A DNA stretch of 58,521 nt from a virus. The notes under the pieces were generated by a model. That model made no database searches. It was not told where the DNA came from and saw only the letters and a list, made by a program, of their open reading frames with translations. How positions within the stretch are numbered: the stretch's first letter is position 1; every line of letters begins with the position of its first letter. The DNA lies in the IMG/VR virus record IMGVR_UViG_3300046167_000389, positions 1 through 58,521 of that record; one strand, given 5' to 3'. The translations under genes were made by a program, and so were the position numbers. Positions 1 through 58,521 of this stretch are shown here, one piece after another.

Positions 1-323
1 CACAGATCTAGAGGGGTAGGGGGTGGCAGTCGCCCCGGTCGGCCCGACGATTAAAAAAATAGATTGATTTATGCCGATTTCTTTAAGTCATTGTTTTTAT
101 TATATTTTTTATTAATCTATGACTGAATAGTTCACGGGATGACTGTGATTTTAAAAGTAAAATCAATTGCTTAGATAAAACTGGCTCATAGAATACTGGC
201 AGAATATGCAATTAATCAGAATATTGTGACATAAAAGCACCAGCCGTGCCATCGATCCAGACCATCGTGCAGGGTGGCGGCTGGCTGACGAACATCAGAC
301 GCTGGGGCGGGAAGCGGCATTGT
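1..323. repeat. Left copy of 323-bp imperfect terminal repeat
   Basis: This stretch is repeated in direct orientation at 58199-58521 with no gaps and about 14 substitutions. Several differences are clustered: positions 10-12, 51-53, 140-148 and around 292-296. I see no convincing gene in it; a minus-strand reading frame enters from the right but lacks a plausible start context. An exact terminal redundancy of a packaged phage genome should be identical in both copies. The divergence therefore suggests two population variants joined in assembly, or two real diverged copies. Confidence 0.9.
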
Positions 324-618
324 ATACCCCCAGCCCTCTTTTCCTGCCTGCTTACCATCACCTGCTCGAACAGCCAGCCTGAGCAGCCTACACCAGCCCA
401 TGACCCATGATATGCTGCGCCTTGCTTGCCGCTCTGTGTGGCGTTCTCTGAGCCTGTGGCAGGGTGTTTGCCGCGAAATCAACATAGGCCTCACGCTCGA
501 TATAAGCGCCACTGAATAGGGGTAATTGTTTTGGGTATAATTATGCCATCTAACTGTTTTGCTACTGTGTGAGGCTTACAGCGCCTCTCAGAGCATACTA
601 CATTCCGGTCATCGGACA
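324..618. other. Stretch without a supported gene
   Basis: I find no gene here with a start, ribosome-binding site and coding look. It contains the 16-mer ATATAAGCGCCACTGA at 500-515, which recurs at 3026-3041. A TATAAT hexamer sits at 536-541 but has no -35 box at usable spacing. Confidence 0.5.
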
Positions 619-619
619 C

Positions 620-643
620 AAAAAAACCGGCTCGAAAGCCGGT
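620..643 (-). terminator. Rho-independent terminator, leftward
   Basis: On the minus strand a 6-bp stem (CCGGCT/AGCCGG) closed by a TTCG-type tetraloop is followed by a run of seven T. It lies directly after the last leftward accessory gene (674-928) and would end that transcript. Confidence 0.85.
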
Positions 644-673
644 CTCTATGGTTTGATTGTTTGGGCTGGCTGG

Positions 674-928
674 TCAGGAATGCCTCGAACCATCAGCCTC
701 GACGCCAACCCACATGAGGCCGGTGTTAACCATCACGCTTCCATCGTTGAAACCTAGTTGAGGCTGGGCTGATAGCAGGAACTCACAGAGCGGCTGCTTT
801 ACCTGATGCCAGTCATGTAGAGTGCAGATCGATATGATCTGTTCGTTGGTCAGATGCTCAAGTTCGCTGTCAGGCAAAGCTTCAAGGCTGACGGCTGCGG
901 GGCGGTTTTGCGCTGCCAGATCCATCAT
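674..928 (-). CDS. Hypothetical protein, 84 aa, translationally coupled
   Basis: I do not recognise a family. I chose the ATG at 928 because it overlaps the TGA of the upstream gene (ATGA), the usual arrangement for translational coupling. A longer reading to 946 would run deep into that gene. The protein is soluble-looking and mildly acidic, with no membrane segment and no obvious motif. It is the last gene of the leftward accessory unit, with a terminator just beyond. Function unknown. Confidence 0.6.
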   Translation of the reverse strand: MMDLAAQNRPAAVSLEALPDSELEHLTNEQIISICTLHDWHQVKQPLCEFLLSAQPQLGFNDGSVMVNTGLMWVGVEADGSRHS

Positions 929-1110
929 TTGATCCCCCAAGCCCAAGCATCGGCGGCGTGTGGCAAATAGCCGATTTCATCACGCACAAGGCTGTCGATG
1001 TCGGCATCACGCTCGATATCGATTGGCTCCTGCACTTCAGCGAATTGAACTTGGGCTGACCACTGAGCAGCCTGTGTGCCGGTGGTGGTTTCGAGAAATA
1101 GTTTTTCCAT
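925..1110 (-). CDS. Hypothetical acidic protein, 61 aa
   Basis: This is a small acidic protein without a recognisable family. Its stop overlaps the start of the next leftward gene (ATGA), so the two are probably co-translated. The centre is rich in Asp and Glu and the C-terminus in Ala and Trp. There are no cysteines and no membrane segment. A rightward terminator hairpin sits about 60 bp upstream of its start. Function unknown. Confidence 0.55.
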   Translation of the reverse strand: MEKLFLETTTGTQAAQWSAQVQFAEVQEPIDIERDADIDSLVRDEIGYLPHAADAWAWGIK

Positions 1111-1173
1111 CAGGATATACCCCAGATTAAATTGATAAGATTAATTGCGAACAGGATCGCAACCGTTGAGGCA

Positions 1174-1202
1174 GCGGCTCGATTGAGCCACCGCATTTTT
1201 TT
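1174..1202 (+). terminator. Candidate rightward terminator inside the leftward unit
   Basis: A hairpin (GCGG CTC GATT GAG CC A CCGC) is followed by seven T on the plus strand. Its polarity is opposite to the flanking genes, so it would stop rightward antisense or read-through transcription rather than the accessory operon. It is convincing as a structure; its role is inferred. Confidence 0.55.
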
Positions 1203-1213
1203 GATTGGATCGA

Positions 1214-1936
1214 TCACGACAGGTAACCGGCGCTGCGCTGACCACCGGAAACGCCAGAGCGTAGGCCTACACGATCACCTGCGCTGCGCCCTGCCTTCGA
1301 TGCACCTGCGCTTCGGTTGCTGGTGTGACGCCGTCCACCTGAGCGCAGCCGTGGGAACTCTTTGCGGAATGCATCATCCAGCGCACGGTCAGCCACTATT
1401 ACCAGCGCCGTGCCGTTCGAGGCTTTGGGCTGCTCGACATTCGAGCGGCTTTCACGATGCATTTGTTCCAGCCGGTTACACAGGCGTGATGCCATAGCAT
1501 TCATAAAGCTGGACCGGATCGAGCGGGCGTGATGATAGAAGGCCTCTTCCTCATAATCTGCGGTGTGCTTATAGCTCAGGAACTCAAGTTCCATCGAAGA
1601 CTGCATCAGGCTGATCAGATACATTGCATTGTCTACTTTGTGTTGCTGGCCGAAGATCGTAAGTTTTGATCCGGTTGCTACCAATTTCACTTCACAGAAT
1701 GCTTGCAGACCGTACAGCGCACCCCAAACCGGATGCCTTACCTTTTTACCCAGCGACATGCTGTCTTTTGTGTATTCGGTCAGGCTGATGTCTAGCTCAG
1801 TCAGGGTGCAATTGTATTGGTCCTGAAGTGATTGCATGGCCTGAGCAGCGGCCACTGCCTCTGCCTCTGTACAGCCGTTTTCGACAGTGCGTTGGCTGAA
1901 TGCTTTAAGCTTTTTTAAGATTGATTGTTTGTCCAT
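1214..1936 (-). CDS. DUF2786-type protein
   Basis: The N-terminal 45 residues follow the DUF2786 pattern: a helix with ILKKLKAF, then a glutamate/alanine-rich helix with AEAVAAAQAMQ, then a segment containing LQDQY. This domain is common in phage, plasmid and actinobacterial proteins of unknown role. The rest resembles the larger phage proteins carrying the domain, with an Arg/Gly/Ser-rich C-terminal third ending in SAGDRVGLRSG. The start at 1936 follows the recurrent leader (CCAACCAACCAAAAAGGACCAATCC). The basic tail could bind nucleic acid; that is inference. Confidence 0.65.
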   Translation of the reverse strand: MDKQSILKKLKAFSQRTVENGCTEAEAVAAAQAMQSLQDQYNCTLTELDISLTEYTKDSMSLGKKVRHPVWGALYGLQAFCEVKLVATGSKLTIFGQQHKVDNAMYLISLMQSSMELEFLSYKHTADYEEEAFYHHARSIRSSFMNAMASRLCNRLEQMHRESRSNVEQPKASNGTALVIVADRALDDAFRKEFPRLRSGGRRHTSNRSAGASKAGRSAGDRVGLRSGVSGGQRSAGYLS

Positions 1937-1965
1937 TGGATTGGTCCTTTTTGGTTGGTTGGTTA
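1934..1965 (-). promoter_or_regulatory. Recurrent CAACCAAC/GGACCAAT leader, copy 1
   Basis: Reading leftward, three CCAAC units are followed by AAAAAGGACCAATCC and the ATG of the DUF2786 gene. The AGGA is a usable Shine-Dalgarno, but the flanking CCAAC and CCAAT blocks are conserved with other leaders in this genome (2406-2433, 2895-2922, 4257-4290, 4970-5000, 5286-5320, 9163-9202), so more than ribosome binding is being kept. Confidence 0.7.
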
Positions 1966-2130
1966 TTGCTTTGGGATTTGGATGGTGTAGCGGGTTTGGG
2001 CGTGTTTGAAATAATAGACGCCGTCCTTTTCACCCATGAACATGAAGTCAAACTTCACGGCTTCCATGAAAGTCTCGAAAGCTTTTTCAGTGTTTGAGCT
2101 AGTGATGCGGGGTTCTCTAATGCCATACAT
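1963..2130 (-). CDS. Hypothetical protein, 55 aa
   Basis: This short gene reads MYGIREPRITSSNTEKAFET and on to a TAA at 1963. A strong GGAGGTG ribosome-binding site lies just before the ATG, within the end of the upstream gene. It contains a Phe-rich stretch (FDFMFMGEKDGVYYF) that looks like a small beta fold. The stop overlaps the leader of the next gene. No family is recognised. The spacing, ribosome-binding site and sensible composition make it real. Confidence 0.7.
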   Translation of the reverse strand: MYGIREPRITSSNTEKAFETFMEAVKFDFMFMGEKDGVYYFKHAQTRYTIQIPKQ

Positions 2131-2132
2131 GA

Positions 2133-2408
2133 TCACACCTCCACATAAACGATGGTGTCAGGCTTCAGGAATATTTCCTTGCAAACATCGTCAGCCGAAC
2201 TGCATGAGAAATTGGCAAAGGCTGGCATCCCATATTTTGATTTTGGGTTGTAGTGATTTCTTACAAATTCGCCTTTGGCGTTTGGCTTGCGTCTGAAATA
2301 TTCACCCTCTTTCACAGAGCGCAGCGCGACTGCCTGCATCCCGTTTTCCATCGTCATAATATCTGCCGCCATTTCATTGAGCAGGTTCAGGTTTGGTTCA
2401 TTGGTCAT
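2133..2408 (-). CDS. Hypothetical protein, 91 aa (MTNEPN start)
   Basis: No function is recognised. The centre, with EYFRRKPNAKGEFVRNHY and later EIFLKPDT, resembles a small protein type I recall from alphaproteobacterial phages and mobile elements, where it is also uncharacterised. It starts behind a copy of the recurrent leader (CCAACCAACGAAAG..GAGACCAATG). Its first residues MTNEPN are shared with the gene at 2655-2897, as if both 5' ends derive from one duplicated cassette. Confidence 0.7.
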   Translation of the reverse strand: MTNEPNLNLLNEMAADIMTMENGMQAVALRSVKEGEYFRRKPNAKGEFVRNHYNPKSKYGMPAFANFSCSSADDVCKEIFLKPDTIVYVEV

Positions 2409-2433
2409 TGGTCTCTCACTTTCGTTGGTTGGT
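2406..2433 (-). promoter_or_regulatory. Recurrent leader, copy 2
   Basis: Leftward reading: CCAACCAACGAAAGTGAGA followed by GACCAATG, where the final ATG starts the gene at 2408. It is almost identical to the leader at 2895-2922. Confidence 0.7.
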
Positions 2434-2492
2434 AGGCTGTCTCATCAGTGACCGTTGCCTAAGCGATCAGACGGGCTGATGCCCGTTTCGAT

Positions 2493-2642
2493 TTAGTCGT
2501 TTTCTTCGTTTTCTTTTTCGGTTGCTTTCCAATCTTCAAAGCAGTCAGCGCAAAGCAACTCGTTTGGGGCAGGGTGATAAAATCCCTGCACCCCATGACC
2601 GCACCCAGCGCAATAAGTTGTTCCATCTGTTCTCTTGTCCAT
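2493..2642 (-). CDS. Small zinc-ribbon protein, 49 aa
   Basis: The frame starting at the ATG at 2642 encodes a protein with two CxxC knuckles: CAGC near residue 11 and CADC near residue 32. They are separated by about 18 residues and followed by an acidic tail (ENEEND). This is a classic treble-clef or zinc-ribbon spacing, which suggests a nucleic-acid- or protein-binding microprotein. A GGGGTAGGTG ribosome-binding site precedes it, 12 bp after the upstream gene. A slightly longer ORF exists in another frame (2459-2647), but it lacks the motif and has a low-complexity Lys tail, so I treat it as a shadow. Confidence 0.75.
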   Translation of the reverse strand: MDKRTDGTTYCAGCGHGVQGFYHPAPNELLCADCFEDWKATEKENEEND

Positions 2643-2654
2643 TTCACCTACCCC

Positions 2655-2897
2655 TTAAAATGGAATTTCATTGCGGTTCATGTCACGCTCACAAAAGCTG
2701 AAACAAACTGTGACGGGCTGCTTTAAACTTGAAATCAAAGCTTGCATTGCAACCGCATCGAAATATGCATCTTCAAGGTTGGCTGGATATTCACCGGCAT
2801 ATTCGCCGTGGTTGTATTCGTCTGCCTCATAATAGTGGGCCTGACTGGTGCTATCTTGAAATCTTAAAGAATTGATTTGGTTTGGTTCATTGGTCAT
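2655..2897 (-). CDS. Hypothetical acidic protein, 80 aa (MTNEPN start)
   Basis: This is an unrecognised acidic, Tyr/Glu/Asp-rich protein; residues 22-45 carry many Tyr and Glu. It shares its leader and its first six codons (MTNEPN) with the gene at 2133-2408. It is the first gene of the sub-unit downstream of the boxed promoter at 2964-2991. Small acidic phage proteins are often DNA mimics or inhibitors, but nothing specific supports that here. Confidence 0.6.
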   Translation of the reverse strand: MTNEPNQINSLRFQDSTSQAHYYEADEYNHGEYAGEYPANLEDAYFDAVAMQALISSLKQPVTVCFSFCERDMNRNEIPF

Positions 2898-2922
2898 TGG
2901 TCTCTCCAGTTCGTTGGTTGGT
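2895..2922 (-). promoter_or_regulatory. Recurrent leader, copy 3
   Basis: Leftward reading: CCAACCAACGAACTGGAGA then GACCAATG, with the ATG starting the gene at 2897. It contains a GGAGA ribosome-binding site. Confidence 0.7.
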
Positions 2923-2947
2923 GTTCAGGCACAGATGCCCGTCACCC

Positions 2948-3053
2948 CTGTTAACATGTCTGAATTAATTATGTCCACAATAAACTGCCAATATACCGCG
3001 ATAAGTTAACAGGCCTGTAGAGCGCATATAAGCGCCACTGAGTGCGTTAACAG
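2948..3053 (-). promoter_or_regulatory. Leftward promoter flanked by three CTGTTAAC boxes
   Basis: A candidate sigma70-type promoter reads leftward: TTGGCA (2986-2991), 16-bp spacer, ATTAAT (2964-2969). CTGTTAAC boxes lie at 2948-2955 (plus orientation) and at 3005-3012 and 3046-3053 (minus orientation). The same box brackets the rightward promoter at 5256 and occurs once at 9068. Boxes around promoters suggest an operator; the binding protein is unknown. Confidence 0.55.
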
Positions 3054-3131
3054 TTTCTGCCACTTAGAGTTCATGAAATCTGCTAGACCCCACTCAGCGG
3101 CGATTTTCGCTTTTTTCGGGGTAATTTTGCC

Positions 3132-3160
3132 AAAAAAAAGGCCCGTCCGAAGACAGGGCC
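3132..3160 (-). terminator. Rho-independent terminator, leftward
   Basis: On the minus strand GGCCCTGTC TTCG GAC GGGCC forms a strong hairpin followed by eight T. It ends the transcript carrying the DUF932 gene. The hairpin core (CTGTCTTCGGA) also appears in the rightward terminator at 10497-10524, so the phage reuses a terminator design. Confidence 0.9.
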
Positions 3161-3182
3161 CAGTTCAGGGAGAATTTACTAG

Positions 3183-3358
3183 TCAGCCGGTGGCTTTTTC
3201 CAGCCGGTCAATGGACCGGTTTAGCTTGGCTGCTTTTCGTTGCAATGCCAGCAACCGGCGTCGTCTCAGTTCGACGGCTGCGGGCTGGGGTGGTGGCTGC
3301 ATATGAGAACTGGCCCAGTCATAAAATCTGACGGCTTATGTTTGAAGCTTTTGCCCAT
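3183..3358 (-). pseudogene. Small basic protein, about 58 aa, with one-base frame break
   Basis: From the ATG at 3358 the frame reads MGKSFKHKPSDF and then breaks. In the next frame it continues through a Pro-rich segment into a basic coiled helix (ELRRRRLLALQRKAAKLNRS) and stops at 3183. Adding one T to a T4 run near 3330 restores one continuous protein. The start overlaps the TGA of the preceding reading frame. This is likely an assembly indel rather than real decay. The basic helix could bind nucleic acid. Family not recognised. Confidence 0.5.
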
Positions 3359-4259
3359 CACGCTGCCTCCAGAAAACGGTTGTCCGAAATCCATTTATTA
3401 ACTTCTAATTCACGCTGCATCATATTAGCTGCGCGGTTTTGATTGCGGCATCAGTCTGACGCAGAGCGAAGCCGTTTCGATCATCGGCATAGGTGGCATA
3501 ATTGGTCCAAGCAGATACCAGAGCGAATTTGTTTTTACCTCTGACTGAGGCCTCTGACTGATACAGCGAGAACATTTTGTCTGCTTTGTTTTCTACCTGC
3601 CGCTTGCTGTCGGGGTTGGGCTTTGGAGCCATCATAGAGTTGAGCAGCGCCTTTACTGTGTCATCGGTCAGGCTGGTTTGGGCAAATACTTTCAGCCGTG
3701 CGCTGTCAGCGTAAAAATCGTTCTTCGCTGTCCGAAGCTGTTTGATAAAACCTTCCATAGAAAACTGGCTGCTATTCCTACGGCGCACCTTCGAGTGTTC
3801 TCCCGATACCATCCCATTGAGGCAAAACGCATCTATCGCGCCGAATAGCGTTGTGTTCGAGCCAGAGCCACCATCGATCGAGTGCAAGGCAATGATGCGC
3901 TGCTTGATGGTTGTTTGGTGTTCGTCGGTTTCAATCTGTGTTGCGATAGATGGGAATTGAACATCCATCATTCCAAAAGCACCATTTCTGCCAGACTGAA
4001 ATCTAAGCTGCGCGCCTTCAGTATCGGCTGGGTCCATGTTCTCGGTCACCTGTTGCCAGACGCCCTCAAAAAATGATCGGTGGCTGGCGCATGAAAACGT
4101 GTCTCCCACATGCCCCAGTACTTTTCCGGTGTTACCGTCGATCACAAATTTGTGCCGGTCCTGTCGGCTGGCCTCAAACACCGGATCGAAGTCTAAAGTG
4201 GTTGGCAGTTCGAGGTCTTGGCTGAAGTTTTGAAAATCTAACATATTTCTCTCTTTCAT
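3358..4259 (-). CDS. DUF932 / phage-plasmid-like protein (tail frame-broken)
   Basis: The main frame runs 4259 to 3420. It matches DUF932 (TIGR03299-like) proteins of plasmids and phages: an N-terminal segment on VIDGNTGKVLGHVGDTF, the central IIALHSIDGGSGS and FCLNGMV, and a C-terminal helical region. A 21-codon frame (MMQRELEVNKW..) overlaps its stop and ends at 3358, exactly where the next gene starts. It reads like the lost C-terminus, so I include it as an indel-separated end. The role of DUF932 proteins is not established. The start at 4259 follows the recurrent leader; an alternative ATG at 4244 has an AGAGAG before it. Confidence 0.75.
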
Positions 4260-4290
4260 TGATTGGTTGGTCTGTTCGTTGGTTGCTGAC
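4257..4290 (-). promoter_or_regulatory. Recurrent leader, copy 4
   Basis: Leftward reading: CAACCAACGAACAGACCAAC followed by CAATCAATG. The order of CCAAC blocks, GAAC and CCAAT blocks is the same as in the other leaders. Confidence 0.6.
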
Positions 4291-4343
4291 TGATCGTCAG
4301 ACCGAAGGCATCACCCTCCGATAACGGCCCAAAGGCCGTTTCA

Positions 4344-4559
4344 CTATGCAACCATAAACAGGCGCTCTTGCGCCTCTGCAATTTGCCACTGCTTCATAGA
4401 CCGGCCCTCGAAAATCGGCACGATGCGGTCATTACGCTCGACAACGATATAATTGCATTGATCCAGCCGATAGCCGCGCAGCGCGTGGTCAAGGCGCTTT
4501 TCGTTTGAGTAGGATTTGGCTGATTTCAATTTGATGGCGCTGCGATTACGTTTCTGCAT
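4344..4559 (-). CDS. Hypothetical basic protein, 71 aa
   Basis: I chose the ATG at 4559 because it follows AAAAGGACCAATCAA, the 3' half of the recurrent leader; the 4583 ATG has no such context. The N-terminal 20 residues are Lys/Arg/Ser-rich, followed by an alpha/beta segment (YIVVERNDRIVPIFEGRSM). No family is recognised. Its start overlaps the end of the upstream small gene by 14 bp. Confidence 0.6.
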   Translation of the reverse strand: MQKRNRSAIKLKSAKSYSNEKRLDHALRGYRLDQCNYIVVERNDRIVPIFEGRSMKQWQIAEAQERLFMVA

Positions 4560-4671
4560 TTGATTGGTCCTTTTCATTTTCATTTTGTGTCTGCTCGTTA
4601 AGCCAGACGTTTATGCTTTCAATTTCACCGAAGAATAAATCGTCGGGCATTTCCCTCAAGTCGTTTGACAT
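4546..4671 (-). CDS. Hypothetical acidic microprotein, 41 aa
   Basis: It reads MSNDLREMPDDLFFGEIESI and ends in a Glu/Asn-rich tail. An AAGG ribosome-binding site precedes the ATG at 4671. It overlaps the next gene by 14 bp, and its coding sequence contains that gene's leader. The protein is acidic with an amphipathic segment (LFFGEIESINVWL). No family is recognised. It is small enough that I hold it at moderate confidence. Confidence 0.45.
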   Translation of the reverse strand: MSNDLREMPDDLFFGEIESINVWLNEQTQNENEKDQSNAET

Positions 4672-4762
4672 TCTTGAACCTTTTTTGCTGTCAGTTAAAA
4701 ATGATGCTCAAAACATCGAGCCAGCACGATAAAAACCCGTACAAGGGCGAAGAAATATCTGA

Positions 4763-4972
4763 TTAGCGCACCGCCTTAATTAGGTGGTTTTCCATAGTTA
4801 TGATGCCAAACCATTCTCTGCCTTTTCCGGTGATATGTGGGCGGTTGGCTACAGTCAGTTCGCCATCGCCACGATACTGAGGGCCAAATAGGCTGGTCTC
4901 TATATACGCGAGCGGCTTGCCTACGTTTTCTTTGCAAGCTTTCTTGGTGGGATAATTTGCTATCATTGTCAT
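4763..4972 (-). CDS. Hypothetical protein, 69 aa
   Basis: This is the first gene of the leftward accessory unit, next to the divergent control region. It starts behind a full copy of the recurrent leader (CAACCAACCAACGAAAAGGACCAATAAA). The sequence contains a basic N-terminal segment and FGPQYRGDGELTVANRP, a beta-rich look, and ends in HLIKAVR. It has no helix-turn-helix that I can recognise, so I do not call it a repressor despite its position. Confidence 0.6.
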   Translation of the reverse strand: MTMIANYPTKKACKENVGKPLAYIETSLFGPQYRGDGELTVANRPHITGKGREWFGIITMENHLIKAVR

Positions 4973-5000
4973 TTTATTGGTCCTTTTCGTTGGTTGGTTG
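4970..5000 (-). promoter_or_regulatory. Recurrent leader, copy 5 (full form)
   Basis: Leftward reading: CAACCAACCAACGAAAAGG then ACCAATAAAATG. This is the clearest full version of the element. Confidence 0.75.
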
Positions 5001-5239
5001 ATAGGCGCAAATCAAGCGCCTGTCAGAAGTCTACAGGAAGCCGCTTAATAAATGCAACAGTTAAATTGCGAACTAATAACCTGACTAATTGGTCAACTAA
5101 CGATTTTAAAAAATCATTTTTTATTTTCTCACCTACCTTCACCTACGTCAGGTGACTACATGTAGTTGCAATATGGTCCATATATACTCAGTGAAGGTAT
5201 GATTTGTTCGCGCAGGGAAATTTTTTGATTTTAGTCTGA
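5001..5239. promoter_or_regulatory. Divergent control region with palindromes
   Basis: This non-coding stretch separates the leftward accessory unit from the rightward replication unit. It holds an inverted repeat TCACCT-N5-AGGTGA at 5139-5155 and an adjacent perfect 12-bp palindrome ACTACATGTAGT at 5155-5166. Both are typical of dimeric repressor sites. I could not fix a leftward promoter with confidence. Confidence 0.6.
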
Positions 5240-5285
5240 CTGTTAACTTATTTGATTGACAACCTGTTAACTGCTGTAGTAGACT
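5240..5285 (+). promoter_or_regulatory. Rightward promoter with two CTGTTAAC boxes
   Basis: A consensus -35 box TTGACA (5256-5261) lies between CTGTTAAC boxes at 5240-5247 and 5264-5271. The best -10 is TAGACT (5280-5285) with an 18-bp spacer. One box overlaps the spacer and the other lies just upstream, an arrangement suited to repression. It would drive the rightward unit starting at 5318. Confidence 0.6.
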
Positions 5286-5320
5286 ACTTACTCAACCAAC
5301 TAACAAGGACCAATCAAATG
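5286..5320 (+). promoter_or_regulatory. Recurrent leader, rightward copy
   Basis: It reads ACTCAACCAACTAACAAGG then ACCAATCAAATG. It is the same element as on the leftward genes, here on the opposite strand, and it decides the start at 5318 for the first rightward gene. Confidence 0.75.
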
Positions 5321-5494
5321 AAAGCTACAGCAATACATCACTTAATGAATGACTACTTGGATAACCATACTCTGGTTAAGGCTTGGCGTGTGCTGGACTA
5401 CGTGCGGAAGTATCCTACTGCACTCAGTGGCCTTAACCGCACTGAGCTGGCTATCTACAAGGCCATCGTCAACAACTGCGGCGAGGAGATGTAG
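5318..5494 (+). CDS. Hypothetical helical protein, 58 aa
   Basis: This is the first gene of the rightward unit. I chose the ATG at 5318 because it sits at the standard position behind the recurrent leader; the in-frame start at 5252 lies upstream of the promoter -10. The product is mostly helical (LVKAWRVLDYVRKYPTALSG). It could be a small DNA-binding or regulatory protein by size and position, but no motif proves it. Confidence 0.65.
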   Translation: MKATAIHHLMNDYLDNHTLVKAWRVLDYVRKYPTALSGLNRTELAIYKAIVNNCGEEM

Positions 5495-5495
5495 A

Positions 5496-5834
5496 ATGCA
5501 AGCTAGTATTAAAATCACTCAGCGTATGCTTAATAAGTCCATCATCGATGCTAACAAGTCAGTGGTGGCATTCGCCAAAGAGTATCTGCCATACGACTAC
5601 GATCACATATCTACCCTGCCAAGCAGGAAGCTGGTTTTTACAGGTGTATGGACACACGCCGATAGCTTACCTGTTCCGGTACGCCTGTATCTAAGACCTC
5701 GCGGTGATAGGCTGCTATCTATCGGCAGTTTAAAGCTGTTTGCAAAGGCCGGTGATACTGTAACCTTCAGCCCAGCCTCTGACCCTTCCAACTACCAACT
5801 GGAGCTAGGTCTGATCGAAGGAGAGGCGGCATGA
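5496..5834 (+). CDS. Hypothetical protein, 112 aa
   Basis: The ATG at 5496 lies two bases after the stop of the preceding gene, with GCGAGGAGAT as ribosome-binding site. A longer frame to 5349 would overlap that gene out of frame. The C-terminal two thirds look like a beta sheet (RKLVFTGVW, PVPVRLYLRPRGD, SIGSLKLFAKAGDTVTF). It overlaps the next gene by ATGA. No family is recognised. Confidence 0.65.
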   Translation: MQASIKITQRMLNKSIIDANKSVVAFAKEYLPYDYDHISTLPSRKLVFTGVWTHADSLPVPVRLYLRPRGDRLLSIGSLKLFAKAGDTVTFSPASDPSNYQLELGLIEGEAA

Positions 5835-6223
5835 GTGGATGCGGAAGCACTCTAGACTTTGAGTACATAAAAGCAATTATTCGCTACAACCAGATGGATA
5901 AGAAAAAGGTAGTTTATCTTAACTATCATGGTGACCTCCTGAAACTTCAAGAGGAAGTCAGTATGAATGGTAAAAGGTATATTGGATACCGCTGCCTAAG
6001 CTCAATTGATCCATTTAACCGCTGGAACCTTAACAAACATTTCATAGGTAAATGGACTACTGGAACGAAGGTAGAATTTGTACGTGACGGTGAGAAGGTT
6101 CTATTTGCCGGTCTCTCATCTCCACGGTTGGAAGAGCTAACTTCAGACATGACCGGCATGTTGGAAGTGTGGAACCTAAACATCCAGAGGTATGAACAAA
6201 CTACTGAGAGGTGTGCGGCATGA
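5831..6223 (+). CDS. Hypothetical protein, 130 aa
   Basis: The start overlaps the previous stop (ATGA) and the end overlaps the next start, so three small genes are tightly coupled. It contains a beta-rich stretch (KVVYLNYHGDLLKLQEEV; TGTKVEFVRDGEKVLFAG) that resembles the beta segment of its neighbour 5496-5834 (KLVFTGVW..GDTVTF). The two could be distant paralogues. No function is recognised. Confidence 0.65.
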   Translation: MSGCGSTLDFEYIKAIIRYNQMDKKKVVYLNYHGDLLKLQEEVSMNGKRYIGYRCLSSIDPFNRWNLNKHFIGKWTTGTKVEFVRDGEKVLFAGLSSPRLEELTSDMTGMLEVWNLNIQRYEQTTERCAA

Positions 6224-6534
6224 AACTCTATACCAACAACCAAGGACAGTGGTCAGGCACTCAGGCTGATGCTCGCAAGCGTTTTAAGAATGACATGCGC
6301 CTAGTCGAGGTTCCGGTAGACAAGCCCAATCTGCTTGCCTTCCTGAATGATAACGCAGTGGGTTCTTTCGAGGCTCTTGGTCACAAGCCAGAGCCAAACC
6401 CTGATCAACTATCCCCAATCGCAACAAGCTGGGTTTCTTGGGCCTTAGAGCGCCTACAGCACGGCCAGAAGAAGGACGCAGAAGAGATGCTTATCAAAGG
6501 TCTCAAGCTACAGAAGGAGATGGCTAATGGTTAA
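6220..6534 (+). CDS. Hypothetical protein, 104 aa
   Basis: The ATG at 6220 overlaps the TGA of the upstream gene, which favours it over the in-frame start at 6211. The protein has an N-terminal segment with QADARKRFKNDMR, a Pro-rich middle, and a C-terminal helix (ALERLQHGQKKDAEEMLIKG). It ends 8 bp inside the integrase gene, so integrase translation may depend on it. It sits where an excisionase could lie, but it is long for one and has no clear winged-helix motif. Confidence 0.6.
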   Translation: MKLYTNNQGQWSGTQADARKRFKNDMRLVEVPVDKPNLLAFLNDNAVGSFEALGHKPEPNPDQLSPIATSWVSWALERLQHGQKKDAEEMLIKGLKLQKEMANG

Positions 6535-7663
6535 AGCTCCCTACGTCAGGCCGCGCAGGTTAAGTAATGGGTGGGTCTACGACATCAGGCCTACTGATGA
6601 AGTGCTAGAGACTTTCCCGCATCTGAATGTTAAGCCACGGGAAAACTATACCTGTATTAGAGATGCCAATGCCCGTGGCTTTGAGATTAAGCGTCTGTTC
6701 GAGGCTCACAAAGCCGGTGAAGAAGTAGAGGTACGAGCAGACAGCCGCTCTGTCGCTGCGCTGGTGGACTACTACAAGGACAGCATGGCTTATACAAACA
6801 TCAAGGCCGCTTCTACCAAGCGGTCCTACGATGGTCATCTCAGTCATGTCCAACGTGTACACATAGGCAGTAAACCGTTCAGTAAGATGTTTGTGTCACA
6901 GGTGGATTACGAATACGCACAAAGATTGTGGTTACACATACAAGATGACGTAAGTACACACAAAGCCAACCACACATTCAAGGTGCTGAAGCTAGTATGG
7001 AACGAAGGTTTACGCGCAGGGAAAGTTAAATCTAACCCGTTCTCCTTAGTCAGGATACCCAAGCTACCGGACAGGCAGGTTATGTGGACCGTCGATCAGA
7101 TCAAGGGCATGGTGAAGTACTGTGATGAGCAGGGCTATCCAAGCATGGGTACTATGATCGTCATGTGTTATGAGTTCTGCCAGCGTCCGGTGGATGTACG
7201 CACTATGAAGTGGTCTAACATCGATGGGCGTACTGGTGTTAGTAACTTCATTCAGCAAAAGACCGGCAAGCAGATGTCTATCAAGGTAACCAACGCCGTT
7301 CAGGACAGGTTACATCTACATCAGCACCGTAACTCAGACGATTACATCTTCGCCTACGAGAATACTGGGCGTCCATATTCTGACGATAGATGTAATAAGT
7401 TCTTTCGTAAGCTGGCTGATGGTTATGGGCTACCTGAAGTGCCTCTACAAGGCAGGTTTAATAAAGATGGCAGTCAGATGTACTCTACGATCTGGTTAGC
7501 TGACTTACGACGAACTGGTATAACCCATGCCAGTCAGTCTGGCTGCTCTGACAGAGAGTTGATGGCTCTCTCAGGCCACAAGAACCCTCAGATGCTGGTT
7601 GTATACGCAGTAGAGGGCGAGATTGAATCTACCAATGCAAATATTAAACGAGGACTATTATAA
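6527..7663 (+). CDS. int: Tyrosine recombinase integrase
   Basis: This 378-aa site-specific recombinase would insert the phage into the host chromosome at the attachment site proposed at 8979-9021. Visible catalytic residues are Arg220 (EFCQRPVDVR), Lys245 (QQKTGK), Arg328 (LADLRRTG), His351 (LSGHKNP) and nucleophile Tyr360 (MLVVYAVEG). The SAM-like core-binding domain spans roughly 75-170. Box II normally reads HxxR; here it reads A325-D-L-R328, so one commonly conserved His is replaced. N-terminal residues 1-60 probably form the arm-binding domain. It is translationally coupled to the upstream gene and directly abuts thyX. Confidence 0.93.
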   Translation: MVKAPYVRPRRLSNGWVYDIRPTDEVLETFPHLNVKPRENYTCIRDANARGFEIKRLFEAHKAGEEVEVRADSRSVAALVDYYKDSMAYTNIKAASTKRSYDGHLSHVQRVHIGSKPFSKMFVSQVDYEYAQRLWLHIQDDVSTHKANHTFKVLKLVWNEGLRAGKVKSNPFSLVRIPKLPDRQVMWTVDQIKGMVKYCDEQGYPSMGTMIVMCYEFCQRPVDVRTMKWSNIDGRTGVSNFIQQKTGKQMSIKVTNAVQDRLHLHQHRNSDDYIFAYENTGRPYSDDRCNKFFRKLADGYGLPEVPLQGRFNKDGSQMYSTIWLADLRRTGITHASQSGCSDRELMALSGHKNPQMLVVYAVEGEIESTNANIKRGLL

Positions 7664-8407
7664 ATGAATCACGAACAAATTACTGTTCAGTATGTACGGC
7701 ACTCAGGTGATGACCTCTCAGTCGTAGACGCGGCGAGAGTAAGCTATGACGCTAAGAGTGAGGCTCTGGGTTATACTGGTAAAGAAGGTGGACCTATGGT
7801 TCCTGAGCTACATGATAAGGATAAGAAGCTCATTCGGTATCTGGCTGATCATAAGCACTACTCACCATTTAACCATGCCTTTGTCACTTTCAGGTGTACC
7901 GCGCCGTTGTTCGCTATGGCTCAACTCAAGAAGAGCGAGTACATGCCGTGGAATGAGATAAGCCGCCGGTACGTGGACAGTGAGCCTGAGGTCTACTGGC
8001 CGAATGAATGGAGAGGCCGTCCTCGCAAGGGTAACTCTAAACAAGGCAGCGAGGGCCACATCACTATCTCAGATGATATCATAGAGGATTCCTATGATGG
8101 CGCTATGCTCAGTTACCGGACTCTACTTGAAGTAGGTGTAGCTCCAGAGATGGCTCGCATGGTTCTGCCGCAGTCAATGCTATCTTCGTGGATCTGGAGC
8201 GGTAGCTTAAAAGCCATCAGCAAGATGTGCAGCCTACGGTGTGCCTCTGACACGCAGTATGAGAGCCGTGTGGTAGCCAATCAGATTAGCGACATCATGC
8301 GAGGGCTGTTCCCAGTAAGCTGGGCTGCGCTGATGGGAGAGTCTTACCCGTACATACGGCCAATGAGTGACCAAGAGAGGCAGAGAGCCAAGGAGAGAGC
8401 GGCATGA
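7664..8407 (+). CDS. thyX: Flavin-dependent thymidylate synthase
   Basis: ThyX makes dTMP from dUMP using FAD, NADPH and methylene-tetrahydrofolate, supporting phage DNA synthesis. Family features seen: VSYDAKS near the N-terminus, HKHYSPFNHAFVTFR, the WNEISRRYV segment and the C-terminal MVLPQSMLSSWIWSGSLKAI. In many ThyX enzymes the motif RHR precedes SxNExSxRY; here the aligned residues are KSEYMPWNE, so the RHR triad is altered. Length (247 aa) is normal. It starts immediately after the integrase stop and overlaps the next gene by ATGA. Confidence 0.92.
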   Translation: MNHEQITVQYVRHSGDDLSVVDAARVSYDAKSEALGYTGKEGGPMVPELHDKDKKLIRYLADHKHYSPFNHAFVTFRCTAPLFAMAQLKKSEYMPWNEISRRYVDSEPEVYWPNEWRGRPRKGNSKQGSEGHITISDDIIEDSYDGAMLSYRTLLEVGVAPEMARMVLPQSMLSSWIWSGSLKAISKMCSLRCASDTQYESRVVANQISDIMRGLFPVSWAALMGESYPYIRPMSDQERQRAKERAA

Positions 8408-8556
8408 GTAACGACATCAGAATCACAGAACTGGAAGAGCATCCAGACGGGTCAGCGACTATACAGATAGACCTTAGCCCTGAAGTCTTCGCGGAGATAT
8501 TCCAAGCCGGTTTTATAGCCTTGGTGAAGAGAGGTCTAGATGAAGAAGACAAGTAA
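8404..8556 (+). CDS. Hypothetical acidic protein, 50 aa
   Basis: It begins with an ATGA overlap on thyX. The sequence starts MSNDIRITELEEHPDGSATI and continues with a predicted beta strand and a helix ending in LVKRGLDEEDK. I have seen similar 50-60-aa acidic proteins in marine phage genomes, always without a known function. It overlaps the next gene by 17 bp. Confidence 0.65.
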   Translation: MSNDIRITELEEHPDGSATIQIDLSPEVFAEIFQAGFIALVKRGLDEEDK

Positions 8557-8743
8557 AAAGCAGTACGCAATAACGTACTTGCATTATGTACTCGCACTTC
8601 GCGGCACAATTAAAGAAGCTGTGGAGTATGCTAAACAAGCTGAAAAGGATAGGGAGATATTGAGTGACATGAGCCAGAGAGATTTCTTAGGTCATGTCTC
8701 TGATTATATATCTATCTCAGATGTCACTGGTCAGGATGTGTAA
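8540..8743 (+). CDS. Hypothetical protein, 67 aa
   Basis: This is a helical, Lys/Glu-rich small protein (ALRGTIKEAVEYAKQAEKDR). An AGAGAGGTCTAG ribosome-binding region lies within the end of the previous gene. Its stop shares a base with the next ATG. No family is recognised. Confidence 0.6.
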   Translation: MKKTSKKQYAITYLHYVLALRGTIKEAVEYAKQAEKDREILSDMSQRDFLGHVSDYISISDVTGQDV

Positions 8744-8886
8744 TGATTAAGCTCTGCTACTACTGCTCACGTACCCACCAGCTACTGGCTCACAAGACTA
8801 TCCATAAGTCGGTGGCTGAACAGGAAATGAGTTATATCAACGGCTCTGACTTCTACATTCGTTTGGAATCAGTGAACGGATACTGA
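8743..8886 (+). CDS. Hypothetical Cys-containing microprotein, 47 aa
   Basis: It reads MIKLCYYCSRTHQLLAHKTI and ends VNGY. A CYYC pair followed by two His (TH, AH) about 5 and 10 residues later could bind zinc. The start overlaps the preceding stop (TAATG). It is the last gene before the attachment-site region. Its small size and proximity to attP make an excisionase role conceivable but unproven. Confidence 0.55.
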   Translation: MIKLCYYCSRTHQLLAHKTIHKSVAEQEMSYINGSDFYIRLESVNGY

Positions 8887-8890
8887 TCAC

Positions 8891-8936
8891 AGTGGCAAAA
8901 GTGGCAGACTGCCACTCTGGAATCTGCCATGCCACT
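8891..8936. repeat. AGTGGCA repeat cluster, candidate integrase arm sites
   Basis: Four copies of one heptamer lie beside attP: AGTGGCA at 8891-8897 and 8900-8906, and its reverse complement TGCCACT at 8910-8916 and 8930-8936. Short direct and inverted repeats next to an attP core are typical arm-type binding sites of tyrosine integrases. Confidence 0.65.
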
Positions 8937-8978
8937 TTACCCATGTCGGAGGCATTTTATTGTTTAATATCAGTAATT

Positions 8979-9021
8979 TGGCTCCGGCGGTAGGGATCGA
9001 ACCTACGACCAATTGATTAAC
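8979..9021 (-). other. attP: Putative attP core, matches 3' half of tRNA-Asn(GUU)
   Basis: On the minus strand this reads from GTTAATCAATTGG through a complete T-arm (GTAGG TTCGATC CCTAC), the 3' acceptor strand CGCCGGA, discriminator G, and CCA. As I recall it, this equals an alphaproteobacterial tRNA-Asn from the anticodon to the 3' end. The upstream bases break the anticodon stem, so it is not a functional tRNA. Integration here would restore the host tRNA 3' end. Confidence 0.85.
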
Positions 9022-9067
9022 CGGACCCATTGATTTCATTGGATAATTCGGGATATCTGCAAAATGC

Positions 9068-9133
9068 CTGTTAACACTAATTGTTTTTATATGCACCTAA
9101 TTAAGTGTTGACAGATGAGAATAACTATATAAG
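9068..9133 (+). promoter_or_regulatory. CTGTTAAC box and weak candidate promoter
   Basis: A CTGTTAAC box at 9068-9075 lies 40 bp before TTGACA (9108-9113). AT-rich TATATAAG follows, but the spacer to any good -10 is only 12-14 bp, so this is a weak promoter call. An imperfect inverted repeat (AACACTAATT / AATTAAGTGTT) lies between them. Confidence 0.35.
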
Positions 9134-9162
9134 CTGACGCTGTCTCTTTGGAGAGGCAGAAC

Positions 9163-9202
9163 CCCAAACCAACTACCAACCAACTACTATGAGTGACCAA
9201 TG
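9163..9202 (+). promoter_or_regulatory. Recurrent leader with four-codon upstream ORF
   Basis: It reads AAACCAACTACCAACCAAC, then TACTATGAGTGACCAATG. This is the leader in front of the primase. Within it ATG AGT GAC CAA TGA (9189-9203) encodes MSDQ and stops across the primase ATG, a possible translational coupling or attenuating mini-ORF. Confidence 0.6.
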
Positions 9203-9968
9203 ACCTACCTCGAACAACTAGAAGTCATCAAGGCTATCCCTATACGGGAAGGAGACACTAAAGTAATCCAGTGTCCTTTCTGTGGTGGCTTGAAGAAGCT
9301 TTCTGTTTCTAAAGTAGACGGCCAGCTAAAGTGGTATTGCTTTAGAGCAAGCTGTAATGGCAAAGGCATATACCAAGGCAAGAGAAGTCTACAGGCAGCT
9401 AAGAATTATCTAGCAGATGCTGTACAGCAAAAGACTAGAGAGCCAAAGCCTATTCCTTCGATTACTACTCCAGCCCGTAATCATCAGCCAGCACTCGACT
9501 ATCTAAAGCAGAACAATAGCCTAGAGGCTTATGAAGCTGGATACATAGATGTACGATACGCACCGGCAGAGGACAGAGTGCTATTCTGCATAGACACAGG
9601 CGCTGTAGGTAGATCACTAAAGAAGTATGGACCTAAGTGGCTTTCTTACGGTGTGCTGGAAGAGGGCATACACGTAGGTGTTGGATCGTCAGCCGTTCTC
9701 GTTGAGGATACACCATCAGCCTGTTCTGTTAGCAGAATTAACGGCCTTGTAGGAGTAGCTTTACTAGGTACTCGCGTAAGTAATTGCTTAAAAAAGTCGC
9801 TAAATAAATACGATGCTTGTTATTTGGTCCTTGACAAAGACGCTTCGTCTAAGGCTATAACAATAGGCTAGGAGTATAGATAAAAGCTTACTGATTAGGT
9901 TTACTTCTGAGGATTTAAAAAACCTGTCAGTTAACCAGCTTGTAGAGGTGTTAAGTAATGAACTGTGA
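9200..9968 (+). CDS. DnaG/T7 gp4-type primase (frame break near C-terminus)
   Basis: This primase would make RNA primers at the phage replication fork; the helicase is a separate gene at 10584. An N-terminal zinc finger is visible (C25, C28, C47, C52). The TOPRIM region follows with VLVEDTPSACS near residue 170 and an acidic LDKD near residue 213. The frame stops early at 9871. Removing one G from GGC near 9867 continues it through RSIDKSLLIRFTSEDLKNL to a stop at 9966-9968. The break is a short-homopolymer insertion, so I annotate one gene of about 256 aa. Confidence 0.85.
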
Positions 9969-10176
9969 AAAATTTGAATGTATGAGGTCACCTCATATGT
10001 GTCTTGTAACACATCACTGGACAGGTTCGTATCTTAGAAAGCCCTACGGCGCTCACTACAGAATATCTCTCCGCATGCTTAGTAAGAAAGTTCTCAGAAC
10101 TACTTCTGATTGGACGGGTATAGATGTTTGGTGCAGCCCAATAGTTGCCTTAGCTCCACCATATCCCTCAACATAA
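9958..10176 (+). CDS. Hypothetical Cys-containing protein, 72 aa
   Basis: It starts with a GAGGTG ribosome-binding site and overlaps the corrected end of the primase by 11 bp. The N-terminus holds four Cys, all within MNCEKFECMRSPHMC and a later WCSP. No family is recognised. The last residues may be frame-shifted: another open frame downstream (10131-10268) looks more protein-like and has no good start of its own. Confidence 0.5.
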   Translation: MNCEKFECMRSPHMCLVTHHWTGSYLRKPYGAHYRISLRMLSKKVLRTTSDWTGIDVWCSPIVALAPPYPST

Positions 10177-10268
10177 TTACCAGAATAAACTATGAAGGGG
10201 CCATTGTGGTCATTATATTCGTCTACGAAACCAGTACAGACGTTAAAGCAAAGGGAATGGTAAAATGA
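10131..10268 (+). CDS. Possible C-terminal fragment, up to 45 aa
   Basis: This open frame contains ISLNIITRINYEGAIVVIIF and continues VYETSTDVKAKGMVK before a stop that overlaps the ATG of the next gene (ATGA). It has only a GTG candidate start. It may be the true end of the gene at 9958, separated by an indel, or a separate gene starting at 10206 behind AAGGGG. Confidence 0.35.
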   Translation: MQPNSCLSSTISLNIITRINYEGAIVVIIFVYETSTDVKAKGMVK

Positions 10269-10471
10269 AAGCTAGAGGAATAGCGATTATTGACATGTCA
10301 ATTGATGGGGGCTTCAAGGAAGCCGCCGCAGAAGAAGTAGCATTGGAAAAACTGATAGCAGACTACTGCAAGGGCAACCCACGCATAGTACACTATCAAG
10401 TTGAGTTGAGGGAGCGCAGAGGTGAACCCGGAGCCGTTGATCTGAATAAGATGAAGTTCAGAGCTAACTAA
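10265..10471 (+). CDS. Hypothetical protein, 68 aa
   Basis: It starts MKARGIAIIDMSIDGGFKEA; the first strand and the following helix (AAAEEVALEKLIADYCKGN) and second strand (RIVHYQVELRERRG) suggest a small alpha/beta fold. The ATG overlaps an upstream TGA. A strong rightward terminator follows 26 bp after its stop. No family is recognised. Confidence 0.65.
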   Translation: MKARGIAIIDMSIDGGFKEAAAEEVALEKLIADYCKGNPRIVHYQVELRERRGEPGAVDLNKMKFRAN

Positions 10472-10496
10472 CTAAAACTAAACGAAAAAGAAATTC

Positions 10497-10524
10497 AGCC
10501 CTGTCTTCGGATGGGGCTTTTTTT
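10497..10524 (+). terminator. Rho-independent terminator, rightward
   Basis: AGCCCTGTC TTCG GATGGGGCT folds into a stem with G-U pairs and is followed by seven T. It separates the attP-primase segment from the helicase-polymerase segment. Confidence 0.88.
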
Positions 10525-10583
10525 ATTTAATTGGCTGTGTTACAATAGCACCTTATTAATACGCTAACAGCCAAGAGAGTTAA

Positions 10584-11798
10584 ATGGACCAATCATTGCT
10601 TAAAAGCTGCCTCAGTAATTCGTTCTATAGCGAAAACAAGGCAAAGCTTAGACCATCCCTTTTTGATGATACACTCAAAGAAGTATACACAACCATCGTA
10701 TCAATGCACGATGCATTTGAAAAAGACCTCACCCCACTAGAGCTATTTAGTTACTGGAAGGCCAACAATCCTACTAGCACAGGAGCTTGGACAGCCGACA
10801 TCCAAGACCTAATCAATTCAGTATCCAATGCCGAAGCGATCGATGATGTAGTGGCTGTTGATGTCATCGAAAACCTGTGGCGTCAGCATATAGGCTTAGA
10901 CATAGCCACCCTTGGCATAAAGATGTCTGAGGGTGATGCGGCTGCAATGGACTTACTAAAGTCTCTTCTAGACCGTGTCTCTGAGGGCTACATGCCTGAT
11001 GACTTTGCTGATGAAGTAACTGATGACATCGATGAACTACTGGCTGTTGTCAGTAATGATAACCGTTTCAAGTTCAACATCGACACACTCTCTAGAGAGG
11101 TCTACGGAATTGGTAGAGGAGAGTTTGGTGTAATAGCTGCCTACTCTAATGTCGGTAAGACTGCGTTTGCTATTAGTCTGTGTGCTGCACCGGCAGGTTT
11201 CTGCGCTCAAGGTGCTAGAGTAGGTTACATAGCCAACGAAGAGATTGGTAAGCGTACCAAGTTACGTGCGGTACAAGCGTATACCGGCATGACCAAAGAT
11301 GAGATTGCTTTTGACAGCCGTGGAGCCGCTGCACGGTATGCTGGTATTAAAGAGAGGCTGACCTTTGTCGATGCTCAAGGCTGGGATATCCAGATGCTTG
11401 AAGCGTATCTCAATAAGAAGAAGTTCGATGTGGTCATCGTCGATATGGCCGACAAGATTGCCCTAACTCAGCAATTTAACTCTGGGCATGAACGCCTGAG
11501 AGAACTCTACTACCGTCTACGTGAGGCCGCTAAGAAGTTTGACTGCGCTATACTAGGGCTATCACAAGCATCCGCTGAAGCTGAAGGCAAGACCCGTATC
11601 ACTATGTCCATGATGGAAGGCAGTAAGCTGGGTAAGGCGGCTGAGAGTGATGTCATGCTAGGCATAGGCCGAATGAATGATCCTGATAATCCTGATGACC
11701 CTAGTCGATGGATCACAGTGATGAAGAATAAGATCAGTGGCTGGCACGGTACAGTTCTCTGTAACCTGAACTCACAGACCTCTCGCTATGAAGTGTGA
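10584..11798 (+). CDS. DnaB-like replicative helicase
   Basis: This 404-aa RecA-fold helicase would unwind DNA at the phage fork with the separate primase. Residues 1-150 are a helical N-terminal domain; the ATPase core follows. The Walker A region reads A186-YSNV-G191-K192-T193, so the usual first Gly is Ala. Walker B is around FDVVIVDMADK (residues 281-291), followed by a sensor-type ILGLSQAS. The C-terminus has the DnaB-like MKNKISGWHGTV. The start lies 60 bp after the terminator; a TACAAT at 10551-10556 could be its -10, but no good -35 is seen. Confidence 0.88.
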   Translation: MDQSLLKSCLSNSFYSENKAKLRPSLFDDTLKEVYTTIVSMHDAFEKDLTPLELFSYWKANNPTSTGAWTADIQDLINSVSNAEAIDDVVAVDVIENLWRQHIGLDIATLGIKMSEGDAAAMDLLKSLLDRVSEGYMPDDFADEVTDDIDELLAVVSNDNRFKFNIDTLSREVYGIGRGEFGVIAAYSNVGKTAFAISLCAAPAGFCAQGARVGYIANEEIGKRTKLRAVQAYTGMTKDEIAFDSRGAAARYAGIKERLTFVDAQGWDIQMLEAYLNKKKFDVVIVDMADKIALTQQFNSGHERLRELYYRLREAAKKFDCAILGLSQASAEAEGKTRITMSMMEGSKLGKAAESDVMLGIGRMNDPDNPDDPSRWITVMKNKISGWHGTVLCNLNSQTSRYEV

Positions 11799-11934
11799 TG
11801 ACCTGCCGCCGCACCTTGCGCTGCTTCTGGAAGAAGTTGGCGTAATTAACCCTGAGCCTGAGCCACAGCCTGTAGTGCGTGACCTCTCATTTAAACGTCC
11901 AGAGTTGGATGAGAATGGGGATCCACCGTGGTGA
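11788..11934 (+). CDS. Hypothetical Pro/Glu-rich protein, 48 aa
   Basis: It begins within the last codons of the helicase (overlap 11 bp) and ends overlapping the polymerase start (GTGGTGA). The sequence is MKCDDLPPHLALLLEEVGVI followed by a Pro/Glu linker. Its position between helicase and polymerase and tight overlaps support translation. It may be a small replisome-associated peptide; nothing more can be said. Confidence 0.5.
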   Translation: MKCDDLPPHLALLLEEVGVINPEPEPQPVVRDLSFKRPELDENGDPPW

Positions 11935-14090
11935 AATGGCTTGTATTGGACTTAGAGACAACGGTTAAGCGAATAGATGGCCGAATAGATAACAGCCCTA
12001 AGAACCCCGACAATCGGTGTGTGTCTGCTCACTACGGCTGGCTTGGGCTGGAGACTGTAGATGAGGTTCACACAGACCTGTGGCATCACAAAGAACTACA
12101 CTCGCCTGATGGTATAGACCGCCTGAAGCAGCACCTCGCTGAAGCAGACGGCATGATATGCCACAACGTGAAGTTCGATGCTGAGTGGCTGCTAGAGATG
12201 GGCTTTGAATTGCCGCCTATCGTCAGAGATACAATGATAACAGAATACCTGTTAGCCAAGGGCCAGCGAAGACTGCTTAGTCTGAAAGAGAGTGCATTAC
12301 GTCGAAAGACTGCGAGCTTAAAGAAGTCTGACTTAGTAGATGAGCTATTTAAAGGCGGCACATGCTTTTCTGAGATGCCGTTGGATGTAGTAGTCGAGTA
12401 CGCAGAGGCTGACGTTAAGGCCTGTGGTGAGTTGTATATAGCGCAGCAAGACATCTTAGCCCGTGAGCATAATCTCAGCCTTAAAAAGGTCATTCCCTTT
12501 ATGAATGAGATGCTGTTGTTTCTCTGTGAGATAGAGATGAACGGGGTAAAGATTGATAAGGCTGCTCTAGCAGAGGTTGAGGCGCAGTTTACCGAAGAGA
12601 AGGCTTCCCTAGAGATAGACCTGAAGCGTATTGTTGAACAGGTGATGGGTGACACTCCCATTAATCTAAATTCAGGTGATGATATGACCAGAGTGATCTA
12701 CTCGCGGGAAGTCATCGACAAGGCCATACACAAGCAGACGTTTAACATCGGAACCAACGAAGCCGGTAAGTCACTCAGACCGCCGTTTGATTTTATAAAG
12801 TACCCTAATAAATTTTATGATGCAGTACGGACCACCACCAGAGTTGTTATGAAGCAGTCTGCCTCTCAGTGTCCTGACTGTTCTGGTTCCGGTACTATAC
12901 AGAAGTACAAGGTTAAGACGAAGACGAAGCTAGGTAAGAAGTATCGTGTGCAGGGTGATCCTTATAAGAATAGGTCACGGTGTACGGTATGTAATGGCGT
13001 AGGAGCGATATACACCTCGACTGGAATAGTTGCTGGCCTGAAGATGGCTCCTAGTACAGCCTACGATGCCAGTATCGGCGGGTTTAAGTCTGACAAGGTT
13101 ACTATACAGCGTCTGATTGAACAGGCCGAGCGCAAGGATAATGCCACCGCCGTAGAGTTCCTGACTAAGCTGTCTCGCCTAAGTGCTGTGTCTGTTTATC
13201 TGGATAGCTTTGTGGCTGGTATTAAGAGAGGTACTCGCGCAAGCGGGTTTCTACATGCAAACTTCAATCAGTGCATTGCCTCTACTGGTAGACTGTCGAG
13301 TGGCGGTGGCATGTCGTTGAACTTACAGAACCAGCCTAAGAGAGGTTTCCCTGTTCGTAAGTGCTTTGTCAGTCGGTTCCCAAACGGTCTACTTTTAGAG
13401 TCGGACTACTCCGCTCTTGAATTTAGAACGGCGTGTGAGTTGTCGAGAGACAGTCAAGGCTTGGCAGACGTTTTAGAGGGTAAGGACATACACAGACAGA
13501 CTGCAAGTATATGTCTACAGAAGCCGCCTAACGAAGTCAGTAAGGATGAGCGTCAGGGTCATAAGTGGGCCAGCTTCCAGCCACTATTTGGAGGCACTGG
13601 AGCCGGTCAACCAGAGCATATCAAGGCCTACTTCAGCCGCTTCTATGAGATATACGAGGGTATATACGGCTGGCATCAGTCACTAATGAATGGCACTTTA
13701 AAAGATGGCACAGTAACCACACCTAGCGGGCGTCAGTATTTCTGGCCGAATGTCACTAGAACCAAAGCAGACAGGGTATCGAATGCTACTCAGATACTGA
13801 ATTATCCAGTACAAGGCTTCAGTGCAGACTTAGTACAATTAGCTTGTATAAGGGCGTTTAGGCTGTTTAAGGAGAGAAAACTACAATCAAAACTGATACT
13901 TACGGTACACGACAGTTTAGTGTGCGATACACATCCTGATGAGGTGGATCAGGTCAGAGAAGTTCTAACTGAAGCTATGACTAAGGTCAGCGAAGAGTCA
14001 AAAGAACGGTTTGGCTACTCCCTTATTGTGCCGCTCGACATAGAAATAAGTCGCGGTAAAAACTGGCTAGATCAGGAAGAATATGTTTGA
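11928..14090 (+). CDS. Family-A DNA polymerase with DnaJ-type zinc-finger insert
   Basis: This 720-aa replicative polymerase has an N-terminal 3'-5' exonuclease (D8/E10 in LDLET, D84 in HNVKFD, YAEAD around 158-162). An insertion at 315-358 carries two CxxCxGxG motifs (CPDCSGSG, CTVCNGVG), as in the DnaJ central domain. The polymerase core shows motif A ESDYSALEFR (D493), motif B RQGHKWASFQPLFGG (R542, K546, F550, F554) and motif C VHDSL (D662). F550 corresponds to E. coli Phe762; F554 replaces the usual Tyr766; Ser663 replaces the usual Glu after the motif C Asp. The insert is the hallmark of HMO-2011-type phages. The start is GTG at 11928 or 11931. Confidence 0.95.
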   Translation: MVKWLVLDLETTVKRIDGRIDNSPKNPDNRCVSAHYGWLGLETVDEVHTDLWHHKELHSPDGIDRLKQHLAEADGMICHNVKFDAEWLLEMGFELPPIVRDTMITEYLLAKGQRRLLSLKESALRRKTASLKKSDLVDELFKGGTCFSEMPLDVVVEYAEADVKACGELYIAQQDILAREHNLSLKKVIPFMNEMLLFLCEIEMNGVKIDKAALAEVEAQFTEEKASLEIDLKRIVEQVMGDTPINLNSGDDMTRVIYSREVIDKAIHKQTFNIGTNEAGKSLRPPFDFIKYPNKFYDAVRTTTRVVMKQSASQCPDCSGSGTIQKYKVKTKTKLGKKYRVQGDPYKNRSRCTVCNGVGAIYTSTGIVAGLKMAPSTAYDASIGGFKSDKVTIQRLIEQAERKDNATAVEFLTKLSRLSAVSVYLDSFVAGIKRGTRASGFLHANFNQCIASTGRLSSGGGMSLNLQNQPKRGFPVRKCFVSRFPNGLLLESDYSALEFRTACELSRDSQGLADVLEGKDIHRQTASICLQKPPNEVSKDERQGHKWASFQPLFGGTGAGQPEHIKAYFSRFYEIYEGIYGWHQSLMNGTLKDGTVTTPSGRQYFWPNVTRTKADRVSNATQILNYPVQGFSADLVQLACIRAFRLFKERKLQSKLILTVHDSLVCDTHPDEVDQVREVLTEAMTKVSEESKERFGYSLIVPLDIEISRGKNWLDQEEYV

Positions 14091-14115
14091 TTACCGCGCT
14101 TAACTAATGTATAAT
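14087..14115 (+). promoter_or_regulatory. Sigma70-type promoter for gene 14142
   Basis: TTGATT (14087-14092), a 17-bp spacer, then TATAAT (14110-14115) on the plus strand. It overlaps the end of the polymerase gene and lies 27 bp before the next start, which has an AAGGAAATAAGT ribosome-binding site. Confidence 0.8.
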
Positions 14116-14141
14116 GTAAGTTCACTTTTAAGGAAATAAGT

Positions 14142-14961
14142 ATGACTGACTTAGTATTGCAAGATAACAGCTTAACGATTGAAGAAATTGCGGCACAATT
14201 AGGTGCGGCCTCTACATCATCAGGGCCGTCAATCCCTGCGGTAGGAATGAATTACGATGGCGAAATGGGTCCAATGGGCGCATTCTACTTGAAGACTGGT
14301 CAAGACCAAGTCTACGCCACAGAGAATGTAAGGTTCAGGGCATTTAGTAATCACCTACAGTACCAGCACTGGGGTGATGATGGCCTAGTAAACAAATCCT
14401 TACTGGTGAAAAATCAGCGCGAGGAAGCCCGTGATCAATTGGGCGGCATTATGTGTGGGATGCCTACTTATGAGCAGTCTATTCAAATGTCTCCTCAAGA
14501 GCGTGAGAAATACAAAGACATTGACCGTTACCGCATTATTAGAGGTATAATTAACTATACAGGCACAACCTCAGATGGCCGTGAGGTTACTATCGAAAAC
14601 CAGCCTTGTATAATGTCTCTTAAACGTAAAAATTACGGACCCTTTCTACCACGATGTTTTAAAGAAGCTGCCTCGCGGAATGAATCTTTGGGATTTTGAA
14701 AGCATTCTATCCAAAGACACGCAAACAAGCCCTAAAGGTAAGAAGTACTACGTCATGCACTTTGCTCCGCAGTTTGGTAGTCCAATTATAATGGATGATG
14801 TCACTCACGATAGCTTAAAGCATGTCACGGGTCTTGTTCTTGCTGAGAATAAGCGGATTGAGGAAGCCTATAAAGAAGCCAGTATGCGAGCCGTCGATGA
14901 GGCTGAAGCTGCTAGAATTATGGATGAGGTTAATCCCTTAGAAGCGGATTACCGCGTATAA
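14142..14961 (+). CDS. Conserved replication-region protein (one frame break)
   Basis: Two overlapping frames (14142-14699 and 14680-14961) join into one protein of about 272 aa if one T is removed from TTT near 14643. The joint then reads NYGPFYHDVLKKLPRGMNLW. The N-terminal part has a Gly/Met-rich motif (GMNYDGEMGPMGAF) and the C-terminal part an acidic helical tail. It has its own promoter and lies between polymerase and exonuclease, where ssDNA-binding or recombination proteins are common. I cannot identify an OB fold from the sequence, so the function stays open. Confidence 0.65.
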
Positions 14962-15731
14962 TGGGCGTAGTAGAAGGTATGTCAAACGAGATGTACCACT
15001 CCCAGAGTGGTATATCCTCAACCGCTGTTAAGACGGTATACAAGAAGTCTCTTGCCCATTGGAAGGGCGAGAAACGCAAACAGACATCTGCTTTCTCTAT
15101 GGGGTCTGCCGTTCATGCTCTACTGTTAGAAGAAGACCGCGACTTAGTGATCAAGGGTCCAAAGACTCGGGCGTCTAAAGGCTTTAAAGAGCTTGAGGAG
15201 AATGCTGGAGATGATCAGGTTGTGCTTACTGAAGTAGAGTACCACGTAGCACACCGCATGGCTCAGGAGACCCTGAAGAATGAGACCTGCCTGACTGCTT
15301 TGAGGCATCAGAACCGTAAGAATGAGGTCTCTATATTTGCTGAGTGTGAGCGTACCGGCTTGATGCTTAAAACAAGGCCAGACCTCTACATACCTACAGA
15401 GGGTACGGTTTATGACGTTAAGACTACTCAAGATGCCAGCCCTACAGGGTTTGCTAAAGAGTGCTGGAAATACTGTTATGATATCCAAGCAGCATTCTAT
15501 TTGTATGTGTGTAATTTAGCTGGAATCTTAGTAGAACGCTTTCATTTCCTTGCAGTGGAAAAAGCTGCTCCATACGCCAGCCACATGCACGTAGTTAGTC
15601 CAGATCTACTAGCGAATGCTACGGAGCGTATGCATAGGACACTGGCTGTCATTAAGGATGCTAGTGATAAGGAAGATTTTGGTACTGGGTGGGGCGAGTA
15701 TACAGTCCTAGACCTCCCGAAGTGGCTATAA
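14961..15731 (+). CDS. PD-(D/E)XK exonuclease, RecE/exonuclease VIII-like
   Basis: The 256-aa product has the RecE/Cas4-like nuclease layout: an N-terminal YHSQSGISSTAVKTV, an ASFSMGSAVHALLLE-like segment (AFSMGSAVHALLLE), and the active-site block RPDLYIPTEGTVYDVKTT, with the Asp of RPD and the D-V-K as metal ligands. A helix with QAAFYLYV follows, the usual QxxxY motif. It would resect DNA ends for recombination or end processing. The start shares a base with the upstream stop (TAATG). Confidence 0.85.
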   Translation: MGVVEGMSNEMYHSQSGISSTAVKTVYKKSLAHWKGEKRKQTSAFSMGSAVHALLLEEDRDLVIKGPKTRASKGFKELEENAGDDQVVLTEVEYHVAHRMAQETLKNETCLTALRHQNRKNEVSIFAECERTGLMLKTRPDLYIPTEGTVYDVKTTQDASPTGFAKECWKYCYDIQAAFYLYVCNLAGILVERFHFLAVEKAAPYASHMHVVSPDLLANATERMHRTLAVIKDASDKEDFGTGWGEYTVLDLPKWL

Positions 15732-16099
15732 CCCCACAGAGTGCCAAAGCGAAGGGCCGAAGACATCAGCAATGGGTCAGAGATAAAATTCTCGCTCTCT
15801 TTCCCAAAGCACTCCTCCCAGATGATGTCAGAAGCACTTCTATGGGCGCTGGCGGCGAAGACATACAATTAAGTCCAGCCGCCAGACGCCTGTTCCCATA
15901 CTCTGTAGAGTGCAAGGCCTTTAAATCATTCGCAATCTACAAGGTGATGGACCAAGCGGCAGATAACTGTCCGAAAGGTGCGGAGCCAATTGCCATTATT
16001 AAAGCTGATCGCCAGAAACCTCTGGCTGTCATGGACGCAGACCATTTCTTTAAATTGATTGGGAAAAATAGTGCCAAAAATAAACCTGCCCGAAAATAG
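15722..16099 (+). CDS. PD-(D/E)XK endonuclease, Holliday-junction-resolvase-like
   Basis: The protein contains SAKAKGRRHQQWVRDKIL, then SMGAGGEDIQLS and YSVECKAF, giving an E..GED..ExK nuclease signature, and a later PIAIIKADRQKPLAVM strand pair. This pattern fits small phage nucleases that process branched DNA. The likely start is GTG at 15722, overlapping the exonuclease by 10 bp; the first in-frame ATG (15689) lies deeper inside that gene. The adjoining exonuclease suggests joint action in recombination or genome maturation. Confidence 0.72.
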   Translation: MAITPQSAKAKGRRHQQWVRDKILALFPKALLPDDVRSTSMGAGGEDIQLSPAARRLFPYSVECKAFKSFAIYKVMDQAADNCPKGAEPIAIIKADRQKPLAVMDADHFFKLIGKNSAKNKPARK

Positions 16100-16388
16100 T
16101 ATCCACGTAATGCTCACCCTTGATCCTGATAGTGGCAGCATGACCCTGTCATCGCAGGGCAACATCCCCGAAGACTTAGATCCTGAATATGTGAAAGCCA
16201 TGATGGATATATCCAACGGCCTCTGCATGATTTTGGAGAACGGTGTCGAGTACCTAGCCACAACCGGCTCCATTCTAACTGCCCTAGAAGAAGAGATGAG
16301 CGAAGAGGTGGTCTTCGAACCGGATGATGAGCTTCTAGATGCAGTGTCTGACGCCAAGATTATAGATTTTAGCAAGAAGGTGCATTGA
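16071..16388 (+). CDS. Hypothetical protein, 105 aa
   Basis: It starts with GTG at 16071 (MPKINLPENSIHVMLTLDPD) or TTG at 16059, overlapping the nuclease gene. The protein is acidic, with a central beta strand, a helix (KAMMDISNGLCMILENG) and a Glu-rich segment (ALEEEMSEEVVFEPDD). Its stop overlaps the next start. No family is recognised. Confidence 0.6.
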   Translation: MPKINLPENSIHVMLTLDPDSGSMTLSSQGNIPEDLDPEYVKAMMDISNGLCMILENGVEYLATTGSILTALEEEMSEEVVFEPDDELLDAVSDAKIIDFSKKVH

Positions 16389-16702
16389 TGAACGCTCGCA
16401 GTAAAAAAATGACTTACGAAGATCATCTACGTGAACCCATTGATCAAGACCCAATGCCCATCATGGATGTAGTCCATAAGCCTCTACATTATAATCAGTC
16501 TGGAATTGAATGCATAGACGCTATGAAGGCTATGGCAGACGGCGGTACTGAGCCACCTAAAATCATTCCAACTCAGCATCAGTCATATTGCTGGCAGAAC
16601 TCCTTTAAATACCTATGGCGGTGGCCTTATAAAAATGGGGCCGAAGACCTCAAGAAAGCCCGTTGGTACTTAGACCGGCTGATTGAGGAGCTTGAAGAAT
16701 GA
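16388..16702 (+). CDS. DUF3310 (SaV-like) protein
   Basis: The family signature is clear: HKPLHYNQSGIECIDAMKAM near the middle and YCWQNSFKYLWRWPYKNGAE with LKKARWYLDRLIEE at the C-terminus. DUF3310 proteins are common in phages beside nucleotide-metabolism genes and are sometimes labelled nucleotide kinase, without firm proof. The ATG at 16388 overlaps the previous stop by one base. Its neighbours, a MazG-like enzyme and RNR, support a role in the nucleotide pool. Confidence 0.85.
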   Translation: MNARSKKMTYEDHLREPIDQDPMPIMDVVHKPLHYNQSGIECIDAMKAMADGGTEPPKIIPTQHQSYCWQNSFKYLWRWPYKNGAEDLKKARWYLDRLIEELEE

Positions 16703-17184
16703 TCACTCAGGAAGATATCGACGCAGTGGCTGAACTAGCAGAGCCACTACCACAAGCTGGCCTACACAACATGCCAGATGATTGGGATAGACACAGACAT
16801 CTCTCGCCTCTGGAAATGGTCTCTGACTTTGCATCCCGAATGGAGCAGCCACTAGGTGAGAAGTGGAAATTCAGCAAGAAGCTGGAAGATTTTCGCTGGG
16901 ATATGATTCAGGAAGAATACGGGGAAGCTTTTGATGAAAGCTGCAACGGCAATAACCCTGAAAACATGCTCAAGGAATTAGCTGATCTTGTCTACGTAAT
17001 TTACGGCTACGCAGCCACATATGGCTGGAACTTAGACAAGGCAGTTCGCCGTGTACACCGCTCCAATATGAGCAAGCTGGGCTTAGACGGCAAGCCCCTG
17101 AAAGGACCAGACGGCAAAGTGCAGAAGGGTCCGAATTATAAAAAACCAACACTAACGGATCTAGTGGAGACCAATGATGAGTAA
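16699..17184 (+). CDS. MazG-like nucleotide pyrophosphohydrolase
   Basis: All-alpha NTP-PPase features are visible: MIQEEYGEAFDESC with the metal-binding Glu residues, followed by KELADLVYVIYGYAATYGWN supplying the second acidic pair (E and D). The tail KAVRRVHRSNMSKLGLDGKP and PNYKKPTL is typical of phage HisE/MazG-type proteins. It would hydrolyse (d)NTPs to monophosphates or clear aberrant nucleotides. It overlaps DUF3310 upstream (4 bp) and the RNR start downstream. Confidence 0.88.
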   Translation: MITQEDIDAVAELAEPLPQAGLHNMPDDWDRHRHLSPLEMVSDFASRMEQPLGEKWKFSKKLEDFRWDMIQEEYGEAFDESCNGNNPENMLKELADLVYVIYGYAATYGWNLDKAVRRVHRSNMSKLGLDGKPLKGPDGKVQKGPNYKKPTLTDLVETNDE

Positions 17185-19104
17185 CCTTACTACCAACTGA
17201 CTACCAGACCTTTATCGCAACCAGCCGCTATGCGAGGTGGCTTGAAGAAGAAGGCCGCAGGGAGAACTGGGGCGAGACAGTATCTCGGTACATGGATAAC
17301 ATCGTAAAGCCTGTAGCCGGTGATGATACCTATATAAAGAATATAGAACAGGCCATCCTTAGCCTAGAAGTCATGCCCAGTATGCGGTCAATGATGACGG
17401 CTGGAAAGGCGGCTAACCGCGATAATACGTGCATGTACAACTGTAGTTATCTAGCCGTAGATGATCCGAAGGCCTTCGATGAGGCTATGTTCATCCTGCT
17501 CTGTGGAACTGGGGTAGGGTTCTCTGTCGAGAGACAGTATATCAATAATCTCCCTGAAGTTCCTACGCTCTTCGACAGTGATACTATTGTCATGGTCAGG
17601 GATAGTAAGGAAGGATGGGCTAAGGCTTTCAGGCAAGTTCTTGCTCTCCTGTGGGCTGGTGAAATTCCAAAATGGAATGTCGGAAAAGGTTAGACCGGCT
17701 GGTGCGCGACTAAAGACATTCGGGGGCAGGGCGTCTGGCCCAGCGCCGTTAATTGATCTGTTTAACTTTGCGGTTAAAACCTTCAAAGCTGCACAAGGCC
17801 GAAAGATGTCTTCCATAGAATGCCATGACCTGATGTGCAAAGTGGGCGAAGTAGTAGTCGTTGGCGGTGTACGCCGCTCCGCAATGATTTCTCTGAGTAA
17901 CCTGTCTGATGATCGTATGCGACATGCTAAGAGTGGTAAGTGGTGGGATGAGCCGCAAAACAATATTTACAGATTTGGTTATCGTGCTTTAGCAAACAAC
18001 TCTGTGGCATACTCGGAGAAGCCTGACAGCATAGCATTCATGCGTGAGTGGACTGCCTTAGTAGAGAGCGGGTCAGGCGAGCGAGGGATATTCAATCGTC
18101 AAGCAAGTAAGACGCAAGCTGCTAAAAATGATAGACGGGATAGTTCATATGATTTTGGAACTAATCCTTGTAGCGAGATTATCCTTAGACCATCACAATT
18201 TTGCAACCTCAGTGAAGTAGTTGTACGGGCAACCGACACTATAGAAGACTTGGAGCGTAAGGTTCGTATAGCTACGATTTTGGGAACCATACAGGCCACA
18301 TACACTAAGTTCCCATACCTTCGGAAAGTCTGGGAGAAGAATACTGCCGAAGAGCGTCTACTTGGCGTCAGTCTCACAGGTATTATGGACAACCCTCTAA
18401 TGACTACAGCCAACAATGGATTGGCTAAGACTTTAGAGCATCTCAAGCAGGTTGCGGTGGACACTAACAAGGAGTGGGCAGATAGGCTTGGCATAGAGCA
18501 GTCGGCTGCTATTACGTGCATAAAACCATCGGGAACAGTTTCTCAACTTGTTTCATGCGCCAGCGGGATTCACGCACGGCACTCTCCGTATTATATTCGT
18601 ACAGTGAGGGGCGATAATAAAGACCCTCTAACGAGATTTATGATAGACCAAGGCATTCCCAATGAGCCAGAGTCTCAGAAACCTGATCAAACGACTGTCT
18701 TTAGCTTTCCTGTGAAGTCTCCTGAAGGAGCGGTCTGCACCGCAGATGTGACGGCTATTGAGCAGCTTGAAATGTGGCTGATGTACCAGAGGCACTGGTG
18801 CGAGCATAAGCCAAGCGTGACTATCAATGTGAAGGCAGATGAGTGGTTTGAAGTAGGCGCATTTGTATATGAGAATTTTGATGAGATGTCTGGCGTATCG
18901 TTCTTGCCATTTAATGAGCATGTATATGTCCAAGCTGTTTATCAGGATTGCAAGGCTTCAGATTATCAAAGTCTTTTGGAAAAAATGCCTGATCGAATTG
19001 ACTGGTCAAAACTTCAAGACTACGAAAAAGAGGACAACACCGTGTCTATGCAGACGATGGCTTGCACTGGAGACAGTTGCGAACTTGTTGATATTTCAGC
19101 ATAA
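17177..19104 (+). CDS. nrdJ: Class II (B12-dependent) ribonucleotide reductase, two frame breaks
   Basis: This is a monomeric adenosylcobalamin-dependent ribonucleoside-triphosphate reductase that makes dNTPs without oxygen dependence. Landmarks: TCMYNCSYLAVDDPKAF, ILLCGTGVGFSVE, KVRPAGARLKTFGGRASGP, VGGVRRSAMISLSN, NPCSEIILRPSQFCNLSEV and the C-terminal redox pair in MACTGDSCELVD. The gene is split. Removing one T near 17187 restores a start at 17177 (MSNLLPTDYQTFIATSRYAR). Removing one A from AAAA near 17686 joins 17292-17693 to the rest. Both are homopolymer insertions, so the enzyme is probably intact in nature. Confidence 0.92.
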
Positions 19105-19112
19105 ATCCCAAT

Positions 19113-19144
19113 AAAAAAGCCCTCAGATCGCTTGACCTGAGAGC
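19113..19144 (-). terminator. Terminator of the leftward late unit
   Basis: On the minus strand GCTCTCAG-N10-CTGAGGGC forms a hairpin followed by six T. It lies 93 bp beyond the end of the last leftward gene (19237) and just past nrdJ. Confidence 0.75.
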
Positions 19145-19167
19145 GCATTTACACTAAAATGTATCTT

Positions 19168-19207
19168 GAATGGGGTTGAGATTGGTCCATCCTGTTCGTT
19201 GGTTGAG
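19168..19207 (-). promoter_or_regulatory. Orphan copy of the recurrent leader
   Basis: Leftward reading: CAACCAACGAACAGGATGGA followed by CCAATCTC. It lies between the convergent units with no large gene after it; only a 13-codon frame (MDQSQPHSRYILV) starts at its ATG and ends before the leftward terminator. Confidence 0.5.
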
Positions 19208-19239
19208 ACCCCTGCTTTGGTTGGCGGGGGTCTCTTTTA
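19205..19239 (+). terminator. Terminator of the rightward unit
   Basis: GAGACCCC and GGGGTCTC form an 8-bp stem with a 14-base loop, followed by TTTTAT. It would end the nrdJ transcript and overlaps the stop of the leftward gene at 19237. Confidence 0.75.
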
Positions 19240-22200
19240 TTCTATACCCAGATCCATCATCTGTTCGTCTATGCTGATAGTAGGAACACTTTCGTCTTCT
19301 GTATTGCCTGTTACTGAAGAAGGGTACGCAAGAGACATAGTTTCTAAGTTGTCGCCTACTTTTCTACCCGCTATTGTTACAGCACCACTCACACCTATCT
19401 GCCTCGCCATACGGCTGTATTCTTTGATCGTTTCAATCACTGTTTTCTGCATGGGGCCACGGCCCTTAATTCCAGCCACAATTAATTCAGGCACTTTAAA
19501 GAGCAGTTCCATTTGGGTTTTCTGGTTCGCTATTGGAAGCTGGTCGATATACTTTTTAAAGAATGCGGAGCCAATGGCTGCAGCTTGTAGACTGGCATCA
19601 CCTCTACCAAATAATACACCTACGTTAGCACCAATTAATCTAGCTAAATTCTTTTGAAGATCTGGTGTATCTGACATTACCTGATTAAACGTCTTAGGGT
19701 CTGTCATTCTCTTTTCTAGTTGTAGGCCTTGAAAGATCATTTCTCCTATAGCATTTTTTTCGTCAGCACTTAAAATCCCAGTGTCTACCATCACATCTAG
19801 AATAGTAGGGTCTCCTGAGCGTCTACTCATAGGCTGTAACATACGTTTAGCTACCGTGGTGAAGTCTGGTGGATCACCCGCCCCTGCAAATATCTCATCG
19901 ATTGTTGCATTTCTAAAATCAATCTTAGCTTCAGGAGAAATAGAACCCGCTTCGACAGCTTCCCTAGCCAGCCTTGAGTAACCCTCTACTGGGGTGTCTG
20001 TTGCTAATGTTTTCCCTATAGCGTCTGATAGTCTTTCGGTGTTTCTTACAAATCCTAACTCATCAATTAGCCTCGCTGCGGTTTTATTGGCCTCGTACAG
20101 CGTAAGCAGATCTCCTTTGAAGTTATCGAACTGATTAATAAGATTTTGGTTTTGATTGATAAATGTGTCTAAGGCTTTGAGGTCTAAAACGCCTGTAGTA
20201 ACATCTTCAAACTCCATAATCTTAGATCGTAAGAAGTCTTCTTGAGCTTTGCTTATAGTTAATCCCAGCAATACAGGTTCGTCGGCTAGGGCAGGTGGCA
20301 AGTAGTCAGGAGTAGCCCCAGTCCTAGAGAAGTCTACTGTAGGGCCGTCTTCAGGAGCATCTTCAGGCTTAGGATCTCTACTGTAAGTCTCCCCTTCAGG
20401 ACGGTTGAACATCTCGTCCAATCTTTCCTGCGTAGACTCAAAGTTTGGCAACTCATCTCTAGGAACAGGGTCTCCATCTCCTGCGGCTTCAGGCGGCACA
20501 GCTTCAGTTACTTCATCTTGAAATTGTCTTTCAAAGGTACTTCTTCTGCCATCGGGTGGAAAAATATCATTACCAGATCCGGGTTCTCTAAAGGAAGGAT
20601 CACCTACTGGCTCAGTAATCATCTCCCCATTCTCATCAAACTGCACCTGACCAAATTCATCTCGTACAGGGCGCTGGGCTGCAGCCGTAGCACGGTAAGG
20701 GTAGGCGGTGTTCTCAGGATAGATTACATCATCAGTAGTGGCTGCGTCAGTAGTAGGTGGTACAGGCTCCTCGACGTTCTCTGCAGCGGCCTTCTTAGCA
20801 GCTAGAGAATCTTCCATGCGGATTAATTCAACTCTATCTGCAGCGGCGTCAGTAAACTCAGCGGCCTCTCTTAGCTCTCTAAATTTTTCATCTGCCTCTG
20901 CACCACCGGAGCCAAAGCCCTCTCTTAATACGGCGGTATCTCTAATACTTGTGCCGCCCTTAGTCTCTGTAGAGAGTACATCTTTTACAAAATACCGTGT
21001 AAATCTTTTATTAAGCGCAGCACTAAATCCACGGGCTTGGTCAATAACACTACCAGCCGCCCCGTCTAAGGTACTTAGCTGATCAATAGATGCAGCGGCT
21101 AGATCATCAAATAAACCCGCCTTCTTAAATTCACTATTAGCGGCAGATGCTCTAGATTGATCCAGCATCTCAGAGCGAAACTGAAGTATTCTTCCTACAG
21201 TAACACTTCCGTTTTTTCGTATCTCTGCTTGCAGATTATCAATAACGTCATCAAGCTGACCGCCGCCAGCTATTGTTCTACCTTCAGGAAGGCCGTCTTT
21301 TAATTTCTGTATTACTGCAGAAAGTTGTTCTCCAGATACAGACTGTTCCTGATTAATTCTATCCCAGAGTGCAGTCTCCATACTTCTGATATTATCTTTA
21401 GCTTGGAAGATAGTTTTCTGCGTAAGGATGGAAGCCGCCGCAGGGTCTGTTTTACTCATGGCTTTTAAAGCTTCTGCCACTTTATCTTCTTCTAGCTTTA
21501 ATTTAGAGTCGATCACACTAGAATAGAAATTTGTTCGTAGAGCTTTAGCCATCTCTGTATTACCGGCCCTAGCCATAATATCAGAGGCCTTTAGAATGCC
21601 CGACAAGACTAGATTGGCCCGTTCCATAACGTCTTTACCAAACTCAGGGCTTTCAACCATTAACCTCTTCTGCATTGCCATTAGCAGCGGGTTACCAGTT
21701 AAGTCTCCTGCCGCAAGATTACCTCCTAAAGAGTCGGCTGTCTCTATGTCTGATATTATTCGCTCAGGAGTGTAGAACTCTGCCTGTTCTCTAAGTGCGG
21801 CTGCAGAGGTTGTATTTCCATTACTTTCAACAAAATCGGCCTCTTCTAGTAGGCCTTTTCTAGTTTGCTCTGCAGTTTTTAGGATTTGATCTACTGCTAG
21901 TTTTCTAGCTCCGGTGTCACTCCAGCTAGAAAATACTTGATCGACTGCCTTACGCCCTTGTCTGTATGCCATTCCTAAAGGTGATGCTTTTGAGATAGCT
22001 CCTACATTGGCCCCAGAAATACCACCCAGTAATTCTGCCCCCATCATAACCCAAGGGTTATCTCCTAGACCACCAGCTTCTACTGCAGCCACTCCTGCAG
22101 CCGCTCCTGTGGTGGCAGCGGCTTCTGTTGCAGCAAATTTAGCAGGATTATTTCTGATCCCTTGCATGAGAGGATTAGTAAGTCCAAATCCCGTCTTAGC

Positions 22201-22791
22201 AGCTTGTAAGCCACCGGCTATAGGTAGGGCATTTTCCCCGATTACCCTACCAGCTTGAAACGCAGGTCTATACTCTTGAGGAACTTCTTCTCGGCTATCT
22301 ACATAATCGATTGTGCCTAGAGAAGCAGCTTCAATAGTGTCTCTTACATTCTGACCGCCGCCGATTGGATTAGGAGATGAAAGATAGAAGTCATCTGGGT
22401 CTGTGCTGGCATTAACACCTACTGCATTGAGGCCTTTTCTAACCAATCCTTCACCAGCTTGAAGGCCCATATTAACAAGGTCTACTGGTGTACCCATCAA
22501 GTTAGTTACACCAGTAGCTGCACCTGAGAGTAATGCCTCTGGCTGACTATCTATTGAGCTAGTGGCTATACCTGCATCCACATTACCTTTAGTTCGTAGA
22601 GCTTTACCTGAAGTGATAAAGTCCATGATACTTGAAACGCTGTCTCCAGATTGTTTCGCGGCGTTCAAGTCCATCGTGAAGTCATCTACAGTTAATGAGC
22701 CGCCACTATCTTGTAGTAGGGTTTCAAAAATATCTTCATCAGGCACACCGTTAGCACGGTCTTGCAGAATTAATCTTGCATCAATTTCCAT
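19237..22791 (-). CDS. Large internal virion protein, 1184 aa
   Basis: I recognise no catalytic domain. Size, position at the distal end of the late unit and composition (long Ala/Glu-rich helices, Gly/Ala-rich hydrophobic stretch around residues 185-260, acidic Pro-rich linker around 680-800) fit the very long internal core or ejection proteins of podoviruses. These enter the host with the DNA. The N-terminus MEIDARLILQDRANGVPDED looks like a helical assembly segment. The start has AGGAAATCCT before it. The frame is intact over 3.5 kb, unlike several other genes here. Confidence 0.7.
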   Translation of the reverse strand: MEIDARLILQDRANGVPDEDIFETLLQDSGGSLTVDDFTMDLNAAKQSGDSVSSIMDFITSGKALRTKGNVDAGIATSSIDSQPEALLSGAATGVTNLMGTPVDLVNMGLQAGEGLVRKGLNAVGVNASTDPDDFYLSSPNPIGGGQNVRDTIEAASLGTIDYVDSREEVPQEYRPAFQAGRVIGENALPIAGGLQAAKTGFGLTNPLMQGIRNNPAKFAATEAAATTGAAAGVAAVEAGGLGDNPWVMMGAELLGGISGANVGAISKASPLGMAYRQGRKAVDQVFSSWSDTGARKLAVDQILKTAEQTRKGLLEEADFVESNGNTTSAAALREQAEFYTPERIISDIETADSLGGNLAAGDLTGNPLLMAMQKRLMVESPEFGKDVMERANLVLSGILKASDIMARAGNTEMAKALRTNFYSSVIDSKLKLEEDKVAEALKAMSKTDPAAASILTQKTIFQAKDNIRSMETALWDRINQEQSVSGEQLSAVIQKLKDGLPEGRTIAGGGQLDDVIDNLQAEIRKNGSVTVGRILQFRSEMLDQSRASAANSEFKKAGLFDDLAAASIDQLSTLDGAAGSVIDQARGFSAALNKRFTRYFVKDVLSTETKGGTSIRDTAVLREGFGSGGAEADEKFRELREAAEFTDAAADRVELIRMEDSLAAKKAAAENVEEPVPPTTDAATTDDVIYPENTAYPYRATAAAQRPVRDEFGQVQFDENGEMITEPVGDPSFREPGSGNDIFPPDGRRSTFERQFQDEVTEAVPPEAAGDGDPVPRDELPNFESTQERLDEMFNRPEGETYSRDPKPEDAPEDGPTVDFSRTGATPDYLPPALADEPVLLGLTISKAQEDFLRSKIMEFEDVTTGVLDLKALDTFINQNQNLINQFDNFKGDLLTLYEANKTAARLIDELGFVRNTERLSDAIGKTLATDTPVEGYSRLAREAVEAGSISPEAKIDFRNATIDEIFAGAGDPPDFTTVAKRMLQPMSRRSGDPTILDVMVDTGILSADEKNAIGEMIFQGLQLEKRMTDPKTFNQVMSDTPDLQKNLARLIGANVGVLFGRGDASLQAAAIGSAFFKKYIDQLPIANQKTQMELLFKVPELIVAGIKGRGPMQKTVIETIKEYSRMARQIGVSGAVTIAGRKVGDNLETMSLAYPSSVTGNTEDESVPTISIDEQMMDLGIE

Positions 22792-22799
22792 AGGATTTC

Positions 22800-25166
22800 C
22801 TATCCATCACGTTTTATGTAGGAAGATTGGCCGACAGGAGTTGTACCACTCTGTGGGTTTTCAAACCCTTCAACAATTGTCTCATATATTTCCAATAAAG
22901 GGAGAAGAGAGTTTAACGCCATTCTAGCCTTGGCATTATCTCTTGTAGACATAGTCATATCCACTGAATTTTTACTCTGTGTAGAGACCGCACCTTCTAA
23001 AATTTGTTTGACTGATTTAAATCCACGTAAAGCATTTGGCTTAAAAGATCCGCTATCCAATAGCTTGCCCGGTTCAGGTATTAATGAAGCTAATTGCTGC
23101 TTAAGAGCTACGCTGTCTCGGATGTTTGGAAATGCAGATACAAGCTGTAAGACCGTTAGAGTTCTAAGCTTCTCCAACTTAGACTTTGCCTCTGCGCTGT
23201 TCTCATCAAAAGTAGTTCCGAAGACAAAGCCTGATACATTATTCCCAATCTTCTTAGCCCAGCCTTCAGGACCAAATGCAGAGCTAATGTCTTGCAATCC
23301 AGCAATACCCCCACCAAGACCGGCTTCTGCCAGTAAAGATGCTGCAGCGGCTTTTTCTTCGGCAGTAATTACTACTTTATTCCCCTGCTCATCCTCATAA
23401 AATACACTAGGAACGCTCAGGTTATTGGGGTCTCCGGTTTGACCGCTTTGCATAGCTTCTTGTAGAGCCTCATTCATTAGTACCTGAGTCTCTGTATTCT
23501 GATCTGGATTTGATCTCTTAGGATAGAACTGTTCACCTGTGGCTTTATTTACAAATACAACTCTGCCCAAACCATCAGATGATATATTTATAAAGCCGTT
23601 TTTAAGTTGGGAAGCTTCTTCGCGGTCAATGCTAAAGTCCTGCATTATTTGCTCTACCGCACCAAGCTGTACGTCACTATAACCGCCTTCGGGGCCAGTT
23701 AATCTATTATACTCGTCTTGAGAATATACCCTTGTCGTTGTCTGTGTACCTTTTTGATATAAGGTGCGTGGGGTAAATGTTGCAGAAGAAGTTGCTTCAT
23801 TCCAAGAATTTTCAATAGCAGCTACACGCTTACTATATTCTTCTGGCGGTAGTCCTTCTGGTATTAAAGCTTTTTCTGCAGTAAAATATAATCCTTTAGC
23901 CGTAGTAGGCTTAGGAATATCATCCACTGCCTTTTGATCATTACGGGCTTTTAGGGCTACTTGATAGGGGGCTATTTCAGCTTCCGGTCTACCTTCTAGC
24001 TCCATAACAGCAATCTTAGCAACTAAGTCAAATCTACTAAGTGCGCTTGGGTTTATTCTAGGCGCTGTAATTTTATTAGCGCGTTCAATTAGAGCATCAT
24101 CTCCTGAGTCATTGGCTATGAGTAGAATCTGTGCTGCAGTGTGGTATGTGCCATCCTTCTTTTTAAACGGATCAAATAAACCCTTCTTGTCGGCTATTAT
24201 AAACGAAGCGAAGTTTGGATCGTCTTGTTCTTCTTCCATCATAAACGAAGAGTCAGCAAAGTCTTTTGCGTACTTGCTCATATACGTGCCATTGGAGTCT
24301 TTGCGGTCTTTTTCACCACCCGATATCAAGTAATTTTTCAGGCCGGTCTTACCGCCTAAATGAGCAATAGCTACTAGGCTGGACTCTGTGAGTATAGTGC
24401 CGTTTATTTCTTCACCTACATACTCATCTAGACCTTCATTTCTAATAAACGTACTGATGTCTCTGAAGTGCCAGTTATTTATCTTTCTCTGCTCTCCTTC
24501 CGGTAACTGAGCAAAGGTGTCTGGAGTAAAGTTAGTGCCGTACTTTTCGTTATAATCTTGCAGTCTAGCTTGCCCCATCTGAATTAAGCCGCCGTACTTC
24601 TTGCCGTCTTTTGGATCAATCGACACTTCAGTGGAAACACCACTGCTTTCTCTCATCTCCATATCAGTAGGAGTAGGCGGCTTAGTATCTCCTGCCGCAG
24701 TATCGAATATAGCATCGGTTTGCTGGGCTGCCTCCGCAAGTCCGGGGGGAGCTTTTTTAGACTTTTTAGAGGCTACACTCTGAAGTTGATTTCCTAGCTC
24801 CGTATAATATTCCATAACCAAAGCAGCATCATCATCAAATAGCTCAAGGTTGGATATTACATGTCGTTGGAAGTTAGGGTTCTTAGCGTCTTCTCCTAAA
24901 TTACCTAAAATAGAGATTGCCTTAGATCTACGCTGTTTTTCCAAAGCATTTTTAGCTTTGCGTTTTTTATTAAGCTCTTCGTTTTTGACCTTCTGCTCTT
25001 CCATAAGCTTCAGGGCTTCTTCGCGTCTACGGTCTTCCCGATCCTGTATGTAATTAGCGCCTGTCTTCAATAGCATACCAATGCCTTGTTCAAAGTCGCT
25101 AGGAGCCTCTGGCTTGAAGCTTAGTTCGCCTGAAGCTACTTGTCTCTGAGTATCACGCCAACCCAT
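22800..25166 (-). CDS. Internal virion protein with lysozyme-like domain, 788 aa
   Basis: Residues 20-80 form a charged coiled coil. A lysozyme-like segment follows at about 170-310: MRESSGVSTEV (possible catalytic Glu), KKYGGLIQMGQARLQDY, and ESSLVAIAHLGGKTGLKNYL with ISGGEKDRKDSNGTYMSKY. This is the pattern of muralytic domains in phage internal proteins. Such domains open the peptidoglycan during genome ejection, as T7 gp16 does. The remaining 450 residues are helical and unassigned. It overlaps the upstream gene by 14 bp. Confidence 0.75.
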   Translation of the reverse strand: MGWRDTQRQVASGELSFKPEAPSDFEQGIGMLLKTGANYIQDREDRRREEALKLMEEQKVKNEELNKKRKAKNALEKQRRSKAISILGNLGEDAKNPNFQRHVISNLELFDDDAALVMEYYTELGNQLQSVASKKSKKAPPGLAEAAQQTDAIFDTAAGDTKPPTPTDMEMRESSGVSTEVSIDPKDGKKYGGLIQMGQARLQDYNEKYGTNFTPDTFAQLPEGEQRKINNWHFRDISTFIRNEGLDEYVGEEINGTILTESSLVAIAHLGGKTGLKNYLISGGEKDRKDSNGTYMSKYAKDFADSSFMMEEEQDDPNFASFIIADKKGLFDPFKKKDGTYHTAAQILLIANDSGDDALIERANKITAPRINPSALSRFDLVAKIAVMELEGRPEAEIAPYQVALKARNDQKAVDDIPKPTTAKGLYFTAEKALIPEGLPPEEYSKRVAAIENSWNEATSSATFTPRTLYQKGTQTTTRVYSQDEYNRLTGPEGGYSDVQLGAVEQIMQDFSIDREEASQLKNGFINISSDGLGRVVFVNKATGEQFYPKRSNPDQNTETQVLMNEALQEAMQSGQTGDPNNLSVPSVFYEDEQGNKVVITAEEKAAAASLLAEAGLGGGIAGLQDISSAFGPEGWAKKIGNNVSGFVFGTTFDENSAEAKSKLEKLRTLTVLQLVSAFPNIRDSVALKQQLASLIPEPGKLLDSGSFKPNALRGFKSVKQILEGAVSTQSKNSVDMTMSTRDNAKARMALNSLLPLLEIYETIVEGFENPQSGTTPVGQSSYIKRDG

Positions 25167-25719
25167 CTACTGGCTCCTCTTCTGTATTTTCCATCCCCAG
25201 CATGGCTGACTGCTCCTCTGCAGGGGCTACCATTTCACTTTTTTCTGTAGGCGCTCCCATCAGACCACCTGTAGGTATCTCAGAGGCTGTCTCAGGAGCT
25301 TGTGGGGGCATCTCTGCCATATCGTCTGCATCCATAATACCCATAGATAGCTTTAAGGCTGTTGGGGTAATCTTTGGCTTGCGGTCTTCAATAATCAGCT
25401 TGGGAGAGAGACCTGCATCCTTAGCCATAATATCGATATACCGCACAACAGGGCCAGCTACTAAGATAGCCAGATCAATAGCAAGCTTGCCTTTGCTGAC
25501 TGCTTGTAGAAGCATTGCAGTCACTGCACTGGTAACATCCAACTTCAGTTCAACCAGTGACATCACAAGGTCATGCTGATCGGGTTCGCTTACCTTACCA
25601 ATCAAGTACTGAACTGCCTCATCATAGTCAGTATACTCAGGCGGTCGATGCCAAGGGTAGTTTCTTGTATCGGCGGTCATGTTAGCGCCCGGAATTGGTG
25701 CATCTACTGGCTGTCGCAT
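25153..25719 (-). CDS. Virion-associated hypothetical protein, 188 aa
   Basis: No family is recognised. The middle is helical with a hydrophobic run (KLAIDLAILVAGPVVRYIDI), and the C-terminal 60 residues are acidic, Pro/Met/Glu-rich and probably disordered. It is flanked by overlaps on both sides within the internal-virion-protein block, so it is likely a core or ejection accessory protein. The hydrophobic run could interact with membrane but is too broken by charges to call transmembrane. Confidence 0.6.
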   Translation of the reverse strand: MRQPVDAPIPGANMTADTRNYPWHRPPEYTDYDEAVQYLIGKVSEPDQHDLVMSLVELKLDVTSAVTAMLLQAVSKGKLAIDLAILVAGPVVRYIDIMAKDAGLSPKLIIEDRKPKITPTALKLSMGIMDADDMAEMPPQAPETASEIPTGGLMGAPTEKSEMVAPAEEQSAMLGMENTEEEPVDGLA

Positions 25720-25883
25720 CAGTCTTTATCCTTCTCAGTAGTACCTAAAATGCGCTCTTCTAGTGCATCAAAATAGTCTGGGGTGAACAATCTACCTTGT
25801 TCAGCGAGGTCCGTTGTCTTTGGGGGTGTCTTTCCATCCAAAAACAATTTCACAGACTTCTGTACTGCATCTTCAAATTTCAT
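25719..25883 (-). CDS. Hypothetical protein, 54 aa
   Basis: It reads MKFEDAVQKSVKLFLDGKTP and ends in EKDKD. A GGTAGGATG context gives the ribosome-binding site and the stop overlaps the next ATG (TGATG). It is helical and amphipathic, possibly a small assembly factor in the internal-protein block. It is short, but coding is well supported by tight packing on both sides. Confidence 0.65.
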   Translation of the reverse strand: MKFEDAVQKSVKLFLDGKTPPKTTDLAEQGRLFTPDYFDALEERILGTTEKDKD

Positions 25884-25884
25884 C

Positions 25885-27792
25885 CTACCAACCCCAATCT
25901 AACCAATCTCTATCCACAATATCTTCCACTGTTTCTACTAGATCAACTTCCAGTTCACCCTCATCAAATGGATTTACGTCTATGTCTACGCCAGCCGCTT
26001 TAAGGGCGGCTGACGCTAATACAACTGGACCAACATACGGAATAGCAGCGGCAGGAACCCCTAAAGCAGCCGCTCCTGTGCCAATTGCACCACTTACGCT
26101 GCTAACTGCTCCACTTACTGCGCTTACTGCGGAACCCACTAATCCAGTACCGCCTGAAACGGCAGAGCTTATTAAGCCACCTTCTCCAGCCGTAGATGAA
26201 CCAAACAATACATCAGTCACCATCCCAGCCCCAGCTTCAGTACCCAGCATAGAACCTGCTAGAGTAAATAGACCCTCTGTAACTGGGTTCATTCCGGGTG
26301 CAGACATTCTAGATTGTGCTGTAATAGTAGTGGCTAGAATATTCATATCACGGTCAGCTTCGCTATTAAAGTTGGTTACCGTGTGGTCCAGCAAACTATC
26401 TACACGATCCCACATCTGGTTCATCGCTTCTTGGCTTAAATCTAACCCGTTACGCACATCCTCATTGGCGGCATCAAAAGACATTTCTGCATTAGTTTCA
26501 GTTACAGTTTGCCGCCATTGAGCATTGTCGGAGTCGATCTGATACTGCATATCGGAGTAGTATCTTTGACGGCTATCTTCCATGTCGGCTTCAAACTCAG
26601 CGCCGTCATTTAATTCCCCTGCATTGAACCGTTTGATTGAGTTTAGTTGTTCAGAACGATGCATCTGGATGTTACTGTTCAGATTGTCATAGTACTTTGT
26701 GAAGTCGTTTTCTTGCTCTACATCGAAGCGTCTAGCCACGTTTGTTTCAGCGGCATCCGACAGCATTACGTCTATCCGCTCTTGAGTGTTAATAATCTCT
26801 GCTTCCTGCTCTAGGTCTAGATTCTTTAGATCCATTTGCAAAAAGGCATCGGCATTATTTACTGCCGCAGTTTCTCTCGCACCTAGATTAGCCACCTCAA
26901 ATTTAGCCAGTGCCTGAGCCTTGTTGATGATTGACTCTTGGCGGTTATCTAAATTCTCCGTAGTCAGCGTCTGAAAGAACGCCGCCTCATCTTTTGATAT
27001 GCCAATCGTCGCTTCCATGATTGCGTTTGCCATCGCTGCAGTCGCCGCAGTACCTGACATGCCATCGAAGGCTATACTACGCTTTAACATACGGGCAGTA
27101 CTTTGCGCCCACGGCGGGATAACCGGCTCACCAGTATCAGGGTCTTTAAACTGCCTACTAATAATATCCATCTGACCTGCTATAGTAGCTTTGGCGTCAG
27201 TGTAATTACCCTCGCCCAGTTCTTCAGCAAGCAACCGCCCAGACGTTGTAGAGGTATCAATTATTGTGGAGAAGTTCTGCGAGGCGTATTGATTTAGGGC
27301 AGCACCTGTCTGGTTAACTGTACCATCTTCGTTAACTCCAGTAGCAGCCGCATCGATGTCAATTTCTATATCACCGGCATCAATAAGAGCATCAGAATCC
27401 TCAGTGAGTTCACCTTGTGCTGCATTAACCGTAGTTAATGGGGTGCCTAATGAACCTTCCACAGTCTCTACATTATCTGAGTATCCCGCTGCGTCTGGGG
27501 TTTCATCAATTTCGTCGGTAAGGGTCACGTCTTCTTCGGCTACTATATTCGTATTATCTATAACCAGATCATCGCCCAGATCATACCTCGCATCGTCTGC
27601 ATCTAGATTTGTGCCTGTAGCATCAGGATCTAATTCGGTATAATTATCACTTAGATTAAGATCATTATCAGTCAAAAACGTATTTGGATCAGTAGCTAAT
27701 GCCTGAATATCTACATCCTGATCAGTCATACCAACGTCATCCATAGCACCATCTAGATCGAAGATGTCTTCGTTTTCTGTTTCTTCAGCCAT
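25885..27792 (-). CDS. Virion structural protein, 635 aa
   Basis: I chose the ATG at 27792 (MAEETENEDIFDL) because AAAGGAATAAG precedes it; a longer frame to 27834 would cut into the spanin gene. The first 180 residues are very acidic and probably disordered. The middle is a long helical region with Gln/Asn/Glu, and the C-terminus carries a Gly/Ala/Ser/Val-rich hydrophobic segment (around 545-600) that could insert in membrane. This fits an internal ejection protein. No enzyme motif is seen. Confidence 0.65.
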   Translation of the reverse strand: MAEETENEDIFDLDGAMDDVGMTDQDVDIQALATDPNTFLTDNDLNLSDNYTELDPDATGTNLDADDARYDLGDDLVIDNTNIVAEEDVTLTDEIDETPDAAGYSDNVETVEGSLGTPLTTVNAAQGELTEDSDALIDAGDIEIDIDAAATGVNEDGTVNQTGAALNQYASQNFSTIIDTSTTSGRLLAEELGEGNYTDAKATIAGQMDIISRQFKDPDTGEPVIPPWAQSTARMLKRSIAFDGMSGTAATAAMANAIMEATIGISKDEAAFFQTLTTENLDNRQESIINKAQALAKFEVANLGARETAAVNNADAFLQMDLKNLDLEQEAEIINTQERIDVMLSDAAETNVARRFDVEQENDFTKYYDNLNSNIQMHRSEQLNSIKRFNAGELNDGAEFEADMEDSRQRYYSDMQYQIDSDNAQWRQTVTETNAEMSFDAANEDVRNGLDLSQEAMNQMWDRVDSLLDHTVTNFNSEADRDMNILATTITAQSRMSAPGMNPVTEGLFTLAGSMLGTEAGAGMVTDVLFGSSTAGEGGLISSAVSGGTGLVGSAVSAVSGAVSSVSGAIGTGAAALGVPAAAIPYVGPVVLASAALKAAGVDIDVNPFDEGELEVDLVETVEDIVDRDWLDWGW

Positions 27793-28036
27793 TGATCTTA
27801 TTCCTTTCGGCTTCGCACCGTCTGATACGATCACGTAAGTAAATGTAGTTTTTCATCGCTTCCTCTATTGCCCTACTGTCAGGGGGAAGAGCTTCGATTT
27901 CATCTGCTAATTGATTGTTAAATCTGTCGTCATACTGCTTTATTGCGGGGCAGTAGACCTCAAGCTGCGTTCTATAAACCGTTGTCGCGCAGCCGGTCAG
28001 TGACAGACTTACGATCAGTAAGATTATCGTCTTCAT
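27785..28036 (-). CDS. Rz1-like outer-membrane spanin lipoprotein
   Basis: The N-terminus MKTIILLIVSLSLTGC is a lipoprotein signal with lipobox LTGC and lipidated Cys16. A short periplasmic part follows (KQYDDRFNNQLADEIEALPP) with a helical C-terminus containing RDRIRRCEAERN. It starts inside the end of the upstream i-spanin gene, the usual nested Rz/Rz1 arrangement. With its partner it would fuse the inner and outer membranes at the last step of lysis. It is Pro-poorer than lambda Rz1. Confidence 0.78.
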   Translation of the reverse strand: MKTIILLIVSLSLTGCATTVYRTQLEVYCPAIKQYDDRFNNQLADEIEALPPDSRAIEEAMKNYIYLRDRIRRCEAERNKING

Positions 28037-28211
28037 GTTCTGCCATGTTTTTGTAAAAATCAGAGGCCTGTGTCTGTGCCTCTAATTCGTCCTCTAGGAC
28101 TTTGATTTTCTCTTTAGCTCGCCCTTTGACCTGACCCATTATGTAAATAATAGGTAAGGCTAGTGCTAAAGCGCCTATGATATAGGACTTGATCTTACCG
28201 AAGACGAACAC
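27972..28211 (-). CDS. Rz-like inner-membrane spanin
   Basis: The 79-aa protein has one N-terminal transmembrane segment (IIGALALALPIIYIMGQV) followed by a charged coiled coil (KEKIKVLEDELEAQTQASD), as expected for an i-spanin with its coil in the periplasm. Its 3' part overlaps the lipoprotein gene by 65 bp. The start shares TGATG with the endolysin stop. This is the second gene of the lysis cassette. Confidence 0.78.
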   Translation of the reverse strand: MFVFGKIKSYIIGALALALPIIYIMGQVKGRAKEKIKVLEDELEAQTQASDFYKNMAEHEDDNLTDRKSVTDRLRDNGL

Positions 28212-28942
28212 TAATGGACGCCTTCTTTGTTATCCTTCCAACGGGCGTATGCTGCTAAGGCAATCCCGCCAATAGCACACAGTAGGAAGATGGTTTTAAG
28301 GCTATCAGCGTAGGCTACCAGCCCCTGTAATTGACCCGCTACCTCGTTCAAGCCAGTGGCTGCACCGGCTATGCCAGCGCCTACCATAGTCTTAGACTTA
28401 GTAAGCTTCTTAGGAGCCTCTGCAGTAGGCTTCTGTACCATAGCAGGGCCACCCTCATCGGACGGCAATTGAGCGTCACGGCTAAAGATAGCTGCTTCCG
28501 CTGCACGGCGTCGAGTAAGTCCACGAAGAGGCTGTAATTTACCGTCTACCCGCGCCTTGTTCCATCTTTGCAGTTGCTCAGGTACATCATCGTACAGACC
28601 TGCGTTCAGGCGCTTGAGGGCTGTTGATGATTTGAACGCACCCCCGCCTAAGTTGAATACAAACGACACTAGAGCGTCATACTGCCCTTGGCTAAGAGGG
28701 ACATTTACTAGGCGCTTAACTATCTTGCCGTGTTCATCTAAGTCCTCTTGAAGACGCTGTTCTGCCTCTGCTACGGTGCAGGTCATTCCAGAGCGAATAC
28801 CCTTAGTCGCGCCAAATCCTAGCGTCCACTTTCCAGCGGGGCAGCGATATGCGTGAACTAAGCCATCGTCCTTGACTTTGTGCAAGCCTTCAAATTTCTT
28901 AACAAGATCAACGCATTGCTGCGATACATTAGTTGGATGCAT
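28211..28942 (-). CDS. GH24 endolysin with C-terminal membrane segment
   Basis: This muramidase would degrade host peptidoglycan. The catalytic triad is visible as E18 (KKFEGLH), C34 (YRCPAGKWT) and T40, the E-C-T version used by some phage lysozymes, followed by GFGAT. The GH24 fold covers about 1-155. A linker leads to a Gly/Ala hydrophobic stretch (188-200) and a clear transmembrane helix near residue 220 (TIFLLCAIGGIALAAYARW). The C-terminal membrane segment may tether the enzyme or act like a holin; I see no separate holin beside it. It has its own strong promoter. Confidence 0.9.
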   Translation of the reverse strand: MHPTNVSQQCVDLVKKFEGLHKVKDDGLVHAYRCPAGKWTLGFGATKGIRSGMTCTVAEAEQRLQEDLDEHGKIVKRLVNVPLSQGQYDALVSFVFNLGGGAFKSSTALKRLNAGLYDDVPEQLQRWNKARVDGKLQPLRGLTRRRAAEAAIFSRDAQLPSDEGGPAMVQKPTAEAPKKLTKSKTMVGAGIAGAATGLNEVAGQLQGLVAYADSLKTIFLLCAIGGIALAAYARWKDNKEGVH

Positions 28943-28982
28943 TTTATTAAAATCACTTATAAAATAAATTAAATATACTACT

Positions 28983-29011
28983 ATTATACACTAATTCAGC
29001 GCACAATTCAA
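28983..29011 (-). promoter_or_regulatory. Sigma70-type promoter for the lysis cassette
   Basis: On the minus strand TTGAAT, a 17-bp spacer, and TATAAT. It lies 41 bp before the endolysin start and should drive endolysin, spanins and the internal virion proteins. Confidence 0.88.
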
Positions 29012-29018
29012 CACTTAC

Positions 29019-31537
29019 TTACAGGCGTTGCTCTAGTTCTTCTATACGATCATTAGCTTCCTGTAAGGCTGACCACAGGACGGGTACAAGGCTAGAATAA
29101 TCTACTGTCTGATACACCGGCATACCGTCAACATCTTCAGCATCTTTATCCCCGAAGACTGCCCAAGGAACGATTGCTTGAAGTTCATGGGCTATAAACA
29201 TGGCCCTAGATTGAGTGTCGGTATCTCGCTTACCCATAATGGCATCAACAGACATGACTAAATGAGTGGCGTCTATCAAGCTACCTTCAACCGTCTTAGT
29301 TCTATAATCAGATGTCGTTACATAGCTGGCGGCTGAAACTGCATTCGTGACGGTAGCACTGTCGCCGGTAATATCGCCCGTAACCGAAGCATCACCACTC
29401 AAGAATAAATCCTGCCAACGATTATTGTTTCGTGCCAATATCTTTGGTGTTCGTCGTATCAGGAACCAATGCACCATCGGCTACATTAATATGAGCCAAG
29501 GCTTGCCAGACTGCATTATCTGCAGTTGAGTTTGCACAGACATGCATACGATCTGTGGTCACGTTCACCCAGACTGATCCGACTGCATAGCCCTAAGTCT
29601 GTATCATCATTAACTGTAGGATCTGACGTAGCATCCAGCTTGTTCAAGCCTCCAACTCCACCGTGTGCGGCAGGTAGGTAGCCTGTGACTGAGCTTGCTA
29701 GAGGTATCTTTGCGCTATCACCCGCTACGCCGGTATGCGTATGGCCGCTGGTTCCAAAGGCTGTCTGTAGTTGGTTGAACTCTGAGTTCAGTGGCGCTGC
29801 AGTAATATCCAGCGTGTTCTGAATGGAGCTTGCTGATTGTCTGGTATATCCTGCCATTATCTCTTTCCCTGACTGTGCAAATTCAAATACTAGCCCTTGG
29901 ATCGAATGTGGGCTGGCTACTGCGTCTGTTACAAAGGTAGCTCTAGTTGAGTAGCCGCTGCCTTGTATGTCCGACACGATTACGGGCTTTGATGAGCCGC
30001 CGTATTTTACGTCTGTGGCGTTATAACTAATGTTCCTACCGCCGTAGACTGTGGGTGCGCCGGTAGAGTTCTGACTGTAATCCCGTGGTGTAGAAGTGTC
30101 TGGATCAGACCAATCGTATTCGATGTTAAGGAGCATCGTGAACGGGCCTTCTGCTCTAATAAAGGTGTTTAGCTTGTGAATCACTTTGCGGATTTCAGTG
30201 TCGCCAAAGTCTAAAAACGGCGTGGAGTACAGACTGATAATGTTAGCACCGGCTAGGCTGTTGCCTGTTTCTTGGCGGTAGACCTTGCCGTCGAACCCGC
30301 CATGTAGAACAAACTCTTCTGCTCCTATGTATTCGCTGGTACAGACTGATACTTTAAAGCCCAATAAATCGCTAAACTCCCAGCCCATGCCTTGTTGAGT
30401 GCTAGTTAAGCCGCCTAATATGCCTTTGCCTTCAGATGTACTACCTCCCACAAACAATCGGATCTGAGACTTGGCTCTGATGACCGTAGAATTAAGCGTA
30501 TCCAAATCCTCATTACGGATAATGTCGGTTAGTCTACCTTGTATGTTTTTACTGATGGAGCGGATCTCTACATCACCAATATTGGCAGTACCTGAAACAG
30601 GGCGCAGACCATCGGGGCTTAGAAATATTAGATCACCGCCTAGCTCTTGTACTGAGTCACGGGCTACACAGCCTACGTTGCTGGTTACATTGTCAGGCTT
30701 AAACGGGGCAGTGGCTCCTTGGGCCGTATTCTTAGCCAGCTTCTTGATAGCGTTCTGACCGAATACAAATAAATCCTCACGGAACGGCTTTAGCTGTACG
30801 ACTTTAAATCCTGCAGAATATTGGTGGCTATCAGCCGCCGTAGTCCAAGTGTACGGATCTTGTGGCGCTGAATGGGATATACCGTTCTGGTAGCTCGTAT
30901 CCCCTGCAATAAACAGGTAATCCTCAAACACTTCTACAATCTCTGGGGCGTCATAGGCATTTGGTCCACCGGCACTAGAGGCACCGCCTGAGTTAGTTGA
31001 GAGTACTTGCTTCCAGTTCGTGCCGTCGAAGATTGTCAGTGGGTTTATACCATCAACAAAGGCCACCATAGAGCCGCTGCCAAAGTTAAACTGCACATGG
31101 CGTATCTTGGTAATAGTCTTAGAGCCGCTAACCGTGTTGTGTGTTAGTCCGGTGGTAATTTTGCTCCAGCCAGAGCCGGTAATGTGTTTCCAGAAAGAGT
31201 AAGTATTTCCAGAAACATCCTTACGTGCGGCTATAATGTAAGGCGATCCCAAAATTTCATTACGGTACATGCAAAGGCCAAGGATTTTACCTTCGGCTAC
31301 AGGATTACTTGAGCCGTCTAATGCCTGTACTTCCTGCCCATACTCGCCACCAGAATAGGTAGCCGTGGTATCGTAATGGTCAAAGCCTTCGATGCGTCTG
31401 TAGCCACCAAATAAACTAGGCTCGTAGTTCATCAGGCGGGTAGCTGCACCGGGAAAGTTAGCAGCCAGATCCAAATGGTTCTCATTGCTATTCAACCCGC
31501 CCTTGCAGATTACTTTATATGAGTCGATACGATCCAC
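29019..31537 (-). CDS. Tail nozzle/tubular protein fused to S74 chaperone end (two frame breaks)
   Basis: The first 560 or so residues match the podovirus tail-tube nozzle type (T7 gp12 / P22 gp10-like): GAATRLMNYEPSLFGGYRRI, the LTIFDGTNWKQV segment, and repeated beta-propeller-like strands. The frame then breaks twice near 29590 (extra G) and 29430 (extra A). Corrected, it continues through a fibre-like linker to an S74 intramolecular chaperone (TSDYRTKTVEGSLIDATHLV; AMFIAHELQAIVPWA), whose Ser is the self-cleavage site. A nozzle carrying an S74 tail suggests that it ends in a self-processing fibre or tip. Confidence 0.75.
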
Positions 31538-32280
31538 TATAAGCCACTCACTGATCTAAAGCTTGCTGAAGCATTACCGCCGCCGAAGTTCACTCTGGTG
31601 TCTCTGACTTCACTGTAGCTGTTGATGTATTGTGATTTCATGTCGGCTATAGCCCGTTCAAAATTGCGCTGGGCTAGTTGGGCCGACTCTGGATTATCCT
31701 TGAACATATAGATGTGATACAGCGCACCTTCTACGAAGATTGGTGTCAGTACGTCTGGATAAACCGAAGCGCCGGTAGGTGTATCGTTATATGCTACAAG
31801 CTCAGTCGGGTGCAGGAAGTACCTAAACTCTAGGCGATACGGCTTATCCGGTGCTGGGCTTATGCCAAATCCTACGCCGTGACTGGGAAATACATATTCA
31901 GGGCGACTGATACCTGACGTAGCTGCGTCATCGTCTTTATCCCGATAGCTCTTGTACCATACATCCCGATCTATGTACTGCAGGGAGCGGTTTTCTGTGG
32001 AGAAAGTACCATCGCCCACGATCTGAAAAGAGTTCCACTCCAGCGTCTTGGCCCTAGTTGGGTTACTATATTCTGTCTGACCTACAACTACCTGAGTAAG
32101 CTCTTGGGCAGCATTAAAAGGCCACTCGAATTGCTGTGCGTTGAAGTCAAAGATTGCGGAGTTAATTGCATCCTTAGCCGCCGCCTGTATGCCACGGGCG
32201 TTCTCAAAGTCAGATTGTGTAAGCTCGACTTCGTTGAGTCGCCTTAGCACCCGATTAGTCAGGTCTAAAAATATAGTCAT
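31537..32280 (-). CDS. Tail tubular protein A / head-tail adaptor
   Basis: The 247-aa protein has the adaptor pattern of T7 gp11 and P22 gp4: an N-terminal helix (NRVLRRLNEVELTQSDFENA), a segment on FNAQQFEWPFNAAQ, a beta-rich middle (YRLEFRYFLHPTELV), and a C-terminal helix packing LAQRNFERAIADMKS. It would bind under the portal and carry the nozzle. It shares its last base with the start of the nozzle gene, as expected for products made in equal rings. Confidence 0.88.
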   Translation of the reverse strand: MTIFLDLTNRVLRRLNEVELTQSDFENARGIQAAAKDAINSAIFDFNAQQFEWPFNAAQELTQVVVGQTEYSNPTRAKTLEWNSFQIVGDGTFSTENRSLQYIDRDVWYKSYRDKDDDAATSGISRPEYVFPSHGVGFGISPAPDKPYRLEFRYFLHPTELVAYNDTPTGASVYPDVLTPIFVEGALYHIYMFKDNPESAQLAQRNFERAIADMKSQYINSYSEVRDTRVNFGGGNASASFRSVSGL

Positions 32281-32292
32281 GTATGGGCCTTT

Positions 32293-34935
32293 TTAAGCTG
32301 CGTTTTTAAACGGGCTGCTTGGAGTAGAAGTTGAGGTGGTCGCAAACGGCGACACATTTAGATCTGAACTTCTTGAAGTAAATGGCGGCTCAATCACGCT
32401 AGTAGTGATGTTCTGAGCGCCTTCGGCATTTACGATAGGTGTATTCAGAGTGCTGGTGATAGCACCAGTTAGAGTTAGATTAGCATTGGCGCTAGTTAGA
32501 CTGTTAATATTAGCTATAGCACCGCTGGAGAATACGCCTTCGGGATTGGCTTGAGTAGTAACCCCGATATTAGTAGACGGCTTACCGTCTGCGACTGCAT
32601 CTCCATCGATGCTGGTGGTTGATGATACAGTAGCCGCCGCTGTGGTTACACGTATACGATTGTAGTTTATTACGGTGGTAGAGGCTACATTCGCAGGTGC
32701 TTTTGGTTGTGCTATTAACTGCGCTTGAACTGAATCCGTGCAGTTTATATTAGCTACGATTAGTGAGGTGGATACCCTTTCTGCTACAATCTGGGTAGTA
32801 GCCTGTACGGTCGTGGACGGTCTGCCGATCCTTATTACCTCGGCGTCTACAGAGGTAGATACCGCAACATCAGCAATCACACGGTCAGCAAGTACGCCGG
32901 TTACTGATGAACCAAACTCTAAAATGGTGTCGGTAACTACACCATCAAAGGATTCGCCGGTTACGGATGCAGCAAAAGTATAAGTTTCGTCAGCGGCTAG
33001 ATCAACACCCAGACCCGCATCCATGAACCCATCAAAGGCATATGTATTATCTGCAGAGGTGTTTGTTCCTGTGGAGCCTACTGCCGAGGCATTGAAGGTG
33101 TAAGTAGTGTTTGCGGCTCCGGGTCTAAAGTCTTCCGAAAGTATAGCCGCCTGTGAAGAAACAGTAGAAGTAGCAGCGGATTTTATGATGCGAACTACAT
33201 CCGCAGCGGCGGTAGATTGGACAGACTCAGAGGAAGTATTCTGACGTATCCGTACAAAGTCTATAGCGGTAGATGATGTACTTGTAGCAGATACGCTACC
33301 CTCGATAACTACCTCAGAGCCTACTGATGTAGTGGAGCTTATCGAAGAAGCGGCAGAGCCTAGGTGTAAGAAGCTGCCAAGAACTGATCCGTTAAATCCA
33401 TACGTGTTATCGGCGGCGGCGTTTGTTCCAGTGGAAGCGGTAACTACTGCAGAAGTAGCATATGTGGTGTCCGTAGCTGCGGGTCTAAAGTCCTGACCAA
33501 CAGCCGCCGTAATAGAAATAACATTAGCACTGACTGCGGCATTAATAACTCTAACAGGATCAACTGATCCAGTAGACGTAACATTAGCAGATGCTTCGCT
33601 TAGTCTAATTCTAACTGCGTCAGGAACTAAGCTAGACGAAACTATATCAGCGGAAATAGCTGCTACTCGTATTCGGGTAACATCAGTCGTGCCAGAAGAT
33701 ATTGCGGATGCAGCGGCTTCTGCATCTAGTACTGTTTCACCCGATACAGATGATGTCGAGGTTACATCACCCAAGGCAGAGGCATTTATTACAGTTAATC
33801 TGCCATTGACCGTAGAATCAAAAGTATAGGTTTCGTCTACATTAGCGGATGTACCCGCAGAGCCTGTAACAGTAGCATCGATGCTGTAGGTGGTGTCTGT
33901 TTCAGCGGATACCGGCGGGAGAGGTGTAACTGAAGCAGTAGTGCTGTAAGTCGTGTCTGTTTCGGCATCGATTGCGAGTTTGCCAACAACGGAAGCAGTA
34001 GTGCTGTAAGTCGTGTCTGTAGACAGAGCTACAAAATCTTCGCCGCTTACAGACGTTGTTGTTGTAATCGCCGCTGTAGGGGATGCTTTAATTAATCTGG
34101 CAGCATCGGCGGTAGCAGAAGACGTTACAGTAGCTGTGGCGTCTGATTTTATGAGTCTCTGTTGGTCTGCCGAAGCAGAAGAAACAATATTAGTGCTTGG
34201 CCTACCCAGCCTGACTTTGTTTACCGCATCAGCAATAATTGTAGTTACTGAAGCAGCTATATCAGAGGTACGAACTCGTTTTGCAGCTAGGCTGGTGCTG
34301 GCAGCTATATTAGCAGCGGCTACAGATAGGCGGGTAATTTTACCTGCGATAGAAGTGGTGGCCGAAGCAGTCGTGGTGGCTGCAGTAGTGCGGGTACGTT
34401 TAGCCTCAATGCTAGTGGTGGTGGCAGAAATTGCTGTACCGGCTGCTTTGCGGAGCCTTACCTGATCAACAGATCCCGTGGCAGTAGCCGTGGCGGCAGC
34501 ATTGGCTGTCCGTATCCGATCATAATCTATCGTCGCCGTAGCCGACACAGACGCAGACATGGCGGCGTCTACGATAGTGGCAGTAGTGGCACTTACTGTC
34601 GTTGTAGCGGATATAGACGCAGCTACATCAGCAGTTCTTTTTCTCTGTACTGCAGTTGAAGCTGTAGCAGAGATAGTAGTGCTAGGTCGCCCTAATCTTA
34701 CCTTGTTAACTGCGTCAGCAATGATTGTAGTAACTGAGGCCGCAATATCAGAAGTGCGTACTCGTTTAGCGGCAAACGTGGTGCTAGAATTAACAGCCGC
34801 AGCCGCTGCAGTATCTTTAACCCGTACCGCTTCAACAGCCGTTGTGCTGGCAATAGCCGCACTTGCAGAAGCCTCAACGATATTGGCGTCGAGGGCCGCT
34901 AAAGGTGCTGATGCGAGAGGACTAAAGCCGAGCAT
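32293..34935 (-). CDS. Ala/Ser/Thr repeat protein, 880 aa, probable fibre
   Basis: Nearly the whole protein is a tandem repeat of about 18-25 residues that alternates a short Ser/Thr/Ala beta pattern (such as ATATVTSSATADAARLIKA) with an R-x-R or aspartate turn. From about residue 290 a second repeat type appears (DTTYSTTASV, DETYTFDSTV). A 29-residue block occurs twice unchanged in protein but differs at many synonymous sites. This suggests a long beta-solenoid or trimeric fibre. It lies between the adaptor and a LamG-type fibre gene. The function is inferred from repeats and position; homology is unknown to me. Confidence 0.6.
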   Translation of the reverse strand: MLGFSPLASAPLAALDANIVEASASAAIASTTAVEAVRVKDTAAAAAVNSSTTFAAKRVRTSDIAASVTTIIADAVNKVRLGRPSTTISATASTAVQRKRTADVAASISATTTVSATTATIVDAAMSASVSATATIDYDRIRTANAAATATATGSVDQVRLRKAAGTAISATTTSIEAKRTRTTAATTTASATTSIAGKITRLSVAAANIAASTSLAAKRVRTSDIAASVTTIIADAVNKVRLGRPSTNIVSSASADQQRLIKSDATATVTSSATADAARLIKASPTAAITTTTSVSGEDFVALSTDTTYSTTASVVGKLAIDAETDTTYSTTASVTPLPPVSAETDTTYSIDATVTGSAGTSANVDETYTFDSTVNGRLTVINASALGDVTSTSSVSGETVLDAEAAASAISSGTTDVTRIRVAAISADIVSSSLVPDAVRIRLSEASANVTSTGSVDPVRVINAAVSANVISITAAVGQDFRPAATDTTYATSAVVTASTGTNAAADNTYGFNGSVLGSFLHLGSAASSISSTTSVGSEVVIEGSVSATSTSSTAIDFVRIRQNTSSESVQSTAAADVVRIIKSAATSTVSSQAAILSEDFRPGAANTTYTFNASAVGSTGTNTSADNTYAFDGFMDAGLGVDLAADETYTFAASVTGESFDGVVTDTILEFGSSVTGVLADRVIADVAVSTSVDAEVIRIGRPSTTVQATTQIVAERVSTSLIVANINCTDSVQAQLIAQPKAPANVASTTVINYNRIRVTTAAATVSSTTSIDGDAVADGKPSTNIGVTTQANPEGVFSSGAIANINSLTSANANLTLTGAITSTLNTPIVNAEGAQNITTSVIEPPFTSRSSDLNVSPFATTSTSTPSSPFKNAA

Positions 34936-34938
34936 TTG

Positions 34939-37428
34939 TTATCCCTCTAACGGGGCTGCTGGTGGCGTGAAGTTTGCGGTGTAGCGAGCTAAATCTTTAG
35001 TAATGCGGAGGTCTTGGATGTAACCTTCAAAATTATAACTAGCGCCTCGATATCCACCTATTATCCAATTTTCAGATCCAGCACTTATATTACTAGACGA
35101 ATTTACTGTATCTTCCAATGTTCCATTTATATAAAACTTGTAAGTATTGGCACTAGAATCTCTGACTAAAGAAATGTGACTCCAAGCATTTGTTGTGATA
35201 GAACCAAAATTACCGTTATAAGAATAAGAACTATTATTCCAAGACAATGCGGCTGCTATATTACCACTTTGATGATAAAATTGTAAGCCAACACCCTTAC
35301 TAAACGGCATCAAAAGATTTGTATCTTGAGCAGGATACATCCAAAACTCAATCGTATAGTCTTTAGAAAATATAGAATCATCTGCAGGAATATCAATATA
35401 ATCACCCGTACCATCAAAATACATTGACTTAGTATTAGCAAACTTAACCTGAGTAGTTGAACCAGTAGTATTGCCAACCAGTTTTAGATTAGAACTTTGA
35501 GATTTATCTATGATAGAGGCGTCTGTGCCTTTGATGTGTAGCTCTGCACCTGATGAAGATCGTGACGAAGTAGGAACTGTAGATGATCCGCTTGGCGTTC
35601 CCGTCTGCACTAAAAAATCTGAAATGTAGCCCGTCCAATCCAAATTATTACTCCAAGACGATCCTAAATTGCCAATTGTAAGATCAGTATTTGGAGCTGA
35701 GTAACCTGATAACGATTTTGAAGATTCTTCAACTCCGTTTATAAACATCTTTGCAGTACTTGACGTGACTTGTAGCTCGACAAAATACCAAACATTTCTA
35801 AGTGCAAAAACCCCAGTATCCGTATCTCCGCTATCGACAGAATATTTAATTGGAGTGTTAGTACCCCCGTAAAGAAAAATACCTACTCTGCCGCCACTAC
35901 CAGCACCTTGTCCAAAAACGGCTCCGATTTCGTCGGTACTTGATCTAGTAGAATAGAACCAGCAACTAACTGTAAAATTTGTTGATCCACTAGGTATTTT
36001 ACCCGCAGAAGTTTCTAATCTATCATCAGTACCATCAAAATATACAGACCCACCGTGATCGGCTGCATCGTATTCATTGTAGTCGTAGGGTGAGAATGGT
36101 TTTGTGAAAACATTGCCGTTTACTGTTATTGTATGCGCGTTAGTTGAGCCATCAGATATATATGGTAGGTGGCAAGTAAGCAGTGAAGTATTAGTAACTG
36201 CACTCACACGTTCAGTGGGAACAGAGTAAGCAGTAGTGTCTAAGGATGTAACTACCCGAAGGTCAGAAATGTAGCCATTAAAGAACGGTTGAATACTATA
36301 TGCGCCTGTACCTATAACTGGACGATTTGATCCATTTGTTAAATTTTCAGTTCCAGAATGTGTGTCGGTTTGTAGTGTACCATTTACATACATTTTAGTG
36401 GTGCCATTATCTCGGGCTACACAAAAATATGCCCACTGTTTTGTCGATATAGCAGTGTTTCCAACTATAACATCTGTACCCGCTATTTTATATCTAAATG
36501 TACCATCAGCTTGTGTGTAAATAACGAGATGATTTCCAGTGGCATTACTTAAAGGTCTATAATCAAGAAGATAACCATCACCCAATGAGCCTGTAAAATA
36601 CACCCAGAAACTTATAGTAAAATCTCCAGAGCCAATTGCTGCTCCGCCGCTTGAAGAAGAAACATTTAGATATGTATTGGTCGTCCCATCAAAGTAAGTA
36701 GAATAACCTCCACTACGATAAGGGCTAAACGTACCAGCGTAAGAATCGCCATTTACTGTAATGCTATGGCTATTAGAAGAGCTATCGGTAATGTTATTAT
36801 TGTCTGACGTACCCGTAGCAGTCGCCAGCAAAGTTGTATGATTACTATCCGTTACAACCGTAACAAACGACAGGCTAAACGCATTAGCGCTGGTAGCCTG
36901 ATTGATGCCATCGCTGGCAGTAAACGTCAGAGTAAAAGTAGCATCTTGGCTGGCGTGTGGCGTTACCGTGAATACGTTTGTATTGTTGCCAGTGCCTTGC
37001 GTTACCGTAGATCCGTTTAACGATGCAGCGCCAGTAGTAACGCTGTAGCCGTATGTCAGAGGTACTTCTTCTGGATCAGCCGCCGTTACAGTAATTACTG
37101 TGGCTGTACCATCAGTAGCCAAAGTGAATGGCGTAGTATTGCTGCCAGCATCTTGAACAGAAGTAATGTTAGGGTTCGTATTAACCAAGCTAACAGAGTA
37201 CCAGCCAGAGCCGTTATTGATGTAAAAACGATTAGTAGCAGTCACATAAGCCATATCACCAGCAGCAAAGCCAGACAGCGGTAAAAGATCAGCCGTAGCG
37301 TAGACTACAGCCCCAGCCGCAACGGTATCAAAAGCTACCCCGCCAGAGCCAGTAGACTTTAAAAACTGACCGCTAGAGCCATCGTCTAGGACGTTTGCAA
37401 GAGTGCTGAGATTTGATGCGTTGCTCAT
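34939..37428 (-). CDS. Fibre protein with tandem LamG-like lectin domains, 829 aa
   Basis: Residues 1-80 share a module with the protein at 38533-39645 (MSN..NL..LANVLD.G.SGQ..., then ATADLLP-like and GDMAYVTATNRFY), probably the attachment domain. A cadherin-like stretch (FTLTFTASDGINQATS) follows. Then come three concanavalin/LamG repeats, each with a FDGT start, a FTISFWVYF-type strand, a KMYVNGTL-type strand and a GYISDLRV end (about 235-395, 455-600, 680-820). LamG domains bind sugars, so this is a likely receptor-binding fibre. Confidence 0.8.
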   Translation of the reverse strand: MSNASNLSTLANVLDDGSSGQFLKSTGSGGVAFDTVAAGAVVYATADLLPLSGFAAGDMAYVTATNRFYINNGSGWYSVSLVNTNPNITSVQDAGSNTTPFTLATDGTATVITVTAADPEEVPLTYGYSVTTGAASLNGSTVTQGTGNNTNVFTVTPHASQDATFTLTFTASDGINQATSANAFSLSFVTVVTDSNHTTLLATATGTSDNNNITDSSSNSHSITVNGDSYAGTFSPYRSGGYSTYFDGTTNTYLNVSSSSGGAAIGSGDFTISFWVYFTGSLGDGYLLDYRPLSNATGNHLVIYTQADGTFRYKIAGTDVIVGNTAISTKQWAYFCVARDNGTTKMYVNGTLQTDTHSGTENLTNGSNRPVIGTGAYSIQPFFNGYISDLRVVTSLDTTAYSVPTERVSAVTNTSLLTCHLPYISDGSTNAHTITVNGNVFTKPFSPYDYNEYDAADHGGSVYFDGTDDRLETSAGKIPSGSTNFTVSCWFYSTRSSTDEIGAVFGQGAGSGGRVGIFLYGGTNTPIKYSVDSGDTDTGVFALRNVWYFVELQVTSSTAKMFINGVEESSKSLSGYSAPNTDLTIGNLGSSWSNNLDWTGYISDFLVQTGTPSGSSTVPTSSRSSSGAELHIKGTDASIIDKSQSSNLKLVGNTTGSTTQVKFANTKSMYFDGTGDYIDIPADDSIFSKDYTIEFWMYPAQDTNLLMPFSKGVGLQFYHQSGNIAAALSWNNSSYSYNGNFGSITTNAWSHISLVRDSSANTYKFYINGTLEDTVNSSSNISAGSENWIIGGYRGASYNFEGYIQDLRITKDLARYTANFTPPAAPLEG

Positions 37429-37434
37429 TCTTTA

Positions 37435-37722
37435 CTACCTCTCAGCACACCAAGCATTCACAACCGCTGCGACTTCATCGCTGGTCATAGTGCTATCGTC
37501 TTCATTTAACAGTGGGTAACGGGAGTGAATATTTTGAACTGCTGCAACTAGCTCTGTTTGAGTGTAAGTTGTTACAGTGTCTGGAATATAGTATTCTCTA
37601 TTGTCTGGCGAATAACCAATCATTGTATGGCTATCAGGATCAGCAAAATAACCACCATCTGCAATCCAAGGTGGTGTTTTCATACCACCATCAGTCATAT
37701 GTAATTTGTACTCAAGATACAT
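37435..37722 (-). CDS. Hypothetical protein, 95 aa, fibre cluster
   Basis: I chose the ATG at 37722 (MYLEYKLHMTDGG) with AAGAAGAG before it. The protein is Tyr/Asp-rich in the first 50 residues (WIADGGYFADPDSHTMIGYS) and helical after that (TELVAAVQNIHSRYP). It lies between fibre genes and may be a tail-fibre assembly or cap protein. No family is recognised. Confidence 0.6.
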   Translation of the reverse strand: MYLEYKLHMTDGGMKTPPWIADGGYFADPDSHTMIGYSPDNREYYIPDTVTTYTQTELVAAVQNIHSRYPLLNEDDSTMTSDEVAAVVNAWCAER

Positions 37723-38533
37723 TTTGATTACTCTTCTTTTCAATTTGCAGCATATAATCAGAGTTTAAAAAATCAGCCTTACCGAATATGCGTTCAGCCG
37801 TTTTATCTGCGTTAGTACAATACTTGTCTGCCATCTGGTCTAAGAAATCTTCAAGATCATTTGAGTGTGGCAAATCATTTTTAGCAATTCGATCAGAGGT
37901 GTGTTTGATGTAGCCGCTTACCTCAGTTAAACCAACTTGAGGGTGAACGCCGTACTGTGTCATATATTCAATAGTAGCTGTCGAAGCTCTGCCGCCATCC
38001 ATCAGGTTTCTATACATTAACTCAAAGCCACGCCTTACGTGATGTCTTTTTTCTTCAGCTTCAAATGTCGCTTCATCCCATTCTTTAATGCCGTGTGCTT
38101 CTTGAATGTTTTCATAAGCGTCTACCATCGTAGCAATGTCTTTAATACTACCGTTGATTTTGTTTTCAACTGACACAAGAGAGTGTCGCTTATGGCGCAG
38201 CTTGGCCTCGGATACAGCGTCATCTAAGCCTTCTAGTTCCATTATTTCCTCTCGCAACTCAGCGTGAGTAACTTGGGCTTCTGACAATGCCATCTTACGC
38301 TTTTCAACTTCAGCCGTAATCTGACGCAGCATACGCATAGGGCTATGACCGTTCAGCATTGTAAGGGTCATCATATTGATAGTGGTCTGACTGTTTTGAC
38401 GATCAAAAGCCCTTGTTGCTCGGTCAATCATAGGCAGCTTTTCTGCTACCCGTGCAGCGGCTACCTGATTTATGTTTTCAGAGGCTTCGACGGGAAGACT
38501 GAAGGTAATCGGTTTTGTAACGACTTGGTTCAT
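37712..38533 (-). CDS. Hypothetical helical protein, 273 aa, fibre cluster
   Basis: The sequence is mostly alpha-helical with a long charged coil (about 70-150: ITAEVEKRKMALSEAQVTHA and LRHKRHSLVSVENKING) and a basic HHVRRGFELMYRNLMDGGRA. It has no signal or membrane segment. It overlaps the upstream fibre gene by one base and the downstream gene by 11 bp. Its place among fibre genes suggests an assembly chaperone or structural linker; I cannot assign a family. Confidence 0.6.
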   Translation of the reverse strand: MNQVVTKPITFSLPVEASENINQVAAARVAEKLPMIDRATRAFDRQNSQTTINMMTLTMLNGHSPMRMLRQITAEVEKRKMALSEAQVTHAELREEIMELEGLDDAVSEAKLRHKRHSLVSVENKINGSIKDIATMVDAYENIQEAHGIKEWDEATFEAEEKRHHVRRGFELMYRNLMDGGRASTATIEYMTQYGVHPQVGLTEVSGYIKHTSDRIAKNDLPHSNDLEDFLDQMADKYCTNADKTAERIFGKADFLNSDYMLQIEKKSNQNVS

Positions 38534-39645
38534 CAGGATGCCGCTCCTGATGCACTAGCTCCAACATTTCGAGCAATAGTTAAATCACCGTGATCAGTTG
38601 CATTTCCTAAAGTTTGAACGACAACTTTGTCTATTATATCGCTTCGATTGCTAGCATAACCACCAATAAAACAGGCGTTAGTTCCGTTACCTACACCCCC
38701 TAAGCCACTTCTGCTTACAGACAAATCACCAAAGTCAGTAGCATTTCCAGTGGTGCTAATAGTCACATAGTCTATTACATCTCCACCAGCAGCACCGCCA
38801 GCAAACAAACCTCTAGTGCTATCTGCCGCTGATGCTAGGGCATGTCTTGAAACCGATAAATTACCAAAATCAACGGCATTACCAGCAGAAGCAATTGTAA
38901 CATAGTCTATAACATTTATAGGCTGACTAGAGGAGTTTCTCCCACCAGCAAACAAACCTCTGGTATCATTGGCTAATCCCGTGGCATTTCTACAGTCATT
39001 ATTTAAATCGCCAAAATCAGTAGCGTTTCCAGTTGTAGCAATGGTTATTTTATCTATTGAGTTTGTTATTTTACCTAAATGAAACAGGCCAGTTGTACCA
39101 TCTGAACACGCTGCGTTGTCATTGGATGCGGCAGTAGTGTTGCCAAAGTTAGTAGCGTTTCCAGTTGTAGCAACAGTAATATACTCTATAAGCTGAACAT
39201 CGTTGCCAGCAAATACTGCTCTTGTTTTATTTGATACGCCCGAATTACCTCTTGCGGTGTTAGTAAGATCTCCAAAATCGGTAGCGTTACTTGAAGAAGT
39301 AATGTCAAAATAATCAATAGTATTTACATTGCCATTAGAACTAATACCTCCAGCATAAACACCTCTATCGCCAGAATTTGCGACATCTGGTGCGGGAGGG
39401 CTTAGCTCAACCCCATACCAATCAGTACCGTTGTGATGATAAAGACTTGTGTTTGCAGTTACATAGGCTAAATCACCTGCGCTGTTACCGCTTTCAGGCA
39501 AAGCGTCAGTGTCAGCGTATGTTGTTACGCCACTAGCGGCATCAGCAAAAGCTAAAACTCCGCTACCCTGAGAAGTCAGAACTTGCCCAGAGGTGCCATT
39601 GTCTAAAACGTTAGCTAGATTGCCAAGATTGCGGTTGTTGCTCAT
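38533..39645 (-). CDS. Fibre protein with beta-propeller-like repeats, 370 aa
   Basis: After an N-terminal attachment module shared with 34939-37428, residues 95-365 consist of about six repeats of 40-45 residues. Each contains a GLFAGG-like strand, an IDYVTI strand, and TGNATDFGDL followed by a polar turn. This is the appearance of a small beta-propeller (Kelch-like). It is likely a receptor-recognition head. Repeat number can change by recombination, a route to host-range change. Confidence 0.75.
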   Translation of the reverse strand: MSNNRNLGNLANVLDNGTSGQVLTSQGSGVLAFADAASGVTTYADTDALPESGNSAGDLAYVTANTSLYHHNGTDWYGVELSPPAPDVANSGDRGVYAGGISSNGNVNTIDYFDITSSSNATDFGDLTNTARGNSGVSNKTRAVFAGNDVQLIEYITVATTGNATNFGNTTAASNDNAACSDGTTGLFHLGKITNSIDKITIATTGNATDFGDLNNDCRNATGLANDTRGLFAGGRNSSSQPINVIDYVTIASAGNAVDFGNLSVSRHALASAADSTRGLFAGGAAGGDVIDYVTISTTGNATDFGDLSVSRSGLGGVGNGTNACFIGGYASNRSDIIDKVVVQTLGNATDHGDLTIARNVGASASGAAS

Positions 39646-39646
39646 A

Positions 39647-39877
39647 TTATGTTACCTTAGCCCAATCAGTTCCATCAAATGTATACTTATTTCCTTCCCA
39701 ATCTTCTGGTGCGTTAGAAACACTTGTATGCAAAGTTGCCGTAGCACTATTTAGGTCACCAATAATAAATTGGGCAGGTTCGCCAACGGTTATAGTGCTT
39801 TCGTTTATAGCTACAGAAATACTGTCTTCTAAAAGATACTTGGAAAGGTTTGTTGAGGTTTCTACAATGGTTTTCAT
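39647..39877 (-). CDS. Hypothetical protein, 76 aa, fibre cluster
   Basis: The protein is small and beta-rich (STITVGEPAQFIIGDLNSAT; NKYTFDGTDWAKVT). It lies one base from both neighbours in the fibre block. By look it could be a small tail or fibre-tip protein. No family is recognised. Confidence 0.6.
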   Translation of the reverse strand: MKTIVETSTNLSKYLLEDSISVAINESTITVGEPAQFIIGDLNSATATLHTSVSNAPEDWEGNKYTFDGTDWAKVT

Positions 39878-39878
39878 A

Positions 39879-42668
39879 TTAACCTTTCACTATTAGCTTA
39901 GTTGCAGACACAGCGGTTCCTGCAAATACGCTTGGGTTTGAAGGGGTTAAGCCCACCCCACCAGTTGTTTGAACGTAATATTTTTGCCCCGCTGTAATGC
40001 TGCTTTGTGCATCATCCACAGAGCCTGCAATTTGGATTGTTGCAGTTTGTCCATTTGTGTAGGCTGCGTCAGAAATACCTATAAAGTTTTCGGCAGTCAG
40101 ATTTGTTGTGATATTGCTGACATCAACCATCTGCACTTTCGATGCGCCGGTACTTTCTGAGCTAGTCGTTGAGACTGCAAATTGCTCTGTATCTGGATCA
40201 TAAACTGGCGTTGCAATATACGCTAGCGCTGCCGCCACATCTTCACGACTAGCTGCGCTAATACTATTACTTGTAACAGTTATCTTTCTCATTTTTATTG
40301 AAGCATTCAGAGCGTAAAAATAATAAGGTGTTGAAATAGCATCGTTGTAACACAGTACACCATGTTCAGCGTTGTCTGAGTCAGGAATTTCAAGCGTACT
40401 CTCTGTTGTAATAGTTGTTCCACTGACGCTTAAAAGCGACAGATACCCCCTACCACTATGTCGATACGAAGTAAGCCAACGTGATACGTTTGGGCAATAA
40501 ACAATAGACATTCTGTTAAATGAGTTATAACTACCGCCAATCTGTGTGGTACTCCCTGCGGTCACACTTGTGCCAGATATGGTCATCGCAGTTGCATAAG
40601 CGTAGTAACTTCCTGTTGAAGCATAAAGGCAAACTACTGTACCAGAGCCGTTACTAACCAAACGGGGTTTTCTTGATAAGACTGTAGATAAACGAACAGA
40701 ACTGCCGTAAGAAATAGACGTAGAGCTAACTGTTGCTACAAGCGCTCGTAAACGATTACTATCACCACCATCACGGCCCGCCACAATGATTTTGCCTGAT
40801 CCTGAATCGTAACAAGCTCCAACAGAATAACAAGTGCTGCTGCTGAACGGCTGAAATGCTGAACTAAAGCTTATTGACGTACCGCTAACCGTTCCTATTT
40901 TTTGGTAGGCTATGGTGTTTGCGGAATATGTAACAACAATTTTACCTAAGCCTGAGTGGTAGTCCGTACTGTTGCCAAATTCGGTACTAAGCACTGACCC
41001 TGAGTGAAACACAACAGGCGTACCAAAACTAATTGATGTACCAGATATTGTCCCGACTACGGCTGTGCCATATGAGCTATTGTTTGCGTCAACGTAACAG
41101 TAGATTACTTTATTATTTGCAGTATCATAGCAGCCACCACAACTATATTTTGAATGCTCATTCCCTGTTAGTTCTACTTGAGATCCAATAGATGTCGATT
41201 GCGAACCAGATACGGCCGATACTGTTCCGTCAGAATTAACTACTACTGTATCACCATTAGCCAAAGTACCACTAGCCACAGCTTCTAATGAACCGCCGCC
41301 GCCACCACCAGCGGCATCAGCAAACTCTAACGCATTAGCCCCGCTATTCATCTGCAAAACTTGACCCGCTGTGCCTAAGCTTGAAGGAGTGTCAGATAGG
41401 TCTACTATATTATTAGGAGTGCTGGCGAGCGAGCCGTGTTCAACCACCTCAACAACATCGTCAGCTACAAAAGCTGAAAAGCCTGTAATTGTAGTGCCGT
41501 TGCTTGCTGTAAAATCTTCACCACCGCCACGAAGCTTAACGCCGTTTTTATAGACTGCTACTTTATCAGGGGTGTAGTTTACCGTTACAGAAGTCTCTCC
41601 CGCATTCGGCTCAAGAAACGTGCTACTGTAAGGACTAGCAAATGGTGCGCCATATTCAACAACTTCTACAACATCGTCTTCAGCCGTTGCGCTAATAGTA
41701 ATCTGCGTGTCAGTAGCAGTGACTTCGCTATCTTGTAGTTTCACACCATTGAGAAACACCGAAATGTTTTCAGCTTTCCAAGAACCAGTAAAAGCAGTTT
41801 CACCATCAGAAGAAACTACAGTCTTTGTAGTGGTAATAGGTACTAAAGAGCCGCCGGTAGAACTACTGCCACTAGCCGTAACTACACCAGAGCCATCTAT
41901 AGATAAACCTGTGCCAATCTTAATCCCGCCAAGCGCAGAGCTAGAGGCGGTAGGCAGAACGTAATTATTTGCGCTGGTAGCTACGCCATCTAGCTTTGTC
42001 TTATCAGACGAGGACATAAGGCCAGCGGCTGATGTTGTGGCGTTAGAATAGCTAGTGCTGCCTACGTTTATCGTGCCGCCCATACCACTGTGATTGGTGC
42101 AGTAATAATAAAGGGTGCTGGGCGCATCCTGCTCTAGTTTTACTTCAACGTACTTAGACCCAACTACGGTTACGCCCGTGGTAAACTGTGAGCTATTGGC
42201 GGCATCAGCTTGAGTAGCCAACCGGAATGGATGACTTGAGTTAGTGCTATCAGAAACATCAAAGCGGTAGGTAACAGACGGCACTAAAGTAATCGTCTGA
42301 TTAGCAGTACCATCAATCAGGTAGTTGCCGCCCGATACAGTAACCGTAATATCAGCGTAGAGCAGATCAAGATCGTCTGCAGAAGCGCTAATAAAGACCT
42401 TGGCGCTGCCAGATAGATTGAGCAAGCTGCCGGTAGATGAGCTAGTTAGAACCCGTGTGAGAGTAGAATTGCTGCCGCCATTGTGCGTGTATACACCTGT
42501 AGATACCTCCCATGCTGTGCCATCTTCAATTACCAGCCGTACTGTATGGCCGTCTAAAGACGAAGGCACAGACTGATACCCAGCCTCTGCGGAAGCTAGA
42601 GTAACAGTACCTGTGCCTGAAGTGCCGGTATCAACGGCAACCTTTACACGATCAGCGAAGCGAGCCAT
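39879..42668 (-). CDS. Large fibre/structural protein with cupredoxin-like segment, 929 aa
   Basis: The N-terminal 90 residues (MARFADRVKVAVDTGTSGTG, then a DGHTVRLVIEDGTAWEV strand) are typical of marine phage virion proteins. Residues 105-210 resemble a cupredoxin fold (TYRFDVSDSTNSSHPFRLAT; TLYYYCTNHSGMGG), with the His and Cys-x2-His of a copper-site-like motif. Two Ig-like repeats with VEVVEYG / VEVVEHG ends follow at about 290-410, then a beta-propeller-like region from about 480 to the end. The frame is intact. Likely a side fibre or adhesin. Confidence 0.7.
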   Translation of the reverse strand: MARFADRVKVAVDTGTSGTGTVTLASAEAGYQSVPSSLDGHTVRLVIEDGTAWEVSTGVYTHNGGSNSTLTRVLTSSSTGSLLNLSGSAKVFISASADDLDLLYADITVTVSGGNYLIDGTANQTITLVPSVTYRFDVSDSTNSSHPFRLATQADAANSSQFTTGVTVVGSKYVEVKLEQDAPSTLYYYCTNHSGMGGTINVGSTSYSNATTSAAGLMSSSDKTKLDGVATSANNYVLPTASSSALGGIKIGTGLSIDGSGVVTASGSSSTGGSLVPITTTKTVVSSDGETAFTGSWKAENISVFLNGVKLQDSEVTATDTQITISATAEDDVVEVVEYGAPFASPYSSTFLEPNAGETSVTVNYTPDKVAVYKNGVKLRGGGEDFTASNGTTITGFSAFVADDVVEVVEHGSLASTPNNIVDLSDTPSSLGTAGQVLQMNSGANALEFADAAGGGGGGSLEAVASGTLANGDTVVVNSDGTVSAVSGSQSTSIGSQVELTGNEHSKYSCGGCYDTANNKVIYCYVDANNSSYGTAVVGTISGTSISFGTPVVFHSGSVLSTEFGNSTDYHSGLGKIVVTYSANTIAYQKIGTVSGTSISFSSAFQPFSSSTCYSVGACYDSGSGKIIVAGRDGGDSNRLRALVATVSSTSISYGSSVRLSTVLSRKPRLVSNGSGTVVCLYASTGSYYAYATAMTISGTSVTAGSTTQIGGSYNSFNRMSIVYCPNVSRWLTSYRHSGRGYLSLLSVSGTTITTESTLEIPDSDNAEHGVLCYNDAISTPYYFYALNASIKMRKITVTSNSISAASREDVAAALAYIATPVYDPDTEQFAVSTTSSESTGASKVQMVDVSNITTNLTAENFIGISDAAYTNGQTATIQIAGSVDDAQSSITAGQKYYVQTTGGVGLTPSNPSVFAGTAVSATKLIVKG

Positions 42669-42677
42669 GCTGGTTCC

Positions 42678-43859
42678 TTAATCTAACTTGATAACGAAAT
42701 CGCCAATGCCAAATCGAAGTATATCTCCGCTGTTCACACTGCGAGCAGTAGTCAAAGCTCCTGTGAGAATAGGGTCTTTAGATTTACGGTAGGTAGCACT
42801 TGCGTTACTAGTGTATTGAGTTGCAGAACCATAGGTTGAAGTGCTTCCAAGCGTTCCACGATAGATGCCCCAGTGCGTTACTGATCCTGTCCAATTGCCT
42901 GTGGCTTCTGGAAAAGCAATCGCAGAGGTGTTTGATATAGAGGTTACTCCGCTGCCATCAGTGGTCGGAGTGCCAAATACGTTAGCAGAAGGGCTAATAA
43001 GTACCTGTCTTGAGTATCCGTTACCATCAAATTCGCCTGTAGACCCAGAGGAAGAAGCCGCTACTGAACCAACATTACTACCGGGGTCACTTCGATATAA
43101 GCCTAGATATAGGTAGGTATCGGACACTGTAGCGTTCTGAGAAGCGTTACCATTTTGGCGAGTATAAGTTGAACCTACGTAGGGTAAAAAACAATTACCT
43201 ATAAAGGTATTTCGGTTTTTATAATGCGCTTGGATCTGTTGCATCCCTGTACTGGTATCGCCTGACGTTCCATTATAATACGCCCAATCGGTCTGACCGT
43301 AAGAAGCACCCGAAGCAGTTGTACCCCCGCCCGTAGGCTCTGGAATAAATCCTAATCTACGTGCGAGTTGTCTGCGCCATTCAGTAGCAGCTTCATATAA
43401 CGTATAATCAGTGTCGTTAGCTACAGTTACTGTACCAGATCCTACGCCCCATCTATTCGGAAAGGTAATATCAAACTGACCGCTGGCAATTCTGAATTGA
43501 TCTCCAGAAGCCACGCCTACGCCGCTATTTAACGATCCAGACATTAGGAAATAAGACGAGCCTGTATTTGTTGCATCCGTCCATAATGACCAGTGTGATA
43601 CAGTTCCCCAAGAGCCGCTTGCTTCGGCAAAATCTATGGCAGAAGAATTGGTTATATTGTCATTGGTATCAAAGCCAAATTTACTAGAAACAGAAACACG
43701 GGCGTAGCCATTCCCAGAGATCTCGTTTGAGCCTGTATTCCCATCAAGCGGATCTCCAGTATGTAGGCCCAACCACATCCCAGTAGGAATCGAAAATTCA
43801 GCCTTTTTAAAGAGGTGCTTGATCAGGGCAAGCTCTAGATTATCACTGAGAATAGCCAT
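42678..43859 (-). CDS. Structural protein with two copies of the 43872-gene domain, 393 aa
   Basis: Residues 1-135 and 235-393 each follow the pattern of the single-domain neighbour (43872-44267): a GLHTGDP or GLYRSDP strand, a GNGYAR or GNGYSR strand, SNTSAIAFPEATG-like and a GDQFRIASGQFDI or GDILRFGIGDFVI end. A linker of about 100 residues separates the copies. Such domains are found in phage tail or decoration proteins. The three copies in adjacent genes point to local duplication. Confidence 0.75.
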   Translation of the reverse strand: MAILSDNLELALIKHLFKKAEFSIPTGMWLGLHTGDPLDGNTGSNEISGNGYARVSVSSKFGFDTNDNITNSSAIDFAEASGSWGTVSHWSLWTDATNTGSSYFLMSGSLNSGVGVASGDQFRIASGQFDITFPNRWGVGSGTVTVANDTDYTLYEAATEWRRQLARRLGFIPEPTGGGTTASGASYGQTDWAYYNGTSGDTSTGMQQIQAHYKNRNTFIGNCFLPYVGSTYTRQNGNASQNATVSDTYLYLGLYRSDPGSNVGSVAASSSGSTGEFDGNGYSRQVLISPSANVFGTPTTDGSGVTSISNTSAIAFPEATGNWTGSVTHWGIYRGTLGSTSTYGSATQYTSNASATYRKSKDPILTGALTTARSVNSGDILRFGIGDFVIKLD

Positions 43860-43871
43860 CAGTCGCTCCTA

Positions 43872-44267
43872 TTAGTCAATATTGATGTCTAAATCGCCAG
43901 CCGGTATGCGGAAAATATCTCCGGTTGAAATAGCCTTGTCGCTCGTAAGCTGGGCATGAACGATCATGTCACTGGCTGTACCGCCGGTAGCCGCTGGCAT
44001 AATCATAACCGCAATCACTGTTCCGTAGTCTGCGGTAGCTTCGGGAAACTCGATAGCCGAGGTGTTGGAAGCGTTGTTTCCACTTACCGTGAACGCCGCT
44101 GTCTGACGGGCATACGCCGTACCAGAGGTAGAAACTTCAGATCCGAGTGCGGAATCCGTGGGATCTGTGGTGCATAAAGCCACGTACCAAGCTGTAGGCC
44201 GTGTGACTGAATCGGAAGTCAGCAAGTATTTTAAAGTATGGGTTTCAAATGCGTTCGAGAGGCTCAT
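43872..44267 (-). CDS. Single-domain structural protein, 131 aa
   Basis: The sequence LTSDSVTRPTAWYVALCTTD, then SGTAYARQTAAF, SNTSAIEFPEATADYGTV and GDIFRIPAGDLDINID matches a widespread phage virion family often annotated as tail fibre or minor structural protein. It is the single-domain relative of the two-domain protein just downstream. Its exact place in the virion is unknown. Confidence 0.75.
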   Translation of the reverse strand: MSLSNAFETHTLKYLLTSDSVTRPTAWYVALCTTDPTDSALGSEVSTSGTAYARQTAAFTVSGNNASNTSAIEFPEATADYGTVIAVMIMPAATGGTASDMIVHAQLTSDKAISTGDIFRIPAGDLDINID

Positions 44268-44283
44268 GTGTTTCTCCTGTTCC

Positions 44284-44655
44284 TCAAATCGTGATGGTGA
44301 AAGAGGAAACAGCTAACCTGTCTCCTACGAAAAGATTGACGTTGGTTAATGTGAGATCACCGCCGCCGCCTGTATTGGTTACAGTGCCTCTGAAGACTTC
44401 GGAGCCACCGCTAGTAAAGATTTTGAATTTGGTTGCCGTACCTGCATTGATCGTAGTGTCAGTGGTAATGGCGTTAGCAGAAACGGAGCCACTATCTGCG
44501 GCTCCGAATGCTGGGTTGGTTAAGGGCAGTGTCGCTAACTCAGTATCGGAAGCATCTAGGATTTGCAGAGTACCTGCAGAACCCCCACTATCGATATCGT
44601 CCACGATGCCGTTCAAGGCAGCATTCTTAGCACGATTGGTTAGACTGATTGCCAC
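44284..44655 (-). CDS. Head-proximal structural protein, 123 aa
   Basis: This is a beta-rich protein starting MAISLTNRAKNAALNGIVDD and ending FVGDRLAVSSFTITI, without charged clusters. It directly follows the major capsid gene, where head decoration or minor capsid proteins are commonly placed. I recall the N-terminal pattern in phage virion proteins but not a named family. Confidence 0.65.
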   Translation of the reverse strand: MAISLTNRAKNAALNGIVDDIDSGGSAGTLQILDASDTELATLPLTNPAFGAADSGSVSANAITTDTTINAGTATKFKIFTSGGSEVFRGTVTNTGGGGDLTLTNVNLFVGDRLAVSSFTITI

Positions 44656-44669
44656 TGCCCTTACCTAGC

Positions 44670-45728
44670 CTATGCGAGGTTGTAGTTCGCTGTGAACAAC
44701 GCTTCTGGGCGAAGAATCTTGCGCCCGTAGAGACTCATGCCGCGCACCACATCCGCGAATGTAGTAGGTGACCTGAAGGTCTCAGTCTTAGCAATCTGTT
44801 GAGCCGTAGCTACCGCAGATGCGTGACCAGCAACCATCACACCGAAGTTAGTCTCAGAGCCTGTGGAAAGTGCCACGCCAGCGCCTGTACCTTCGTAAGG
44901 AAGGTTGTTAGACTTGTAGATTGAGAACCCACGTAATGTTCCGGGCAACTTACCGTTACGCAGTTCATCACCGCCACCGAAGTCAGAATTAATCAACTTA
45001 CTTGATTCATCCATTAATACTTCTGCGAATACGGGGTCAATTACCAACCACCTTCCATCGCTGTCTACGTTAGCTTGATCCATTTGACGAGCAATACGGT
45101 TCAAGATTGCCAATGGTGAAGTGATACCACCCGCGCCACCGCCTACTGCGATTGGAATAGATGTTACTTCAGCGTCACCGCCAACATCTGATCCACCGAA
45201 GTCTGTGATGTCTAGCTTGTTAGCCGCCAACATCTCATCGTTACCAGCGTTAGTATCGGCTTTAGTACCGTTAATATCGCCAGACGCTGATCGACGCGCC
45301 CATGAAGATGGAGTCTTCCAACCTGCTAGGTAGCCAAGTACTTCTGCGTCCATTGTATCACGCAGTTTGTAACCAGCACGGTCACTTGCTAAATCGCCGA
45401 ACGAAACATGCGAGTGTGCTTCTTCAATATCGTCAATCGCAAACTGGAAGTAGTTCGCTTGGTCTACAACCATTGTGAAATCTGCGTCTGTAAGGTCTTG
45501 TGTTGCCAACGCAGTACCACGCTCATATGTCGTGATTGTGATATCTGGCTCTTTGATAATTTTAATGCTATCGCCGAAGTTACTAATTTCCCCGGTATAA
45601 TCAGTGTTAGTCACTGACTCGATAACAGAACTCTTGCGTAGAGCCTTCTGTACTTTTTTGCTATAAATTACCGGGGAGAAGTTCCCAGAGTTGAGATTTG
45701 TGTAGCCAGAGGCCTTTGGAAATGCCAT
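44670..45728 (-). CDS. Major capsid protein
   Basis: The 352-aa protein has the features of podovirus HK97-fold capsid proteins: an N-terminal segment (NFSPVIYSKKVQKALRKSSV), a spine region with ITITTYERGTALATQDL, the DQANYFQFAIDDIEEAHSHV segment, DGRWLVIDPVFAEVLM and the C-terminal RSPTTFADVVRGMSLYGRKI. It lies downstream of the scaffold, with an AAGGAG ribosome-binding site for high expression. Length is in the normal range. Confidence 0.9.
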   Translation of the reverse strand: MAFPKASGYTNLNSGNFSPVIYSKKVQKALRKSSVIESVTNTDYTGEISNFGDSIKIIKEPDITITTYERGTALATQDLTDADFTMVVDQANYFQFAIDDIEEAHSHVSFGDLASDRAGYKLRDTMDAEVLGYLAGWKTPSSWARRSASGDINGTKADTNAGNDEMLAANKLDITDFGGSDVGGDAEVTSIPIAVGGGAGGITSPLAILNRIARQMDQANVDSDGRWLVIDPVFAEVLMDESSKLINSDFGGGDELRNGKLPGTLRGFSIYKSNNLPYEGTGAGVALSTGSETNFGVMVAGHASAVATAQQIAKTETFRSPTTFADVVRGMSLYGRKILRPEALFTANYNLA

Positions 45729-46045
45729 TATAAATGCTCCTTGAATGAAATGGCTTAAATTGAACTTCTTAAATCAATTTGATTGTATGATTAGGTAGCG
45801 ATAATGACGCTGTACAATGTATTGTTAAATTGAAATAGAAGTAGCTATAACAGACAACGTAACATAGGTGGCAGTTCGTTAAGAGTATCGCAAAAGCGGG
45901 TCAAATCTCACTGGTAGACTTAGTATTATTATCTGGAGGGTTTGGTATAGGGTATACTGAATTAGTGTCTTATACCTAATTAATCAATGGTTTCATTATA
46001 ACACATCGATATAGTTACTGCAATAGTTAATTACTTTATTAGTTG
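45729..46045. other. Intergenic region before the capsid gene
   Basis: No gene is seen in these 317 bp. It contains an inverted repeat (GGTATA near 45944 and TATACC near 45972) in an AT-rich stretch, and the capsid ribosome-binding site at its left end. A capsid promoter is likely here, but I find no hexamer pair good enough to call. Confidence 0.5.
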
Positions 46046-46824
46046 TTAACGTGCAGCTCCTGAAATGTCGTATGAGAAAGTACCAGAAGAGATTGATGCA
46101 TTGATTGCCTCTTCATTAGCCTCATACTCACGGTCAGACATTTGCTGTACCATGCTTTCAGAGAAAGTAGATTTACCACCTGTTGATGGCGCAGATGAGG
46201 ATGTTCGTCCTACAGCCTGTGCCGCCGTCTTAGTGGTCTTACGTTTGCCCATATCTGACTTGTACAAATCAATTGTACGCGCCGCCCATGTAGCATCTGT
46301 GTTGTTCTTATAAACGCTATCTTGCATCGCAGAAGGTTGCATAGATACCCATTCATGGAACTTAGGGTCTTGCCGTATTCTGAGCGAAAGTCAGGATGTA
46401 GTTGCATAAGCTGTTGTTCTGCGCGTCTGCTTGTGTAAGAGTACGTTCAAATTTCTCTACTTGCTTTAAGACGCTCTTCGCCTTCTGCCAAGAGCTTCGT
46501 TAGCCCGCTTACGGCAATTGTATCAACGATTTTGCAACATCAGGGTAGCGTATTAGACCATGCCTCTACTTCCGCATCAGTCTTAGGGAAGCCTAATCTG
46601 CTTACGAGTAGCTGCGTCTAATTGTTTTTTAACTTCTGCTAATTCTTGATCCTTTTGATCACGTACCGTCTGGATATGACGCTGAATGTCCTGATAGCGT
46701 TTTTTGTAGCTTTCCTCTTCAGCATCTAATTGCTTGAGTGCTCGGTTCGCTGTTGATGCCATTTCTTCGCTGTAGTTAATATCTTCTTCCAGCTATCGGT
46801 GTCGATATACTTTTGTTTTTGCAT
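46046..46824 (-). pseudogene. Scaffolding protein, broken into several frames
   Basis: The start at 46824 (AAGGAAACACT before ATG) reads MQKQKYIDTDSWK. Following the best frame across several one-base breaks gives EEMASTANRALKQLDAEEES, YKKRYQDIQRHIQTVRDQKD, and FPKTDAEVEAWSNTLPDVAK. It ends with the intact frame 46342-46046, whose C-terminus includes QQMSDREYEANEEAI. Highly charged, coiled-coil, just upstream of the capsid: this fits a scaffold. At least five breaks lie within about 450 bp. Since a phage needs its scaffold, this is most likely local sequence error, but real decay cannot be excluded. Confidence 0.7.
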
Positions 46825-46863
46825 AGTGTTTCCTTTTGGGTCCGATAATTTTCGGGTATCCAA

Positions 46864-47473
46864 TTAAATTATGAATGCGTATTTTTGTTTTTTCAGCATT
46901 CCTTGGAGGTTTGATGTTTTAGAAGTTTCTTCTTCAGTTGCTTCTTCATCATCTAAAAGGTCATCTACTTCGACAGTTGATGCCTCTATGTCCATCTCTT
47001 CAGATGGTACATCTTCTGTGACTTCTTCGGCTTCCTCTACCTCTTCAACTTCTTCAGTATCAGCGTGTTGGATTAGTCCATCCATCTGCATAGACATGAG
47101 ACCCATCTCTGCCTCAGACTGCATCATCTGGATATGTTTTAAGCCGTGCCACTTAACTACGTGAGCAGGTAGTACATACTCGTCAGTACTTAGCTTTGCA
47201 TCGATATCATCACGCACATTCTCTGCGTTAGACCCTAGAGGAATAGGATTACCAGACACATCATCGTAGCCCATGATGCCGTCCATCATACCACCACCGC
47301 ACGACCCATCGCAGTCGCCTTCGCAACCACACGCCATACCGCCGTGATACATTTCTACCAGTTCATCCTTGTCGTAGCTTTCTGGCCAGCTTCTCCTTTT
47401 CACGGGTAGACAGCTTACCGTCTTGTTAGTGTCGGCTTTCTTCATCGTCTACTTGAAATTTCTTAGCTGCCAT
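46864..47473 (-). CDS. Virion-associated protein, Cys/Met- and acidic-rich (frame breaks near start)
   Basis: The likely start is the ATG at 47473 (MAAKKFQVDDEESR) behind GAGGGAAAAGAC. One or two breaks around 47375-47430 separate it from the intact body. The body has a Cys-rich stretch (CGCEGDCDGSCGGGMM), a conserved-looking EYVLPAHVVKWHGLKHIQMM segment and a long Glu/Asp tail ending LQGMLKKQKYAFII. I recall the LPAHVV-type segment from marine podovirus structural clusters, function unknown. The Cys cluster could bind metal. Confidence 0.6.
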
Positions 47474-47608
47474 GTCTTTTCCCTCTTGTGTGGTAATTCC
47501 TTTAGTGGCGGTAGCTACGCCGCCTAATGCAAAGCCCTTGCCCTTAATCGACTCCCAGACCGGACCCATGTTGAAGCCTAGCTTCTGACCGCCTAGCATC
47601 ACGCCCAT
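47426..47608 (-). CDS. Hypothetical Gly-rich protein, up to 60 aa
   Basis: The frame begins MGVMLGGQKLGFNMGPVWES and runs in frame into the start of the downstream gene (MAAKKF). A real stop was probably lost or displaced by an indel, for example the TAA just inside the next gene in another frame. It is Gly/Lys-rich. Frame continuity with TFRDVAKLG upstream (near 47625) suggests it could also be the C-terminal part of the gene at 47631-47783. Confidence 0.4.
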   Translation of the reverse strand: MGVMLGGQKLGFNMGPVWESIKGKGFALGGVATATKGITTQEGKDMAAKKFQVDDEESRH

Positions 47609-47630
47609 GAGACCTAGCTTCGCAACATCT

Positions 47631-47783
47631 CTAAAGGTTACTTACCATCCTCATCTCTGGCGTCTCTAAGGCATCCAAACGCTCCTGCTCCCCAAAGTCT
47701 TCTGGATAGCGTCCCCGTAACAACTTCTGCACCATCTCATAGAGGTCAACGAAGTACCTCTCGTATTCAGCTTGTTCGCTCAT
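47631..47783 (-). CDS. Hypothetical protein, 50 aa
   Basis: It reads MSEQAEYERYFVDLYEMVQK and continues helical to ALETPEMRMVSNL. The alternate frame at the end gives ARDEDGK and a stop, so its C-terminus is uncertain because of a possible indel near 47645. It lies in the scaffold-portal interval. No family is recognised. Confidence 0.5.
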   Translation of the reverse strand: MSEQAEYERYFVDLYEMVQKLLRGRYPEDFGEQERLDALETPEMRMVSNL

Positions 47784-47827
47784 AAAATTTCCTTGCAAGC
47801 GGTTAGTAAATGTAATAGCTAGGTGCT

Positions 47828-48004
47828 ATGAGTGATCCTGTAGATATTGAAAAACGTGATCGTATTATTGATGAAGTTTATAAGGCGATTAAAATGTGTA
47901 TTCCCGAAGATCAGGATGCGCCTTGGGCCGTAGACGGGCAAATTGAAAAAATATCAGATATGATAGATGCCGCTATGTTGCACTCATTAAACCGCCGCGG
48001 CTAA
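47828..48004 (+). CDS. Candidate small rightward gene inside the leftward late unit, 58 aa
   Basis: A complete plus-strand frame reads MSDPVDIEKRDRIIDEVYKA and ends DMIDAAMLHSLNRRG. It is a balanced helical composition unlike a shadow frame. The first 145 bp lie in otherwise non-coding sequence; the last 32 bp overlap the 3' end of the leftward 754-aa gene. The ribosome-binding site (TAGGTG) is modest and no clear promoter is seen. If real, it is the only rightward gene between 19237 and 58018. Confidence 0.5.
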   Translation: MSDPVDIEKRDRIIDEVYKAIKMCIPEDQDAPWAVDGQIEKISDMIDAAMLHSLNRRG

Positions 48005-50237
48005 AAGCGTATCTTACTTGATTATTGATGGGAGTATCACCTTTGGCCGGTAACGGCTCTGGGGCTTCAGCTTTTTTCCAGTAGGTCACACCCTTAGCGT
48101 AAACCCTGTCTCTATAAACGGTAGCAATATCAAAGCCTTTTACCGCTTGACCTGTTTTCATATCTATAAAGAGATGTTTGTCGAAGGGATTAATTCCTAC
48201 TTCTACAACAGTATCATCCATTTCATTCAGAACATTTCTTTGTGAGGTAACATTGCCCTGAACAGACATGGCCGGAACTTTTTTACCATCTTCCGCTATA
48301 GCTCTTCGCTTTTTCTGATCTACGTGAAATGTACCCTTTTCTAAGGTAACTGCGGGTAAGTAGGACTCTGCCTTACTATAATTAGGAACCCCTTTTGAGT
48401 TTATTGGATGAACGGTCTGCAATCTATTGAAGGGTGCGGGTGGTCCATCAGGATCAATTTTAGAATTTAGGTTTAAACGAACCGACTTCTCTGCGCCTTC
48501 CTCTACGGGAGCATTAATCATAGCATTTTTATTAGGGCCGCCCGCTGTACTTTTACTTAAATCAATAGCCTCTAAGTCATCTATGGTATGGCTCTTTAGA
48601 ACTACGTTGGGGTTTTCCATATTGAATTGGCTAGTTCCAATCTCTAGCTCATCACCAAACGCTGTAGCCATCTGAGTTTCTAAAGGTGGATCGTTTAGAG
48701 GTGGGCCACCGTTATCTCCAAATCGATAAATTTTAGGCTCTGGCTGAGGCCCGCCCCCAGACGGAAGACTTCTTAAATATGCTTCTTTTTCGGCTTCGCC
48801 TATGAGTGCTTTATATCTAGTTACTTCCTCAACCATCTGGTCATCTACGGGCATTAAAGTATTTGACCTAAAACCCAATGATCTTTGGTCATCTTGCCGC
48901 TTAAAGTTTCCCGCGCGTCTGTCTTCAAAGAATTTCCTTTGTAAAAGCTGCAAAGGTACGTCTTCAAGTTCTCCGCTATATTCCCCCGGAATCTGCCGAT
49001 TGTACGTGTTATGTTTAAGCTGCGGGCCAACTAAAAACTCTCCGGTAGGATTTACTCTACCCACACTAGATGTCTGCATCTTAGGTGACATGAGAAGTTC
49101 ATCTTCAGTGATACCCACTCTAGCTAAACCCATCTGAGGGAAACCAGCTTTCTGATAGTGGTCTTTATCTAATTCCTGCCAAAGAAGTCGGCGTTTTGTT
49201 CCACCCATACCACCTTCTTCAGGAAGCAGATTTAAGTATTCTTTAGTTTCTGAATTAAGTATTCCGGGCCAGTTAGGGTCTACATTATTTTTAACCCATT
49301 CGTCATATTCTTTTACTTTCTGCGGTTTAATCTCAGATTTGCTAATTAATTCCATGACAGTGTCGCTCATCATGGAATTAAAGTCTCCAGACTGCCCAGC
49401 CATAGAGGCGTATACAATATTAGGGTTGCCGCCTTGTTCAGCAACACGATTAGCCAGCTTCACCATTTTACCTGCTACAGTATCGTCTGATGCCCAAAGC
49501 CCCGTAAATGGGTTTCTCATAAACCCGCGACCACCGTCTAAGTCTACAGGCTCATCAAACTCATAGTCTCCTACGCCAGTAAGTGTCTGGTCTGTAGCGG
49601 AGCGGTCTCCCTGCGCAGGTAGTAATACTGCATTCTCTTGCTGTAATTCATCAATGGTTACTGGTTTTTTATCTACCAGATTACCCTTTTCCTGCGTCTG
49701 CTTAGGTATCTGGTCTGCGTAGTCGTCTAACCTTGTCTTAGATAATCCAGCGGGGTCTAGTTCGTTTTTTAAGGCTTTGTCTGCAGGCTTTCTATTGGCA
49801 AATAGATTACCGCCCATAGACCCTACCGTGTTGGAGTCGTATTCAGGCATAGCGTCCACAACTTTGTTGGCTTTCTCAGCCATCATTTCAGCGCCACGCA
49901 TAATAGCTTTCTGTGCAGCGTCACCAGCCCCCGGAATTAAACCTAATACAGTACCGACTGCCCCTAGACCGCCCATAGCGCCTATCAGATAGTAGTTGGG
50001 GTTTTCCTGCTCTAGCTCCTCACCAATCATCTGTACGGTCTCATAACCGCCCTTGATGTCTCCTATGATGGGGGTAAAGTCTAAGGCTACGTTGCCTACG
50101 TCTTTCCAAGTAATTTCTGGAACGTCTACTGCAAGATTTTCTACTTCCTGTGATACACCTTCTTCGGTAAATCCAAACATAGTCTCAGTCTCTTTAGAGA
50201 CCTCATCGCCGCCAAACATGTACTCGTACAGACCCAT
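47973..50237 (-). CDS. Large virion-associated protein with pretoxin-like segment, 754 aa
   Basis: No enzyme family is certain. Residues 50-130 have the look of a pretoxin or polyvalent-protein linker: ALDFTPIIGDIKGGYE followed by a hydrophobic hairpin (LIGAMGGLGAVGTVLGLIPGAGD). Similar segments precede C-terminal toxin domains in secreted and phage-borne polymorphic proteins. The C-terminal 250 residues (VRLNLNSKIDPDGPPAPFNR; DTVVEVGINPFDKHLFIDMK) form a separate alpha/beta-looking domain that I cannot name. It lies between scaffold and portal genes. It could be ejected into the host. Confidence 0.6.
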   Translation of the reverse strand: MGLYEYMFGGDEVSKETETMFGFTEEGVSQEVENLAVDVPEITWKDVGNVALDFTPIIGDIKGGYETVQMIGEELEQENPNYYLIGAMGGLGAVGTVLGLIPGAGDAAQKAIMRGAEMMAEKANKVVDAMPEYDSNTVGSMGGNLFANRKPADKALKNELDPAGLSKTRLDDYADQIPKQTQEKGNLVDKKPVTIDELQQENAVLLPAQGDRSATDQTLTGVGDYEFDEPVDLDGGRGFMRNPFTGLWASDDTVAGKMVKLANRVAEQGGNPNIVYASMAGQSGDFNSMMSDTVMELISKSEIKPQKVKEYDEWVKNNVDPNWPGILNSETKEYLNLLPEEGGMGGTKRRLLWQELDKDHYQKAGFPQMGLARVGITEDELLMSPKMQTSSVGRVNPTGEFLVGPQLKHNTYNRQIPGEYSGELEDVPLQLLQRKFFEDRRAGNFKRQDDQRSLGFRSNTLMPVDDQMVEEVTRYKALIGEAEKEAYLRSLPSGGGPQPEPKIYRFGDNGGPPLNDPPLETQMATAFGDELEIGTSQFNMENPNVVLKSHTIDDLEAIDLSKSTAGGPNKNAMINAPVEEGAEKSVRLNLNSKIDPDGPPAPFNRLQTVHPINSKGVPNYSKAESYLPAVTLEKGTFHVDQKKRRAIAEDGKKVPAMSVQGNVTSQRNVLNEMDDTVVEVGINPFDKHLFIDMKTGQAVKGFDIATVYRDRVYAKGVTYWKKAEAPEPLPAKGDTPINNQVRYAFSRGGLMSAT

Positions 50238-50453
50238 TATTCGGCTCCCTTAATTACTTCATCCCGAAGAGTTTCGATCCGCTTTAATTCAGCGATAGCA
50301 CCTTGTATTTCCAACACACGGCTGATGTTCCTTGGTTGTCTCTAAGAGACTGTGGTAATGAGCTATACGTGCCTTTGCGTAATCCTTAAGAGAGTTGTAT
50401 TGATCTCTATCGTTTACTAAGGGCAGTATCCCTTTGAAAAACTGTTTATCCAT
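50237..50453 (-). CDS. Hypothetical coiled-coil protein, 71 aa (one frame break)
   Basis: It starts MDKQFFKGILPLVNDRDQYN. One extra A near 50332 breaks the frame; corrected, it continues through ISRVLEIQGAIAELKRIETL to a stop at 50237 that overlaps the next ATG. It is helical and charged. It is coupled to the portal stop (TAATG) and to the downstream gene. Possibly a small head-assembly factor. Confidence 0.6.
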
Positions 50454-52601
50454 TACTGAACTTGACCTTGAGGTGGTTGCTGAGGTTGAGGTGCATTACC
50501 TCCATTTGCTCCACCGCCGCCGCCAGAGAAACCTGCCGCATCTGGTTCAGGTGCTTGTGACGCGCCTATGTTACCGCCGCCGTTTCCTGTTGGGTCTTGT
50601 ACGGAGGGTGCGCCGCCTTCAGGAGCCTGTCCTTCGGGTGCTTCTGGTTGTGGTGGCATCATAGCCTGAATCTCTGCCATCATCTTTTGTTGGATAGCCG
50701 CCTCGCGTGGATCGTTCAGTATCTTGTCTTCATCCAAGTCCATAGAGGACGCTAACTCACGTAAGATGTAGTCATACTTAACAAATGGTTGCATCGATGG
50801 GTTGGCTGTCATTTGCATAAACTGTAGCAGACGTTGACTGCGTACTTCATTACGCATCAAGCTTTCTGTACCACGGGCTTTTACTTCTAGGTCTCCAATA
50901 AATTCTTTATCGAAGTTAAACTGCATATTAAATGCAAACAGGCTTTTACCTAAAGGCGACAATAGATAGTCATCAATATTACGCACAACTGCTTTAATGT
51001 TCTGTGCCGCCGCACCCATCAACATAGACATACCAGATGCTGTTCGACCAACACCGCCTACGGCTCCTGAACCGTGTGTATATGATGGAATACCTGTAGC
51101 TTCATCTGCAAGCTGTCGGCTCTTATCAAACATCATCAAAAGCTCTTGGGATACGTTAGGGAACTTAGTACCGAAGATGGCTTGCCCCGGTGCGCCCGCC
51201 TGTCTACGGAAGACTTTGCCCGGATATACTGATAGGTCTTGCCCCGGAACTAGATTGGTCTCATCTACTTCTATTAGTAGGTTTCCAGATAAGGCTCCGT
51301 TATCTACAGCCATCCGCATAAAGCCGTTCATAAGCAGTTGCGTGTCTGTCATGTTCTCAGCTACGCCGATTCCAAAGAAGCTGTATGGATTTAGCTCATA
51401 GGGTACGGATAAGTATGGTATACGGGTAGGAGTAAACGGATTGAGTACTAGACGCAGTATTTGTCCGTTACAGACCCATATATTGACCTGTATTTCGTCC
51501 TGATCCTTTAATTCCTTGGGGATATCAATATCAGCTTCTTCAGCCAATTCTGCGTCTAATATGCCCCAATATTCGAGTACTTCGTAGCGTTCCATAGAAG
51601 ATGATACTGAATCGTCTTCTAGTGCGTCTTCCCAGTACTCTCGCTGGTAGTCTGCGCCATACTCTACCGCTAATTCGATGCTCTCTTCGCGGAAGTGAGG
51701 ACGTTTCTTGAGAGAACGCATCTGAGTGCGGTTCAGGCGGTGTCTCTGTATAGTAAATTCAGCCTCAGACATATTACGGGCGTCTGGGTCAGGGTAGAAA
51801 TCCCAAATGCTGACGTATTCCATCTTTGGGATTGTTTCAAACAGCGGATCGTAGTTACCTTCCTCATCCCAGCGGGGATATTCCTTGTCCATAGCAAATG
51901 GACCTTTAAATACGCCGGTTCCAAAGAGAGTACACTCAAATGCCACTGATCGAAGGTGCTTAGGGGCGTCAGTCTCATCCAACTGATCGTGCATAAGCTT
52001 TTCCATCTTCTGAGCGGCACGTTTAGCTGGCTCAAAGGTAATAGAACCCGGAGTTGAGTTAGCTCCTATTTCTAAATCGTCTTTTATTGGCTCCAGCCGC
52101 TCTTTGTAGAGTCCTAAATCCTTGGCTATGTCGGGTCGAGCGATTGAGACAGGTACTTGGTAGTCTACGTCTACCTTTTCCTTAACTTTTTCGTCTGTTA
52201 GGGCGTTTGGATTGTAGGAAACCTCTCCAGCTACGTTACTGGGGAACTGTCTGGCCTCAATACCAATAGGAAACTTCGATCCTGCAAATAATACGTCTAC
52301 TACTTGGGCATAAGCAGCCAAAACTTTAGTCTTAGTTACCTTTATGAAGGCCTTTAGACTTCTCAGTCTCCGTAAATTGTACTTCTGAGGAGTATAGGCC
52401 ACGATAATTACGATAAGAATCCAGCCAACGCTCTTCGTCAGCATATCTGGCGTCTTTCGAGCGGGTATACTGGCTATTAACAAAGGCCACTGCCCCAGAA
52501 TAGTTGATATTTTCCTCTACTACGTCACCGTCTTCGGCAAGAGGTACTGCAATGTCAGTATCTGTAACGTCTTCTGGTAGCGGTTTGTCCATTAATGCCA
52601 T
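50453..52601 (-). CDS. Portal protein (one frame break near N-terminus)
   Basis: The N-terminus lies in one frame (52601-52350; MALMDKPLPEDVTDTDIAVP, then YADEERWLDSYRNYRGLY) and the rest in another, joined by removing one base at AAAGG near 52345. The body shows portal features: GTGVFKGP, VSIWDFYPDPDA, RMAVDNGALSGN, ADEATGIPSYTHGSG with GVGRTASGMSMLM, and a disordered Gly/Pro/Gln-rich C-terminus from about residue 640. As a dodecamer it forms the DNA entry ring. Total about 716 aa, similar to other long podovirus portals. Confidence 0.88.
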
Positions 52602-52603
52602 AT

Positions 52604-54477
52604 TCAGTATCCAAATGTTGCGTCTGCGGGTCGCCAGACTTGTTGCGGAACGCCGTGGCCCATATCAAAGGGTGAGAATGCCTTCGGTCTGCTCATTACT
52701 GCGTACCTGACGCTGTCGTATGCGTGATCTGAGGCGTAGCGAGGGTCTATATCGTCTGATCCTCTAGGGTCTGCCGGTATGACGGGCAGGTCGGCAATGA
52801 TTTGTCGGCACGTATTGAAGAATTGTATCCCCGGAAGGCCTGTGTCCTCGTCTACTTTAAGGACTTCGTGCAGCCTGTTCTTGCCAGCTACTCTTGCGCC
52901 GTTGGTTCTGTCGCTAGGACGCCAACGTGTACCCTGTGAAATCATCTCTTCAGCTATGGATGGACCAAGTTGACCCCGCTGATGCCAGCAACTGGAGTCT
53001 AGAACTCCGTAGTCTATACGCGTCAGAGCCTTCAGCTTCCAGTACAGCCCTAGCTAGTCTCTTCCGGTATGCTTACTCAGGTATAATTCCCTGTAGCAGA
53101 CTAATGTATTATAGCTTGGGTCAATAGCGAACCAATGAACAGCAGCTATAAGAACTATATCCGTAGTCGCAGGACCGAAACCTACGCCAATCAGTTGGTA
53201 TTTCATACGGCTCAATAACGTGAACCTTTGACCTGAACTCTGAGAATGCCGCTCCGTCTGCAACTGCCCAGTCTCCTTCTAGTAATTGCCGCCGCTGCAT
53301 CTCAGGGAGAGATAGCAGGTTAGCCTCGTACTGACCGCCATCCATCAGGTAGGGGTTATCCTTGAGGCTTGCCGGTATAAACCGACGATAGAACAGTGGC
53401 TCTCCAGCCCTCTCATGGCTGTCTGGGTAGACCATGTCCTCGCCGGTCTCTATGTCCTTAGCAACGAACTTTGAGTTGGCTGGTGCAGGGTCTATGAAGG
53501 TACGCTTTACCCAGCCATGTCCACTACCGCCCGGATTGGTAGTCGCTCTCATGTAGATAGGCAGAGTAGGGTCTGTAGTTCTAAGCCTTGAGCGCATGTA
53601 GTTCCACGCGAAAGGGGTAGGGTACTGAGTTAGCTCATCGAAGGCCACGTAACTAAAGGCCTGACCCTGATAGCGAAGAACGTCTTGGTCTCTCTCTAAG
53701 TACGTTAGCCAGAGCTTGGCTCCGCTAGGAAACGTCCACTGTGACTTCTTCTCAGCCCACTTAGCTCCTTGGAATGCACGGGGGTATAACTCCTGCGATT
53801 TCCATATTAGTTCCTCTAAGCTCGTCATTGGTTCTACGAAGTATAAGGCCGTTGAAGTTAGGGTTGCTGAAGTAGCGCATCGGGTCTGCTAGTAAGCCAA
53901 ACGACTTGCCGCCACCGGCTGCACCGCCATAGAGTACTTCACGCTCAGAGGCAGCTAGAAACTCTGTCTGTGGACCCTCGTTAGGTGCGAAGACTACTTC
54001 CTGCTTCTGCTTCTCGCTCTCAATCACAGAGAAGTCTAGATTGGCAGTGTCCAACTCCTCGTTGGGCTGTAACTCTGCTAACTGCTTCTTAGCGATAGTC
54101 AGTCTGCGTTTGGCGTCCGACTGCTTGCGCTTTGCAGTTGCTAGGGTCTTCTCTTCCTTAGTCTTAGGCTTACGCTTGCGGTTATCCTTAGCAAGCTGCT
54201 TCAGGCGCTTGGATGGATTGTCACTCTTAGGCCCTCTGTGAGCCTTCCAGATGTGTATCAGACCTTGATGAGATATCTTATCTCCGGTCTTGGACGTTAA
54301 CCACTCAGCGGTCTTACGGCTGGAGTGACCCTCTTCCAAGTAGTCCATAGCCTCTTCGACTAGAGCGGCCTTCTCCATGTCAGCTACTACGACTAAGGGA
54401 TCATGTTCAGAAACCTTGTAGGCGTAGGGTATTTTAGCTGTCTTGTTAGGTCTTGTCTTATTTAACCAGATACTCAA
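52604..54477 (-). CDS. terL: Terminase large subunit (several frame breaks)
   Basis: This ATP-driven packaging motor and nuclease is split over at least three frames. 54477-53761 holds a basic coiled N-terminal extension and the Walker A region LYGGAAGGGKSFGLL. 53828-53121 holds the Walker B VAFDELTQYP, the coupling segment ATTNPGGSGHGWVKRTFID and a nuclease Asp in CDYGYSS. Short frames around 53180-52950 carry AVHWFAIDPSYNTL and LDSSCWHQRGQLGPSIAEEM. 52945-52604 holds the C-terminal HAYDSVRYAVMSRP. All parts are in order and collinear, so I annotate one gene with breaks near 53825, 53150, 53060 and 52990. Confidence 0.85.
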
Positions 54478-54849
54478 TCGTCGCTCTTCGGTGGCAGAAT
54501 AAACATAGCCCCGCCCGTGTTCTTAACTTCTAGCTGCTCTTTCTTAATCAGGCCGGTGCGGTCCAGTAGCTGAGAGGCGGCTGCAATAGAGTTACGTGCG
54601 CCCATAGCCCCCGGATCGTCTAGCACATCAACCATGCTCCACGCTGCCTTAGTGGAGTTCATAGCAAGCACCATAGAGGCCTCGCTCGTTAATCTCATCT
54701 TTCAAGGCAGATACAACTATGCGGCTGTGGGTAGTTTCTGCGTACCCAGCTACCTTCATAGCCTTCTTGATATTACCCTTACACTCATCCGACATCAGGG
54801 CGTCTAAGAAGAGCAATTGCTTGTCGGTGTATTCCTTCTCAGTCTTCAT
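54474..54849 (-). CDS. terS: Terminase small subunit (one frame break)
   Basis: It begins at 54849 (MKTEKEYTDKQLLFLDALMS, then IKKAMKVAGYAETTH, a typical TerS helix-turn-helix). One extra G in GAGGCC near 54677 breaks the frame. Corrected, it continues ERASMVLAMNSTKAAWSMVD to GGAMFILPPKSDD. TerS recognises the phage DNA and recruits TerL. The start overlaps the previous stop (ATGA) and the stop overlaps the TerL start. Total about 124 aa. Confidence 0.82.
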
Positions 54850-55121
54850 CCGATAGTCCTCATATATACAAAGCAAGCGCCGATAGATGCCGTGAAGACG
54901 ATCCACCAAATGCGCTCAAAGAATTGCAGCTTGTGGCCTCTGGACGCAGTAAGCTGATCCAGTTTCACAATACGATCCCACATAGCCTTTTGCTGATCGT
55001 CGATATTATCCATACGCTTAAACACAGTAATCATACGCTCTTCCATTCTGGCTAGAGTTACGACTGCGTGTGAGAGCTTATCCAATTTGTCCTCAATTCT
55101 TGTGAGGCGTTCATCTGTCAT
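54846..55121 (-). CDS. Coiled-coil protein with C-terminal transmembrane helix, 91 aa
   Basis: The first 65 residues form a heptad-like coil (RLTRIEDKLDKLSHAVVTLA); the C-terminus is a transmembrane helix (IWWIVFTASIGACFVYM). This layout is seen in XhlA-like and other holin-associated phage proteins. A lysis role is plausible since the lysis cassette lacks an obvious holin, but the gene sits beside the terminase, not the endolysin. Confidence 0.6.
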   Translation of the reverse strand: MTDERLTRIEDKLDKLSHAVVTLARMEERMITVFKRMDNIDDQQKAMWDRIVKLDQLTASRGHKLQFFERIWWIVFTASIGACFVYMRTIG

Positions 55122-55267
55122 TTTCTTTTAGCTTTTTTAGCAAGACCGCCCTTAGCCATCTTACCGGCCTGAAGGTCTTTGTAGGTCTTATCGCTGATAG
55201 TACTCTTTGACTTTGAACGGCTTGTGCCAGCCTTCTTGCGAGCATTCATATTCTTAACTAAGGACAT
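55118..55267 (-). CDS. Very basic microprotein, 49 aa
   Basis: It reads MSLVKNMNARKKAGTSRSKS and ends MAKGGLAKKAKRK; the whole protein is Lys/Arg/Ser-rich. Small basic proteins with a GGLAKKAKRK-like end are frequent in marine phages. They may bind DNA or the capsid interior. The stop overlaps the next start (ATGA). Confidence 0.7.
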   Translation of the reverse strand: MSLVKNMNARKKAGTSRSKSKSTISDKTYKDLQAGKMAKGGLAKKAKRK

Positions 55268-55271
55268 TGTA

Positions 55272-55538
55272 TTACCACTTCTTGCAGGACCAGTATCTGG
55301 CGGTTAGTTTACTCTTGGCTGTGTCACACTTGTGCCTAGCTCTGAATGATTTGCGGGCCTTTGGATTGTCCTTGCGGATTTCCATATTGGGGTCGCCAAA
55401 GGTGATGTACTTAACCGTGTCACCTTCTACAGCCAGCACCTCGAACTTCTTAGGACCACCTCTGCGCGGCTTATTTACCGCCGTAAATCCATGCCGCTTC
55501 TTACCGGCTGCTATCTTCTCTGCTTTAGTCTTTGCCAT
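55272..55538 (-). CDS. Basic Cys/Trp-ended conserved phage protein, 88 aa
   Basis: The C-terminus KARKSFRARHKCDTAKSKL followed by ARYWSCKKW is a pattern I recall from many marine phage proteins of about 80-110 aa. Those have a GDPNMEIRKDNP-like middle and no known function. Basic overall, with two Cys that could bind metal with His. It lies in the small-gene block upstream of the terminase. Confidence 0.7.
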   Translation of the reverse strand: MAKTKAEKIAAGKKRHGFTAVNKPRRGGPKKFEVLAVEGDTVKYITFGDPNMEIRKDNPKARKSFRARHKCDTAKSKLTARYWSCKKW

Positions 55539-55790
55539 TTAAGCCACCACAAAATCTACTATCTGACCGTCAGGCATTCTCAGCTTGTTAGGGTCAGGAT
55601 GATACGCATACATCTGATTAACTATCTTGAGGTCTTCTACCGGAGTGTCAGGCGTTATTTTATTAGGCTGCTCCGGCTTGAACTCTTCGTTGTTCCTAGA
55701 AGACCTGTCTTTACCTGCTCTCTCAAAAACTATATTGTCGTGGGTCTGAAACGGAAAGCTAGGTAGAGGTAAGTGTGATAGCAAAGTCAT
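55539..55790 (-). CDS. Hypothetical Pro/Asn-rich protein, 83 aa
   Basis: No family is recognised. It contains EFKPEQPNKITPDTPVEDLK and ends LRMPDGQIVDFVVA. Overlaps the upstream membrane protein gene by ATGA and abuts the next gene. Probably structural or accessory; nothing specific is visible. Confidence 0.6.
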   Translation of the reverse strand: MTLLSHLPLPSFPFQTHDNIVFERAGKDRSSRNNEEFKPEQPNKITPDTPVEDLKIVNQMYAYHPDPNKLRMPDGQIVDFVVA

Positions 55791-56251
55791 CTAAACTGCC
55801 AAGCCCACCATATTAGCCCAGCGCATCCACCAAGGACGATTACGACTACTACGCACCACTGAAAGACTTCGACTAGGAATGCTCTGGCTTTAGCTTGCTC
55901 CTCAGCTTCTTCCCGCTTCCGCACCCGCTCCTGAGCCTGAAACTTTACCCAATCATCGTAGAGACCCGGACGCCCGTACAAGCGCATGTGAGACTCAATC
56001 TCCTTACGTGCTTGCTTGAGTTTATCTAGGTGCAGGAACTCCTCGAAAGAGTTCTCGTCCTTGCCTAGAGCCGCAGAGAACAGACTACGCTTCTTACGGT
56101 CACCCTGCGCCTTTAGGGTCTCCTCAGCGGTAAGGATTGCCCCTAGCTGTCGCCCCATAGCAGATATATCTTGTCCATGCCCGATCAGTTGTTTTACCTG
56201 ACCGATAGCGGCATTGGCGGCTCCTATAACCGCCAGTGTCTCTGCTATCAT
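55787..56251 (-). CDS. Membrane-anchored hypothetical protein, 154 aa
   Basis: The N-terminal 35 residues are Ala/Gly-rich and helical, the middle is charged and coiled, and residues 128-150 form one transmembrane helix (CVVVVIVLGGCAGLIWWAWQF). The same layout recurs in proteins of unknown function next to terminase genes in marine podoviruses. A possible holin-like or membrane-remodelling role is inference only. Confidence 0.62.
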   Translation of the reverse strand: MIAETLAVIGAANAAIGQVKQLIGHGQDISAMGRQLGAILTAEETLKAQGDRKKRSLFSAALGKDENSFEEFLHLDKLKQARKEIESHMRLYGRPGLYDDWVKFQAQERVRKREEAEEQAKARAFLVEVFQWCVVVVIVLGGCAGLIWWAWQFR

Positions 56252-56271
56252 CTCTCCCCCCGAAGAAATAA

Positions 56272-56469
56272 CTAGATGTGATTTTGTCCTATCGGAAAGC
56301 AGTACGGCCTAGCGTTAAGCTCAAGCATATCGAAAACGTACTTAGCTACTCCCTGCATTTCCTGTACGCACTCTCGCTTAGTCTCGTACAGGTTTTCAGT
56401 ATTCATCTTAACGTCACAGGTCTTAACGTCTGTCATAGACGCACATACCAGTAACGCACCGATAAACAT
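56272..56469 (-). CDS. Small secreted-looking Cys protein, 65 aa
   Basis: The N-terminus MFIGALLVCASMTDVKTC is a short signal-like stretch, followed by a body with Cys at several positions (KTCDVKM, RECVQEM, PYCFPIG), suggesting disulphides in the periplasm. The start overlaps the stop of the upstream gene. No family is recognised. Confidence 0.6.
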   Translation of the reverse strand: MFIGALLVCASMTDVKTCDVKMNTENLYETKRECVQEMQGVAKYVFDMLELNARPYCFPIGQNHI

Positions 56470-56612
56470 TACTTCTTCTTTTTCTTCATAGCCATGCCGC
56501 CGTAGCTCATAGCTGGCTTCTTCTTCATAGCCATACCGCCCATGTTAAACTTAGGCATAGTACGCTGCTTTGCTGGGGGCATGTCGGCCCCACACTTCTT
56601 ACCCTTCATCAT
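56469..56612 (-). CDS. Met/Lys-rich repeat microprotein, 47 aa
   Basis: The protein contains two copies of GGMAMKKK and several KK pairs (MMKGKKCGADMPPAKQRTMP; end MAMKKKKK). The simple Met/Lys pattern is frequent in small proteins of marine phages; it may bind nucleic acid or membrane. GAGGAGTTTG provides its ribosome-binding site inside the end of the upstream gene. Confidence 0.65.
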   Translation of the reverse strand: MMKGKKCGADMPPAKQRTMPKFNMGGMAMKKKPAMSYGGMAMKKKKK

Positions 56613-56856
56613 CAAACTCCTCTTCTAATAACTCTGGTATGAATCTCTTTGGATCTAATGGAACATCTACTGAACAGTCTTCTGTGGCGAAGTATCTTCC
56701 GTAGCCGTCGAACTCTTGGGCTAAGGGATTATCCCTCAACTCCTTGTCAGAGATCAGGCCTTCTTCCAGTAGTAATCTTCTGATGTGATCGAACTTCAGG
56801 ATCTGTCCTGTTCGTTCTTGGATCGCTGCACGAATATAGTACAGATTAAATGTCAT
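56599..56856 (-). CDS. Hypothetical protein, 85 aa
   Basis: This is the first gene downstream of the leftward promoter at 56875-56904, so the first of the late transcript. It begins MTFNLYYIRAAIQERTGQIL with a helical segment (KFDHIRRLLLEEGLISDKEL) that looks like a small winged-helix or DnaA-like helix pair, and ends in an acidic tail. A regulatory role is possible by position; unproven. Confidence 0.6.
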   Translation of the reverse strand: MTFNLYYIRAAIQERTGQILKFDHIRRLLLEEGLISDKELRDNPLAQEFDGYGRYFATEDCSVDVPLDPKRFIPELLEEEFDDEG

Positions 56857-56874
56857 AATTTAACTAACCCCTTC

Positions 56875-56904
56875 ATTGTAACATTTTATATGGCCCTCGG
56901 TCAA
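56875..56904 (-). promoter_or_regulatory. Leftward late promoter
   Basis: On the minus strand TTGACC, an 18-bp spacer, then TACAAT, 18 bp before the start at 56856. It is placed to drive the terminase-portal-capsid block and is divergent from the plus-strand promoter 34 bp away. Confidence 0.75.
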
Positions 56905-56937
56905 GGGCTTAATTAATCATCTTGTTAAGTATTTTTA

Positions 56938-56966
56938 TTGACAACTAGCTGATTAATTTGTATAAT
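56938..56966 (+). promoter_or_regulatory. Perfect consensus sigma70 promoter, rightward
   Basis: TTGACA (56938-56943), exactly 17 bp, TATAAT (56961-56966). It is the best promoter in the window, yet it points into a region where all annotated genes run leftward, so its product is either a small RNA or an antisense transcript. Confidence 0.85.
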
Positions 56967-56971
56967 GAATT

Positions 56972-57030
56972 GTCGGTTGAGTGGTTAACTATATAGATAG
57001 CCTAACTCACCCTAGTATGGGGTGTAGTAG
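56972..57030 (+). ncRNA. Candidate small RNA from the consensus promoter
   Basis: Transcription from the promoter at 56938 would start near 56973. A hairpin CACCC-TAGTATG-GGGTG at 57008-57024 follows and is trailed by TAGTAGTTT, a weak terminator at best. No open reading frame of useful size follows on this strand. The boundaries are guesses. Confidence 0.35.
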
Positions 57031-57045
57031 TTTACTCTAAGTAAT

Positions 57046-57231
57046 CTACCCGCCGTAGACCTTGTGGTAGATTTCTCCCCGACTAATTCCCATATCCTTT
57101 AACTGTTTGTCGGATAGGTTCTTCAACTGCCAGTAGTCTACCCGCCGTTGCTGCATATCCTGCATCTTCTTGACTATGGCTGCGTCACCTACAAAGGTGT
57201 GGACCATCACTGCAAACATCTTTCCAAACAT
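57046..57231 (-). CDS. DUF1127 protein, 61 aa
   Basis: The C-terminal RRVDYWQLKNLSDKQLKDMG with ISRGEI is the DUF1127 (YjiS-like) signature, a short domain common in alphaproteobacterial chromosomes. In some of these bacteria it affects phosphate, carbon and RNA metabolism. I chose the ATG at 57231 because AAGGAGATAG precedes it; the in-frame ATG at 57261 has no such site. A host-like regulator in the early block may retune host metabolism; this is inference. Confidence 0.82.
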   Translation of the reverse strand: MFGKMFAVMVHTFVGDAAIVKKMQDMQQRRVDYWQLKNLSDKQLKDMGISRGEIYHKVYGG

Positions 57232-57309
57232 ATCTATCTCCTTAGCTGTATGTGGTATCATTATACCAACTACGCCAACTAGGTAGTAGATAGATAAGGC
57301 GAATACCCG

Positions 57310-57696
57310 CTATGCTTTCAGGTAATCGATAGCTCTTTGCAGACCGGCTTCGTTGTCACCTAACAATCCAATAGACAAGTTGCAGTGAGGACATAGCCAT
57401 CCCCTAAACTTCTCTGTCTCGTAGCAGTGGTCTAGCACCAACTTAGTGTCAGTCTTCCCGCAGCACTGGCAATGGTCAGTCATCGGCGGGGCAGTCTTCC
57501 TGATATTATTGACTACCGCGTTGTTATACTTCTGGCAGTCCTTGCAAGAGGTACTCCGACTTTCCCTGTCTCCTGTAGCCCGCCTGTACAGCCTAAAGGC
57601 TTCTCTAGGCTTAACCTGAGAACAGTGTCTGCACTTAATGTCGCCTGTTTTAGCTGGATTATCTTCCCAGCCAAATAGGTTAGGCTGTTGGGTCAT
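57310..57696 (-). CDS. Recombination endonuclease VII-like HNH nuclease
   Basis: The C-terminal half is the endonuclease VII pattern: CQCCGKTDTKLVLDHCYETE then FRGWLCPHCNLSIGLLGDNE, with two CxxC zinc knuckles and the catalytic DH. An N-terminal segment carries another pair of CxxC (CRHCSQVKPR; SCKDCQKY). The start at 57696 overlaps the upstream gene by 17 bp; a longer frame to 57720 adds an unlikely hydrophobic N-terminus. It may cleave branched DNA, or host DNA early in infection. Confidence 0.85.
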   Translation of the reverse strand: MTQQPNLFGWEDNPAKTGDIKCRHCSQVKPREAFRLYRRATGDRESRSTSCKDCQKYNNAVVNNIRKTAPPMTDHCQCCGKTDTKLVLDHCYETEKFRGWLCPHCNLSIGLLGDNEAGLQRAIDYLKA

Positions 57697-58018
57697 AGTC
57701 AGTGTCAAAAAGATCAGCAACTACTTCGTCGCTTACTTCTATCGTCTGAGCTAAATCCCTGAGCTTAGTAGCTTCCTTAGTGAGTTCAGAGGCTATGTCG
57801 TATAACTCCCCGTACTCCGACTCCGCATTGTCCAAGACAAACTGAGTAATCTCCCAGAATGGTTTCTGGATAGTCACCTTCTCATCCTCACCAACTTCCA
57901 AAGTAGTCTGTAGGTACAGCATCCCTGAGTCTGGTACTTGCAAGTCGTGGTCTAAGAAAAACGGTAGCCCGTCAGCAAACAGGACTCCATCTTCTCCGCA
58001 GTCATTATCATTAGCCAT
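57680..58018 (-). CDS. Hypothetical acidic protein, 112 aa
   Basis: This is the first leftward gene from the promoter at 58054-58083. It is strongly acidic (MANDNDCGEDGVLFADGLPF start, TIEVSDEVVADLFDTDYDPT end), with a helical middle. Acidic proteins expressed first in phages often block host enzymes or mimic DNA; no motif confirms it. The start is clear, directly downstream of the promoter. Confidence 0.62.
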   Translation of the reverse strand: MANDNDCGEDGVLFADGLPFFLDHDLQVPDSGMLYLQTTLEVGEDEKVTIQKPFWEITQFVLDNAESEYGELYDIASELTKEATKLRDLAQTIEVSDEVVADLFDTDYDPTA

Positions 58019-58053
58019 AGGTAATCCAAATAAATAAATAAAATATGCCGCTA

Positions 58054-58104
58054 AGTATATACGAACTTAGCAACACTTTACAAGTGCCTTTGCTAATTTG
58101 CTAA
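58054..58104 (-). promoter_or_regulatory. Leftward early promoter with operator-like repeats
   Basis: On the minus strand TTGTAA (58078-58083), 18-bp spacer, TATACT (58054-58059). Around the -35 lie TTAGCAA (58067-58073) and two inverted copies TTGCTAA (58090-58096, 58098-58104), plus CACTT-TAC-AAGTG at 58074-58086. This is a good operator arrangement for the 58018 gene. Confidence 0.65.
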
Positions 58105-58198
58105 CTACTGAAGTAGTACGTTGACGGATTATTCTGCTGGAGTAATCGGCTGGGAGCCATTTACAGTTGCTATTTTCTAAAAATAGGTGGGAGTTGTA
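58105..58198. other. Short stretch between early promoter and right repeat
   Basis: I see no gene. A TTGACG at 58131-58136 could be part of a rightward promoter leading into the repeat, but no good -10 follows at 16-18 bp. Confidence 0.4.
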
Positions 58199-58521
58199 CA
58201 CAGATCTGTGGGGGTAGGGGGTGGCAGTCGCCCCGGTCGGCCCGACGATCAGAAAAATAGATTGATTTATGCCGATTTCTTTAAGTCATTGTTTTTATTA
58301 TATTTTTTATTAATCTATGACTGAATAGTTCACGGGCTGATCGTAATTTTAAAAGTAAAATCAATTGCTTAGATAAAACTGGCTCATAGAATACTGGCAG
58401 AATATGCAATTAATCAGAATATTGTGACAAAAAAGCACCAGCCGTGCCATCGATCCAGACCATCGTGCAGGGTGGCTGCTGGCTGACGATCACCAGACGC
58501 TGGGGCGGGAAGCGGCTTTGT
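58199..58521. repeat. Right copy of 323-bp imperfect terminal repeat
   Basis: Same orientation as 1-323, gapless, with about 14 substitutions. Differences include CTGTG for CTAGA near its start, CTGATCGTA for ATGACTGTG in the middle and ATCACC for AACATC near its end. No gene is seen in it. Confidence 0.9.

Follow-up and report, generated by a model that had tools for sequence, protein, structure and literature searches.

Phage lambda carries in pR' a strong promoter with a conserved initially transcribed region, from which a short leader RNA is made. A class of phage boundary RNAs is represented by OOP (PMC12197685), which in lambda is transcribed from the pO promoter as an antisense RNA to the 3' end of cII. 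In alphaproteobacteria, the CIN1 locus contains CcaF1 and the CcsR sRNAs, and the Rhodobacter protein CcaF1 is a 71-aa RNA-binding DUF1127 protein that is co-transcribed with sRNAs and matures them (PMC10253847). The HMO-2011-type phages are considered a dominant group of marine viruses (PMC9038755), and phages of this group can be temperate, such as CRP-3, which integrates at tRNA-Met (PMC6918029). The word 'promoter' was not found in the text of the HMO-2011-type phage papers searched, which is no proof that the arrangement presented here is undescribed.

The DNA analysed here (the window) comprises all 58,521 nucleotides of the IMG/VR record IMGVR_UViG_3300046167_000389 and belongs to an HMO-2011-type phage, the portal protein of which shares 89% identity with its counterpart in Roseobacter phage CRP-738. 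The sequence at positions 1-323 is directly repeated at 58199-58521 (323 bp, 95.7% identity with 14 mismatches and no gaps), and the record thus probably covers a complete molecule of ~58.2 kb whose ends overlap and contain errors. At 52341-54849, comparison with CRP-738 shows the terminase large subunit broken into three frames and both the portal and the terminase small subunit into two, probably through sequencing indels in the record rather than biology. In addition, a tyrosine integrase gene (Pfam PF00589) is located at 6527-7663, and a temperate lifestyle, which has been shown for the relative CRP-3, is possible for this phage too. The noncoding gap formed by 58018-58521 and 1-216 includes the cumulative GC-skew minimum, contains CACAGATCTGTGGGGGTAGGGGGTGG and is a candidate replication origin; HMO-2011, CRP-1 and CRP-345 have a similar CCTGATCTGTGTA...CACCCCC stretch, recognised by eye, in their noncoding gap.

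The divergent promoter pair and its conservation

The plus strand at 56938-56966 carries a sigma70 promoter that matches the consensus at all 12 positions, with TTGACA at 56938-56943 and TATAAT at 56961-56966 separated by a 17-bp spacer, within the 16–18 bp spacing of sigma70 promoters. A perfect match with this spacer in ~300 bp did not arise in any of 2000 shuffles, and the window contains a single exact TTGAC-N18-TATAAT, as do the first 50 kb of CRP-738, where it occupies the homologous place. The weak promoter matches in the region showed no excess over chance (7 versus 10.1 expected). On the minus strand, a divergent promoter (TTGACC-18-TACAAT with a TG extension) is located at 56875-56904, upstream of the minus-strand gene at 56599-56856, which encodes a conserved protein of 85 aa with no Pfam or PHROG match and is the first gene of the putative late operon. 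This operon holds the capsid and packaging genes, and the labels early and late were assigned to both operons from their gene content. The A/T-rich spacer between the two -35 boxes (56905-56937) measures 33 bp. The original prediction had the perfect plus-strand promoter and the divergent late promoter right, and it was silent on the near-fixed spacing and the conserved initially transcribed region found here.

A lack of conservation in relatives was one half of the refuting condition set beforehand, and the prediction withstood this half. Because a set of relatives collected by a 21-base exact match is invariant by construction, conservation was measured on 50 non-redundant relatives collected with the 85-aa protein as anchor, the promoter itself not being used. 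Upstream of the anchor gene the plus promoter scores ≥10.5 in 43, ≥11.5 in 35 and is perfect in 10 of these 50 relatives, against shuffle rates of 3.4%, 0.2% and 0%, respectively; the relatives are not phylogenetically independent, and such counts overstate the number of independent observations. The minus promoter scores ≥11 in 40 of the 50 versus 0.5% of the shuffles. Furthermore, the gap between the -35 boxes, which ranges from 9 to 58 bp over the whole set, is 33 or 34 bp in 23 relatives (shuffles: mean 1.3, maximum 5), and it stays at 33–36 bp in L116, L208, L209, L181 and L188 despite a late-gene leader that is longer by ~100 bp or more. Among named phages, CRP-738, CRP-3, CRP-235 and CRP-212 carry this promoter arrangement, either as such or weakened, and similar pairs with gaps of ~40, 19 and 17 bp lie upstream of the terminase small subunit gene in the Pelagibacter phages HTVC033P, HTVC103P and HTVC115P, respectively. 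A near-perfect plus promoter is thus found back-to-back with the late promoter, at a near-fixed distance, in a large part of the HMO-2011-type phages. The plus promoter was not found in the examined stretch of HMO-2011, CRP-1, CRP-345, CRP-9 and CRP-207, and thus not all members of the HMO-2011 group need the module. A scan of genome contigs for host copies yielded a Rhodobacteraceae MAG contig with the full context (L219); an Acidobacteria contig matched in the same scan is without the -35 box and was taken as a chance match.

The predicted RNA and the gene opposing it

Transcription from the plus promoter is predicted to start near 56972. The discriminator and the conserved initially transcribed region, GAATTGTCGGTTGAGTGGTTAACTATATAG, occupy 56967-56996 of the plus strand, and the consensus around the -10 box reads TGgTATAATGAatTGTcgnTTGAGnGG...TACTATAkAG, with conservation fading ~35 bases downstream of the -10 box; the first ~30 transcribed bases are conserved (a G-rich run, then UAUACUAUAKAG) and the remainder varies fast. 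The motif WACTATAKAG, considered as a phage promoter repeated across the genome, was rejected with a single occurrence in the window. The body of the predicted noncoding RNA (~85 nt) was placed at 56972-57056 on the plus strand, with an uncertain 3' end that could reach ~57083. The plus-strand hairpin at 57008-57024 (CACCC TAGTATG GGGTG), where a short RNA had been expected to end, is present in the window, but it is followed by no T-run and is a variable cassette in relatives, so that it was rejected as a terminator and would be internal to the RNA. A second plus-strand hairpin, GTAGTTTACTCTAAGTAATCTAC, at 57027-57049 adjoins the stop codon of the DUF1127 gene. A canonical terminator was not found in the window's own group; a hairpin with a T-run lies 40–105 nt downstream in L049, L054, L058 and CRP-3, and another is readable in HTVC115P. 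Some of the RNAs (in L180, L021, L158, L098 and L104) contain a small CTCTAAGTCACCCTAGTATGGG-like cassette that is missing in close relatives, as if it were mobile or recombining.

For the RNA of the window group, pairing between the 5' and 3' ends is predicted at -9 to -21 kcal/mol. One compensatory change was observed, GCGA(C/T) being found downstream in 5 of 6 sequences with 5' GTCGC and in 0 of 29 with 5' GTCGG, and it could reflect just one or two evolutionary events. The test of own versus swapped end pairing gave p=0.09, folding was more structured than in shuffles, with a mean z of -1.7 over 18 members of the group and -2.9 for 119 nt of the window, and RNAalifold on the MAFFT alignment of the group returned no consensus structure; the structure is therefore plausible but not proven. 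By-eye alignment revealed no conserved reading frame in the transcript, since there are amino-acid-changing substitutions and frame-shifting indels and the stop position is not kept; a micro-ORF (TTG TCG GTT GAG...) was rejected because, by eye, its frame is not maintained across relatives. Rfam gave no family at the gathering score (a single chance match was far below it), and a tRNA or tRNA-like RNA was discarded with no ARAGORN or Rfam match. Considering that the start is conserved, that no coding frame is kept, that relatives have a hairpin with a T-run and that the ends can pair in the window group, a short noncoding RNA from the plus promoter is likely. The short RNA of the original prediction is thus retained as the best reading, with its end at the hairpin given up.

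The plus promoter faces a block of minus-strand genes, as had been noted, but it does not fire away from all genes, because its transcript would reach, ~75 nt downstream, the 3' end of a minus-strand gene at 57046-57261 that encodes a 71-aa DUF1127 protein (Pfam PF06568, E=3.1e-8). A promoter of its own, directed against an early gene at its 3' end ('early' again by gene content), is a trait that the predicted RNA has in common with OOP-like RNAs. However, such RNAs also keep the identity of the opposed gene, which is not constant among the 50 representatives: it is DUF1127 in 32 of them, with another or no identified gene elsewhere, and in at least three (L148, L149 and L161) endonuclease VII comes first. 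As the opposing gene varies, the conserved role is not that of antisense control over a particular gene, and the suggested antisense action against the early block does not hold as a conserved function for any one gene.

Possible roles of the divergent module

We assume, with about even confidence, that the plus promoter is the plus half of a divergent promoter module conserved at the boundary of the early and late operons, and that this module, with the short noncoding RNA made from it, most likely works in cis. Starting near 56972, the host's sigma70 RNA polymerase would synthesise an RNA whose length differs among phages (~45–110 nt) and which runs toward the 3' end of the leftward early operon; the late operon would be started by the partner promoter at a distance of 33 bp. 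Leftward transcripts reading through from the early operon would be halted or destroyed by transcription at this site and by its RNA, and the firing of the late promoter would be affected through the shared A/T-rich spacer. A local cis role is favoured because place, spacing and start region are constant while the RNA body and the opposing gene vary; what speaks against it is that the first ~30 transcribed bases are more conserved than a pure read-through blocker needs. The plus promoter is thus a likely candidate control point of infection. More tentatively, it is possible that the HMO-2011-type phages time the change from early to late expression by two back-to-back host-polymerase promoters ~33 bp apart, one of which produces a noncoding RNA; the moment at which the late operon fires would then depend on the occupancy of the promoters or on the transcript. 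A near-fixed divergent pair with a noncoding arm would make the control of the early-to-late switch testable at a concrete site, and the promoter module could serve as a tag for locating the RNA in marine metatranscriptomes.

It seems rather unlikely that the RNA acts in trans as a small RNA pairing with host or phage mRNAs via its conserved 5' segment (GUCGGUUGAGYGGU..ACUAUAUAG). Within the RNA, conservation lies in this segment, and the frequent DUF1127 neighbour (32/50) recalls the sRNA-maturing CcaF1 of the same 71 aa (PMC10253847). Nevertheless, the segment varies between phage groups and its predicted pairing partner in the window group is the 3' end of the same RNA, the best match in a crude screen of CRP-738 translation starts was about one standard deviation from shuffles, and the promoter and start region remain where the neighbour is not DUF1127.

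Ranked after it, and also unlikely, is the explanation that the RNA is a by-product and that the promoter and start region form a DNA or polymerase device (slow escape, pausing or a start-site operator) tuning the late promoter. Escape is expected to be the limiting step at a near-consensus promoter, which would suit such a device, as would the near-fixed promoter spacing and a short palindrome directly behind the -10 box in many relatives outside the window group. Stems of ≥4 bp occur behind the -10 box in 22 of 49 sequences, compared with 2–3 of 49 at upstream positions and 10–29 at downstream controls, and the expected start site comes only after the left arm, so that the palindrome may be a DNA element. 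But stems are common at downstream offsets too, the palindrome is absent from the window group, and several relatives have true terminators downstream. The arms of the palindromes behind the -10 box differ among L185, L196, L091, L181, L032 and L060 (GAAGTGTACTTC, CCTAATTGTGGTTAGG, GGAGTTGTCCCTCC and others).

A transcription-primed replication origin, in which the promoter, the G-rich initial transcript and the A/T-alternating stretch lead to R-loop priming of DNA synthesis, is very improbable. A G-run followed by TATATATA is common in relatives, and the cumulative GC-skew minimum is ~1.2 kb away in both the window and CRP-738; however, this minimum falls in the longer noncoding gap beyond 58018 instead, and early terminators in several relatives also argue against priming. 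Finally, a chance or vestigial promoter without use is hardly credible: it would fit the five phages whose examined region lacks the promoter, but not its strong conservation at a fixed position and spacing in divergent relatives, and a chance origin is already excluded by the shuffle comparisons of promoter and gap.

Comparison with CIN1, pR' and OOP

The proposed cis-acting module resembles several known systems in part. As in the CIN1 locus, a 71-aa DUF1127 protein is encoded beside a putative noncoding RNA, here in a roseophage-related phage. In CIN1 the sRNAs are co-transcribed downstream of the DUF1127 gene, whereas the RNA here is on the opposite strand, has no Rfam match and in some relatives stands without DUF1127 beside it; the strand difference makes the CcaF1 parallel a lead only. 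The strong promoter, the conserved initially transcribed region and the short predicted RNA are reminiscent of lambda pR', but here there are no same-strand downstream genes within the block, hence no target for a leader or antitermination, and the late genes start from the opposite promoter. With OOP, the predicted RNA shares its short noncoding nature, its own promoter, its direction against an early gene's 3' end and its place at an operon boundary, and it belongs to a phage group with members that can be temperate. It differs from OOP in the variable opposing gene, in a promoter that is spacing-locked to the late promoter, in having no clear terminator in the window subgroup and in having no identified repressor circuit. 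Although it is not filed as an OOP-like member, since the opposed gene is not conserved, the plus-strand RNA may work like phage boundary RNAs such as OOP.
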